DNA from: a virus
Virus record (IMG/VR): IMGVR_UViG_3300021087_000032
Span: 1 to 38,763 of that record
Reading direction: 5' to 3' (one strand)
Length of the DNA: 38,763 nucleotides
Part shown: one piece after another, positions 1 to 38,763 of the stretch
How the letters are laid out: every line of letters begins with the position of its first letter
Numbering within the stretch: position 1 is the stretch's first letter
Notes under the pieces: model-generated
Seen by the model: the letters and a program-made list of their open reading frames with translations, nothing else
Told to the model about the DNA's origin: nothing
The model's database searches: none
Program-made: the position numbers and the translations under genes

Positions 1-174
1 TGTGCGTTAACAGGTGCAGATGTTGTACCAACAGGCTCAAGCATTAACTCTAGCTACACAATGACACTTGGTGCAGAAAATATGAGTAACGCAACAAACA
101 ATGTTGTGTTGGTTAGAATTGCAATTGCAAGTGGCAAACAAATAAACAGTCTATCAATAGGAGAAGCTAACTAA
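1..174 (+). CDS. C-terminal end of a virion/fibre-locus protein (partial)
   Basis: Frame 1 is open from the window edge to a TAA at 172-174, giving the last 57 residues of a protein whose start lies upstream. The piece is rich in Ser, Asn, Thr and Ala and ends with a beta-strand-like stretch (VVLVRIAIASG, then INSLSIGEAN). Its stop overlaps the next start (TAATG), so the two genes are translationally coupled and the fragment probably belongs to the same structural operon. Composition and position suggest a tail-fibre or baseplate-associated protein, but no family can be named from so short a piece. Confidence 0.7.
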   Translation, partial: CALTGADVVPTGSSINSSYTMTLGAENMSNATNNVVLVRIAIASGKQINSLSIGEAN

Positions 175-1757
175 TGGCAATTTCCGATAATCAAAAGTTA
201 GACTATCTATTTAAGAAAGTTGGATTCGGTGCCACTAAGACTGACACAGTCTTTAATAAATTAGCGGCCAACGAAAGTTTACCAAGTCCACTACTAATAC
301 GTGGTGATACGATTTGGGCAGAGTCTGGACAAATACCAAGTGTAAAACCTTCTGCTTCTAGTAGCTATGTAACGCTACAAACGGCAGTTGAAACTACAGC
401 TGATATTACAGCGTCAACAAACAGAACTTGGAAAACAGGAATCACAGATTGGATTCCAACAGAATTTGGATCAACATATCTTGTAAATGTTTATATTCAC
501 ACTAGCGGAGATCCTGCTGGTGCTGAAACAATGGCCAACAAAGTCTTTACTACTGGTAGTGGTAATAATGATGAATGGTTCTTTGATTATCAATCAGGTG
601 TATTAAACTTTATTGGTGATAACTTACCGGATGGTAAATCGTTTACAGGTAAAAGTGTTTATATTACAGGTGCTACATACAGCGGACAGTTTGGCGTAGC
701 ATCAGCAAGTATATCAGCTGATATCAGCACACTACAATCTCAAGTTCAAAACATACTTACAAACACAGATCCTGCAGCACTAGACTCGCTTACAGAGATC
801 GTAAATGCGTTTCAAACAGCTGATGGAACGTTTGCAACATCAACAGAGCTTGCAGATGTAAACACCGCTATACGAAGCGATTTGGCGCTTACAGTTAAGG
901 AAATTAACGACCCAGTATCAAATGTTGAAGCAACTAATGTAACAGGCATTAACTTTAACGTTGATGGTGGTTTTGCATTAACTGACAACGCAGACGGCAC
1001 AGTAACAGTTACAATTGAATCCACATTTAAAACGTGGCACATATACGATACAGTAAGCGACTTAACACCAACTGATATTGTTGCAAGTGCGGTTGACGAA
1101 ATTGATATTCGTGCTGGTAATAATATTACTATCACACCAGTTACAACACCTGGATCAAAAGGCATAACAATTGCCAGTGATGTTAGTGGAATACTTGACT
1201 TAGGTATCAGTGACGGAACAAACGGCCAAATACTACAAACAGATGGTAATGGTGGATTTAGTTTTGTTGATAGAACACTAACACAAGCATCACTTCCAGC
1301 ATCACAACAATTTACAGCAGACGGAACAAGTTATTCATTTACATTAACTGATGCTCCAGCAGGCGTTGAAGAAATTGATGTGTATGTTAACGATGTCTTA
1401 CAACGTCCTAGCATTTATACTGTAAACGGAACAGCACTAACATTTAATGTGCTACCAGATTCTGGATTTGACATTTATGTTAAGTATAGATATCCATATG
1501 CAACAATGTCATCTCCTGCTAATAACAGTATAGAAAACCATCACTTAAATTTGATATATACTAGTAGTCAGTATACAGGAGATTCGACAACTACAGATTA
1601 TTTGATACAACCTGGACATACTGTTCACAGTGTATTGGTTATTGTAGATGGATTAATCCTACCTCCAACTGATTACAGCATTAGCGGATCAACGCTAACC
1701 ATCACTACTCCACCGGCCTCTGCCTCTGTAGTAGACTTTAGATATCTACCAAACTAA
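174..1757 (+). CDS. Tail-fibre-type structural protein, 527 aa
   Basis: The ATG overlaps the previous stop and has AGGAG about 11 bases upstream. The protein is Thr/Ser/Asp-rich and low in Cys, typical of a beta-rich fibre or baseplate-attached protein. Around residues 197-225 it carries the module NTDPAALDSLTEIVNAFQ, which recurs in the next fibre genes. Residues about 380-440 form a beta domain (FTADGTSYSFTLTDAP, then VYVNDVLQRPSIYTVNG), and a similar block (STTTDYLIQPGHTV, VLVIVDGLILPPTDYSI) follows near the C-terminus. This NDVLQRP-type domain is common in T4-like marine phage fibre proteins. The gene opens the fibre cluster and is followed by a late promoter for the next gene. The exact place in the virion is not determinable; a baseplate-proximal connector is as likely as a true fibre. 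Confidence 0.8.
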   Translation: MAISDNQKLDYLFKKVGFGATKTDTVFNKLAANESLPSPLLIRGDTIWAESGQIPSVKPSASSSYVTLQTAVETTADITASTNRTWKTGITDWIPTEFGSTYLVNVYIHTSGDPAGAETMANKVFTTGSGNNDEWFFDYQSGVLNFIGDNLPDGKSFTGKSVYITGATYSGQFGVASASISADISTLQSQVQNILTNTDPAALDSLTEIVNAFQTADGTFATSTELADVNTAIRSDLALTVKEINDPVSNVEATNVTGINFNVDGGFALTDNADGTVTVTIESTFKTWHIYDTVSDLTPTDIVASAVDEIDIRAGNNITITPVTTPGSKGITIASDVSGILDLGISDGTNGQILQTDGNGGFSFVDRTLTQASLPASQQFTADGTSYSFTLTDAPAGVEEIDVYVNDVLQRPSIYTVNGTALTFNVLPDSGFDIYVKYRYPYATMSSPANNSIENHHLNLIYTSSQYTGDSTTTDYLIQPGHTVHSVLVIVDGLILPPTDYSISGSTLTITTPPASASVVDFRYLPN

Positions 1758-1791
1758 TAGTTTTCATACGTTATAACTCTCAATAGATATT

Positions 1792-1800
1792 GATAAATAC
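1792..1800 (+). promoter_or_regulatory. T4-type late promoter (GATAAATAC)
   Basis: TTGATAAATAC matches the T4 late consensus TATAAATA, lies between two fibre genes and sits about 87 bases before the ATG at 1887. The leader is long and contains a terminator-like hairpin (1836-1860). Confidence 0.8.
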
Positions 1801-1835
1801 ATTACGCAATGAGTCTATGACTTGTTGCTATCGGG

Positions 1836-1860
1836 CATATAAAAGAATTATATGTTTTTT
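1836..1860 (+). terminator. Intrinsic terminator-like hairpin inside a late leader
   Basis: CATATAA / TTATATG form a perfect 7-bp stem with loop AAGAA, followed by six T (1855-1860). It lies downstream of the late promoter at 1792 and upstream of the fibre gene start at 1887. It could terminate transcripts from the upstream gene, attenuate the new transcript, or both. The stem is AT-rich, so efficiency is uncertain. Confidence 0.6.
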
Positions 1861-1886
1861 ATCAATATTGATTGGAGAAATCTAAC

Positions 1887-4800
1887 ATGGCTTTTAGACA
1901 AATTAAATCGCCGGCTCTCGCAAATGCAGCAGTCATCGAATCCAAACTGGACGCAACATCCGTTTCTGGCCAAACGGGCGCATCGTCAGTAGGTTCGGCG
2001 GATACTTTTCTATTACACGTCAACGCTTCATCGTCATTAAAGAAAGTTACAGCTTCAGATCTAATCGGCTCATTTACAACAGCCGACTTAGCAGAAGATA
2101 GCAGTGCTTTATACTTTACACCGGCGTTAGCTCAGGCGGCAGTTGCGGCAGACATTGCAGCAGCAGTTTTAACAGAAACGAATCGTGCTACAGCGGCAGA
2201 AGGTGCAAATACAACAGCAATAGCGGCTGAAGAGACACGTGCTTTAGCAGCTGAAGGCGTTAATGCAAATGCAATAACGGCAGAAGAAACTCGTGCCTTA
2301 GCGGCAGAGGGTGCAATAGATACAGCTTATAAGGCAGCTGACGCATCTATGCAAACACAAATTAATAATATTATTAGTAACACAGATCCAGCAGCACTAG
2401 ACTCGCTGAGTGAAATCGTTACAGCATTCCAAAGTGCAGACTCAGTCTTTACTTCAGGTATTGCTGCAAACGCGGCGGCTATTACAGCTGAAACTACTCG
2501 TGCCACTGGCGCAGAAGGCGTTAACGCAACTAACATTGCAAACGAAATTAGCAGAGCACAAGGTGTAGAGGCAACTAACGCAGCGGCGGTAGTTACTGAA
2601 GCAGGATTAAGAGTAGCGGCAGATAATGCCTTAGACGCTCGTGTTACTGCAAACGAAGGTGACATCACAACATTAACAAATGGTTTAGCGGCAGAAATTG
2701 CTACAACTAATGGTGAGATTTCAACTTTAACTACAAACTTAGCGGCAGAAATTGCTACTGCAAGAGGTGCCGAGGCAGCGAACGCATCAGATATCGCGGC
2801 TGAAGAAACTGCAAGACAGAATGCTGATACACTTATCAGAACTGACTTTGCGGCAGCAGATACGGCGCAGACAACAGCAAATACTACAGCGTGGGAGGCA
2901 TATGCCGATCAAGCAGAAGTAGACGCTAAAGCATACACTGACACACGTGAAACAGCAATTAATTCAGCTTGGGCGGCAGCAGATGCGGCACAAACTTCAA
3001 CTATTAATGCGGCGTGGGCAGCGGCTGACACAGCTCAAACAACAGCAAATACTACAGCCTGGGAAGCATACGCTGACCAAGTAGAAGTAGATGCAAAAGC
3101 ATACACAGACACACGCGAAGGTGTTTTACAAGGAAACATTGATACAGAAACAGCAAGAATTGATTCAATCATTTCAAATACTGATCCTGCATCATTAGAC
3201 TCATTAACAGAGATTGTTGCGGCTTTCCAAGCAGCAGACTCAAACTTTAGTGCGTTAATTTCTTCAAACACTACTGCAATTGCTACAGAGGCAACTGCAA
3301 GAGCAAATGCTGATACTACACTACAAGGTAATATCACATCTGAAGCAGGCACACGTGCAGCAGCAGATGTTACATTACAAAGCAACATCGATGCAGAAGA
3401 AACTGCAAGAATTTCAGGTGATGCGGCAACATTAGCTTCAGCGGCAACAGACGCAACTACTAAAGCAGATGCGGCAGAGGCGGCAGCAATTGCACACGCT
3501 GACACAGAAGACGCACTATTAATTGGTGATGCAACTGTAGACGGAACAGCAGGTAATACTGTAAAAGCTCGTATCGATAGTGGTGATGCAGCAGTAACAA
3601 CAGCATTTGGAAACGCCGATACGGCAATTACAAATGCCTTTACAGCGGCTGACACAGCTCTACAACTTCAAATCACTGCTAACGATGGTGACATTGCAAC
3701 TAACACAGGTGACATTGCAACTAACACGGCAGCAATTGCACAAGAAGTTACAGATAGAACTACAGCTGATAATACGTTACAAGCTAACATTACATCAGAA
3801 GCAACTACAGCCAGAGCGGCAGAACTTGCTAACTCTCAAGCAATTACGGCGGAAGCCACAACTGCTAGAGCGGCTGAAGGTGCAAACACATTAGCTATCT
3901 CAAATGAGGTAACACGTGCAACTGGTATTGAAGCAGGTTTACGCACAGACGTAGATGCTAACACAGTAACTGGTTCTACAAACGCAGCATCGATTACAAC
4001 TGAAGCAACAGCAAGAGCGGCAGCTGACTTAACGTTACAAGGTAACATTGATACAGAAACAGCACGTATTGACGCTATCCTGTTAAATGCCGATGGCGCA
4101 TTAGACACATTAAAAGAAATTGGCGATGCATTTGCAGCAGCTGATTCAACTTTACAAGGTCTAATTACAGCTAACGGAACACGTTTAACAACAGCTGAAG
4201 GCAACATTACTACATTAGACGGTGAAATGGACGCAGCTGAGCTACGTTTAGATAGCTTAGAAGCAGTAGTGGCAACTGGTGGTCAATCACTAGATACTAC
4301 AGCAACAACACTAGTTGGTGCGATTAACGAAGTGCATGGTGAAGTAAACACTAACACAACTAACATTGGTGTTATTGGTGACTTAGATACTACAGCATCT
4401 AACTTAGTTGGTGCAGTAAACGAAGTGCATGGTGAAGTAGATGCTAACAAAACAGCGGCAGACACAGACAGAGCAGCGATTCGTTCAGAATTTGCGGCAG
4501 CTGACGGTGTTGTAACAGCGGCTTACACAGCAGCAGACGTAGTAGTAACAGGTGCATTCCAGGCAGCAGATGCGGCCCAAACAACAGCTTTACAGGCATA
4601 TGCCGATACAGCTGAAGCAGATGCAATTACGGCAGCAGGCACTTATACTGATGCAGAAGTTCTAACTGAAAAGACTAGAGCAGAAGCGGCAGAATTAGTT
4701 CTTACAAATGCAGTAGCGGCAGAGGCAACTACAGCACGTGCGGCAGAACAAGCAAACGCGGCAGCAGCGGCGGCTAACTTGTTAGAAATTACTGCAACAC

Positions 4801-6392
4801 AGGCAAGTGGTGGACTAAACTTAGACGGAACATATACAGCACATAGTGGTTCAAACTACATTGACGCTGGTTCTAACTTAAAAGCAGTTGACTTACTATT
4901 AGACGCACAAGCTAAAGCAAATGCAGACGCAATTGCAGGCGAGATTACTGACAGAACTACAGCGGTAGCGGCGGAAGCCTCAACTGCTAGAGCGGCAGAA
5001 CTTGCAAACGCAAATGCTATTGCAGCTGAAACAACAAGAGCAACTGGTGTAGAAGCTACATTATCTGGTCTTATTACAACTAACGCAACTGACCTTGCAA
5101 CTGAGAGTGCTAGAGCACAAGCAGCTGAAGGTGTAAACGCAACAGCAATTGCAGGTATCATAAGCAACACGGATCCAGCAGCTTTAGATTCATTAACTGA
5201 AATCGTAGCGGCTTTCCAAGCAGATGATGGCACAATTACTGGCTTAGTAAATACTAACACTACTAATATCGCAACTAACACGGCAGGCTTAGCTCAAGAG
5301 CTAGTTGATCGTGCAGCGGCAGATACAGCGTTAGATACAGCTTATAAGGCAGCGGATACTACATTACAATCAAACATCGACCTTAAACTAGCACTTGCTG
5401 GTGGAACTATGTCGGGTAACATTGCAATGGGTAGCAACAAGGTAACTGGACTTGCTAACGGCACAGATTCAGGTGATGCAATCAACAAAGGTCAACTAGA
5501 TGCGGCAGTATCAGCACTAGACTTGTCAAACTTTGACACTAATGACTTAGACGAAGGCACAGGCCCAACAGCTAACTTATACTTTACAACTGCAAGAGCA
5601 AGAGCAGCTATATCTGTAACAGATACAGCAGGCAACGGCTTAGCAAGCTACGACAATACTACAGGTGTTATTAGCATTAATACTAACGAATCAGTTCTAG
5701 ACCTAACAGATGTATCTGATACAGATTACACAGGTAAAGAAGATTTTGTATTACGTGTAAATGCTAACGAAGATGGAATGGAGCTTGTAAGCCCATTAGA
5801 TATCTTTGCACACAACTGGCGTCAAACTATTCCAGGTGATGGAACAGCGACACAGTTTGCTTTAACTAACCCAGTAGACCAGTCGGATGCATTAGTATTC
5901 GTTGGTGGTGTTATCCAGGATCCAGTAACGCACTATAGCATTACTAACCAGGTAATTACAATGACATCTGCAATGCCAGTTGGCACAGCAGCGGTAGTTG
6001 TAGCACCAAGCGTAGGTTTAGTACCAGTATTATCAGCTGGTCAGGTAACAACTGACAAATTATCAGCAGATATTAAAGCGTATGTCCAAGGTTCAAACGT
6101 TTCAACCACAACAGGTGGCGATGTAATCGACACATTTGCTAAAGCAACATATCGTTCAGCGAAGTATATTATACAAGCAGACGATGGCAATGGCAACTAT
6201 GAAACACGTGAAGCACTAGTAACACATGATGGAACAACTGCATACATCACAGAATATGCGATGGTATACACAGGTTCTAACTTAGTAGGTGATGCAAGTG
6301 TTAACATGAATGGTAACAATGTTGAGTTAACTTATACAACTAACTCAGGAACGGCAACAGTGAAGGTAATTTCAACATACATTGATGTGTAA
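1887..6392 (+). CDS. Giant coiled-coil tail fibre protein, about 1501 aa
   Basis: The best start is ATG 1887, with GGAG about 10 bases upstream (1874-1877); an in-frame TTG at 1872 lies on the RBS itself and is unlikely. The N-terminus MAFRQIKSP resembles those of two later genes (MAFRGIQS, MAFKIGNQ), suggesting a shared attachment end. Most of the protein is a long Ala/Thr/Glu/Asp-rich repeat array (TRAxAE, AAADTAQTT, YADQAEVDAKAYTDTRE), as in trimeric coiled-coil fibre shafts. Four divergent copies of the module TDPAALDSLTEIVAAFQ break up the shaft. Near the C-terminus come the fibre motif NLYFTTARARAAIS and a beta domain (PGDGTATQFALTNP, VFVGGVIQDPVTHYSI). There is no S74 chaperone domain. 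It is probably a long fibre shaft; its receptor is unknown. Confidence 0.85.
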   Translation: MAFRQIKSPALANAAVIESKLDATSVSGQTGASSVGSADTFLLHVNASSSLKKVTASDLIGSFTTADLAEDSSALYFTPALAQAAVAADIAAAVLTETNRATAAEGANTTAIAAEETRALAAEGVNANAITAEETRALAAEGAIDTAYKAADASMQTQINNIISNTDPAALDSLSEIVTAFQSADSVFTSGIAANAAAITAETTRATGAEGVNATNIANEISRAQGVEATNAAAVVTEAGLRVAADNALDARVTANEGDITTLTNGLAAEIATTNGEISTLTTNLAAEIATARGAEAANASDIAAEETARQNADTLIRTDFAAADTAQTTANTTAWEAYADQAEVDAKAYTDTRETAINSAWAAADAAQTSTINAAWAAADTAQTTANTTAWEAYADQVEVDAKAYTDTREGVLQGNIDTETARIDSIISNTDPASLDSLTEIVAAFQAADSNFSALISSNTTAIATEATARANADTTLQGNITSEAGTRAAADVTLQSNIDAEETARISGDAATLASAATDATTKADAAEAAAIAHADTEDALLIGDATVDGTAGNTVKARIDSGDAAVTTAFGNADTAITNAFTAADTALQLQITANDGDIATNTGDIATNTAAIAQEVTDRTTADNTLQANITSEATTARAAELANSQAITAEATTARAAEGANTLAISNEVTRATGIEAGLRTDVDANTVTGSTNAASITTEATARAAADLTLQGNIDTETARIDAILLNADGALDTLKEIGDAFAAADSTLQGLITANGTRLTTAEGNITTLDGEMDAAELRLDSLEAVVATGGQSLDTTATTLVGAINEVHGEVNTNTTNIGVIGDLDTTASNLVGAVNEVHGEVDANKTAADTDRAAIRSEFAAADGVVTAAYTAADVVVTGAFQAADAAQTTALQAYADTAEADAITAAGTYTDAEVLTEKTRAEAAELVLTNAVAAEATTARAAEQANAAAAAANLLEITATQASGGLNLDGTYTAHSGSNYIDAGSNLKAVDLLLDAQAKANADAIAGEITDRTTAVAAEASTARAAELANANAIAAETTRATGVEATLSGLITTNATDLATESARAQAAEGVNATAIAGIISNTDPAALDSLTEIVAAFQADDGTITGLVNTNTTNIATNTAGLAQELVDRAAADTALDTAYKAADTTLQSNIDLKLALAGGTMSGNIAMGSNKVTGLANGTDSGDAINKGQLDAAVSALDLSNFDTNDLDEGTGPTANLYFTTARARAAISVTDTAGNGLASYDNTTGVISINTNESVLDLTDVSDTDYTGKEDFVLRVNANEDGMELVSPLDIFAHNWRQTIPGDGTATQFALTNPVDQSDALVFVGGVIQDPVTHYSITNQVITMTSAMPVGTAAVVVAPSVGLVPVLSAGQVTTDKLSADIKAYVQGSNVSTTTGGDVIDTFAKATYRSAKYIIQADDGNGNYETREALVTHDGTTAYITEYAMVYTGSNLVGDASVNMNGNNVELTYTTNSGTATVKVISTYIDV
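3439..3475 (+). repeat. 37-base segment shared exactly with the next fibre gene
   Basis: Bases 3439-3475 are identical to 7331-7367 in the 586-aa fibre gene, in both cases encoding part of the coiled-coil shaft (ATDATTKADA). The two copies lie at different relative positions in their genes. A second identical pair is 3015-3043 and 7243-7271. Confidence 0.85.
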
Positions 6393-6414
6393 GTTGAGGT
6401 AACCATGATTAATA

Positions 6415-6437
6415 GGGTGCAGCCAGAGGTTGCACCC
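6415..6437 (+). terminator. Hairpin after the giant fibre gene
   Basis: GGGTGCA and TGCACCC form a perfect 7-bp GC-rich stem with a 9-base loop, 23 bases after the stop of the giant fibre gene. No T tract follows, so it may be an mRNA 3'-end stabiliser or a weak terminator. Confidence 0.45.
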
Positions 6438-6494
6438 GATATTAAAGGTTAATTATATTATGAATATAAAAGCACTTAATATGTTAAAGATAAC

Positions 6495-6503
6495 GGTAAA
6501 TAC
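6495..6503 (+). promoter_or_regulatory. T4-type late promoter (GGTAAATAC)
   Basis: A TAAATAC core 50 bases before the ATG at 6553. It is followed at once by the inverted repeat TACATTG / CAATGTA (6501-6519, loop CTACT) and a run of six T, so the transcript would begin with a hairpin. Confidence 0.7.
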
Positions 6504-6552
6504 ATTGCTACTCAATGTAGATACTTTTTTCGCGAAAAAGGAAAATTAAAAT

Positions 6553-8313
6553 ATGGCACAGAAAAAATTTATAATCGACGGCGGCTTCCAAACTAGCGAT
6601 GATTCAATCATTGCAGCTAACTTGGAAATGACCGGCCACATTCTTCCAACTGTTGACTCTGACGGATCCACAGGTTTTGACCTAGGCTCAACAACAAAGA
6701 AGTGGCGTGATCTATACCTTTCGGAAGGATCACTATATATTGATGGACAAAAAGTTATTGAATCCAATTCAGGAACGATTGTTGTCCAGGCTGATGCAAA
6801 TCAGTCATTAACTACACAAGTATCTGGATCAGGTGTGTTAACACTTACTTCAGCTACAAGCGTAAACATGAACGGCACGTTGCAAATGGCAGCAGGCAAA
6901 AAAATCACAGACGTAAGCGGAAATGCAGTTACGTTTGGTGATAAACTTGACATGGACTCTAACAAAATTGAAAATGTTGGAACTCCTACAGCAGCAACAG
7001 ATGGTGCAAACAAATCTTATGTTGACAGCACAGTATCAGACTTAGTAAACGGCGCCCCAGGTGCTTTAGATACACTAAATGAACTAGCTAACGCATTAGG
7101 CGACGACGAAGATTTTGCAGCAACTATGACTACGGCGTTAGGAAATAAAGCGGCTACTACATATGTTGATACACAAGATGCAGCAGTAACACTTGCTTTC
7201 CAAAATGCAGACTTGGCTTCAGCGGCAACAATTAATGCGGCATGGGCAGCGGCTGACACAGCTCAAACAACTGCAATTACATCAGCATACCAAACTTATG
7301 CAGATCAGGCAGAAGCAGACGCAGAAGCGGCAGCGGCAACAGACGCAACTACTAAAGCAGATGCGGCCCAGGCGGCAGCAGAAGCTACAGCTTCAGCAGA
7401 CGCAACAGCTAAAGCAAATGCGGCACAGGCAGCAGCTGAATCTACAGCTTCAGCAGATGCTACATCTAAAGCAAATGCGGCACAGGCGGCAGCAGAAGCA
7501 ACAGCGGCATCGGCAAACAATGCTCTACAGACTGCAATGGAAACATATGCAGATACAGCCGAACAAGATGCAATCTCAACAGCAAGTTCAGATGCAACTA
7601 CTAAGGCAGCAGGTGCAGAATCGGCGGCTAATACATACACTGATAATGAAATTGCAGCATTAATTAACGCGGCTCCAGGAACTATGGATACGTTGAATGA
7701 AATCGCAGCTTCATTAGGTGATGACGCCAACTTTGCGGCAACAATGACTACAAGTTTAGCGGCTAAGGCAGCAACTACATATGTAGATTCACAGGACGCG
7801 GCAACATTAGCTTCAGCACAAACGTATGCAGATACAGCCGAAGCAGATGCAATTAGCACAGCTTCATCAGACGCAACAGCTAAAGCAAATGCGGCACAGC
7901 AGGCAGCAGAAGCAACAGCGTCAACAGATGCTACTAATAAAGCAACAGCGGCTCAAAGTAATGCAGAGCAAACAGCAGCTGCAGACGCAACATCAAAAGA
8001 TAATGCTCAAACAACTGCAATTACTACAGCATATACAACAGCAATTGCAAACGCAGTATCAGGTATTGAAGCTAATATTTCAACTTCAACATTCCATAGC
8101 TCAGTGCAAGACGTAACTAGTGCGGCAACATTAGCATACACATTTAGTGATATTGTTAGTGCAGAAGATTACACAGTATATGTGAACAGACAACTTGTTA
8201 GACCAGCTGAATTAAGTTCAGTTAACTTGTCAACAGGTGTTGTAACATTTGCATCAAGTGTTATTGAAGTAGGCGACGAAATTGAAGTCAAAGGATGGAA
8301 ATTCGGTAGCTAA
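6553..8313 (+). CDS. Tail fibre protein with Ala-rich shaft, 586 aa
   Basis: ATG with AAAAGGA 10-15 bases upstream. The N-terminal 70 residues (TGHILPTVDSDGSTGFDLG, then KWRDLYLSEGSLYIDG) resemble the globular N-terminal module of many T4-like fibre proteins. Two copies of the module APGALDTLNELANALGDD lie around residues 155-185 and 370-400. Between and after them are Ala-rich shaft repeats, including near-perfect copies of an about 20-residue unit (AAAEATASADATAKANAAQ). The C-terminal 50 residues form a beta domain (YTVYVNRQLVRPAEL, GDEIEVKGWKFGS) like those ending other phage fibres. No chaperone domain is present. It is probably a shaft or connector in the same fibre assembly as its neighbours. 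Confidence 0.82.
   Translation: MAQKKFIIDGGFQTSDDSIIAANLEMTGHILPTVDSDGSTGFDLGSTTKKWRDLYLSEGSLYIDGQKVIESNSGTIVVQADANQSLTTQVSGSGVLTLTSATSVNMNGTLQMAAGKKITDVSGNAVTFGDKLDMDSNKIENVGTPTAATDGANKSYVDSTVSDLVNGAPGALDTLNELANALGDDEDFAATMTTALGNKAATTYVDTQDAAVTLAFQNADLASAATINAAWAAADTAQTTAITSAYQTYADQAEADAEAAAATDATTKADAAQAAAEATASADATAKANAAQAAAESTASADATSKANAAQAAAEATAASANNALQTAMETYADTAEQDAISTASSDATTKAAGAESAANTYTDNEIAALINAAPGTMDTLNEIAASLGDDANFAATMTTSLAAKAATTYVDSQDAATLASAQTYADTAEADAISTASSDATAKANAAQQAAEATASTDATNKATAAQSNAEQTAAADATSKDNAQTTAITTAYTTAIANAVSGIEANISTSTFHSSVQDVTSAATLAYTFSDIVSAEDYTVYVNRQLVRPAELSSVNLSTGVVTFASSVIEVGDEIEVKGWKFGS
7330..7510 (+). repeat. Tandem about 60-base repeats in fibre gene
   Basis: About three degenerate copies of a 60-base in-frame unit, each beginning near GCGGCACAGGCGGCAGC and encoding AAQAAAEATASADATAKAN. 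Period and frame are kept, as expected for a coiled-coil shaft that grows or shrinks by unequal recombination. Confidence 0.8.
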
Positions 8314-8330
8314 TATAACTTAGTCCAACG

Positions 8331-8352
8331 GTAGGGGGTCCCAATCCCCTAC
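8331..8352 (+). other. GC-rich hairpin between fibre genes
   Basis: GTAGGGG and CCCCTAC form a perfect 7-bp stem with loop GTCCCAAT, 18 bases after the stop at 8313. A second weaker stem (GCACTT / AAGTGT) follows near 8358-8372. Neither has a T tract. The 112-base gap 8314-8425 has no late promoter that I can see, so the hairpin may process or stabilise a two-gene message. Confidence 0.5.
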
Positions 8353-8425
8353 TTAGGCACTTAATAAGTGTTATGGTGGAACAGAGTTCTGCTACGTGGC
8401 TAAAAAACTTTTAAGGAGAGTTAAA

Positions 8426-9508
8426 ATGGGAAGAAAAGTAAGAAGTGGAGGCTCAACAAGTGCCTTTTCATTCGATAAATCAAAGAAATATAAGTATAAT
8501 TCAACTGGTACACTAACAGAATTTACTGGTGATGCAGGCGCAGAAGAAATTACAATTTCAGGTTCAAAATCGTCTCTAAGACGTATGGCGGACATGGAAC
8601 GTAACATTTCTATTCTAGCAACAAAACTAACAACAACTGACGGTGAAGCAGATGATGGTAGCAACACAAGTTTTGATACAAACGTAAACAAAACAACACG
8701 TTTTAAGAAAGCTGTTACTGTTGATAAAACACTGACCATGAAAGATCCGATTAACATGAGCAGTAATAAAATCACTTCATTAACTACACCAACATCAAGT
8801 AGTGATGCAGCTAATAAATCATATGTTGATGCACGTGAGGCGGCAGCAGAAGCAACAGCGGCAAGTGATGCAACATCTAAAGCTAATTCGGCTCAATCAG
8901 CAGCGATTACTTCATCAAACTCATATACAGACACAGCGATTTCAAACCTAGTGAACGGTGCTTCAGCATCATTTAATACACTAAAAGAAATCCAAGACGC
9001 AATGGCAACAGACGCTGAACTATCAGCAGCAATTGCAGGTCTAACAATTGGTAATGCTACAATTACAATTTCAGCAGGTAGTGGTTTAGGTGGAGGCGCA
9101 GCCTTTACAACTAACCAAACATCTAACGAAACTATATCACTAAATGTTAACACTGGCAACGGTTTAACAATTTCAGGTGATTCAGTAGTAATGTCAGGTT
9201 CATATACTGGTAGCTTTACAGCAACTGGTGATGTTACAGCATACTCAGATGAATCATTAAAAACTAACATCCAAACAATTGACAACGCTCTAGATAGAGT
9301 TGAAGCAGTTCGCGGTGTTACTTTTGATCGTATCGAAGACGGCTCAACATCAACTGGTGTTGTTGCTCAAGAACTACTTGCAGTTTTACCTGAAGCAGTT
9401 CACACAGATGCAAACGGTGTTCACTCAGTAGCATACGGTAACATTACAGGTCTATTAATTGAAGCAGTTAAAGAATTATCAGCAGAAGTTAAAGAACTTA
9501 AAAAGTAA
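8426..9508 (+). CDS. Tail fibre protein with C-terminal S74 chaperone domain, about 360 aa
   Basis: The ATG at 8426 has a strong AAGGAG at 8413-8418, so I prefer it to the in-frame GTG at 8396, which lacks an RBS. The N-terminus is basic (MGRKVRSGG). A shaft with the module GASASFNTLKEIQDAM follows around residues 170-200. Residues about 272-360 are an S74 intramolecular chaperone: the signature SDESLKTNI carries the Ser and Lys of the self-cleavage dyad, followed by VRGVTFDR, STGVVAQELLAVLPEAV and SVAYGNITGLLIEAVKEL. In this family (endosialidase, T5 L-shaped fibre) the domain drives trimer folding and is then cut off before Ser. The gene ends at a strong terminator. Confidence 0.88.
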   Translation: MGRKVRSGGSTSAFSFDKSKKYKYNSTGTLTEFTGDAGAEEITISGSKSSLRRMADMERNISILATKLTTTDGEADDGSNTSFDTNVNKTTRFKKAVTVDKTLTMKDPINMSSNKITSLTTPTSSSDAANKSYVDAREAAAEATAASDATSKANSAQSAAITSSNSYTDTAISNLVNGASASFNTLKEIQDAMATDAELSAAIAGLTIGNATITISAGSGLGGGAAFTTNQTSNETISLNVNTGNGLTISGDSVVMSGSYTGSFTATGDVTAYSDESLKTNIQTIDNALDRVEAVRGVTFDRIEDGSTSTGVVAQELLAVLPEAVHTDANGVHSVAYGNITGLLIEAVKELSAEVKELKK

Positions 9509-9526
9509 TTTTTAATTACTAACATT

Positions 9527-9555
9527 AAAAGCAGTGCTTAGGCACTGCTTTTTTT
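9527..9555 (+). terminator. Intrinsic terminator after S74 fibre gene
   Basis: AAAAGCAGTGC and GCACTGCTTTT make an 11-bp stem with loop TTAG, running into seven T. It separates this unit from the late promoter at 9576. Confidence 0.88.
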
Positions 9556-9575
9556 ATGACTAAACTTTGTTTATT

Positions 9576-9584
9576 GATAAATAC
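9576..9584 (+). promoter_or_regulatory. T4-type late promoter (GATAAATAC)
   Basis: TTGATAAATACTAAC lies 25 bases before the ATG at 9609 and directly after the terminator at 9527-9555. No hairpin follows it. Confidence 0.85.
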
Positions 9585-9608
9585 TAACATAACATAGAGA
9601 GAATTTAA

Positions 9609-10757
9609 ATGGCATTTAGAGGAATACAATCAACCAATCTTATAAGCAATGACGTTGGATTTAATGACCCATTACTTATACTAAACAAAGATAGTAGCTT
9701 ACCAACAGATGTAGGTTGGCTAGGTAAAATTGGTCCTATAACTTATGCAGGCTTTGTTAGAGACCACGAAACAAATACGTTTCTACTAATTGATTCAGTA
9801 GACCTATCACCAAACACACTTAATAGTATAAATGCAGGCGAAGTTACAAAAGGTGACTTGTCAGTAAGAACACTTACAGCAGATACAATTATTGCAGGTA
9901 ATATACCAGCACAGTATACAGATGCTCAAGCAAGAGCAGCCATTTCAGTAAGCGGTGATTTATCTTATGATAGTGCTACAGGTGTTATTAGTTATACTGA
10001 TGTAATTGGAGGTAATTCAAATCGTGTTGTATATGATTTAGCAGATCCTACTGGATCTATAGTATTAAATCCAGGAACACAACCTCACGTAGCAACATAC
10101 TACGGTGATGTTATTAATAGTGTAGGTAATGTTATATTAGACATATCAAGCACAAGTGCTACATTCACTGGTGGATTAATGGGCGATGTGCATGGTGATG
10201 TTTATAATCCAACAGGCGCAAATAAAATTTTAGAAAGCGGAACCGGTAATTTAGATTCTGCCTTAACAGTTGATTCAGCAACTACAACAACATTAAATGC
10301 AGGCACTACTAATATTAGTGGCAATGCTACATTTACTGGTGGTAGTGCAGACTTTACTGGAACAACTGCTTTTGGTAATTGGAACGGTGCTGTTTATGAC
10401 AGAACTGGTTCTACACTTATTATTGATGATACTGCCGTTCCTAAACCAATTGTTTACGCAAACATACAAGGCGGCGTTGTTGGTGATGTTTTAGGTAACC
10501 TTGTAGGTAATGTAGATGGTAATGTTACAGGTAACCTCGAAGGTGGTATTATTAATTCGCAAGGACAAGTTGTAATTGATAACTCAGGCTCACTTTCTCC
10601 TGATGTATTTAGATTACCAAAAGGTTTAACAGCAGATCGTCCATCGCCAGCAACAGCCGGAATGATGTTCTTTAACGAAGGAACAAATATGTTCGAAGGT
10701 TACGATGGAACAAATTGGATTCAGTTTATTCCTTCTACATTTGTAGAGACTCCGTAA
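9609..10757 (+). CDS. Tail fibre / collar-like structural protein, 382 aa
   Basis: ATG with AGAGAG upstream and a late promoter 25 bases away. The N-terminus MAFRGIQSTNLISN resembles the giant fibre and the next gene. Residues about 97-125 hold the fibre motif QYTDAQARAAIS followed by GDLSYDSATGVISY. The middle has short Gly/Asp/Asn repeats of a beta-helix type (GDVHGDVYNPTG, GNWNGAVYDRTG, GNVDGNVTGNLEGG). The C-terminus (GLTADRPSPATAGMMFFNE, EGYDGTNWIQF) is a common ending of T4-like marine fibre proteins. No S74 domain is present. A beta-helical fibre or receptor-contacting component is the best reading. Confidence 0.8.
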   Translation: MAFRGIQSTNLISNDVGFNDPLLILNKDSSLPTDVGWLGKIGPITYAGFVRDHETNTFLLIDSVDLSPNTLNSINAGEVTKGDLSVRTLTADTIIAGNIPAQYTDAQARAAISVSGDLSYDSATGVISYTDVIGGNSNRVVYDLADPTGSIVLNPGTQPHVATYYGDVINSVGNVILDISSTSATFTGGLMGDVHGDVYNPTGANKILESGTGNLDSALTVDSATTTTLNAGTTNISGNATFTGGSADFTGTTAFGNWNGAVYDRTGSTLIIDDTAVPKPIVYANIQGGVVGDVLGNLVGNVDGNVTGNLEGGIINSQGQVVIDNSGSLSPDVFRLPKGLTADRPSPATAGMMFFNEGTNMFEGYDGTNWIQFIPSTFVETP

Positions 10758-10761
10758 TGAG

Positions 10762-10770
10762 CATAAATAT
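10762..10770 (+). promoter_or_regulatory. T4-type late promoter (CATAAATAT)
   Basis: GCATAAATATATAATATAGG immediately follows the stop at 10757 and lies 25 bases before the GTG start at 10795. Confidence 0.75.
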
Positions 10771-10794
10771 ATAATATAGGATGGAGAATTAGCA

Positions 10795-13359
10795 GTGGCT
10801 TTTAAAATTGGTAACCAAACAGTAATACAAGATATAGATGTTACAGCGGCTATTGAAACAAACAGTAATCTAGATAAACTTCAGATTAATGGAACAGATG
10901 TATTAACACATGATGGCTCTACAATTACATTAAAAAATGTTAACATTGATGATTTAATGGAATCATCAATTAATACTGATAATGTTACTGAAGGCTTTAC
11001 AAACTTATTTCATACAACTGCTAGAGTCGAACAACTCATTAATGCTAACAAGCAAACATTATCTTTCTCAGATCCACTGTTAACAATAAGTAACGGTAAT
11101 ACAGTTAACTTATCATCATTGAGCACAGATTTAACAGGATATGCTACAGAATCATATGTTGATCAAGCCGAGCAAGATGCAAGATTATACACTGATAGCC
11201 GCGAAGGTGCAATTACAAGTGCATACAGATCATATGCAGACCAAGCCGAGCAAGATGCAATTTCTACAGCAACGTCACAAGCAAGTCTAGATGCAACTAA
11301 TAAAGCAAATTCGGCAAAATCTCAGGCTGTCAGTCAAGCAAGTGTAGATGCAACCAATAAAGCAAACACAGCCAGATCAGGTGCTGAAGCATATACGGAT
11401 ACAGAAATTGCAACAGTATTGCCACTTACAGGTGGAACACTTACAGGTGCATTAACATTAAGTGGCGCACCAACTAGTGCCGATAATGCCGCAACTAAAT
11501 CATATGTTGATAGTGCAATATCAGGCGGAACAGGCGCATTAGATACAGACGACATATCAGAAGCAAGTAATCTTTATTATACTGATGCTAGAGTAAACAC
11601 TGTATTAGGCACAAAAGGCTATGCAACAGAATCATATGCAGATCAAGCCGAAGCAGATGCAATTTCAACAGCATCTGCATTAGCATCTGCAGACGCAACA
11701 TCTAAAGCAACAGTAGCCGAAGTAAATGCCAAAGCATATACTGATACAAGAGAAACAGCAATCACAACTGCATATGAAACCTATGCAGATCAAGCCGAAG
11801 TAGATGCAAAAGCATACACTGATACAAGAGAAACAGCAATTACAACTGCATATGAATCATATGCAGATACAGCCGAAGCAGATGCAGTAACAACAGCAAA
11901 CGCATACACTGATACAGAAATTGCCGCAATAGTTGATGGCGCACCAGGAACGCTGGATACATTAAACGAATTAGCGGCAGCACTTGGTGATGATGCAAAT
12001 CTTAGCACAACGCTCAGCACACAAATAGGAACAAAGTTAGCAACAGCAGACTTTAATTCAACAGCAGATGCATGGCTAGGATCAAACCTTTACTATACAG
12101 ATGAAAGAGTAGATGATAGAGTTTCTAATCTTCTTGTAGCGGGCAGTAACATAACACTTACATATAACGATTCGCTTAATACAATGACAATTGCTTCGGC
12201 AACAACAGCAAGCGGTGGTTATGACTTATCATCGAATACTACAGATGATGTAACAGAAGGTGCAAGCAATCTTTACTTTACATCTGCAAGAGTTGATACA
12301 ATATTTAATGGCAAGACTACTTCTAATTTAACAGAAGGAACAAACTTATATTATACTAATGCTAGAGTTGATGCACGTATACCAACTAACATAAGTTCAT
12401 TTACAAATGATAGCGGATATTTAACAAGTGTAGGAACAATTAGTTATAATGATTTATCTAATAAGCCAACAATACCAACTAATAACAATCAGTTAACTAA
12501 TGGTGCAGGATATATTACATCATTTACAAATACAACATATACAGCAGGCACTGGGCTTACTCTAGTAGGAACAGAGTTTAGAAATACTGCACCAGATCAA
12601 ACTGTAAGTTTAACAGGATCAGGCGCTACAAGTATTAGTGGAACATATCCTAACTTTACTATTAGTAGCACAGACACAAACACCGATACAGACACAACAT
12701 ATACAGCCGGAAATGGGTTGACATTAACTGGAACAGAGTTTAAAATGAGTGGAAGTTATACAGGTGATTTTGGAGTAACTGGAGAATTATCAGTTGGAAC
12801 ATTAACCCCTGGACAAGAACTTACTGTTCAATCAACAAACCCAGGAGTTCGATTAAATGATACAACTACATCAGGATTATATCATGATATAGTTTCATTT
12901 GGTGACAACCTAAGATTTAATGCAGATGTAGGAAATGTTGAAGCAGATACACAAATACAATTTTATATTGATGATACTGAAAAAATGGTTCTTAGCAGTT
13001 CAGCATTATCAGTTACAGGAGAAATTACTGCATCAGGTGATGTTACAGCATTCTCAGATGAAAGACTAAAAAGCAACATAACAACAATAGAAGATGCATT
13101 AGACAAAGTTAAATCAATGCGTGGAGTTATGTTTGATAAAACAGATTCACTAACTGGTGAACTAAGACAGTCAACTGGTGTTATTGCACAGGAGACAGAA
13201 AAAGTATTACCAGAGGTAGTGCATAATGACGACAACACAGGCTATAAATCTGTAGCATACGGAAATATAGTAGGCGTTCTTATTGAAGCAATCAAAGAAC
13301 AACAAAGCCAAATTGAAGATCTTACGAAGGAAGTAGAATTTTTAAAAGGCAAAAGATAA
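10795..13359 (+). CDS. Long tail fibre protein with C-terminal S74 chaperone domain, 854 aa
   Basis: The start is GTG with GGAG about 10 bases upstream, and the protein begins MAFKIGNQTVIQD, akin to MAFR in neighbours. The first 420 residues are an Ala/Asp/Glu shaft (YADQAEADAISTAS, AKAYTDTRETAITTAYE) with one module APGTLDTLNELAAALGDD. Residues about 240-530 contain several copies of the fibre repeat NLYYTDARV (TEGTNLYYTNARVDARI, SNLYFTSARVDTIF). A Thr/Gly-rich beta region follows. Residues about 752-854 are an S74 chaperone: SDERLKSNI with the Ser/Lys dyad, MRGVMFDK, STGVIAQETEKVLPEVV, SVAYGNIVGVLIEAIKEQ, then a short C-terminal coiled coil. It is the second S74 fibre here, and likely a distal receptor-binding fibre. 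Confidence 0.88.
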   Translation: MAFKIGNQTVIQDIDVTAAIETNSNLDKLQINGTDVLTHDGSTITLKNVNIDDLMESSINTDNVTEGFTNLFHTTARVEQLINANKQTLSFSDPLLTISNGNTVNLSSLSTDLTGYATESYVDQAEQDARLYTDSREGAITSAYRSYADQAEQDAISTATSQASLDATNKANSAKSQAVSQASVDATNKANTARSGAEAYTDTEIATVLPLTGGTLTGALTLSGAPTSADNAATKSYVDSAISGGTGALDTDDISEASNLYYTDARVNTVLGTKGYATESYADQAEADAISTASALASADATSKATVAEVNAKAYTDTRETAITTAYETYADQAEVDAKAYTDTRETAITTAYESYADTAEADAVTTANAYTDTEIAAIVDGAPGTLDTLNELAAALGDDANLSTTLSTQIGTKLATADFNSTADAWLGSNLYYTDERVDDRVSNLLVAGSNITLTYNDSLNTMTIASATTASGGYDLSSNTTDDVTEGASNLYFTSARVDTIFNGKTTSNLTEGTNLYYTNARVDARIPTNISSFTNDSGYLTSVGTISYNDLSNKPTIPTNNNQLTNGAGYITSFTNTTYTAGTGLTLVGTEFRNTAPDQTVSLTGSGATSISGTYPNFTISSTDTNTDTDTTYTAGNGLTLTGTEFKMSGSYTGDFGVTGELSVGTLTPGQELTVQSTNPGVRLNDTTTSGLYHDIVSFGDNLRFNADVGNVEADTQIQFYIDDTEKMVLSSSALSVTGEITASGDVTAFSDERLKSNITTIEDALDKVKSMRGVMFDKTDSLTGELRQSTGVIAQETEKVLPEVVHNDDNTGYKSVAYGNIVGVLIEAIKEQQSQIEDLTKEVEFLKGKR

Positions 13360-13391
13360 TTAACCTTAAACACAACTTAAATATCGATTAC

Positions 13392-13400
13392 GATAAATAT
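13392..13400 (+). promoter_or_regulatory. T4-type late promoter (GATAAATAT) with 5' hairpin
   Basis: CGATAAATAT lies 50 bases before the ATG at 13450. AGCAAAC / GTTTGTT (13405-13422, loop GAAT, one G-T pair) forms a hairpin at the expected transcript start. Confidence 0.82.
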
Positions 13401-13449
13401 AACTAGCAAACGAATGTTTGTTAACGTTAATAAACTCGAGGAGTAACAA

Positions 13450-13632
13450 ATGGCATTACCAGCAACCGGATCACAAATTAGCATGAGCACAGTGCGTGAC
13501 TACTTTGGACTAAGTGGAACAGTTTCACTATACCAACTAGGAACGTTTATCTCACCTAATGTGACAACCAACATTAAACTATCAGCCACGTTTGGCGGAT
13601 GGCAAAACCCTAACTCAACAGGCGCATCATAA
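13450..13632 (+). CDS. Small fibre-tip-like protein, 60 aa
   Basis: ATG with GAGGAG at 13438-13443. The 60-residue product starts MALPATGSQISMSTVRDYFG and ends FGGWQNPNSTGAS. Short proteins starting MALP-SG-ISLSDV are frequent next to fibre genes of T4-like marine phages, where they are annotated as tail-fibre or virion structural proteins; I recognise the type but not a demonstrated function. It has its own late promoter and is the last gene of the fibre locus, which fits a small adhesin or tip. The same S-x-V-x-x-x-F-G-x-S pattern occurs in adhesin caps, so receptor contact is a plausible inference. Confidence 0.75.
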   Translation: MALPATGSQISMSTVRDYFGLSGTVSLYQLGTFISPNVTTNIKLSATFGGWQNPNSTGAS

Positions 13633-13650
13633 AATATATAATTTTATTAA

Positions 13651-13681
13651 AAACACTGTCAAGTAGCTCTTGACAGTGTTT
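13651..13681 (+). terminator. Terminator hairpin overlapping an early promoter
   Basis: AAACACTGTCAAG and CTTGACAGTGTTT form a perfect 13-bp stem with loop TAGCT. Its 3' arm contains the TTGACA (13670-13675) of the following promoter. Confidence 0.85.
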
Positions 13682-13698
13682 ACTTTATGTTGTATAAT
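13670..13698 (+). promoter_or_regulatory. Sigma70-type early promoter
   Basis: TTGACA at 13670-13675, a 17-base spacer, and TATAAT at 13693-13698. Both boxes are perfect consensus. It drives the 13740-15908 unit. The -35 box is part of the terminator stem at 13651-13681. Confidence 0.88.
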
Positions 13699-13739
13699 TA
13701 AACGAATACATAAAAGTATACTCAATACAGGAGAAAACT

Positions 13740-14159
13740 ATGAGTTCAAGAACACGATTTGAAATAGAAACATTTTTGTTGGGAGCACACCCAACAGTAG
13801 AACGACAAGCATTAAACTTACAAAATGAGCTAATGCAAGCACGTTCACAGTCACACCCAGACTTAGCAATACTAGAAGCAGTGGCTACTGACTTTGTTGC
13901 TAAAAACGGCGAATTTGACGCTTTAATCAGCGGCATTGAATCGACTGAAGAAGAATATTGGACACAACGTCTAGCACGTTTGGCTGCAATTGATATTCTT
14001 ACAATTGGTAAAGTTCAACCAGAGCATATGAATTACATGGCATCTTTATCTGATGATGCATTTGCTTCATCTGTAAAATCAGCTACTATGCTTGCTAAAT
14101 CATTAAATGATTCAGTGCAAGAAATTGAAGCAGAACTTGGTTCAGAGCTTACTGATTAA
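13740..14159 (+). CDS. Unrecognised early protein, 139 aa
   Basis: ATG with AGGAG at 13729-13733. I recognise no family. The product is predicted mostly helical, acidic and cysteine-free, with Gln/Glu/Ala-rich stretches (ALNLQNELMQARSQ, SVKSATMLAKSLNDSV). It has no membrane segment or signal peptide. As first gene behind a perfect sigma70 promoter, and followed closely by two glycosyltransferases, it is expected to be made early. A structural or core role is less likely because no late promoter precedes it. Confidence 0.75.
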   Translation: MSSRTRFEIETFLLGAHPTVERQALNLQNELMQARSQSHPDLAILEAVATDFVAKNGEFDALISGIESTEEEYWTQRLARLAAIDILTIGKVQPEHMNYMASLSDDAFASSVKSATMLAKSLNDSVQEIEAELGSELTD

Positions 14160-14164
14160 TTTAA

Positions 14165-14815
14165 ATGGTAAGTATACCCAAGTTTATACAGAAACCTGAC
14201 CCTACCTCAAATGTTGCAATATGCGTTCCAGTAAGGGACCTTGTGACATCCACATTTAGTTATAGTTTGGCTATGCTTATGAAAAAATGTGGTGAGAAAG
14301 GACAAAAAGTTTCTCTACATATGGTAATGGGCAGCGAAGTAGCAATGCAACGCCAACAATTAGTTGACGAAGTTTTAGAAACACAAGCAACACATATATT
14401 TTGGGTTGATAGTGATATGAAATTTCCAGTAGATGCATTATTTTCTTTGCTATCACATAAAAAAGATATTGTAGGAGCAAATTATAGCACTAGGGTAAAA
14501 CCGCATAGACCAGTAGCATTTAAAAATGAAACCAATCTTGATAAAAGAGTTTTCGGAGGCAACGGTGTCGAAGAAGTATTTGCATTAGGCAGTGGTTTGT
14601 TATTGGTAAATAGATGTGTATATGAAAATATTCCTAAACCTCACTATAGCGTTGAATGGAATGATGACTATACTAACTTAATGGGCGAAGATATATATTT
14701 TTGCAAAAAAGCGTCAACACATGGATATATTTCACATGTTGACAATCAGTTAAGTGATAGAGTTGCACACATAGGCACAAAAGAATACACAATAAAAGGC
14801 GATTGTTATGATTAG
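14165..14815 (+). CDS. Glycosyltransferase family 2-like protein (GT-A fold), 216 aa
   Basis: The N-terminal strand NVAICVPVRD, the mid helix with AMQRQQLVDEVL, and HIFWVDSDMKFP with the metal/nucleotide-sugar DxD (Asp82, Asp84) are characteristic of GT-A family 2 enzymes, which transfer a sugar from a nucleotide sugar to an acceptor. The following IVGANYSTRVKPH is typical of phage versions. At 216 residues it is a minimal catalytic domain without a membrane anchor. No clear Shine-Dalgarno precedes the ATG, which starts six bases after the previous stop, so re-initiation is likely. It overlaps the next gene by eight bases. The acceptor (phage DNA, virion protein or host glycan) cannot be told. 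Confidence 0.82.
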   Translation: MVSIPKFIQKPDPTSNVAICVPVRDLVTSTFSYSLAMLMKKCGEKGQKVSLHMVMGSEVAMQRQQLVDEVLETQATHIFWVDSDMKFPVDALFSLLSHKKDIVGANYSTRVKPHRPVAFKNETNLDKRVFGGNGVEEVFALGSGLLLVNRCVYENIPKPHYSVEWNDDYTNLMGEDIYFCKKASTHGYISHVDNQLSDRVAHIGTKEYTIKGDCYD

Positions 14816-15908
14816 CAAAACTTCAACAAATAATAATTTACTTAGTTTTAATGGACAAAGTGTAATTACACCTTGGGATAGATTAAAGAAATTTATTTTT
14901 ACTCCATATCCAATAATTTACGTAGATCAAAAAACAACTGATACAGATTCTTTATCTGAACTTGCATCACAATATGCAGGTAAATCAGATATGGTTTGGG
15001 TTGTTCTTAAAGGAGCAACAGTAAACCCTAATTTTCCTTGGCACTATAAACCAAGTGATGTAGGACATAATGTTATACACAAATTTCCAAAGGTAATTAA
15101 AAGAACTGGACGTCCTGTAAATTGGGGAGACATTCAACTAGTTCCAACAGGTGGTGTAATACACGGAGCAGTAAAAAATAAAGTAATAGGATCTTATCAC
15201 GAAGCAGACTTTGATATTGTTATGATCAGTTTCCATGAAGCAGAAGCAGATCAAAATTATCAAAAACTAAAAGTTCGTTTTCCAGATGCAATACATGTTA
15301 AAAATGTAGAAGGCATTGGTAATGCTCATAAAAAAGCAGGAGAACTTGCAAAATCAGAAATGGTATATATTGTTGATGCAGATGCAGATATTATGAATAA
15401 TTTTTGTTTTGATTATATCCCACCAATGGCAAAAAGAGCTAATACAACATATGTATGGTTTGCTCGTAATCCAATTAATGATTTGGAATATGGATATGGC
15501 GGTATAAAATTATTTCCAAGACAACAAGTTATTGAAATGGGACATGTGTTACCAGACTTCAGCACAGGATCAGCATTTTATCAACCGGTTAGAGATGTTT
15601 CAAACATAACACGTTTTAATAGAGATCCATTTAGAACATGGCGTAGTGCATTCCGTGAATGTGTAAAATTATCATCACAAATTAACCCTAATTCACCTGT
15701 TAAAGAAACTGAAGATCGTTTAAAAACGTGGTGTGAAGTTGATAATGGTGGACGTTTTGGACGTTACTGTATTAAAGGTGCAAACGAAGGCAAAGCATAC
15801 GGCATTCAACATAAAGATGATGTAGACGCACTAAACAAAATTAATGATTTTGAATGGTTACGTGAAAAATTTGTTGAAAGTATGAAAAAACGTATTAGTG
15901 CTGACTAA
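14808..15908 (+). CDS. Second putative glycosyltransferase, 366 aa
   Basis: It overlaps the previous gene (ATGATTAG). The N-terminal half ends with FDIVMISFHEAEAD, and near residues 188-197 is the acidic motif YIVDADADIM, a DxDxD metal-binding turn after a hydrophobic strand, as in GT-A glycosyltransferases. The C-terminal half has WFARNPINDLEYGYGGIKL, a motif I associate with conserved glycosyltransferase-like proteins of marine T4-like phages. There is no signal peptide or membrane helix. Pairing with the GT2 gene suggests two sequential glycosylation steps. The unit ends at a strong terminator shared with the convergent Nudix gene. The enzymatic assignment is by motif only. Confidence 0.68.
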   Translation: MISKTSTNNNLLSFNGQSVITPWDRLKKFIFTPYPIIYVDQKTTDTDSLSELASQYAGKSDMVWVVLKGATVNPNFPWHYKPSDVGHNVIHKFPKVIKRTGRPVNWGDIQLVPTGGVIHGAVKNKVIGSYHEADFDIVMISFHEAEADQNYQKLKVRFPDAIHVKNVEGIGNAHKKAGELAKSEMVYIVDADADIMNNFCFDYIPPMAKRANTTYVWFARNPINDLEYGYGGIKLFPRQQVIEMGHVLPDFSTGSAFYQPVRDVSNITRFNRDPFRTWRSAFRECVKLSSQINPNSPVKETEDRLKTWCEVDNGGRFGRYCIKGANEGKAYGIQHKDDVDALNKINDFEWLREKFVESMKKRISAD

Positions 15909-15914
15909 CTTTAT

Positions 15915-15950
15915 AACTATCTATGCATTTGCGTAGATAGTTTTTATTTT
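15915..15950 (+). terminator. Terminator between convergent units
   Basis: AACTATCTATGC and GCGTAGATAGTT form a 12-bp stem (one T-G pair) with loop ATTT, followed by TTTATTTT on the plus strand. The hairpin overlaps the last codons of the minus-strand Nudix gene, so it ends the glycosyltransferase unit. On the minus strand it has no T run. Confidence 0.85.
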
Positions 15951-16340
15951 CTTTAAGAAATCCCTAGACTTACACTGTATCTTTGCACCTGGGTGCAAAG
16001 GCTTAGGCCATTTGCCTATATCAACCCAAGCATATCCATCGCTTTCTCCGTTAAGAACAGGAATAAACTCTTCCTTTACTATTACAACAAAACTGTTGTA
16101 TATAAATCTACCATTACCACTTGTAAACTTGCTTATAGGAATAGTTTTTACTATTTCAGGCATCATGCCAATTTCTTCTTGTATTTCACGTCTTAGTGTT
16201 TCAATTGGGCGTTCGTCGTCTTCGCCCTTGCCACCAAAAAATCCCCACGTTTTAGAATGAGTAACTTTAGTGCTTCTAAGTTGTAATAAAATTCTTCCAG
16301 TTTGTGAGCTAAGAAAAATACAGCCACTTGCTTCTATCAT
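15921..16340 (-). CDS. Nudix hydrolase, 139 aa
   Basis: A complete Nudix box spans residues 37-59: Gly37, five residues, Glu43, seven residues, then REIQEEIGM. These residues bind the divalent metal that cleaves nucleoside diphosphates linked to another moiety. The rest fits the fold (GCIFLSSQTGRILLQLRS, TWGFFGGKGE). The start ATG overlaps the stop of the upstream gp15-like gene (TAATG), so it is the third gene of a neck-protein operon and presumably expressed late. T4 has a Nudix enzyme, NudE, but there it is not linked to neck genes. Substrate could be an oxidised nucleotide, ADP-ribose, a dinucleotide polyphosphate or capped RNA; the sequence does not decide. Confidence 0.9.
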   Translation of the reverse strand: MIEASGCIFLSSQTGRILLQLRSTKVTHSKTWGFFGGKGEDDERPIETLRREIQEEIGMMPEIVKTIPISKFTSGNGRFIYNSFVVIVKEEFIPVLNGESDGYAWVDIGKWPKPLHPGAKIQCKSRDFLKKIKTIYANA

Positions 16341-17710
16341 TATAAGTAGATTCTCCAGAACCCTGCATTATATACAGCTTCATAACTATTAACCCATACT
16401 CCGTCTTTCCATTCTAATTGATCAAGAGATGCTAAGTTAATACAATAATGTATAGATGACTGATTTGCTTCAGAATCAAATACTACAGACCATCCACTTC
16501 CATCAAATTCTACAATATCATACTTATTAGCAGTTGATAAACCATTCCAATTTGAACTAACTGGTATTGCTTCCATTAGTAAGTATCTAACACCAATACT
16601 ATTTGGAGCAGGAACAATTCCATCACCTGGATAATTTGTCATACCGTTTATTACACCAGTAATAGGTGGTAATGTGTTAGTAGGTAACGTAGTTTCATCT
16701 ATTGTTACAGACAATTTTGCAGGATCATTTGGATGTTCGTATAATTTACCTATAATATCATTTTCTGTATCATCTGGATCTGAACTTTTTCTTAGTCTAA
16801 GTTGACTAATGCCAGGTCGTAAAGCACCAAATCTTTTTAAGTCTTCTTCCCACGAAATAGCTACATCATTTGAATCTAAATTAGATCCATCAAGAGCAAG
16901 CAAAGTTACATTACCGTCTTCGTATTTAATTTTTCTATTTTCAAATGTAACAATAGTATATTCTACTGAAGACCTATTAAAAGGTTTTTCTTCTCTAAAG
17001 TTATCTAAGTCTGCATCATCTAAATTATACATTTGATTAATGATTGTATGTATAAGCCTTTGTTGTTTAACTTTAGCAGGCGGATTAATTAATACAGGCA
17101 TATCAAATTGAATAGAAGCAACATCAATAATATCATCAATGCTACTACCAACAGTTCTGGTGCTCCATGTAGTGTTTTTCATTTCTACATAACTTAATGA
17201 ACTCCAGTCAAACGGGTTAGCTGATGTTTTTATATCTAGTGTTGGATTGAATAATACTAATATTTGTTCCATTAGTTGTAATTTTTGTTCTGTATTAGAA
17301 GTCCATATATCACAATTCATTGATAAAACATATGTAACTGGTTTATGTCGTTCTATGGTGTATCTATTGCCAGGTTCGTTTGAATATTCACCGGTTATAT
17401 CATTATATTTTTTCTCTACAACTTGAACTTTATCTACATGTGATGGTAGTGTTCTTAATTCTGGTGCCATTGCTAAGTTAGTAACATAACAACTAATAAA
17501 TGGAACAGTGTTAACAATGTTCTCTGAGTTTTCTCTGGTTATGTGTGCAGCCATACGATTAATATCACCATAGCGAACAGGAACTAATTGCATTTCTGCT
17601 AAGCCTGTTTCATCTTTGCCCATTTGCACACTAAATCCACTAAACAATCTTATAAACTGCTGAATGTATCTTCTAATTTGCTTATCGTAAAAATATTGTT
17701 GCTCTGCCAT
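16340..17710 (-). CDS. Tail terminator / sheath stabiliser, gp15-like, 456 aa
   Basis: The first half follows T4 gp15: YFYDKQIRRYIQQFIRLFSG at residues 6-25, VPVRYGDINRMAAHI, VPFISCYVTNLAMAPELR, KPVTYVLSMNCDIWTSNTEQ, ILVLFNPTLDIKTS and IDVASIQFDMPVLINPP. T4 gp15 caps the finished tail tube and sheath and joins the tail to the head. T4 gp15 is 272 residues; this protein carries about 190 extra C-terminal residues of unrecognised type (from NQMYNLDDADLDNF on). It lies nine bases downstream of the gp14-like gene on the minus strand, keeping the T4 order 14-15, but inverted relative to the rest of the morphogenesis genes. Confidence 0.85.
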   Translation of the reverse strand: MAEQQYFYDKQIRRYIQQFIRLFSGFSVQMGKDETGLAEMQLVPVRYGDINRMAAHITRENSENIVNTVPFISCYVTNLAMAPELRTLPSHVDKVQVVEKKYNDITGEYSNEPGNRYTIERHKPVTYVLSMNCDIWTSNTEQKLQLMEQILVLFNPTLDIKTSANPFDWSSLSYVEMKNTTWSTRTVGSSIDDIIDVASIQFDMPVLINPPAKVKQQRLIHTIINQMYNLDDADLDNFREEKPFNRSSVEYTIVTFENRKIKYEDGNVTLLALDGSNLDSNDVAISWEEDLKRFGALRPGISQLRLRKSSDPDDTENDIIGKLYEHPNDPAKLSVTIDETTLPTNTLPPITGVINGMTNYPGDGIVPAPNSIGVRYLLMEAIPVSSNWNGLSTANKYDIVEFDGSGWSVVFDSEANQSSIHYCINLASLDQLEWKDGVWVNSYEAVYNAGFWRIYL

Positions 17711-17719
17711 TGTTTATTC

Positions 17720-18802
17720 CTAAAAGTCTGAATCTAGCCCTTTTTTCTTTGGGTCCATTACTTTACTTAATGCTTGACGTTCTGGTTCTTCTTTATTATC
17801 TACAACTGTTGTTGCATCATTATTAATAAAGTCTCCAGCATTGTAAGTTTTATCTGACCATGTTTTGTCTGTAATATTATCATATAGTCTATGCCATCTG
17901 CTACCCCTAAACACAAACAATCTATTAGGAGTAAAATCATTTCTTATGAAGTAAGTTCCATCATTTGGATCTTGTGGGAACTGGTCACCTTGTTCTAATA
18001 TTTCTCCGTGTTCGTATTCAGCAGGAGCATTGTCATCAACACCAAACAAGTGTTCAGCTAATGGCAAGTTATTTGGATTGGCCGCTTCTGCAGAAGCCAC
18101 AATAGCATTACTAATGTTAAGTTCAGTTTCGTATGAACTAAGGCTTTGTTTTAAACTATCTGGATCACTAGCAGTTCCAAGTATATCTGCATATTCTTGT
18201 GTATCTGTTAATGGTGCTACTTTAACACGCCAAATATGTGGATACCAAGTTTGTGAAAATCCTTCACTTCCTCTTGCGGCATCTTGCACAACATAAAATT
18301 TATTAACTGCATCTCTGTCATGGCTTAATAATAAATCATCTCTTAAATGAGGCAATTCAATTACATCACCTGGCATTAATCTTCTACCAAGTTTTTGAAC
18401 CATGTCGTTAATATGAAATGTAATAAACAATGTATCGTTTGTTAAAAACAAACCAAACTGTGTTAAATCAAAGTCATTATCACTTACATTATATACGCCT
18501 CGCAGTTCAAAAATATCTGGATCGTATTTACGATCTCTATTTTCCATAAACAGCAAGTCTTGTATATTAGTTTCGTCTACTAAACCTTCTGGATTAAGTT
18601 CTGCACCAGATAACATGTCTTTTTGTGTGCCACTACTGTAGTTAGGTTCACTTGGATCATCATTTGAAGGGTCGCTTTGTGGCCCAAGATACTTATGAAC
18701 ATGTATAGATGTGCCACCAATTAAAAATTGTTCGAGAATACTTCTATCCATGAACTTATAATCGTTGCTTTTGTATGGTTTATATAAACTGAGTCTTGGC
18801 AT
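17720..18802 (-). CDS. Neck protein, gp14-like, 360 aa
   Basis: Similarity to the T4 neck protein gp14 is seen in ILEQFLIGGTSIHVHKYLGP (residues 23-42), LFMENRDRKYDPDIFELRGV, DFDLTQFGLFLTNDTLFITF and RRLMPGDVIELPHLRDDLLL. It also ends in an acidic Asp-Ser-Asp-Phe tail, as T4 gp14 ends near DNDFMD. gp14 with gp13 forms the head-tail neck. T4 gp14 is 256 residues; the extra length here comes from an Asp/Pro/Ser-rich loop near residues 43-70 and a longer C-terminal half (AEYEHGEILEQGDQFPQDP). A late promoter lies 22 bases upstream on the minus strand. The assignment is by motif and adjacency to gp15. Confidence 0.78.
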   Translation of the reverse strand: MPRLSLYKPYKSNDYKFMDRSILEQFLIGGTSIHVHKYLGPQSDPSNDDPSEPNYSSGTQKDMLSGAELNPEGLVDETNIQDLLFMENRDRKYDPDIFELRGVYNVSDNDFDLTQFGLFLTNDTLFITFHINDMVQKLGRRLMPGDVIELPHLRDDLLLSHDRDAVNKFYVVQDAARGSEGFSQTWYPHIWRVKVAPLTDTQEYADILGTASDPDSLKQSLSSYETELNISNAIVASAEAANPNNLPLAEHLFGVDDNAPAEYEHGEILEQGDQFPQDPNDGTYFIRNDFTPNRLFVFRGSRWHRLYDNITDKTWSDKTYNAGDFINNDATTVVDNKEEPERQALSKVMDPKKKGLDSDF

Positions 18803-18823
18803 ATGTGTTTCCTATTATATACA

Positions 18824-18832
18824 GTATTTATG
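18824..18832 (-). promoter_or_regulatory. T4-type late promoter, minus strand (CATAAATAC)
   Basis: Read on the minus strand, TCATAAATACTG lies 21 bases before the gp14-like start at 18802, with AGGAAA as RBS. It diverges from the plus-strand late promoter at 18852. Confidence 0.82.
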
Positions 18833-18851
18833 ACTTACGAACTTCCAAGAT

Positions 18852-18860
18852 GCTAAATAG
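18852..18860 (+). promoter_or_regulatory. T4-type late promoter (GCTAAATAG) with leader hairpin
   Basis: TGCTAAATAGTT lies 46 bases before the ATG at 18907. TAGTTAA / TTAACTA (18870-18885) forms a near-perfect hairpin ten bases downstream, and ATGCTA / TAGCAT could extend the structure. It directs the transporter gene alone. Confidence 0.72.
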
Positions 18861-18906
18861 TTATATGCGTAGTTAATCTTAACTAGCATTATATAGAGGA
18901 AAAATT

Positions 18907-19878
18907 ATGTTTAGATTTTTTACAGTAAAAAAATGGGCTTTATGGTCCTGGCTAGGATCAGCAATAATCCTATCATCGCTTTGGATACAAGTCGAAATTG
19001 ATGTTAAGATTAACGAATGGTTTGGCCAATTTTATGATATGATTCAAAAGGCATTAGCAACACCCAATGCAATCACCATAGGTGAATATTGGGGCAGTTT
19101 AGCAAGTTTCTTATACTTAGCGGCTATCTATGTAGGTATCGCAGTAGTAGTAAGTTTCTTTACAGCACACTATCTATTTAGATGGCGCACAGCAATGGTC
19201 GAATGGTATCATAGTGTATATGACAAAGCTAGAACTATTGAAGGCGCCGCTCAGCGTGTGCAAGAAGATACTATTAAGTTTAGTCGTATTATGGAAGGTT
19301 TAGGAACAAGTTTTATTGAATCAATTATGGTTCTAGTTCAGTTCGTTCCTATTCTATTAGGACTATCAGTTGGTATTCCTATCTTCTTCTTTGGTGATTG
19401 GCAATATGGACTTGTTACAGGTGCTATTGTTTGGTCAGTAGGTGGAACATTATTCTTAATCGCACTAGGTTGGTTACTACGACTTGTGGGTGTTGAATAT
19501 GACTTACAGAAGAAAGAAGCAGCATATCGTAAGATACTTGTTATTGCAGAAGATGATGAGACAGTAAGACCAAAAACTATTAACGAACTTTTCCAAGATG
19601 TTCGTAGTATTCACTTTAAGTCTTATTTGCGTTATTTGTATTTTAATGTAGGACGTATTACATACTTACAAGCAAACGTATTAAGTGCTTATGTGTTCCT
19701 AGCACCAGCTATTGTAGCCGGCGTTGTAACACTAGGTGTAATGCAACAGATTATTAGAGCATTTGGTAGAGTTGAAGGCTCAATGCAATATCTCTTTAGA
19801 GCGTGGCCAACACTTATTGAGTTAATGAGTGTGTTCAAACGTTTAAGAGAATTTGAACGACAAATCAACGAAAAATAA
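18907..19878 (+). CDS. SbmA/BacA-family peptide transporter, 323 aa
   Basis: Motifs match E. coli SbmA closely: KINEWFGQFYDMIQKAL, SFFTAHYLFRWRTAM (83-97), IEGAAQRVQEDT (111-122), YGLVTGAIVWS (167-177), KEAAYRKILVIAEDD (203-217), YLYFNVGRITYLQ and AGVVTLGVMQQI. SbmA and BacA are inner-membrane, proton-driven importers of peptides such as microcins, proline-rich antimicrobial peptides and bleomycin. About five strongly hydrophobic segments are visible (about 13-28, 66-88, 138-161, 167-195, 255-280). E. coli SbmA has about 406 residues; this one lacks roughly the first 80, including an N-terminal membrane region, but keeps the core. ATG with AGAGGA upstream. It is a single-gene late unit with its own promoter and terminator. 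Substrate and role in infection are unknown. Confidence 0.9.
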   Translation: MFRFFTVKKWALWSWLGSAIILSSLWIQVEIDVKINEWFGQFYDMIQKALATPNAITIGEYWGSLASFLYLAAIYVGIAVVVSFFTAHYLFRWRTAMVEWYHSVYDKARTIEGAAQRVQEDTIKFSRIMEGLGTSFIESIMVLVQFVPILLGLSVGIPIFFFGDWQYGLVTGAIVWSVGGTLFLIALGWLLRLVGVEYDLQKKEAAYRKILVIAEDDETVRPKTINELFQDVRSIHFKSYLRYLYFNVGRITYLQANVLSAYVFLAPAIVAGVVTLGVMQQIIRAFGRVEGSMQYLFRAWPTLIELMSVFKRLREFERQINEK

Positions 19879-19898
19879 AGAAAAATTGTAACTAATTG

Positions 19899-19928
19899 AA
19901 AACCCAGGATTCTTTTCTTGGGTTTTTT
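19899..19928 (+). terminator. Intrinsic terminator after the transporter gene
   Basis: AAAACCCA and TGGGTTTT form an 8-bp stem around a 12-base loop, followed by further T. The next promoter's TTGACA begins at 19930, immediately after it. Confidence 0.8.
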
Positions 19929-19929
19929 C

Positions 19930-19958
19930 TTGACAAACGCACCAAGATATCTTATACT
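19930..19958 (+). promoter_or_regulatory. Sigma70-type early promoter
   Basis: TTGACA at 19930-19935, 17-base spacer, TATACT at 19953-19958. It abuts the preceding terminator and drives the 35-residue acidic peptide gene. Confidence 0.85.
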
Positions 19959-19989
19959 GTATAAGTAAGTTAAGCAAAAAGGAATTAAA

Positions 19990-20097
19990 ATGCTAAATGA
20001 AACTGTAAAGTTTGAAGATATGCCAGCTGATGTAATTGCACTAGAAGACGTTGTATTTGAAGACGTTGATCAAGAAACATTAGACAACGAAGAATAG
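19990..20097 (+). CDS. Very acidic 35-residue early peptide
   Basis: ATG with AAAGGAA eight bases upstream and a sigma70 promoter 32 bases away; stop TAG at 20095. The product has 13 Asp/Glu and a single Lys in 35 residues (KFEDMPADVIALEDVV, FEDVDQETLDNEE). There is no membrane segment. I recognise no family. A good promoter, a good RBS and a clean stop argue that it is real. Tiny acidic early phage peptides are often inhibitors of host enzymes or DNA mimics, but that is inference only. Confidence 0.65.
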   Translation: MLNETVKFEDMPADVIALEDVVFEDVDQETLDNEE

Positions 20098-20114
20098 GTT
20101 TGCAACCGTCCTGG

Positions 20115-20143
20115 TTGACAAAACCAATAAACTGTATTACTAT
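20115..20143 (+). promoter_or_regulatory. Sigma70-type early promoter
   Basis: TTGACA at 20115-20120 with TACTAT at 20138-20143 (17-base spacer). TATAAT at 20141-20146 is the alternative -10 but would need a 20-base spacer. It lies just upstream of the gene at 20175. Confidence 0.7.
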
Positions 20144-20174
20144 AATTGCAAGACTTTTATCATAGGAGATTAAA

Positions 20175-21482
20175 ATGGCAACAACGAATATTAAGCCTCG
20201 AAAAAAGAAAAAGGTTGTCAGAGGTGCTCCACGTATTAAACGAGGCGCTAAACTTGATTCACCATCATGGGAAGGATGGGAAGATTGGACAGGTGAAGAA
20301 TTTCACCGCAAGTCAACACATGCCCGTGAATGGTATTACCACAATTATAAACCTGCAGATCTTTATCCAGCCGTTGGCGCATGGATGATACAACAAGGTG
20401 ATGAGTTTACCAAAGAAGATATAAAAGCAGTTAAGGCAGCACCTGGACATTCGCTAAGTGTAACAGCAGGTATTACAGCAAAACTAATATTAAGTGGAAT
20501 GCCAGAGTATAACGAAAAAGCAGATGAATATTGGCAGTCTTTACCCGGCACAATGGGTAACCTAAAACCACTTGGTGATTTTTTACGAAAGCAAATTAAA
20601 ATTGCAATAAAAGCCGGAAAACCTATACTTGAAGCTAAACAAGAAATTGTAAAAGAAAAAGCAAACACATATCAACCTACTATACAAGAACGTATGCGTG
20701 AAGCATGTATTGTAATGGCAGATGACATTGAAAATTTTGTAAATACATACCTATCTGAATATGATACACAGTTACTAAAAGATTTTGAACCAGTAAAAAT
20801 ATTACGGAGAGAAAATTGCAAAGCCGGACATGCACGATTAATTAAAACATGGTATCAAGGCGAGCGTGATGAGATTTATGATTTAGTTAACTTTCCTACT
20901 ACAGCTAAACTAAAGAAAATGAGCGAGTATGAACAAGATATGTATGCTCAACTTAAAGAAGGATACAATCATCTATCAGCCAAGCAAACAAAAACTCTAT
21001 TAGAAATGTATCAGCGTATTGTAGATGCATGTGATATTATTTCTGTAGAAAGTAAAGCACAACGCAAGCCACGTAAAGCTAAACTTAAGACAGCAGATCA
21101 ACTTGTTAAAAAACTTAATTACAAACTAAGTGACAGTAACTATGGTATTGCAAGTGTTCCACCTGAAAAAATTATTGGAGCCAATATTGCATTGGTGTTT
21201 AATTGTAAGAATCGTAAAATTGGTTTGTATTATGCAAGTAATGTTGATCCACTAAAACTAGGTAGAGACGGATCAGGACTAAGTGTTAAAGGAACAACAA
21301 TACAAGGTTACAACGAAGAAAAAAGTGTGCAACGAACAGTTCGTAAAACAGATGAGTTCTTACCACAAATTAAAAAGACAACCAAGTCTAAAACAGAGAA
21401 GTTGTTTCAAACACTGAAAACAACAGAAACAAAACTTAATGGTCGCTTTAATAATGAAACAGTGATATTGGCAGTATTCTAA
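20175..21482 (+). CDS. Unrecognised basic protein, 435 aa
   Basis: ATG with AGGAG at 20164-20168. The N-terminus is strongly basic (KPRKKKKVVRGAPRIKRG, residues 7-24), suggesting nucleic-acid contact. A Trp-rich patch follows (SWEGWEDWTGEEFHRKSTHA). The middle is mixed-charge helical; residues about 305-435 look like a compact alpha/beta domain (YGIASVPPEKIIGANIALVF, KNRKIGLYYAS) with a Lys-rich tail. No catalytic motif is recognisable. It heads a three-gene early operon in which each following start overlaps the preceding stop. I believe similar unnamed proteins exist in other marine T4-like phages but cannot verify this. Confidence 0.8.
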   Translation: MATTNIKPRKKKKVVRGAPRIKRGAKLDSPSWEGWEDWTGEEFHRKSTHAREWYYHNYKPADLYPAVGAWMIQQGDEFTKEDIKAVKAAPGHSLSVTAGITAKLILSGMPEYNEKADEYWQSLPGTMGNLKPLGDFLRKQIKIAIKAGKPILEAKQEIVKEKANTYQPTIQERMREACIVMADDIENFVNTYLSEYDTQLLKDFEPVKILRRENCKAGHARLIKTWYQGERDEIYDLVNFPTTAKLKKMSEYEQDMYAQLKEGYNHLSAKQTKTLLEMYQRIVDACDIISVESKAQRKPRKAKLKTADQLVKKLNYKLSDSNYGIASVPPEKIIGANIALVFNCKNRKIGLYYASNVDPLKLGRDGSGLSVKGTTIQGYNEEKSVQRTVRKTDEFLPQIKKTTKSKTEKLFQTLKTTETKLNGRFNNETVILAVF

Positions 21483-22090
21483 TGTTTACATATATTAATC
21501 CTTATGAAATATTTGACAAGGATAGTAGTGAAAACCTTGGTGTAATTATAGATTGTAAAAATACAGAAACTCCTTCACTTGATATGGACTTAGATCAAAA
21601 GCTAGGACTAGTATCACTTGAATCTGCCAGACAAGTTGGTTTTAAAAATATTGTATTATTTGAAGATAGACTCGATTTTGATATTGCAGTTCAGGAACTT
21701 GTCAAAGAAGGAGTAGAAAAAATTATATATGTATTCTCTGGTGCACTTTTTGGAAATAAAAGTCCATTCTGTGTTAAGAGATTCCCACATCTAAGTGCAT
21801 GTGTAATAGATAACTTTGCATTTAGAAAATTCTTTATATTTGAAACTGACAAGTATAAATTTTTTGATATTAGAGATCCTTTTTTAGGAAATATAATAGA
21901 CGAATTAACACATGTAACACCCGAGTTGTTAGACCTAGCGTATCTAAATCCATATGAAGATAATTATAAGTTTTTAGAAGATTTAGCAAATAGACAAATA
22001 CCTAATATAGGAAATCTAACTACTACTTCTTATCATGATAAAGAAATTGCAAAATCAATGATAAAATTCTCCGAGAATATATTTAAATGA
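21482..22090 (+). CDS. Unrecognised protein, 202 aa
   Basis: The ATG overlaps the previous stop (TAATG). The protein looks like alternating strands and helices (LGVIIDCKNTETPS, FKNIVLFEDRLDFDIAV, VEKIIYVFSGALFG, HLSACVIDNFAFRKFFIFET), an alpha/beta arrangement without an obvious active-site signature. There is no signal peptide. Co-transcription with the 435-aa and 232-aa proteins suggests a joint function. No family recognised. Confidence 0.75.
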   Translation: MFTYINPYEIFDKDSSENLGVIIDCKNTETPSLDMDLDQKLGLVSLESARQVGFKNIVLFEDRLDFDIAVQELVKEGVEKIIYVFSGALFGNKSPFCVKRFPHLSACVIDNFAFRKFFIFETDKYKFFDIRDPFLGNIIDELTHVTPELLDLAYLNPYEDNYKFLEDLANRQIPNIGNLTTTSYHDKEIAKSMIKFSENIFK

Positions 22091-22785
22091 GTGCATACAA
22101 TGATTTTGTAAGATGGTATGAAAATCATATAAACTCTGGCGGTAATATAGGAACACTAGATGGAGACACAATTTACTCTACAGAAGTCCAAGCCACTAAT
22201 AGTCTTTCTGATTACGTAACGTATGTTAGAAACAATTGGGAAGAGATTAACAATAACTATGATTTTTATATTAATGATTTACATAATTTTATGTGGAACC
22301 CCACAAGTGAAAATTGTAGATGTCTAATACAATTGTTATGGATGGCAGACCAGGAAATACACTACAAGCCAGTGGGCTATGCTCGTCAACATGATACATT
22401 TAATTTTCACCCAGGTCGAAGTAGATGGTATGGTAGATGGGCACAGAAAAAATCTACAGAAGTTATCTTTTTAGATTATAAACTACCTAACAGTAACATA
22501 GTATACAAACCATTTGAAGATGTTAATGAAGCATGGAACGGTTTAACTTATACCTCACATACACCCGATATAATTAAAACTTGTAGTTTTAAAACTGATA
22601 ATCTAATTGACACCACATATGAAAGTGATATGGATTATTACAGAACTACAGATTTTGAGCAAATATTGTTTATAGAAGATATAAAAGATGATTGTTATCC
22701 ATTGTGGCAACAAGCATCTAAACAATATCTCACTGAATGCTTAGAGAATCCTATTAGATATGGTAAACGTATGTTAAATATCTAA
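22087..22785 (+). CDS. Unrecognised protein, 232 aa
   Basis: The start overlaps the previous stop (ATGA). The product is rich in Trp, Tyr and Asn (VRWYENHINSGGN, NNWEEINNNYDFY, RSRWYGRWAQKKS), soluble and acidic toward the C-terminus. Two Cys (ENCRCLIQLLWM) are close together. Nothing identifies a function. It is the last gene of the early unit and precedes the late promoter for gp13. Confidence 0.75.
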   Translation: MSAYNDFVRWYENHINSGGNIGTLDGDTIYSTEVQATNSLSDYVTYVRNNWEEINNNYDFYINDLHNFMWNPTSENCRCLIQLLWMADQEIHYKPVGYARQHDTFNFHPGRSRWYGRWAQKKSTEVIFLDYKLPNSNIVYKPFEDVNEAWNGLTYTSHTPDIIKTCSFKTDNLIDTTYESDMDYYRTTDFEQILFIEDIKDDCYPLWQQASKQYLTECLENPIRYGKRMLNI

Positions 22786-22793
22786 GTTACTAT

Positions 22794-22802
22794 GATAAAT
22801 AC
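22794..22802 (+). promoter_or_regulatory. T4-type late promoter inside an inverted repeat
   Basis: GATAAATAC centred in a perfect inverted repeat: TTACTATG (22787-22794), ATAAATA, CATAGTAA (22802-22809). It is 36 bases before the gp13 ATG. Confidence 0.85.
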
Positions 22803-22837
22803 ATAGTAAGGAAAAGAACTTCCAGGAGAATGTATTC

Positions 22838-23575
22838 ATGAGCAAAAAAGCAGAATTACAAAAAGAAATTGAACTTCGTTTAGGCGGAGGAATGGTCGAT
22901 GTTGAACTTGATCCAGAACACTACGAACTTGCCATTAAGAAAAGCCTAGAGAAATATAGACAACGAAGCGAAAATGCAGTTGAAGAAAGTTTTATTGTAT
23001 TAGAACTTTTAGAAGACCAAAGCGAATATACATTACCAAACGAAGTTATTGAAGTGCGTGATATTTATAGACGCACCACAGGTGTAAGTGCAGGTTCAGG
23101 CAATGACTTTGAACCATTTCAATCAGCATATATGCAAACATACTTACTTGGATCATCACGTAAAGGTAGTTTAGCTACATTTGACTTCTTACAACAAAGT
23201 AGAGAAACAATGGGCCGCTTGTTTGGAGCAGAGCTTATGTTTACTTGGCGTCCACAAGATAAAAAACTTATTATACATCGTAAACTTAAAGCAAATGATA
23301 ATGCAGTTCTTTGGTGTTACAACTATAGAACAGATGAAGGCTTAATTAGCGATCAATATGCAGGTCCTTGGCTTAAAGACTATTCACTATGTCATGCAAA
23401 ACTTATGATAGCTGAAGCACGTGGTAAATTTACACAGATTGCAGGACCACAAGGTGGAACTACAATGAACGCAGATCAGCTTAGAACTGATGCAATGGCA
23501 GAAATAGATAAACTAGAAACCGAGCTAACATTATATAATGATGGACAAAGCGGCTTAGGTTTCGTCATTGGATAA
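22838..23575 (+). CDS. Neck protein, gp13-like, 245 aa
   Basis: ATG with AGGAG ten bases upstream. The N-terminal half (KKAELQKEIELRLGGGMVDV, LDPEHYELAIKKSLEKYRQR, YTLPNEVIEVRDIYRR) and PWLKDYSLCHAKLMIAEARG match the gp13 neck/head-completion proteins of T4-like marine phages as I know them. gp13 and gp14 form the neck that closes the filled head before tail joining. T4 gp13 is 309 residues; marine relatives are shorter, as here. It is separated from gp14 and gp15, which lie 4-7 kb upstream on the other strand. The late promoter at 22794 fits a structural gene. Confidence 0.78.
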   Translation: MSKKAELQKEIELRLGGGMVDVELDPEHYELAIKKSLEKYRQRSENAVEESFIVLELLEDQSEYTLPNEVIEVRDIYRRTTGVSAGSGNDFEPFQSAYMQTYLLGSSRKGSLATFDFLQQSRETMGRLFGAELMFTWRPQDKKLIIHRKLKANDNAVLWCYNYRTDEGLISDQYAGPWLKDYSLCHAKLMIAEARGKFTQIAGPQGGTTMNADQLRTDAMAEIDKLETELTLYNDGQSGLGFVIG

Positions 23576-23578
23576 TAC

Positions 23579-23607
23579 TTGACAAATTCCTAATATTCTA
23601 CTATAAT
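23579..23607 (+). promoter_or_regulatory. Sigma70-type early promoter
   Basis: TTGACA at 23579-23584, 17-base spacer, TATAAT at 23602-23607, both perfect. The -35 box begins four bases after the gp13 stop. Confidence 0.88.
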
Positions 23608-23631
23608 ATATAAAAGTTATAGGAGATTTCA

Positions 23632-24249
23632 TTGAAAAAAGTAATTGGTATATGTGGACTTATTGGACACGGCAAAGACACAGCGGCCGGATTCTTAATT
23701 GAAGAAGGGTTTCAACGTATTAGTTTTGCAGGTGTGCTAAAAGATGCATGTGCTAACATATTTCAATGGGATAGAATACTACTAGAAGGCAATACTCCAG
23801 AAAGCAGAGTTTGGAGAGAAACTGTTGATGAATGGTGGGCCGATCGTTTAAGTATTCCTAACTTCACACCCAGACTAGCACTACAGCAAGTAGGCACAGA
23901 CGTTATGCGTAGACATTTTCATCCAGATATATGGGTAGCGGCATGCGAACGTCAAATTGCAATGACAGATAAAAACGTTGTTATTAGTGATTGTAGATTC
24001 TTTAATGAATTAAACGTAATAAAACGTTTTGGCGGAACTACCGCAGTTGTTTGGCGAGATAGTGAACCTGAATGGTGGGGATCTGCTTGTAAGGCAAATA
24101 TAGAACATGCACCACATATTATGGAAACACAATATCCAAGCGTTCACCCTAGTGAATGGAGTTGGGCAGGTTGGACATTTGATAGACAGATTAATAATGT
24201 AGGCACACTGGAAGATTTACGCCAACAAACACTAAAATACCTGTTATAA
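23632..24249 (+). CDS. Deoxynucleoside monophosphate kinase, gp1-like, 205 aa
   Basis: The start is TTG with AGGAG at 23621-23625; no ATG is better placed. The P-loop GLIGHGKDT (residues 9-17), SFAGVLKDACANIF, RLALQQVGTDVMRRHFHPD and KNVVISDCRFFNELNVIKRF match T4 gene 1 dNMP kinase, which phosphorylates dNMPs to supply dNTPs for phage replication. Length 205 against 241 in T4. An early sigma70 promoter between two late structural genes fits a nucleotide-metabolism role. About 80 bases without a gene follow, before the sheath gene's late promoter region. Confidence 0.88.
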   Translation: MKKVIGICGLIGHGKDTAAGFLIEEGFQRISFAGVLKDACANIFQWDRILLEGNTPESRVWRETVDEWWADRLSIPNFTPRLALQQVGTDVMRRHFHPDIWVAACERQIAMTDKNVVISDCRFFNELNVIKRFGGTTAVVWRDSEPEWWGSACKANIEHAPHIMETQYPSVHPSEWSWAGWTFDRQINNVGTLEDLRQQTLKYLL

Positions 24250-24293
24250 AGTATATACTTAACTCTGTAACCACCCCTTTTTAAAGCACCTAC

Positions 24294-24302
24294 GATAAAT
24301 AC
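24294..24302 (+). promoter_or_regulatory. T4-type late promoter (GATAAATAC) with 5' hairpin
   Basis: It lies 41 bases before the sheath ATG. ATGTAGA / TCTACGT (24303-24322, loop CACGAT, one T-G pair) follows directly and is trailed by TTTT. Confidence 0.85.
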
Positions 24303-24343
24303 ATGTAGACACGATTCTACGTTTTTAATAAAGGAGCTAAATT

Positions 24344-26698
24344 ATGGCAAATCTTGTTTCACCTGGAGTTCAGGTAACAATCACAGACGAATCAGTTTAC
24401 GGTCCAACTGGAACAGGCACAGTACCAATGTTATTCATTGCTACAGGCCAAGACAAGGTTGACCCAACTGGCACAACGGCTATAGCAGCACAGACTGTTA
24501 AAGCAAAGGCAGGTAAACCCGTATTAGTAACATCACAACGTGAATTAACACAAAACTTTGGTAATGTGGATTTTCATAAAGTAGGCGGCTCTGTCGTTCA
24601 AGGTGATGAAACTAATGAATACGGACTATTAGCCGCATATTCATTTTTAGGACAAAGCTCAGCAGCTTATATTGTTAGAGCAGATGTTGATTTAACAACA
24701 TTGCGTCCACAAAGCTCAGCACCAACTGGTCCTGCAGCAAATAACACATATTGGATTAACCCAAGCAAATCTAACTGGGGGCTATTTGTTTATGGCGCCA
24801 ATGGTTGGGAAGCAGTTACTCCAACAGTAGAAATTACAGACGGTTCAGCACCATCGGCAGCAGTTGTTACAGGTGGATACCTAGTAGCAGTAGCAGCCAA
24901 ATCTGGAACTACTGAAATCGAATACTATAAAGAAAGCGGCGGCGCATGGGTAACAGCAGCAATTAATACATTTGCACCACACTACAGTGAACCAGCTTCA
25001 CCAAGTGTTGGAGACGAATGGGTTAAAACTACTACACCAGGCAGTGGCTTTAAATTAGACATATCAAAATACACAACAGCAGCAGGTTCATTTGTAGCAC
25101 AACCAGTTCATTATGCAGACGATAATGCACCAGACGGAACTACAAGTGACATTTTCCAAAACGGAACATCTGCAACAGCTAGAACATTAGCTGAAGGTGA
25201 TTTATGGTTAGATCACGCAACAGACGAACTTGTAATTAAAGTTTATACTTCAGGCGCATGGGCTAACTTAGTTGTAACAGCAGCGTCAACAATGCCAACA
25301 GGAACACCTGTTAACGGCACTGTATGGCATGATGGTGATATCAACGAATTAGCAATTTTTGAAGTTGCACTTGATGGTGGAACACAAAAATGGCAACGTG
25401 CAACTAACGTAGCATACGGAACAGGTGCACCAGCAGTAGGCGGTGTAGGCGATTATTGGGTCGACACTGACGAAGCAGGCTACCCAGCAATTTACCGTTC
25501 AAACGGTGCTTCATGGGTTAAGAAAGACAATGCAGACCAAACAACATCAGCAGGTGTCGTATTTGGCGATATTACAGCTAACGATACAACAGCAGGTGGT
25601 TTTGAAGGAACATTATTAGCAGGTTCTCCAGATCCATTGTTACACCCAGTTGGAACAACTGGTATTAACATGTGTCGTTCAGGTGGAACAGTTAGAATGT
25701 ATAATTCAGCACTAACAACAACTTGGAAATGGCGTAACCATGCTCCAGCACAATTTGATGGATCAGGTTCATTTGGTAGACATGCTCAAAGAGCAGTTGT
25801 AGTAGCGGCAATGCAAGCAAGTGCAAGTGCTTCAGAAATACTTGAAGAAACAGTAGCATTTAGCTTAATAGCAGCTCCAGGTTATCCTGAAATGACTGAC
25901 GAAATGGTAACAGTAAACAGTAACCGTAACGAAACAGGTTTTGTTATTATTGATGCTCCATTACGTGCAAACCCAACTCAAGCAGTTGATTGGGTAAAAG
26001 GCGTAGGCGTAACAGCAAATGGCGAATCAGGACTAGCTACTAAGAATACTTACAGTGCGGTTTATTATCCACATGCATTAACAACTAACCCAGCAACTGG
26101 CGACAACGTTGTTGCTCCAGCATCACACATTGCATTATATACATTTGCATACAGTGATAACGTGAGCTTCCCATGGTTTGCACCAGCAGGCTTAACACGT
26201 GGTCAAGTTCAAAATGCAGCTAATGTTGGACATTTAACAGCAGAAGGTGAATTTAAAGCAGTATCACTTACACAAGGTTCTAGAGATGCAATGTATCTAT
26301 CTAAACTAAACCCAATCGCAAGATTCCCGGCAGAGGGTGTTGTAGTATTTGGACAAAAAACATTAAGTCCAAGTGCATCAGCATTAGATAGAGTTAACGT
26401 AGCAAGACTCACAGCTTATTTAAGAGAACGTTTTGCCGTAATAGCAAGACCTTTCTTGTTTGAAGCAAATGATGAAACTACAAGAACTAATGCAAAAGCA
26501 ACATTTGATGGATTTATGGGTGGTGTATTACAAACTAGAGGAGTTTATGACTTCGCAGTAGTATGTGATGAAACAAACAATACTCCAGCAAGAATTGATG
26601 CTAATGAATTTTGGATTGACGTGGCAATTGAGCCAACTAAATCAGCAGAGTTCATTTACATTCCAATTAGAATTGTAAATACTGGCGAATTAAGCTAA
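24344..26698 (+). CDS. Tail sheath protein gp18, 784 aa
   Basis: ATG with AAGGAG upstream. The N-terminus (MANLVSPGVQVTITDESVYG) and C-terminal half (AAPGYPEMTDEMV, FVIIDAPLRANPTQAVDWV, FPWFAPAGLTRGQV, LNPIARFPAEGVVVFGQKTL, SALDRVNVARLTAYLRERFA) are classic T4-type sheath. The sheath polymer surrounds the tube and contracts on adsorption. T4 gp18 is 659 residues. Here residues about 125-400 contain an insertion with five Trp-rich repeats of the type GDxWxD then about 15 residues then GxW (near 130-156, 223-250, 285-306, 325-351, 369-391). This insertion would sit in the surface-exposed protrusion region of the sheath. Late promoter upstream, strong terminator downstream. Confidence 0.95.
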   Translation: MANLVSPGVQVTITDESVYGPTGTGTVPMLFIATGQDKVDPTGTTAIAAQTVKAKAGKPVLVTSQRELTQNFGNVDFHKVGGSVVQGDETNEYGLLAAYSFLGQSSAAYIVRADVDLTTLRPQSSAPTGPAANNTYWINPSKSNWGLFVYGANGWEAVTPTVEITDGSAPSAAVVTGGYLVAVAAKSGTTEIEYYKESGGAWVTAAINTFAPHYSEPASPSVGDEWVKTTTPGSGFKLDISKYTTAAGSFVAQPVHYADDNAPDGTTSDIFQNGTSATARTLAEGDLWLDHATDELVIKVYTSGAWANLVVTAASTMPTGTPVNGTVWHDGDINELAIFEVALDGGTQKWQRATNVAYGTGAPAVGGVGDYWVDTDEAGYPAIYRSNGASWVKKDNADQTTSAGVVFGDITANDTTAGGFEGTLLAGSPDPLLHPVGTTGINMCRSGGTVRMYNSALTTTWKWRNHAPAQFDGSGSFGRHAQRAVVVAAMQASASASEILEETVAFSLIAAPGYPEMTDEMVTVNSNRNETGFVIIDAPLRANPTQAVDWVKGVGVTANGESGLATKNTYSAVYYPHALTTNPATGDNVVAPASHIALYTFAYSDNVSFPWFAPAGLTRGQVQNAANVGHLTAEGEFKAVSLTQGSRDAMYLSKLNPIARFPAEGVVVFGQKTLSPSASALDRVNVARLTAYLRERFAVIARPFLFEANDETTRTNAKATFDGFMGGVLQTRGVYDFAVVCDETNNTPARIDANEFWIDVAIEPTKSAEFIYIPIRIVNTGELS

Positions 26699-26727
26699 TA
26701 TCTTGTATTATCTACAGTAAGATACGA

Positions 26728-26765
26728 ATAAGGGCTACTTTTTAAAAGTAGCCTTTATTTTTTTT
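26728..26765 (+). terminator. Strong terminator after the sheath gene
   Basis: ATAAGGGCTACTTT and AAAGTAGCCTTTAT form a 14-bp stem (one G-T pair) with a 3-base loop and seven T after it. Confidence 0.92.
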
Positions 26766-26774
26766 GTCTAATAT

Positions 26775-26783
26775 GATAAATAC
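26775..26783 (+). promoter_or_regulatory. T4-type late promoter (GATAAATAC) for gp19
   Basis: It follows the sheath terminator by ten bases and precedes the gp19 ATG by about 70. The transcript would begin within the perfect palindrome at 26790. Confidence 0.88.
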
Positions 26784-26789
26784 AATATA

Positions 26790-26813
26790 TAGAAAAACTT
26801 TAAAGTTTTTCTA
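26790..26813 (+). other. Perfect 24-base palindrome at the gp19 transcript start
   Basis: TAGAAAAACTTT is followed by its exact reverse complement. Expected transcription start from GATAAATAC is about 26788-26790, so the mRNA would begin with a 10-bp stem. It may protect the abundant tube mRNA from 5'-end decay, or be a protein-binding site. Confidence 0.8.
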
Positions 26814-26853
26814 GTAGAAGAAAAACTTATACAGTTTACAAGGAGAAAATATA

Positions 26854-27456
26854 ATGGCTGTAACACAACAATTTGGCGTACCAGACGCAAACGGCGCCCA
26901 TGCTACATTAATGCCAAAATTACAATATCGCTTTAGAGTGACATTTAGTAATCTTGGGTTGGCAACAGGTGCTAACACTAATACTACTACACAAAACGTT
27001 ATTAGTGTAGGTCGTCCTTCATTAACACATGAAGAAGTAATTATTGATTCATACAACTCTAAAACTTATCTAGCAGGTAAGCATACATGGGAACCAATTA
27101 CATTGGTAATGCGTGATGATATGAATTCACATGTTATTAAAGCAATTGGTAATCAATTACAAGAGCAAATGGATCACACTTCTCAAGGAGCACTTGCACC
27201 TGATCAAGCACACGCAGGTAATGTGTATAAATTCAATATGAAAATTGAAACCCTAGATGGCACAGCTAAAGCTGATCCATATGATACATGGGAATTAGCT
27301 GGATGTTACTTATCAAACGTTCAGTATGGTGATTTAAACTATGGCACAAGTGATTTAGTGCAAGTAACAGCAACTATCCGTTATGACAATGCTAGTAACA
27401 AGATAACTGGTACTAACACTGAAGCTGATACCTTATCAAAAGCAGCACCTGAATAA
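26854..27456 (+). CDS. Tail tube protein gp19, 200 aa
   Basis: ATG with AAGGAG upstream. KLQYRFRVTFSNLG, VGRPSLTHEEVIIDSYNSKT, KHTWEPITLVMRDDMNSHV and WELAGCYLSNVQYGDLNYG match the T4-like gp19 tube subunit, which stacks as hexameric rings inside the sheath. Size is close to T4 gp19 (163) with extra loops. It follows gp18, as in T4, but each has its own late promoter. The leader carries a strong hairpin. Confidence 0.93.
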   Translation: MAVTQQFGVPDANGAHATLMPKLQYRFRVTFSNLGLATGANTNTTTQNVISVGRPSLTHEEVIIDSYNSKTYLAGKHTWEPITLVMRDDMNSHVIKAIGNQLQEQMDHTSQGALAPDQAHAGNVYKFNMKIETLDGTAKADPYDTWELAGCYLSNVQYGDLNYGTSDLVQVTATIRYDNASNKITGTNTEADTLSKAAPE

Positions 27457-27462
27457 GCATAA

Positions 27463-27487
27463 GCAGTAAGATTTCAAATCTTACTGC
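27463..27487 (+). terminator. Intercistronic hairpin after gp19
   Basis: GCAGTAAGATT and AATCTTACTGC form a perfect 11-bp stem with loop TCA. No good T run follows, so partial termination or 3'-end stabilisation of the gp19 message is likely, lowering expression of the next gene. Confidence 0.7.
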
Positions 27488-27516
27488 AATTGTTTAGTTT
27501 AAGGGAGGTAACGTCA

Positions 27517-28110
27517 ATGAGATTTAACAAAGCGTATGACCTATACAATCAAGGTCAAACAGTTGAGATTACGAAAGGTGTGCCGAGGAGCAAATACGTA
27601 TTCACGGCCAGCCTTAGTCATATCGGAACAACTGGCACCGCACTTGAAACATTAAATCTAGATAAAATAGCAAGCGTTACAATGCCAGGATGGAGTTCGG
27701 CGTCAACTACATTGAACTCTTACAACCGTAAAAGAGTTGTTCAAACTAATTACGATTATTCACCAATTACACTCGTCGCGTATGATACAAGAGACCCAGC
27801 AGCCATTGAGTCTTTTCTCAAAAATTATTCAAACTATTATTACGCAGGACCAATGAATGTTAATAATCAATTAGATCATATAGCAAGCTCAAAAGGTTTT
27901 AAATTACAAGAAAGCCGTAATTTTATTAAAACATTAGACATAGTAAGAATGGGAAGTAAAACTGATATAAACAATATAACAATTTACAACCCATTCATTA
28001 CTGACATACAAGCAGATAATTTAGATTATTCAGATAGCCAACTAGTTCAATACAGATTGACTTTCGTATACGAAGGCTTTGACATTAGATCTACAAATTC
28101 AGGACAGTAA
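27517..28110 (+). CDS. Second tail-tube-fold protein (gp19 paralogue), 197 aa
   Basis: I choose ATG 27517 because GGGAGG (27503-27508) sits nine bases upstream; an in-frame TTG at 27490 lies inside the preceding hairpin. The fold reads like gp19: SKYVFTASLSHIG, IASVTMPGWSSASTTLNSYN, TNYDYSPITLVAYDTRDPAA and a late strand QLVQYRLTFVYEGFDI. T4 has other tube-fold proteins (gp54, the tube initiator, and gp3, the tube terminator), so this could be one of those rather than a bulk subunit. It is closely followed by gp4 (four bases). No promoter is visible between gp19 and this gene. Confidence 0.75.
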   Translation: MRFNKAYDLYNQGQTVEITKGVPRSKYVFTASLSHIGTTGTALETLNLDKIASVTMPGWSSASTTLNSYNRKRVVQTNYDYSPITLVAYDTRDPAAIESFLKNYSNYYYAGPMNVNNQLDHIASSKGFKLQESRNFIKTLDIVRMGSKTDINNITIYNPFITDIQADNLDYSDSQLVQYRLTFVYEGFDIRSTNSGQ

Positions 28111-28113
28111 CTT

Positions 28114-28560
28114 ATGCCTAAATACATGCAAGGCATATATGAGGTTTCTAATCCAGGTAAATACTTAGGTAAAAAAGCACCACGTTATAGAAGTGGATGG
28201 GAACTAGCAGTATTTCGCATGTGTGATAATCATCCAGCCGTATTGGGTTGGGGAAGTGAAACACACAGAATTCCATATAAAAATCCACTTACAGGAAAAC
28301 AAACAGTTTATGTTCCTGATATACTAATGGTATACAAGGATGCAAAAGGTGGAAACCACGCAGAGATGGTTGAAATAAAACCAGCAAAGCAAACATTAGG
28401 TGAAGCTAAAACGCAAGTAGATAAAGCACAGGCAGTTGTTAATCATGCTAAATGGACAGCCGCTAAAGCATGGTGTAAGCAACAAGGAATGGGTTTTAGA
28501 GTAATAACCGAAAATCAAATTTTTAATAAACCTACTCGTTCTAAAAAGAGGAAGAAATGA
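28114..28560 (+). CDS. Head-completion nuclease, gp4-like, 148 aa
   Basis: It resembles T4 gp4 (also called gp50/65) over its length: NPGKYLGKKAPRYRSGWELA, GWGSETHRIPYKNP, YVPDILMVYKD and EMVEIKPAKQT. The pattern Glu (in RSGWELA), Pro-Asp (VPDIL) and Glu-x-Lys (VEIKP) is a PD-(D/E)xK nuclease core of the TnsA-like type. The T4 protein is needed to finish DNA-filled heads. The C-terminus is basic (RSKKRKK). It overlaps the next gene by four bases (ATGA). Size is the same as T4 gp4 (about 150). Confidence 0.88.
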   Translation: MPKYMQGIYEVSNPGKYLGKKAPRYRSGWELAVFRMCDNHPAVLGWGSETHRIPYKNPLTGKQTVYVPDILMVYKDAKGGNHAEMVEIKPAKQTLGEAKTQVDKAQAVVNHAKWTAAKAWCKQQGMGFRVITENQIFNKPTRSKKRKK

Positions 28561-29099
28561 CAAAAAAATTAGAAGAAGAATTTAACTTACCGTCTATTGA
28601 AGAATTAATGCCAGATATTGAACCTGAGGAAGAAACAGAACCAACTGTAGAAGAAACTCAAAACGAAATAGTTAAATATAAAGATGATTTAAGCATTGCA
28701 GAACGTGCCGATGCAGCACTTCCTATGGTAACAGGAATGGAAGAGCTCGATAGAGAAATGGATGCATATGCATCAAAGGCTATGGCAACATTTGATGATT
28801 TAGTAGATTTAGGTAGAAATGTAGAAGATAGACATGCTGCACCAATATTTGATAGTGCAAGTAAAATGCTGGCAGCCGCATTACAGGCCAAACAAGCCAA
28901 AATGGACAAAAAAATGAAAATGATTGAACTACAAATGCGTCAACAACGAATACAGCAAGAAGAAAAGAAAACTGATGCATATGTAAAAGATAAACTCGGA
29001 ACCGATGATGATACTGAAGAAGCAACAGGACGTATTATTGGTGATAGATCAGAGTTATTAGCTGAAATCATGACTAAAATGAAGAATGATGATAAATAG
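28557..29099 (+). CDS. Small terminase subunit, gp16-like, 180 aa
   Basis: It has the T4 gp16 layout: an acidic N-terminal segment (LPSIEELMPDIEPEEETEP), a central helical region (ATFDDLVDLGRNVEDRHAAP, FDSASKMLAAALQAKQAKM, LQMRQQRIQQEEKK) and a short C-terminal tail (IIGDRSELLAEIMTKM). In T4, gp16 oligomers stimulate gp17 ATPase and select DNA for packaging. It lies upstream of gp17 with two extra genes between. The stop codon is part of the next late promoter (GATAAATAG). The call rests on architecture and position more than sequence. Confidence 0.72.
   Translation: MTKKLEEEFNLPSIEELMPDIEPEEETEPTVEETQNEIVKYKDDLSIAERADAALPMVTGMEELDREMDAYASKAMATFDDLVDLGRNVEDRHAAPIFDSASKMLAAALQAKQAKMDKKMKMIELQMRQQRIQQEEKKTDAYVKDKLGTDDDTEEATGRIIGDRSELLAEIMTKMKNDDK
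29091..29099 (+). promoter_or_regulatory. T4-type late promoter (GATAAATAG) overlapping a stop codon
   Basis: GATAAATAG includes the TAG stop of the gp16-like gene and lies 18 bases before the ATG at 29118. Confidence 0.78.
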
Positions 29100-29117
29100 T
29101 ATTATGGAGAAGACATT

Positions 29118-29573
29118 ATGAAATCATTTACACAATATCTAGCAGAATCAGATAAGACTTGGAAATTCTGCATCAAAACAGTTCATCAATTAACAGATGA
29201 GCAATGTGATCGCATAGAGAACCACTTAATGAAATATGACTCTAAAGGACTTAGTGGTGAGAAGAAAACAATCCTACAAAGCACACCTAGAGACTTCCCT
29301 CAACACAGAGGTTATGAAGTATACATGTATGAATTTGAAACAAATAGAATCGTAACAGCAAATCAAGTTCAAAATGAAATTGGAAACATGTTAGGATTAA
29401 GAGATGGTGTGTTAAAGGTAAGAAGTGAACACGAAACAGATGTTGATATAAAAGAAGAACATTTTGAACCAGACGAAGTTCCAGCAAAAGACATGTCAGG
29501 TGATGAGTATAATGCTTCATTAATTAAAGAACTATTAAAGTTACGTAAAGAAAAGGAAAAAGGCAATGAGTGA
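29118..29573 (+). CDS. Unrecognised protein with capsid-targeting-like N-terminus, 151 aa
   Basis: ATG with GGAGAAG upstream. The first ten residues (MKSFTQYLAES) resemble the N-terminal capsid-targeting peptide of T4 internal proteins (MKTYQEFIAEA), which directs them into the prohead core and is cut by the head protease after Glu. The rest is mixed alpha/beta (FCIKTVHQLTDEQCDRIENH, GYEVYMYEFETNRIV) with an acidic then Lys-rich C-terminus. It overlaps the next gene by eight bases. No catalytic motif. A packaged internal protein or core component is plausible but unproven. Confidence 0.7.
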   Translation: MKSFTQYLAESDKTWKFCIKTVHQLTDEQCDRIENHLMKYDSKGLSGEKKTILQSTPRDFPQHRGYEVYMYEFETNRIVTANQVQNEIGNMLGLRDGVLKVRSEHETDVDIKEEHFEPDEVPAKDMSGDEYNASLIKELLKLRKEKEKGNE

Positions 29574-30480
29574 ATTAGAGAGAATATTAAAACTTGCTGG
29601 TAGCCAAGCACAGGTTGAAGAAACACCAAGCCCGGCTCCTGAAGCAACACAAAGAGAAATGAAGCCAGTGGCACAAGAAGCAGTTGGCGAATTTGCAGAA
29701 CCAATTTATGATTTAATTGATATGCATTTTGAAGGCGACTGTCAACCAGTATTTGACGATTTAGTTCGTTATTTAAGTGGCGATCAAATTGAAGATTTTG
29801 TTGCAGACTTTAGACGCAACCATGATTTAAATGACATGGGTGATGACATGGACGAACAATACTTAAAAGGATCAGACTACAAATGTAAAGATTGCGGCGA
29901 CACAATGCATGAACCAACTACAGATTGTTCACATGATTCACATGATGAAAAAGGTGACTGGTGGGTTGACAAAGACGGCAACGGTGTTCCAGATTCATTA
30001 GAAGAAGCGCCAAACGAAGGCAATGAATTCTCAGGCGAATTAGCAAAAGCTAAAGCGGCCAATAAGAAAGAATTTGAAGTTGACGGCAAAAAATACAAAG
30101 TAGAATCTGAAGAAGCAGATACTGACGCAGAAGAGCTTGAAGAAGAAGTTGAAGAGCTTGAAGAAGTAGCAGTAGCCGAAAACGATAAAGAAGAATTAGA
30201 AGAATCTCCAACAATGGATACTACACAGTTAGTTGTTATGATGAAAAACGCAGGTTTATCAGAAGATGCAATTAATGAAAAATTAAACGAATGGGCAAAC
30301 ACACCAGAGGGTGCAGCTGAACAAGAAGCTACATCACACGGTGAACCATACGAAAACTTTGCACAAAGCGTTAACCTAAGTTTGAAAAAATACTTAGATG
30401 CTGAAAGCATGAAAGTAGGAATCAAAGAACATACAGTAGAAGATCTTAAAGAAGCCTACAAAGCTAAAAAAGAAAAATAA
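29566..30480 (+). CDS. Acidic protein with CxxC and Ca-binding-like motifs, 304 aa
   Basis: ATG overlapping the previous gene. MSELERILKLAG at the N-terminus is a type seen at the start of unnamed T4-like phage proteins. Residues about 106-125 hold Cys-x2-Cys then a Cys/His cluster (CKDCGDTMHEPTTDCSHDSH), a possible Zn site. DKDGNGVPDSLEE at about 134-146 resembles a calcium-binding DxDGNGxxD loop. A long Glu-rich stretch (residues about 185-217) follows, then a helical C-terminal third. Very acidic overall, like prohead core (scaffold) proteins. It ends at a terminator just before the terminase gene. Function unknown. Confidence 0.75.
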   Translation: MSELERILKLAGSQAQVEETPSPAPEATQREMKPVAQEAVGEFAEPIYDLIDMHFEGDCQPVFDDLVRYLSGDQIEDFVADFRRNHDLNDMGDDMDEQYLKGSDYKCKDCGDTMHEPTTDCSHDSHDEKGDWWVDKDGNGVPDSLEEAPNEGNEFSGELAKAKAANKKEFEVDGKKYKVESEEADTDAEELEEEVEELEEVAVAENDKEELEESPTMDTTQLVVMMKNAGLSEDAINEKLNEWANTPEGAAEQEATSHGEPYENFAQSVNLSLKKYLDAESMKVGIKEHTVEDLKEAYKAKKEK

Positions 30481-30508
30481 AAGTTAACTTCCCTCAGGTG
30501 AATAACAC

Positions 30509-30541
30509 AACGGTGTAGTTTTAATTAACTACGCCGTTTTT
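30509..30541 (+). terminator. Intrinsic terminator before terminase
   Basis: AACGGTGTAGTT and AACTACGCCGTT form a 12-bp stem (one T-G pair) with loop TTAATT and a T run after it. Confidence 0.88.
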
Positions 30542-30546
30542 CTTGA

Positions 30547-30554
30547 CTAAATAG
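30547..30554 (+). promoter_or_regulatory. T4-type late promoter (CTAAATAG) at the terminase start
   Basis: GACTAAATAG lies only five bases before the ATG at 30559. Transcription from a T4-type late promoter would start at or within a base or two of the ATG, giving a nearly leaderless mRNA. Confidence 0.68.
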
Positions 30555-30558
30555 TATT

Positions 30559-32118
<1,560 letters not shown>

Positions 32119-32132
32119 TTTTTACGTTTTGG

Positions 32133-32141
32133 CATAAATAG
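32133..32141 (+). promoter_or_regulatory. T4-type late promoter (CATAAATAG)
   Basis: GGCATAAATAGTATAAAG lies 17 bases before the ATG at 32158, with AGAGGAA as RBS between. Confidence 0.82.
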
Positions 32142-32157
32142 TATAAAGAGGAACACA

Positions 32158-33438
32158 ATGAATAAAGTTGCAGAAGAAATATTTAATATTATAAAAGGCG
32201 CCAATTACGATGTGGTGTTATTTACTGACGCTGGCGAAAAAACACTAGATTCAGCAGAAGCAACAAGATTTTATGTTAAACAACATGATATGATGGTTTC
32301 ATTACGTTCAGAAGATAACAAGTTAGAATTACTGGTTCAAGTAGGATCAGATTTTGACATTAACACAAATAAGCCACTATTAAATAGTTTTAAAAGTGCG
32401 GTGCATAAACAAATGGGTGAATATACAGTGAAAAGATTTGATAAAAACATAGAACCAAAAGACTTCTCGCATCAAAGTGTTACTGAAGGATTCAGTAGAG
32501 CATTTGGTAGCGTAAAAACAAGTTACATACAATTAGAAAACGCAAGATTAATTATTAAGCACAGTAAAGGTGTTAATGAAGAAAAGCGTGGAGCAAGAAG
32601 CAGAAATATACACAGTCTGTTTATTGAAAATGCAAATAAAGAACAAACAAGATTCCCATACAAATATATGGCAGGCGCTAAAGCTATGGCCATGCATGTT
32701 AACCATGGTGGAACATTTGAAGATGCTAAAGGCACAGGCATTATGAATATGTGCAAAGAAGCAACAGAAATGGCACAGTTCCTTACACATGTAAGAACAA
32801 ACAAACTAGTTAACGAAGGCAATGCTAACGTAGTTGAAACTATCAAATCGCAACTAAAAAGCATTAAAGAAACAGTAAAAGGTCTACAAACACTAAGAGG
32901 CTATAATAGTTACCAAACAAAAGAAATAGTAGAAACTGAAGAAAATTCGGTTGACATATCTGATAAGTTCTTGTATAATACATTTGAGACTGTAGACATG
33001 AATGAAGTCCTTTCTACGGTATCTCGCATTTTTAACGAACGTGAGGGTAAAGATACTATGCATGATAAACTATTAAATGATACAATGGCTATAATCAAAT
33101 CCGGTGATGATCTTAAATTAAATATTGACGCAAACGATCCAGATAACCCTAATAACGAAGATCCAGTAAAATGGAGCGGCGGTATGGGCCCACTTGCTAA
33201 GTTAAGTGCAATGTTATCTTATATTGGTATGACAACTAAGAACGATGAATTATTTAATGTGTTAACACAGATGAGTAATGATGTTCATGATATGAAAACT
33301 AATAATACAATGTTAGCGGCAAAAATTGCTAACTTCTTGTATAAAAAGGGATCAGCAACAAAAATGGAAGTAGCTGTAACAACAGAAGAATCTATTACAG
33401 ATTCTGTAATTGCAGAACTTCGTAAAAGAATTTCCTAA
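32158..33438 (+). CDS. Unrecognised late protein, 426 aa
   Basis: ATG with GAGGAA upstream and a late promoter. The protein is mixed alpha/beta in its first third (NYDVVLFTDAGEKTLDSAEA, HDMMVSLRSEDNKLELLVQV), then mainly helical (YMAGAKAMAMHVNHGGTFED, NMCKEATEMAQFLTHVR, LSAMLSYIGMTTKNDELFNV). No signal peptide, membrane helix or catalytic signature. It is downstream of gp17 and late-expressed, so a virion or assembly role is probable. Similar unnamed proteins may occur in other marine T4-like phages, but I cannot confirm this. Confidence 0.75.
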   Translation: MNKVAEEIFNIIKGANYDVVLFTDAGEKTLDSAEATRFYVKQHDMMVSLRSEDNKLELLVQVGSDFDINTNKPLLNSFKSAVHKQMGEYTVKRFDKNIEPKDFSHQSVTEGFSRAFGSVKTSYIQLENARLIIKHSKGVNEEKRGARSRNIHSLFIENANKEQTRFPYKYMAGAKAMAMHVNHGGTFEDAKGTGIMNMCKEATEMAQFLTHVRTNKLVNEGNANVVETIKSQLKSIKETVKGLQTLRGYNSYQTKEIVETEENSVDISDKFLYNTFETVDMNEVLSTVSRIFNEREGKDTMHDKLLNDTMAIIKSGDDLKLNIDANDPDNPNNEDPVKWSGGMGPLAKLSAMLSYIGMTTKNDELFNVLTQMSNDVHDMKTNNTMLAAKIANFLYKKGSATKMEVAVTTEESITDSVIAELRKRIS

Positions 33439-33456
33439 AATAATTGGGAATAGTGC

Positions 33457-33485
33457 TTGACAGTAAGCACTTAAAGTAGTATACT
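33457..33485 (+). promoter_or_regulatory. Sigma70-type early promoter for gp32
   Basis: TTGACA at 33457-33462, 17-base spacer, TATACT at 33480-33485. The -35 box lies across the loop of a short hairpin (GTGCTT / AAGCAC, 33453-33470). It drives the gp32-UvsX-UvsY region. Confidence 0.85.
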
Positions 33486-33487
33486 GT

Positions 33488-33572
33488 ATAGGCTAACAAA
33501 GGCAAAACAACTGTATGCAAGTGAATTGTATACTTTATAAAACTAATAAAGGCTATCATAGGCTAACAAAGG
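33488..33572 (+). repeat. 15-base direct repeat in the gp32 leader
   Basis: ATAGGCTAACAAAGG occurs at 33488-33502, across the predicted transcript start, and again at 33558-33572, ending in the AAAGGAG RBS of gp32. Spacing is 70 bases. A shorter related piece (AAAGGCTATCATA) lies just before the second copy. Confidence 0.85.
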
Positions 33573-33581
33573 AGAAATACT

Positions 33582-34592
33582 ATGGCAACATTAGCAGAAA
33601 TCCGTGCAAAACTACAAGCACAGGAAAACAAAGGCCCCAAAGGCGGGCAACAAGGCGGCGACAACGCCATCTTTGCACATTGGAACATTGCAGAAGGTTC
33701 AAGTGCAACACTAAGATTCCTACCAGACGCAGATGAATCAAATACGTTCTTTTGGAAAGAACGTCAAATGATCCGTTTGAGCTTTCCAGGAGTCAAAGGC
33801 CAAGACGAGAACAAACCAGTAATGGTTCAAGTTCCTTGTGTTGAAATGTGGGGCGAGCAATGTCCTGTTCACGCAGAAATTCGTCCTTGGTTTAAAGATC
33901 CAGCTTTAGAAGATACTGCTCGTAAGTATTGGAAAAAGCGTTCTTATATTTTTCAAGGTTTTGTTACACAAAACGATTCACCAGAAGACAACACACCAGA
34001 GAATCCTATTCGTAGGTTTGTTATCTCACCTCAAATTTATAAAATCATTAGTGCAGCACTAATGGATCCAGAGTTTGAAGAGATTCCTACAGACTATGAA
34101 GCAGGAACTGACTTTAAAGTAGTCAAATCTAGCAAAGGTGGATATGCAGATTATAGCACATCTAATTGGAGCAGACGTTCACGTAGTTTAGATCAAACAG
34201 AGCGTGATGGAATTGCAGCAAATGGATTGCATAATCTAAATGACTTCTTACCTAAGAAGCCAGATGCAGATCATTTAAACGCTATCTTTGAAATGTTTGA
34301 AGCAAGTGTAAATGGTGAACTTTATGATGTAGACCGCTTTGGAGCGTTTTATCGTCCATACGGTGTAGACGCACCAACAAGTGCACCTAAGGTTGCACCA
34401 GCACCAGCGGAACAAGTTGCGGCACCTGTGGCACCTGCACCAGCAGTTGAAACAGCACCAGCGGCACCTGTTGCAGAAGCGGCACCAGTAACACCTCCAC
34501 CAGCACCAGCACCTGCACCAGCAGCTGCAACAGCAGGCGAGGCGGCACCGAGTGCAGAAGACATTCTTGCAGCGATTCGTAATCGTAAGTAA
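33582..34592 (+). CDS. Single-stranded DNA-binding protein gp32, 336 aa
   Basis: N-terminus MATLAEIRAKLQAQ, then HWNIAEGSSATLRFLPDAD, FFWKERQMIRLSFPGV and VPCVEMWGEQCPVH, as in T4-like gp32. Cys86, Cys94 and His97 are candidate ligands of the gp32 zinc site; the fourth is not evident. The OB-fold core runs to about residue 255. Residues 258-320 are an Ala/Pro/Val-rich linker, ending in SAEDILAAIRNRK in place of the strongly acidic tail of T4 gp32. gp32 coats ssDNA in replication and recombination and works with UvsX and UvsY, which follow. A direct repeat in the leader hints at autoregulation. Confidence 0.92.
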   Translation: MATLAEIRAKLQAQENKGPKGGQQGGDNAIFAHWNIAEGSSATLRFLPDADESNTFFWKERQMIRLSFPGVKGQDENKPVMVQVPCVEMWGEQCPVHAEIRPWFKDPALEDTARKYWKKRSYIFQGFVTQNDSPEDNTPENPIRRFVISPQIYKIISAALMDPEFEEIPTDYEAGTDFKVVKSSKGGYADYSTSNWSRRSRSLDQTERDGIAANGLHNLNDFLPKKPDADHLNAIFEMFEASVNGELYDVDRFGAFYRPYGVDAPTSAPKVAPAPAEQVAAPVAPAPAVETAPAAPVAEAAPVTPPPAPAPAPAAATAGEAAPSAEDILAAIRNRK

Positions 34593-34598
34593 ATAACA

Positions 34599-34630
34599 AA
34601 ACTTGGGCATGCACAAGCATGTCCAAGTTT
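34599..34630 (+). terminator. Hairpin between gp32 and uvsX
   Basis: AAACTTGGGCATGC and GCATGTCCAAGTTT form a 14-bp stem (one G-T pair) with loop ACAA. Only TTTC follows, so termination is probably partial, allowing read-through to uvsX, which lacks its own visible promoter. Confidence 0.8.
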
Positions 34631-34648
34631 CTTAGATTGGAGATATAA

Positions 34649-35746
34649 ATGGCAAAACCTTTTGACGTAAGCAAATTCCGTAAAAGTATTACTAAAGCGG
34701 TGCCCGGACTAAGTGTCGGGTTTAATGATCCAGATACATGGATCTCAACAGGCAACTACACACTAAACAAATTAATCAGTAACGACTTTAACAAAGGTAT
34801 TCCTTTGGGTAAAGTAACTGTTCTTGCAGGAGAATCAGGCGCAGGTAAAAGTTATATTGCGGCAGGTAATGTAGTTAAGGCAGCACAAGACCAAGGTATC
34901 TTTGTAGTGCTAATTGATAGTGAAAATGCACTTGATGAAAAGTGGCTACATGCACTTGAAGTAGATACTGCCGAAGATAAACTACTAAAACTAAACATGA
35001 GTATGATTGATGATGTCGCTCGAACTGTAAGTGACTTTATGAAAGATTACAAGGCAGAATATGCAGAAAAAGAAAAAGAAGAACGACCTAAGGTGTTGTT
35101 TGTTGTAGATTCTTTGGGTATGTTACTAACACCTACTGATGTTGATCAGTTTCAAAAAGGTGACATGAAAGGTGATATGGGTCGTAAGCCTAAAGCACTA
35201 ACTTCATTAGTTCGTAACACAGTTAACATGTTTGGTGAGTTTAACGTTGGTATGTTATGCACAAACCACACATATGCATCACAAGATATGTTTGATCCAG
35301 ATGATAAGATCTCAGGTGGTCAAGGCTTTATCTATGCAAGTAGTATTGTTATTGCAATGCGTAAACTTAAACTAAAAGTTGATGCAGACGGTAACAAAAC
35401 ATCACAAGTATTTGGTATTAGAGCAGCATGTAAAGTAATGAAAACACGTTATGCAAAACCATTTGAAAGTGTGCAAGTTGAAATTCCATATGAAACAGGT
35501 ATGAGTCCATACAGTGGCTTAACTGAATTCTTTGAAGCAAAAGATGTTCTTAAGAAAAGTGGAAACAGTTTAGAATACATTAGCCCGGTAACAGGTGAAG
35601 TAATTAAAATGTTCCGTAAACCTTGGAATGCTAACAAAGACGGTGCATTAGAACTTGTAATGCAAGAGTGGGATATGCAACCAGATCACATAAAAGATAG
35701 TGATGGCGAACAAACTGACCAGGAGGTTATTAATGAATCTGAGTGA
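34649..35746 (+). CDS. uvsX: UvsX RecA-like recombinase, 365 aa
   Basis: Walker A GESGAGKS (61-68), Walker B KVLFVVDSLG (148-157), LIDSENALDEKWL, ALTSLVRNTVNMFGEFNVGM and ISGGQGFIYASSIVIAMRKL identify the T4 UvsX family. UvsX forms filaments on ssDNA and carries out strand exchange for recombination-dependent replication and repair. Size is close to T4 UvsX (391). ATG with TTGGAGA upstream, in the leader after the gp32 hairpin. Its last 14 bases overlap the next gene. Confidence 0.95.
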   Translation: MAKPFDVSKFRKSITKAVPGLSVGFNDPDTWISTGNYTLNKLISNDFNKGIPLGKVTVLAGESGAGKSYIAAGNVVKAAQDQGIFVVLIDSENALDEKWLHALEVDTAEDKLLKLNMSMIDDVARTVSDFMKDYKAEYAEKEKEERPKVLFVVDSLGMLLTPTDVDQFQKGDMKGDMGRKPKALTSLVRNTVNMFGEFNVGMLCTNHTYASQDMFDPDDKISGGQGFIYASSIVIAMRKLKLKVDADGNKTSQVFGIRAACKVMKTRYAKPFESVQVEIPYETGMSPYSGLTEFFEAKDVLKKSGNSLEYISPVTGEVIKMFRKPWNANKDGALELVMQEWDMQPDHIKDSDGEQTDQEVINESE

Positions 35747-35999
35747 TAACGATTTAGAGTTATTCTTACAAATTTTCGATAAAGCACTAGCACACATACC
35801 AGATAAAAATAAAGAAAAGTTTGCAGAAGACTATATCTTTACTTTAGATGATTATGGCGTAGATCTAAAAAGACATGCGGTTGAAATTGGCGACCACGAT
35901 GAACTACTAGATCAAGCATTAACCGATTACTTTGAAGTCAATGATGATCATGATTCAGATGAAGAGTATGCAGAAGAATATTGGGAAGAAGAAGATTAA
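35733..35999 (+). CDS. Small acidic protein between uvsX and uvsY, 88 aa
   Basis: ATG 35733 has a perfect AGGAGG at 35721-35726, inside the uvsX 3' end; a longer ATG start at 35700 lacks an RBS. The first 65 residues look helical (LSDNDLELFLQIFDKALAHI, NKEKFAEDYIFTLDDYGVD); the last 25 are almost all acidic or aromatic (DDHDSDEEYAEEYWEEED). It overlaps uvsX by 14 bases and uvsY by one, so its product is made with the recombinase and its mediator. No family recognised. The tail could mimic ssDNA or the gp32 acidic tail, which is speculation. Confidence 0.82.
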   Translation: MNLSDNDLELFLQIFDKALAHIPDKNKEKFAEDYIFTLDDYGVDLKRHAVEIGDHDELLDQALTDYFEVNDDHDSDEEYAEEYWEEED

Positions 36000-36457
36000 T
36001 GAGTAACTGGTATCGTAAAGTTTCGCAGAACATGGCAGAGATAGTTTCGGCTATCTCTTTCTACGAACGTGAAATTGATGCCGCTAGGTTCGAGTGTGGT
36101 ATGAAAGGTGTGTTAGAAAAACACAGTAGAGAAATGCCAGGTATTGTCGAACACAGATTTAATCAATTACAAGAAGTAGAAGCAATATTAGAACATCTAA
36201 ATACAGAAATGCGTAAACTACGTAGTAGAACATTTCGTAAGTTTTTAGAAAATTACAACAAAGCATTAAGTAGCCGTGATGCAGAAAAATATGTAGACGG
36301 TGAACAAGACGTAGTAGACTTACAATATCTAATCAATGATTTTAGTCTAATACGAAACAAATATATCGGTATAATCAAGGCACTTGAAGCCAAAGGCTTT
36401 CAAATTAATAATGTAGTTAAACTACGTGCCGCAGGATTAGAAGATATTTCATTGTAA
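35999..36457 (+). CDS. uvsY: UvsY-like recombination mediator, 152 aa
   Basis: The start is ATG 35999 (TAATG overlap); a TTG at 35981 would add only seven residues. The C-terminal third (DGEQDVVDLQYLINDFSLIR, IIKALEAKGFQINNVVKLRA) parallels the end of T4 UvsY (AIKSRGFAIKHIQDMRAFEAG). The rest is helical and charged, as in UvsY (RFNQLQEVEAILEHLNTEMR). UvsY, a hexamer in T4, loads UvsX on gp32-coated ssDNA. Length 152 against 137. The assignment is supported by position after uvsX. The next 189 bases hold no gene but a late promoter and a structured leader. Confidence 0.82.
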   Translation: MSNWYRKVSQNMAEIVSAISFYEREIDAARFECGMKGVLEKHSREMPGIVEHRFNQLQEVEAILEHLNTEMRKLRSRTFRKFLENYNKALSSRDAEKYVDGEQDVVDLQYLINDFSLIRNKYIGIIKALEAKGFQINNVVKLRAAGLEDISL

Positions 36458-36477
36458 TATAATTATCTAATTCAAAT

Positions 36478-36486
36478 GATAAATAT
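36478..36486 (+). promoter_or_regulatory. T4-type late promoter (GATAAATAT) for the di-iron cassette
   Basis: ATGATAAATAT lies about 160 bases before the ATG at 36647, the longest late leader in the window. Confidence 0.82.
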
Positions 36487-36490
36487 ATTT

Positions 36491-36619
36491 GTAGCAAAGA
36501 GTTTTGCTACTCATCATTGATGATTGCATGATTATAACTGAGTAGTTATATTAACAGGTGCAACTCATTTATCCCTTTATATAAAGAATAAATGTATTCA
36601 TAGTTTACAGTATGTAAAC
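36491..36619 (+). promoter_or_regulatory. Structured 5' leader of the ferritin-like gene
   Basis: Four hairpins can be drawn. GTAGCAAA / TTTGCTAC (36491-36510, loop GAGT) starts exactly at the expected transcript start. The others are ATCAT / ATGAT near 36513-36525, TATAACT / AGTTATA near 36533-36550, and AGTTTAC / GTAAACT near 36602-36619, a perfect 7-bp stem about 30 bases before the RBS. No known riboswitch class is recognised. Leader ORFs were not evident. Confidence 0.6.
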
Positions 36620-36646
36620 TTAAATCTAGTCAAATGGAGAATAACA

Positions 36647-37348
36647 ATGACAACATCAACACAATTTGTAGCACAACTACAAAAAGACAACGAAGCACTT
36701 TTCGAAGCTTCTAAAATGAACGTGAAAGCGTATTTCGAAAGCAAAGACAATTCAATGGAAGCTCTAGTAGAGCATTTCACTGGTCGTATGGTTAATGAGC
36801 GTATGAACATGGTTGAAATTTCAAACCAAGTTGCGAACATGCCAGCGGACGCTGATCCAATTGAATTACAAAACCTTTCTAAGCAAGCGATGGACGAAGC
36901 AATCCACTTCCGTATGGTAAAAGAATGCATCGAAAAAATCACTGGTGAAGAATTAGACGTTGCTGACGCAATGGCTAAAGAAGCAGCAAAACCAACAGCC
37001 AAAGGTGCTGACTTACTAGAAGCGTATGAGGCATCTTCTGATGCAGCTGCACTTGCAGTATATCAAATCGTTGCTGAAGGCAGAGCGGCAGCAGTATGGT
37101 CACAAATGGCTGAAACAATCGAAGATTCTTTCATCGCTAAATCATATGCCAAAATTGCTTCAGACGAAGGTTTTCACAGCACAATCGGTGCAATGAAATT
37201 AGAAGAAATCGCTACTACTCCAGAAGTTCAAGCACACGTGCTTAACATCGTAGACGGAATGCGTAAAGATTTGTTTGAAGTTTCTTGTGCAAACACAGTT
37301 GAAGCAGCTGGTTCACGTGAACTAGTTAACGAAGCTTACGGTTGGTAA
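36647..37348 (+). CDS. Ferritin-like di-iron protein, 233 aa
   Basis: ATG with TGGAG nine bases upstream. The all-helical protein shows the iron-ligand pattern of ferritin-like four-helix bundles: Glu51, then Glu84-x-x-His87 (DEAIHF), Glu144, then Glu174-x-x-His177 (DEGFHS). Spacings of about 33 and 30 residues match di-iron oxygenases and oxidases such as aldehyde-deformylating oxygenase or rubrerythrin-type proteins. No Cys-x2-Cys rubredoxin domain is present. Codons favour ATC, TTC and CGT more than neighbouring genes, suggesting high expression or a different origin. It heads a late unit with an amidotransferase and a 2OG oxygenase. Substrate and reaction are unknown; an iron-storage or Dps-like role is the main alternative. 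Confidence 0.72.
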   Translation: MTTSTQFVAQLQKDNEALFEASKMNVKAYFESKDNSMEALVEHFTGRMVNERMNMVEISNQVANMPADADPIELQNLSKQAMDEAIHFRMVKECIEKITGEELDVADAMAKEAAKPTAKGADLLEAYEASSDAAALAVYQIVAEGRAAAVWSQMAETIEDSFIAKSYAKIASDEGFHSTIGAMKLEEIATTPEVQAHVLNIVDGMRKDLFEVSCANTVEAAGSRELVNEAYGW

Positions 37349-37358
37349 TATATCGTAA

Positions 37359-37916
37359 ATGAATATTGGGTTAACACAACGCATATTCTATTACAATGAT
37401 ATTGCGTATGATTGTCTAGAACACGGTTGGCAACAACTACTAGGCGGTCATACGCCCACTTCAATAGCAAACAATCCTGAACAAGATTTTACAAAATTAG
37501 TTAAAGATTTAGACTTTATAATCTTTACAGGTGGCGATGCTAGTCCTCTCAGATTAAAAACAGAAATACGTTTACTCACAGAATGTTATAAACAAAACAA
37601 ACCTATACTAGGAGTTTGTCACGGAGCTCTTCTTATTAATCAACTAGAAGAAGGTGTTAATGTAGAGTGCGAAAATCATTATAATACAGAACATGATGTT
37701 TTAATGGATGATGAGATACATACAGTAAACAGTTTTCATCAAAATAAAATATTACAATTAGCTGACGGGTTTAATGTAGTTGCTACAACAAGAGGTGGCG
37801 ACATAGAAGCATTCAAACATAGAAAAAGAAATATCTGGGGTGTAATATGGCACCCAGAACGTATGGTAAATACTGTATTACCAAAAGACTTAGAAAGGTT
37901 ATTGTATGGAAAATAA
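37359..37916 (+). CDS. Class I glutamine amidotransferase-like hydrolase (C26/PuuD-like), 185 aa
   Basis: It shows the class I GATase layout: N-terminal IGLTQR, FIIFTGGDASPL (oxyanion region), nucleophile elbow PILGVCHGALLIN with Cys87, VNSFHQNKI with His127, and the catalytic pair in WGVIWHPERM (His165, Glu167). HPER and SFHQ are typical of the C26 family, which hydrolyses gamma-glutamyl amides or supplies ammonia from glutamine. The IGLTQR start with an early Asp/Glu-rich helix and Trp resembles the Campylobacter protein Cj1417, a gamma-glutamyl-CDP-amidate hydrolase. There is no synthetase domain in this gene. It starts ten bases after the ferritin-like stop and overlaps the next gene by 11 bases. 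The substrate is unknown. Confidence 0.85.
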   Translation: MNIGLTQRIFYYNDIAYDCLEHGWQQLLGGHTPTSIANNPEQDFTKLVKDLDFIIFTGGDASPLRLKTEIRLLTECYKQNKPILGVCHGALLINQLEEGVNVECENHYNTEHDVLMDDEIHTVNSFHQNKILQLADGFNVVATTRGGDIEAFKHRKRNIWGVIWHPERMVNTVLPKDLERLLYGK

Positions 37917-38625
37917 AAATGAAAATTGGGGAGATAGTCGTTGGGAGTTTACCAAAGCTCAATCACAATGGCACTTTGATGCTTTAAAAGAAGGCCCACA
38001 AGATTACCAAAACGTATGCACGTTTGAAGGTGATTGGGATGATGCAGTAAACCAATGCTTAGGTAGAGTTTTAGACAGTTCATGGTCTAGTCGTAACCAA
38101 CTAAGCAAAGATGATGATCATAGAACATATACTGCTGATGCAGAAGAACAAGATTTAATCCGTGCTGGTGCTGATCCAAAAATGGAAGTATTCTCACGCA
38201 CAAAAGCAGAAGATTTTGAAGTATTCCAAAACATTGCAGCATACTTTGGCCTGGAAGAATATACAGTTAAATTCCACAATCAACGCACAGGACAAATGTT
38301 GCATTGGCATATTGATAACTTTGCAGGTCGCAAAGAACGTGGCAATACATTTACAGAAATTGAAGCTGATAAAAATCCAGAACTGATGAGACGTTTTGTA
38401 ATCATGCTAGATGATTGGAAACACGGACAAGTGTTTGCATTAGGTAACAGCAATTGGCACCAATGGAAACGTGGCGAATGTATTACTTGGGAATGGCGTG
38501 ATATTCCACATGCTACATGCAATATGGGTTGGGAAAACCGCCCTATGCTACAAGTAACAGGCTGGACAACAGAACAAACACACAGTATATTAAACGGTTC
38601 AAAAGAAACTTTAATAAAAGTTTAA
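37906..38625 (+). CDS. Fe(II)/2-oxoglutarate-dependent oxygenase-like protein, 239 aa
   Basis: The iron facial triad is visible: His135-x-Asp137 in MLHWHIDNFA and distal His202 in RDIPHATCN, with Arg212 ten residues later (NRPMLQVTG) to bind 2-oxoglutarate. RRFVIMLDDWKHGQVFALG and HQWKRGECITWEW fit the double-stranded beta-helix core, in the style of aspartyl/asparaginyl hydroxylases. 2OG oxygenases of this sort are frequent in T4-like marine phages. The N-terminal 100 residues are unassigned. ATG lies within the end of the amidotransferase gene. The substrate could be a protein residue, a nucleobase or a small molecule. Confidence 0.83.
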   Translation: MENKNENWGDSRWEFTKAQSQWHFDALKEGPQDYQNVCTFEGDWDDAVNQCLGRVLDSSWSSRNQLSKDDDHRTYTADAEEQDLIRAGADPKMEVFSRTKAEDFEVFQNIAAYFGLEEYTVKFHNQRTGQMLHWHIDNFAGRKERGNTFTEIEADKNPELMRRFVIMLDDWKHGQVFALGNSNWHQWKRGECITWEWRDIPHATCNMGWENRPMLQVTGWTTEQTHSILNGSKETLIKV

Positions 38626-38632
38626 AAAAAGG

Positions 38633-38661
38633 TTGACAAGTAAGACTTCTTACTCTATACT
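38633..38661 (+). promoter_or_regulatory. Sigma70-type early promoter
   Basis: TTGACA at 38633-38638, 17-base spacer, TATACT at 38656-38661. It begins eight bases after the previous stop and drives the gene truncated by the window end. Confidence 0.88.
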
Positions 38662-38695
38662 ATAAGTATAAAGTTTAATTAGTAGGAGAAATACT

Positions 38696-38763
38696 ATGCC
38701 AGCAACACAAGTAAAAAATGATATAAGCAATTATACACCAGCTGAAATATTAGCTATCTCGTT
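38696..38763 (+). CDS. Start of an unrecognised early gene (partial)
   Basis: ATG with AGGAG at 38684-38688 behind a good sigma70 promoter; 22 codons are visible before the window ends (MPATQVKNDISNYTPAEILA). Too short for any family call. Confidence 0.7.
   Translation, partial: MPATQVKNDISNYTPAEILAIS

Follow-up and report, generated by a model that had tools for sequence, protein, structure and literature searches.

In the tail sheath protein of phage T4, gp18, domain II comprises residues 88-97 together with 189-345 and domain I residues 98-188, with domain I being the outermost (PMC8570332). Sheath proteins with further domains have been modelled by Evseev et al. 2022 (PMC9230969) for the phages RaK2 (888 aa, four domains), SCTP-2 (955 aa, four domains) and Atu_ph07 (1086 aa, five or more domains), so that a large multi-domain arm of the sheath is already known; the additional sheath domains are described there as mostly Ig-like, and adhesion, appendage formation or stability are proposed as their roles. 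The sheath of phage phAPEC6 has been detected in virions by mass spectrometry (PMC7247149), and a 2026 review of jumbo phages (PMC13282480) mentions hair-like tail appendages, the available portions of its text containing no mention of units such as those described below. Of the Trp units of the sheath and their kinship with units of tail-fibre proteins, which are the subject of the present analysis, no description was found in the accessible text of the open PMC literature.

The stretch of DNA analysed here (the window) consists of 38,763 bases of an IMG/VR virus record and encodes, at 24344..26698 and on the plus strand, as do all the features given below, a tail sheath protein of 784 aa of the T4 gp18 type, assigned to PHROG_10581. 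This assignment is based on Pfam Phage_sheath_1C (PF17482; E 1.9e-10, 41.1 bits vs a cut-off of 26.9), on the PHROG_10581 "tail sheath" profile (E 1.1e-194, in two stretches, the best of which is aa 295-781) and on fold matches to T4-type sheaths; PF04984, the subtilisin-like sheath domain, scored 25.9 bits, which is below its cut-off of 31.4. The AlphaFold2 model of the whole sheath, made with a 47-row alignment, has a pLDDT of 79 overall, about 90 in the insert discussed below and less than 50 in parts of the N-terminus and of the C-terminal core, and it matches the T4 structure 9mkb (Foldseek E 3.0e-14), T4 gp18 in 3j2m_U (Z 20.3 over 233 residues, 3.0 Å) and 9f4a_SA (Z 21.7 over 249 residues, 3.3 Å). 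The upstream neighbour of the sheath gene encodes a deoxynucleoside monophosphate kinase (23632..24249; phrog_139, E 2.4e-44), and directly after the sheath gene lies that of the tail tube protein (26854..27456; phrog_4542, E 6.9e-48). A dNMP kinase is likewise annotated directly upstream of the sheath in five of ten named phages (PA5oct, RaK2, CBB, XaC1 and Muenster) and in 121Q, and the sheath record of PA5oct carries the annotation "ESI-MS/MS". Among contractile tail sheaths of the T4 type, the window protein belongs to those of the RaK2/PA5oct group of jumbo phages.

In an hhalign comparison against a four-sheath outgroup profile (T4-like, cyanophage and pelagiphage), only two parts of the protein align reliably, namely aa 2-114 with T4-like residues 1-84 (91%) and aa 567-781 with residues 444-648 (100%). 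They mark the N-terminal part of the conserved sheath core (aa 1-114, 24344..24685) and, together with the Pfam Phage_sheath_1C match, its C-terminal part (aa 485-784, 25796..26695), within which aa 485-566 are assigned to the core by multiple alignment only. For aa 115-566 no alignment above 0.4% with the four-sheath outgroup profile was obtained, a missing match which is in itself not proof of absence. In the multiple alignment, window aa 118 corresponds to T4-like residue 88 and aa 470 to residue 345, and given the domain limits of T4 gp18 this places the units as replacing the outer domains I and II, and not as added to them. The original prediction had spoken of an inserted region, which is only half right, since the region takes the position that domains II and I have in T4 gp18. 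The replacement is maybe less complete than this, since a remnant of T4 domain II may be present within part of aa 397-478 (25532..25777), a beta-rich segment with the conserved W463, which according to the structure model and the alignments leads the chain back to the core.

The units themselves, of which there are five, are homologous to one another, are each about 40 aa long and were delimited by unit HMMs and profile comparison as r1 (aa 122-160, 24707..24823), r2 (aa 211-256, 24974..25111), r3 (aa 274-311, 25163..25276), r4 (aa 313-356, 25280..25411) and r5 (aa 358-396, 25415..25531). Five Trp-rich repeats had been predicted between residues about 125 and 400 (24716-25530), and the presence of five homologous units in that stretch, of which aa 125-396 correspond to 24716-25531, is thereby confirmed; the motif given for them, GDxWxD followed by GxW, needs to be relaxed, since its closing Trp is found in four of the five copies but GDxWxD occurs literally in only two of the five. 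The opening motifs from r1 to r5 are NTYWIN (aa 134), GDEWVK (223), GDLWLD (285), GTVWHD (325) and GDYWVD (369), and the closing ones NGW (W155), SF (F250, the Trp being replaced by Phe), GAW (W306), QKW (W350) and ASW (W391), the overall pattern of the unit being P..G[DT].W.[DN]....[IL].....[WF]. Among the 185 units collected from alignment A1 (47 rows, namely the window plus 46 of the 58 IMG/VR loci proteins longer than 600 aa), the shared positions are P in 85%, G in 87%, W in 96%, D/N after the W in 70%, I/L/V in 90% and W or F in 99%, and these positions common to the copies (P, G, W, I/L/V, W/F) look, as far as their sequences tell, like core and turn residues. The other ORFs of the window, scanned with the sheath-derived unit model, gave no match with E < 0.048.

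The relatedness of the copies was assessed by profile comparison of their orthologous columns (hhalign), in which strong links are seen for r1-r4 (97.3%), r1-r5 (96.9%), r4-r5 (95.3%), r3-r5 (93.6%) and r2-r5 (90.6%), r5 thus being tied to all four other copies at at least 90%. The remaining pairs are weaker (r2-r3 56.4%, r1-r2 38.2%, r1-r3 34.6%, r2-r4 7.5%, r3-r4 4.9%), and the last two are at or near the level of the controls, i.e. 65 comparisons of the copies with other segments of the sheath, whose maximum was 4.2% and whose top value involves aa 160-200, overlapping a possible degenerate unit. When the window sequence alone was used and each copy was omitted in turn, the top match fell in the omitted copy in all five cases, and the score was attained by 3, 45, 0, 1 and 1 of 500 shuffles for r1 to r5, respectively; r2, with 45 of 500, is consequently not significant on its own and is weak from the window alone. 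It has to be noted that the five-copy HMM is circular for the window and the all-unit HMM for the 47 rows of A1, whereas the named phages are independent of the latter. The possible degenerate sixth unit (aa 170-214, 24851..24985), which contains W202, compares with r5 at 73.8% (40.5% if its limits are drawn more narrowly) and with the other four copies at 3.1% at most, and was called as a unit by the HMM in only one relative (L030). The segment aa 428-472, considered as a further unit, was rejected, its profile link to the units being 2.9% at most.

Outside the window, a sheath match is present in 2576 phage records, and the best-covered of these include, among the 40 listed, those of the jumbo phages PA5oct, RaK2, K64-1, CBB, Munch, Atu_ph07, Phosso, SCTP-2, XaC1 and Vibrio 2.275.O. 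The IMG/VR relatives are 79 loci, taken from the 80 top matches out of 562, and hence a sample chosen by closeness to the window. Altogether 94 sheath sequences were collected, 79 of them distinct, and the 69 longer than 640 aa, some of which end at a contig end, were used for unit counts; the ten shorter ones that were dropped are mostly contig-end fragments, L065 being shortened by the start rule. With a unit HMM built from the window and the IMG/VR rows and a threshold of E <=1e-3 (for one sequence), all 65 distinct group sheaths longer than 640 aa have two to six units, some of the matches being partial (five units in 35 sheaths, four in 23, three in 5, six in 1 and two in 1). The ten named jumbo phages, which were not used for the model, all have two to five units, again with some partial matches, and two are present in the 887-aa sheath of 121Q. 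T4 gp18 had been said in the original prediction to have no such repeats, in agreement with which the HMM found units in none of the four outgroup sheaths (T4-like, cyanophage and pelagiphage).

In the named phages, whose hosts range from Klebsiella to Agrobacterium and Salicola, W137, W155, W328, W350, W372, W391 and W463 are conserved in 10/10 and W226 in 9/10, W202 and W306 are Trp in 5/10, and W288 is Trp in 0/10. The units are thus a trait of the group and not a peculiarity of the window phage; judged from the aligned sequences, r1, r2, r4 and r5 are common to the named jumbo phages, and r3 is clear only in the window's close group and degenerate in the named phages. The degeneracy of r3 there, and a count of no more than four units in most of the larger relatives, led to the idea of a constant five units group-wide being discarded. 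Additional sequence is found in most larger relatives, both between r1 and r2 and in or near r3, and its placement differs between two alignments: in one multiple alignment the extra stretch lies within r3 and measures 95-139 residues in nine of the ten rows L054 to L088 and 3 residues in Atu_ph07, but this position inside r3 does not hold in A1, where the extra residues occur at aa 207, 262 and 298 (three rows). Pfam searches with the extra stretches of two relatives (L061 and L081) gave sub-threshold matches only.

The insert of the window contains 13 Trps, of which 137, 202, 328, 350, 372 and 463 are Trp in 47/47 rows of A1, the others being Trp in 45 rows (391), 44 (226), 41 (306), 33 (155), 29 (461), 28 (288) and 20 (145). 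The Trps that are invariant both in A1 and in the ten named phages (137, 328, 350, 372 and 463) would fit residues of a structural core, though conserved Trps would be compatible with a conserved ligand too. Among 28 relatives with a C-core identity above 60%, the mean difference from the window is 29.9% in the insert, 18.1% in the C-core and 11.6% in the N-core, the insert being less conserved than the C-core in 28/28, and the dN/dS ratio over 19 pairs is 0.29-0.37 for the insert, taken region-wide, vs 0.085-0.25 for the core. The insert therefore evolves faster than the core, yet it is under purifying selection as measured by region-wide dN/dS. Insert and core distances are correlated (Spearman 0.81, 406 pairs). 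This pattern of divergence and dN/dS would fit an exposed but structurally constrained arm and, at the level of the region as opposed to single sites, does not resemble what diversifying selection or exchange would produce.

The insert modelled alone by AlphaFold2 (aa 114-478; pLDDT 91, pTM 0.77) is predicted to be nearly all beta. A standard gp18 domain without repeats, which the original prediction had named as the contrary outcome, was not found. Against the PDB, the model of the insert gave no match at E <=0.001 (the best of any kind being at E 0.14), an Ig-like sandwich being still compatible with it, and a sequence search for solved structures related to the unit gave none with E < 0.55. 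In a second structure comparison with 987 chains, nine reached Z >=2, the best (Z 3.0 over 46 residues) being a Pan3 tail chain. The top matches among predicted viral proteins are the tail sheath A0A8S5SZY6 (TMq 0.64, E 8.7e-20) and the unnamed protein A0A2Z5HGQ6 (TMq 0.53, E 4.7e-20), and weaker local ones include Orpheovirus proteins, one of them collagen-like, and tail fibres. The strands of the insert are grouped approximately by threes or fours, and fucose-lectin propellers are among the first non-sheath PDB matches of the whole model, both of which would suit a compact repeat fold such as a beta-propeller instead of a chain of separate units. With the insert alone, however, the first lectin propeller appears at E 0.17 with a TM of about 0.1 and an rmsd above 20 Å, and lectin propellers are missing from the six entries listed with Z >=2. 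A compact fold is hence judged highly improbable, and the reading as a beta-propeller or fucose-lectin was set aside after the insert-only search and the second structure comparison.

The original prediction had also proposed to look for the repeat in other phage structural proteins, and the unit was found in tail-fibre and minor tail proteins. In PHROGs, the stretch matches the tail-fibre family phrog_18983 (E 2.6e-4), and the consensus unit matches tail-fibre and minor head protein families (E 0.002-0.007). A search with the consensus unit returned 52 phage records at E 0.006 to 1, the weak matches including cyanophage, Geobacillus and Vibrio tail fibres as well as RaK2/121Q-type sheaths. 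In the portion examined of a Microbacterium phage Cece minor tail protein, the unit HMM recognizes nine units, eight of them at E <=0.004; a tail fibre of P-SSM2 and the "carbohydrate binding domain protein" of Exiguobacterium phage EalM132 have one each, and in S-CREM2 the HMM found none with E up to 1, though there is a tblastn match at 3e-4. When the unit profile was run on 12 phage records, all ten jumbo phages matched and the T4-like and cyanophage records were without a match. Units outside the sheath are present in jumbo phages as well, with one in the "tail protein" gp317 of PA5oct (E 0.0025) and two (E 7e-4 and 0.0017) in the hypothetical protein gp176 of Atu_ph07, which itself matches a tail-fibre family. 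Of nine IMG/VR records searched, two encode such units in three more ORFs (709, 720 and 1047 aa), and a search with a unit from one of them retrieved 93 phage records at E <=0.01, mostly cyanophages. Pfam and NCBIfam searches with the stretch of the window gave no family of any kind up to E 10, and hence no known repeat or carbohydrate-binding module.

The sharing of the unit with these tail-fibre and minor tail proteins (Cece, P-SSM2, the Exiguobacterium phage and the 93 mostly cyanophage records) could point to an adhesion surface, in which the units would weakly bind host-envelope or other glycans and hundreds of copies would make the tail sticky, a role proposed for additional sheath domains generally by Evseev et al. 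2022 (PMC9230969). Such a surface is considered rather unlikely, since no polar patch is conserved across the copies except the D/N after the Trp, purifying selection acts region-wide with insert distances tracking those of the core, and the lectin matches are no better than noise; moreover, the units in fibres may be mere shaft or linker modules. That adhesion modules of tail fibres have been built into the sheath in this jumbo-phage group, some 600-750 copies of which would make the tail wall bind to the host or a matrix and would be rearranged on contraction, is seen as distinctly unlikely. Attachment to glycans or surfaces, a possible function according to the original prediction, is so far not supported, and glycan binding by the units is a candidate function which nothing in the analysis specially favours.

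The units sit where the outermost domains of T4 gp18 are, and the surface display of the modules which the original prediction envisaged is, by homology with this position, likely. Its estimate of about 700 modules, for a copy number like that of T4, is close to what the 25 rings of six subunits of the jumbo phage phAPEC6 (PMC7247149) would give, namely 150 subunits and, at five units each, 750 modules. An arm in this position could in principle serve as a docking platform carrying tail whiskers or other decoration proteins, the hairs of CBB and phAPEC6 being examples. This sheath type is present in CBB, which has tail hairs of 119 nm (PMC5259590), and in 121Q, with which phAPEC6 is compared in PMC7247149, and the filaments of phAPEC6, whose sheath is outside the present alignment, are located on the sheath (PMC7247149). 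These filaments, however, are found at only three annular positions along the 25 rings (PMC7247149), and whiskers are undescribed in other published RaK2-like phages according to the accessible text of the 2017 CBB paper (PMC5259590), RaK2 itself having the units. With three filament positions, and with units but no described whiskers in RaK2, the units would be at most a permissive site and cannot alone specify the hairs, which makes docking as their function an improbable explanation.

The explanation regarded as probable is that the sheath has an arm of beta units of the tail-fibre type whose role is primarily structural. On this reading, the conserved N- and C-terminal core would form the contractile lattice, and small all-beta units, numbering five or perhaps six, would make up an arm that substitutes for the outer domains of T4. 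Each unit would open with a strand bearing a Trp, close with one bearing Trp or Phe, and be of a kind that is also used by tail fibres, with the Trps presumably building the small cores of the units. The arm would, by homology, point outward from the sheath, homology also suggesting how the units may pack, and it would mainly act as a structural spacer and contact surface in the assembled sheath, weak surface adhesion being a possible by-product. The units give a sequence-level identity to the large, unexplained outer part of one class of jumbo-phage sheaths and allow a role of its exterior to be tested in phages that are in culture, e.g. PA5oct, RaK2 or Munch; if they were autonomous, they would moreover offer a high-copy display site on the virion.

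Compared with T4 gp18, the window protein is similar in its conserved core, its fold and the adjoining tail tube gene, and differs in that the two T4-like sheaths examined have no units, T4 having domains I and II at the site of the units. The multi-domain (type 3) sheaths of Evseev et al. 2022 (PMC9230969) are alike in that RaK2, SCTP-2 and Atu_ph07 belong to the group of the window, the difference being that the Trp units and the link to tail fibres go unmentioned in the accessible text of that paper. The RaK2/PA5oct-type sheaths (PHROG_10581) share 34.5-43.2% identity along the chain, among the 40 records listed, and have their units at the same place, but they are 878-1091 aa long vs 784 aa in the window, of which the clear r3 is a feature. 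Finally, the GDxW units of tail-fibre and tail proteins (Cece, P-SSM2, PA5oct gp317) have in common with those of the sheath a pattern of about 36 aa, by which they are recovered with sheath-derived models; they occur as one to nine units in unrelated fibre or tail chains, whereas those of the window lie inside a contractile sheath subunit.

In the alignments, the larger sheaths of the group (880-1180 aa, L061 among them) carry added stretches of tens to more than 100 aa, which are placed in the interval between the first and second of the five Trp units (r1 and r2) and in the surroundings of the third (r3), so that these appear to be sites on the arm that tolerate added sequence. No Pfam family was assigned to those pieces of the added stretches that were searched. 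The AlphaFold2 model of the insert gave local matches in BFVD to two Orpheovirus proteins (E 4e-8 and 5e-7, TM about 0.1), one of them collagen-like, hinting that units similar to those of the sheath exist outside phages too.

Elsewhere in the window, a 1506-aa ORF upstream of the tail-fibre genes (1872-6392, +) is without a match in Pfam, and its only PHROG match is short and weak. Three genes at 15921-18802 (-) run opposite in strand to the surrounding plus-strand block. One encodes a NUDIX protein (Pfam), another a tail sheath stabiliser of the T4 gp15 type (PF16724, E 2.5e-22), and the product of the remaining one, 360 aa long, has no match in Pfam. The neck and tail genes lie downstream of a gene for an SbmA/BacA-like inner-membrane peptide transporter (18907-19878, +; PF05992, E 4.1e-140), to our knowledge a rare kind of cargo among phages. 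Past the sheath, two adjoining tail-tube-like genes (26854-27456 and 27490-28110, both +) each match phrog_4542, and the records of the jumbo phages RaK2 and CBB likewise hold two tail tube proteins in this position.

Follow-up and report, generated by a model that had tools for sequence, protein, structure and literature searches.

The window analysed here is the whole of a 38,763-bp IMG/VR record from a T4-like phage, and its last complete genes form a compact block on the plus strand. P0001 (36647-37348; 233 amino acids) is predicted to encode a ferritin-like di-iron protein of a new family, a probable O2-activating oxidase or oxygenase. P0002 (37359-37916; 185 amino acids) encodes a putative class I or Peptidase C26 glutamine amidotransferase (GATase), closest to gamma-glutamyl-CDP-amidate hydrolase, and P0003 (37906-38625; 239 amino acids) a candidate 2OG-Fe(II) oxygenase that is optional in the wider cassette described below. 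All three open reading frames are intact; a 10-bp gap separates P0001 from P0002, and P0002 overlaps P0003 by 11 bp, in agreement with the three consecutive, tightly spaced genes of the initial annotation. The record stops 138 bp past P0003, inside the next gene, and gp32-like, UvsX-like and UvsY-like proteins are encoded ahead of the block. Judged from dN/dS values against close relatives (0.07-0.17 for P0001, 0.10-0.32 for P0002 and 0.07-0.18 for P0003), all three genes evolve under purifying selection. Elsewhere, the window contains a gene for a SbmA/BacA-family protein (18907-19878, plus strand; Pfam E = 4e-140 over the full model length), a member of a peptide-importer family, and, on the minority (minus) strand, a gene for a NUDIX hydrolase (15921-16340).

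A late-promoter-like GATAAATA site (ATAAATA, 36479-36485, plus strand) starts 168 nt upstream of P0001. There are 10 plus-strand sites of this type in the window, spanning positions 1793 to 36479, and every one of the 10 lies no more than 200 bp upstream of a gene start, in zones that together make up 16% of the window. The motif also recurs in relatives: among the 83 homologous P0001 loci with enough sequence, 75 carry ATAAATA within 250 bp upstream of the gene, against 10.6 expected from mononucleotide shuffles, many of these loci being related rather than independent. The T4 late consensus TATAAATA was tried as the motif of the window and rejected; the GATAAATA-type motif, which differs from TATAAATA, probably serves this group of phages as a late promoter. 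The single late promoter proposed ahead of the three genes thus holds as a motif. By analogy with T4, the site at 36479-36485 would act as a late promoter, so that the cassette is apparently switched on late in infection.

The assignment of P0001 to the di-iron proteins draws on both its residues and its predicted structure. In an alignment of 39 relatives (62-94% identity), E51, E84, H87, E144, E174 and H177 are invariant and form a ligand signature of the type E..ExxH..E..ExxH, as in ferritin-like di-iron proteins. An AlphaFold2 model computed from the 39-sequence alignment (mean pLDDT 92, pTM 0.88) places these ligands on the four long helices of a bundle (residues 37-63, 71-99, 133-157 and 161-188). 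Fold prediction had been named in advance as a check on the di-iron claim, and it did not refute the claim, since the model is a helical bundle with the predicted ligands on four helices. Ferritin-like and haem-oxygenase-like bundles dominate the top Foldseek matches, and many of these are di-iron enzymes; among the matches are PaaA, aldehyde-deformylating oxygenase (ADO), UndA, PolF, CADD, relatives of bacterioferritin and DPS-like proteins, together with TenA homologues; TM-scores lie at about 0.4-0.64, and none of the matches has E <0.001. A rubrerythrin domain and RNR R2 subunits were matched among viral structure models.

Two groups of known proteins come closest to P0001. With ferritin-like di-iron oxygenases (PaaA, ADO and rubrerythrin or bacterioferritin relatives) it shares the four ligand helices, the E..ExxH..E..ExxH signature and the bundle, and the matches to PaaA, ADO, bacterioferritin-related and DPS-like proteins have a Foldseek probability of ~1 at TM-scores of 0.4-0.6. 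It differs from them in having no detectable sequence relation in the PDB or Pfam, in being centred on phages and in lying, in phages, nearly always beside a GATase gene. The haem-oxygenase-like di-iron oxidases UndA, PolF and CADD, with TenA, are among the best folds (TM-score about 0.5-0.64), yet the ligand pattern of these oxidases differs from the paired ExxH; P0001 has two invariant ExxH motifs and does not show the HDO-type ligand motif. We take its ligand spacing to be nearer to that of oxygenases such as ADO.

No significant family was found for P0001 in Pfam, PHROG or NCBIfam, no sequence relative in the PDB even when searching with the 39-sequence profile, and no significant direct sequence relative among cultured phages or plasmids; nor does it contain a rubredoxin domain. 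Because its ligands are invariant and its model is a bundle, yet family and PDB sequence relatives are absent, P0001 is best described as a new family whose predicted fold is supported at superfamily level. A known anti-phage defence system was considered and rejected, as none of the three proteins, P0001 included, has a match in PADLOC.

P0002 is, by sequence, a class I (C26) glutamine amidotransferase. It matches Peptidase C26 in Pfam above the cut-off (7.7e-19) and GATase at 3e-12, and the proposed catalytic residues Cys87, His165 and Glu167 are present as an intact triad that is nearly invariant or invariant across 26 aligned relatives. A second GATase copy, at locus L072 (4637-5182), is degenerate and no longer has the Cys and His needed for catalysis. 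Among NCBIfam models, P0002 scores best against NF045546, gamma-glutamyl-CDP-amidate hydrolase (2.6e-23; 83 bits against a cut-off of 250), and the same model is best for five diverse homologues (48-76 bits against the same cut-off); in all six proteins it beats GMP synthase, the second-best family for P0002, by a margin. This likeness is a lead rather than evidence of membership.

P0003 is recognisable as a divergent 2OG-Fe(II) oxygenase by its predicted fold and its ligands rather than by profile score, since its match to 2OG-FeII_Oxy_3 (E = 0.02; 16.3 bits) falls below the gathering score of 27. H135xD137, H202 and R212 are invariant in 26 aligned relatives, and the model (pLDDT 86) is a double-stranded beta-helix that matches AspH and prolyl hydroxylases with E about 1e-5, in line with the enzyme type first assigned to it. 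The nearest relative of P0003 in cultured phages is a single distant 2OG oxygenase, which lies in a cyanophage glycosyltransferase cluster.

Homologues of P0001, P0002 and P0003 occur on 298, 270 and 447 IMG/VR viral contigs, respectively. So that the linkage counts would not be circular, gene neighbourhoods were taken from loci found with P0002 as the only seed; as seed loci are the best matches to the genes of the window, the counts describe the relatives of the window rather than phages at large. P0001 is present in 77 of 78 P0002-seeded loci, and the two genes are directly adjacent in 60 of the 76 loci in which both are annotated, with a median gap of 1 bp. A P0003 relative occurs somewhere in 33 of the 78, often placed elsewhere, and conversely P0001 is found in 9 of 79 P0003-seeded loci. 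Co-occurrence in related phages, which the initial annotation had set as a check, was found, as the families recur together; the trio as a unit did not survive, the strict succession of di-iron protein, GATase and 2OG oxygenase being seen in only 4 of the 78 loci, all from the clade of the window. Members of this clade carry only the pair, or the pair with a 2OG oxygenase or a binding protein, and the window ends right after the trio. Gene order thus identifies the natural unit as a near-obligate P0001-P0002 pair, with the 2OG oxygenase as an optional part of a modular cassette. No description of this gene combination was found in the literature searched, a coverage that excludes most subscription journals.

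These data bear on another view of P0001, namely that, as a rubrerythrin-like or iron-handling protein, it protects against peroxide in late infection, with P0002 and P0003 as independent metabolic genes of the same operon. Its fold matches include rubrerythrin, bacterioferritin-like and Dps-like proteins, and it is conserved far above its partners (61-70% identity across distant contigs), both of which such a role would accommodate. In the late regions of related phages, however, the P0001-P0002 block changes position, following uvsY or the major capsid gene or lying close to tail genes (gene names read by eye), and near-obligate adjacency to a GATase at varied genome positions is unexpected for an independent protector. 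The missing rubredoxin domain and the presumed nearness of the ligand spacing to ADO-type oxygenases also speak against it, and we regard a protective role as distinctly unlikely.

Instead, we favour a pathway built around the pair, and the genes that travel with it give some indication of its chemistry. In the following, FER and GAT denote the P0001 and P0002 families, CUP a cupin, MT a methyltransferase, PLA and PLB two sulfotransferase-like P-loop families and SBP a TctC-like binding protein. The 78 P0002-seeded loci contain MT in 57, PLB in 54, PLA in 53 and the cupin in 26 cases, and a kinase gene in only 10; the 79 P0003-seeded loci contain MT in 54, SBP in 50, PLB in 44, TctA in 39 and PLA in 35. 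Usual gene orders are MT' / FER GAT CUP PLA PLB 2OG, FER GAT CUP PLA PLB MT, and FER GAT SBP PLB 2OG. Several partners are recognised by Pfam (TctA, 1.9e-92; TctC, 1.3e-18; Cupin_2, 1.9e-11; APS_kinase, 1.1e-8). Members of PLB match Sulfotransfer_3 weakly in 11 of 22 cases (best 2.6e-5), PLA is assigned by motif and a weak PDB hint only, and for one P-loop family the PDB gives a weak match to tyrosylprotein sulfotransferase (E 0.5).

Individual loci show further variations. An APS-kinase-like domain is fused to an NMN-adenylyltransferase-like domain inside the cassette at L051 (7261-8037) and L046 (8561-9412). Genes for a TctA membrane subunit and a TctC-like binding protein lie beside the 2OG oxygenase gene in T4-like phages (L089, 4544-7826; L057, L088, L266 and others). 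Carbamoyltransferase-like, radical-SAM-like and glycosyltransferase-like genes, read by eye, lie upstream of the cassette in L028 (1-5950) and similar marine loci, and a fatty acid desaturase gene (L083, 9165-9779) is found on a phage contig that also carries a 2OG oxygenase. Comparable genes have been reported from other viruses: OM43 phage genomes are said to contain 2OG oxygenase and sulfotransferase genes (PMC10580990), and 2OG-FeII oxygenase and tctA were reported as candidate auxiliary metabolic genes of SUP05 viral contigs (PMC4164917). In our loci 2OG oxygenase and tctA genes are neighbours in many contigs, whereas neither a di-iron/GATase pair nor a linked cassette was found described for the SUP05 contigs (PMC4164917).

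Outside the IMG/VR contigs, P0001 is close to absent from bacterial genomes. Queries with P0001, the cupin and PLA returned nothing from 50,697 cultured-phage records. A pattern-based scan of 84,980 species genomes found P0001 on five contigs, three of which are small, viral- or mixed-looking contigs of metagenome-assembled genomes (MAGs). On one MAG contig binned as a Nitrosopumilaceae archaeon (L095, 2748-4730), the cassette genes run into an open reading frame that partly matches an archaeal CCA tRNA nucleotidyltransferase; this contig is probably chimeric. The chromosomal cases are Massilia atriviolacea and Janthinobacterium sp. UMAB-56, which share a syntenic cluster (L334/L335 and L336/L337) of five phage cassette families, P0001, cupin, MT, PLA and PLB. 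Here MT, PLB, a sulfatase-superfamily gene and a 2H-phosphoesterase gene lie on one strand and FER-CUP-PLA on the other, with an NMT1-type ABC importer adjoining; the cluster also contains another ferritin-like gene, assigned to DUF455 by Pfam in Janthinobacterium. P0002 has no clear orthologue in either genome, only weak matches elsewhere in them, and since these chromosomal versions lack an obvious orthologue, the cassette does not need the GATase in all its versions. The wider chromosomal search was nearly empty (P0001 in 1 of 294 genomes from the family and 1 of 40 from the genus, PLA in 1 of 398 from the phylum), and the bacterial context therefore consists of two genomes only. In the tree, both chromosomal P0001 proteins fall inside the phage diversity (branch support 91/92), a placement consistent with transfer.

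The recurrence of the same families in hundreds of phage contigs and, with another importer, in two bacterial chromosomes argues for one pathway, and to this extent the proposal of a small biosynthetic or modification pathway is supported. The targets named with it (a DNA base, a virion protein, or an amidated sugar or phosphate) fared less well, as none could be shown. We infer the catalytic activities, order of steps, timing, substrate and biological role as follows. The pathway would be a tailoring route that phages carry and express late, with the P0001-P0002 pair at its centre. P0001 would act as a di-iron oxidase, activating O2 on a small substrate or an activated intermediate, and P0002, made from the same transcript, would hydrolyse a gamma-glutamyl amide, either to strip glutamate from an intermediate linked to an amine or nucleotide or to free ammonia from glutamine. 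P0003 may add a 2OG-dependent hydroxylation in some versions, and fuller versions would add the methyltransferase, sulfotransferase-like transferases, cupin, APS-kinase-like/nucleotidyltransferase protein and TctA/TctC-type importer. Because fuller cassettes contain transferases, cupin, kinase and importer, the product would probably be an envelope sugar or lipid that bears a decoration, or a metabolite that is imported and modified. We hold this reading with about even confidence.

A glutamine-synthetase-type gamma-glutamyl ligase was considered as a partner and rejected (0 of 19 long contigs). As neither such a ligase nor a glutamine-kinase domain was seen in long phage contigs, either the host or an enzyme not recognised as such would have to supply the gamma-glutamyl substrate; absences in long contigs are moderate evidence, since these contigs may be incomplete. 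The pairing of an amidoligase with a class II GATase in phiEco32 and OM43 phages is likewise a phage-borne gene pair with a glutamine amidotransferase, but P0002 belongs to a different GATase class and has no amidoligase near it; this pair was rejected, amidoligase domains occurring in 4 of 19 long contigs and never beside the cassette.

The closest described chemistry is the MeOPN pathway of Campylobacter jejuni, to which NF045546 belongs (Cj1417) and in which Cj1415-Cj1418 produce CDP-phosphoramidate 3'-phosphate (PMC11800397). A phosphoramidate route in the phages would have P0002 cleave gamma-glutamyl-CDP-amidate, the APS-kinase-like enzyme make a 3'-phosphate, sulfotransferase-fold proteins carry out transfer from a PAPS-like donor and the methyltransferase cap the product. 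The rank of NF045546 ahead of GMP synthase in P0002 and its homologues fits this scheme, as does the presence of an APS-kinase-like kinase, sulfotransferase-like proteins and a methyltransferase in the same cassettes. Against it, the NF045546 scores (48-83 bits) are far below the cut-off, the PPDK_N glutamine-kinase domain was found in 0 of 12 long phage contigs, the NTP_transf_3 cytidylyltransferase exceeded its cut-off in 1 of 19 contigs, and the kinase gene is confined to the 10 loci noted above. We also know of no counterpart of P0001, the cupin or the 2OG oxygenase in the MeOPN pathway. The complete pathway is rejected, in that P0002 is hydrolase-like but the glutamine kinase and a matching cytidylyltransferase are missing from these contigs, and a MeOPN-like route as such is quite improbable.

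Protein modification, by hydroxylation and sulfation of a virion protein or tail fibre, would suit the AspH and prolyl hydroxylase matches of P0003, the tyrosylprotein sulfotransferase hint and the late promoter motif. These similarities are at superfamily level, however; the importer genes and the GATase would be left with no role, and no conserved candidate substrate protein was found adjoining the cassette, which makes this reading very improbable. Known base-modification pathways include class I GATases and 2OG oxygenases, and with GMP synthases second-best for P0002 the three proteins might be thought to modify phage DNA or free nucleotides, yielding a hypermodified base. The late promoter instead suggests expression after much DNA synthesis, the neighbours in relatives are importer and sulfotransferase-like genes, and thymidylate-synthase-type genes are patchy, occurring in only 6 of 19 long contigs; hypermodification through thymidylate-synthase homologues was rejected on this count, and we consider base modification in general highly improbable.

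For the tailoring pathway, a decoration chemistry is suggested by the similarities to NF045546, Sulfotransfer_3 and APS kinase and by the cyanophage glycosyltransferase cluster around the P0003 relative. In a more specific form, which we offer tentatively and think unlikely, a phage-specific pathway built around a gamma-glutamyl hydrolase and di-iron oxygenases of a new family would make a chemically new group late in infection, for example an N-oxidised or phosphoramidate-like one that is later sulfated or methylated, its genes being passed between phages and bacterial chromosomes.

Metabolism genes of phages are usually copies of host genes. The putative oxidase family described here is known almost only from phages: some 300 viral contigs from metagenomes carry it and the 50,697 cultured-phage records lack it, it keeps the same hydrolase alongside, and the promoters ahead of it resemble those of virion genes. 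For specialists, a di-iron family centred on phages and nearly always paired with a hydrolase would come as a surprise, although the case as a whole is a moderate one. The P0001-P0002 cassette has the appearance of a chemical modification pathway, carried by phages, that has not been described before. Should it indeed be a tailoring pathway, then a large group of T4-like phages not yet in culture would be making or modifying a molecule that no one has sought so far, and the two copies on bacterial chromosomes would be a tractable starting point for identifying it.
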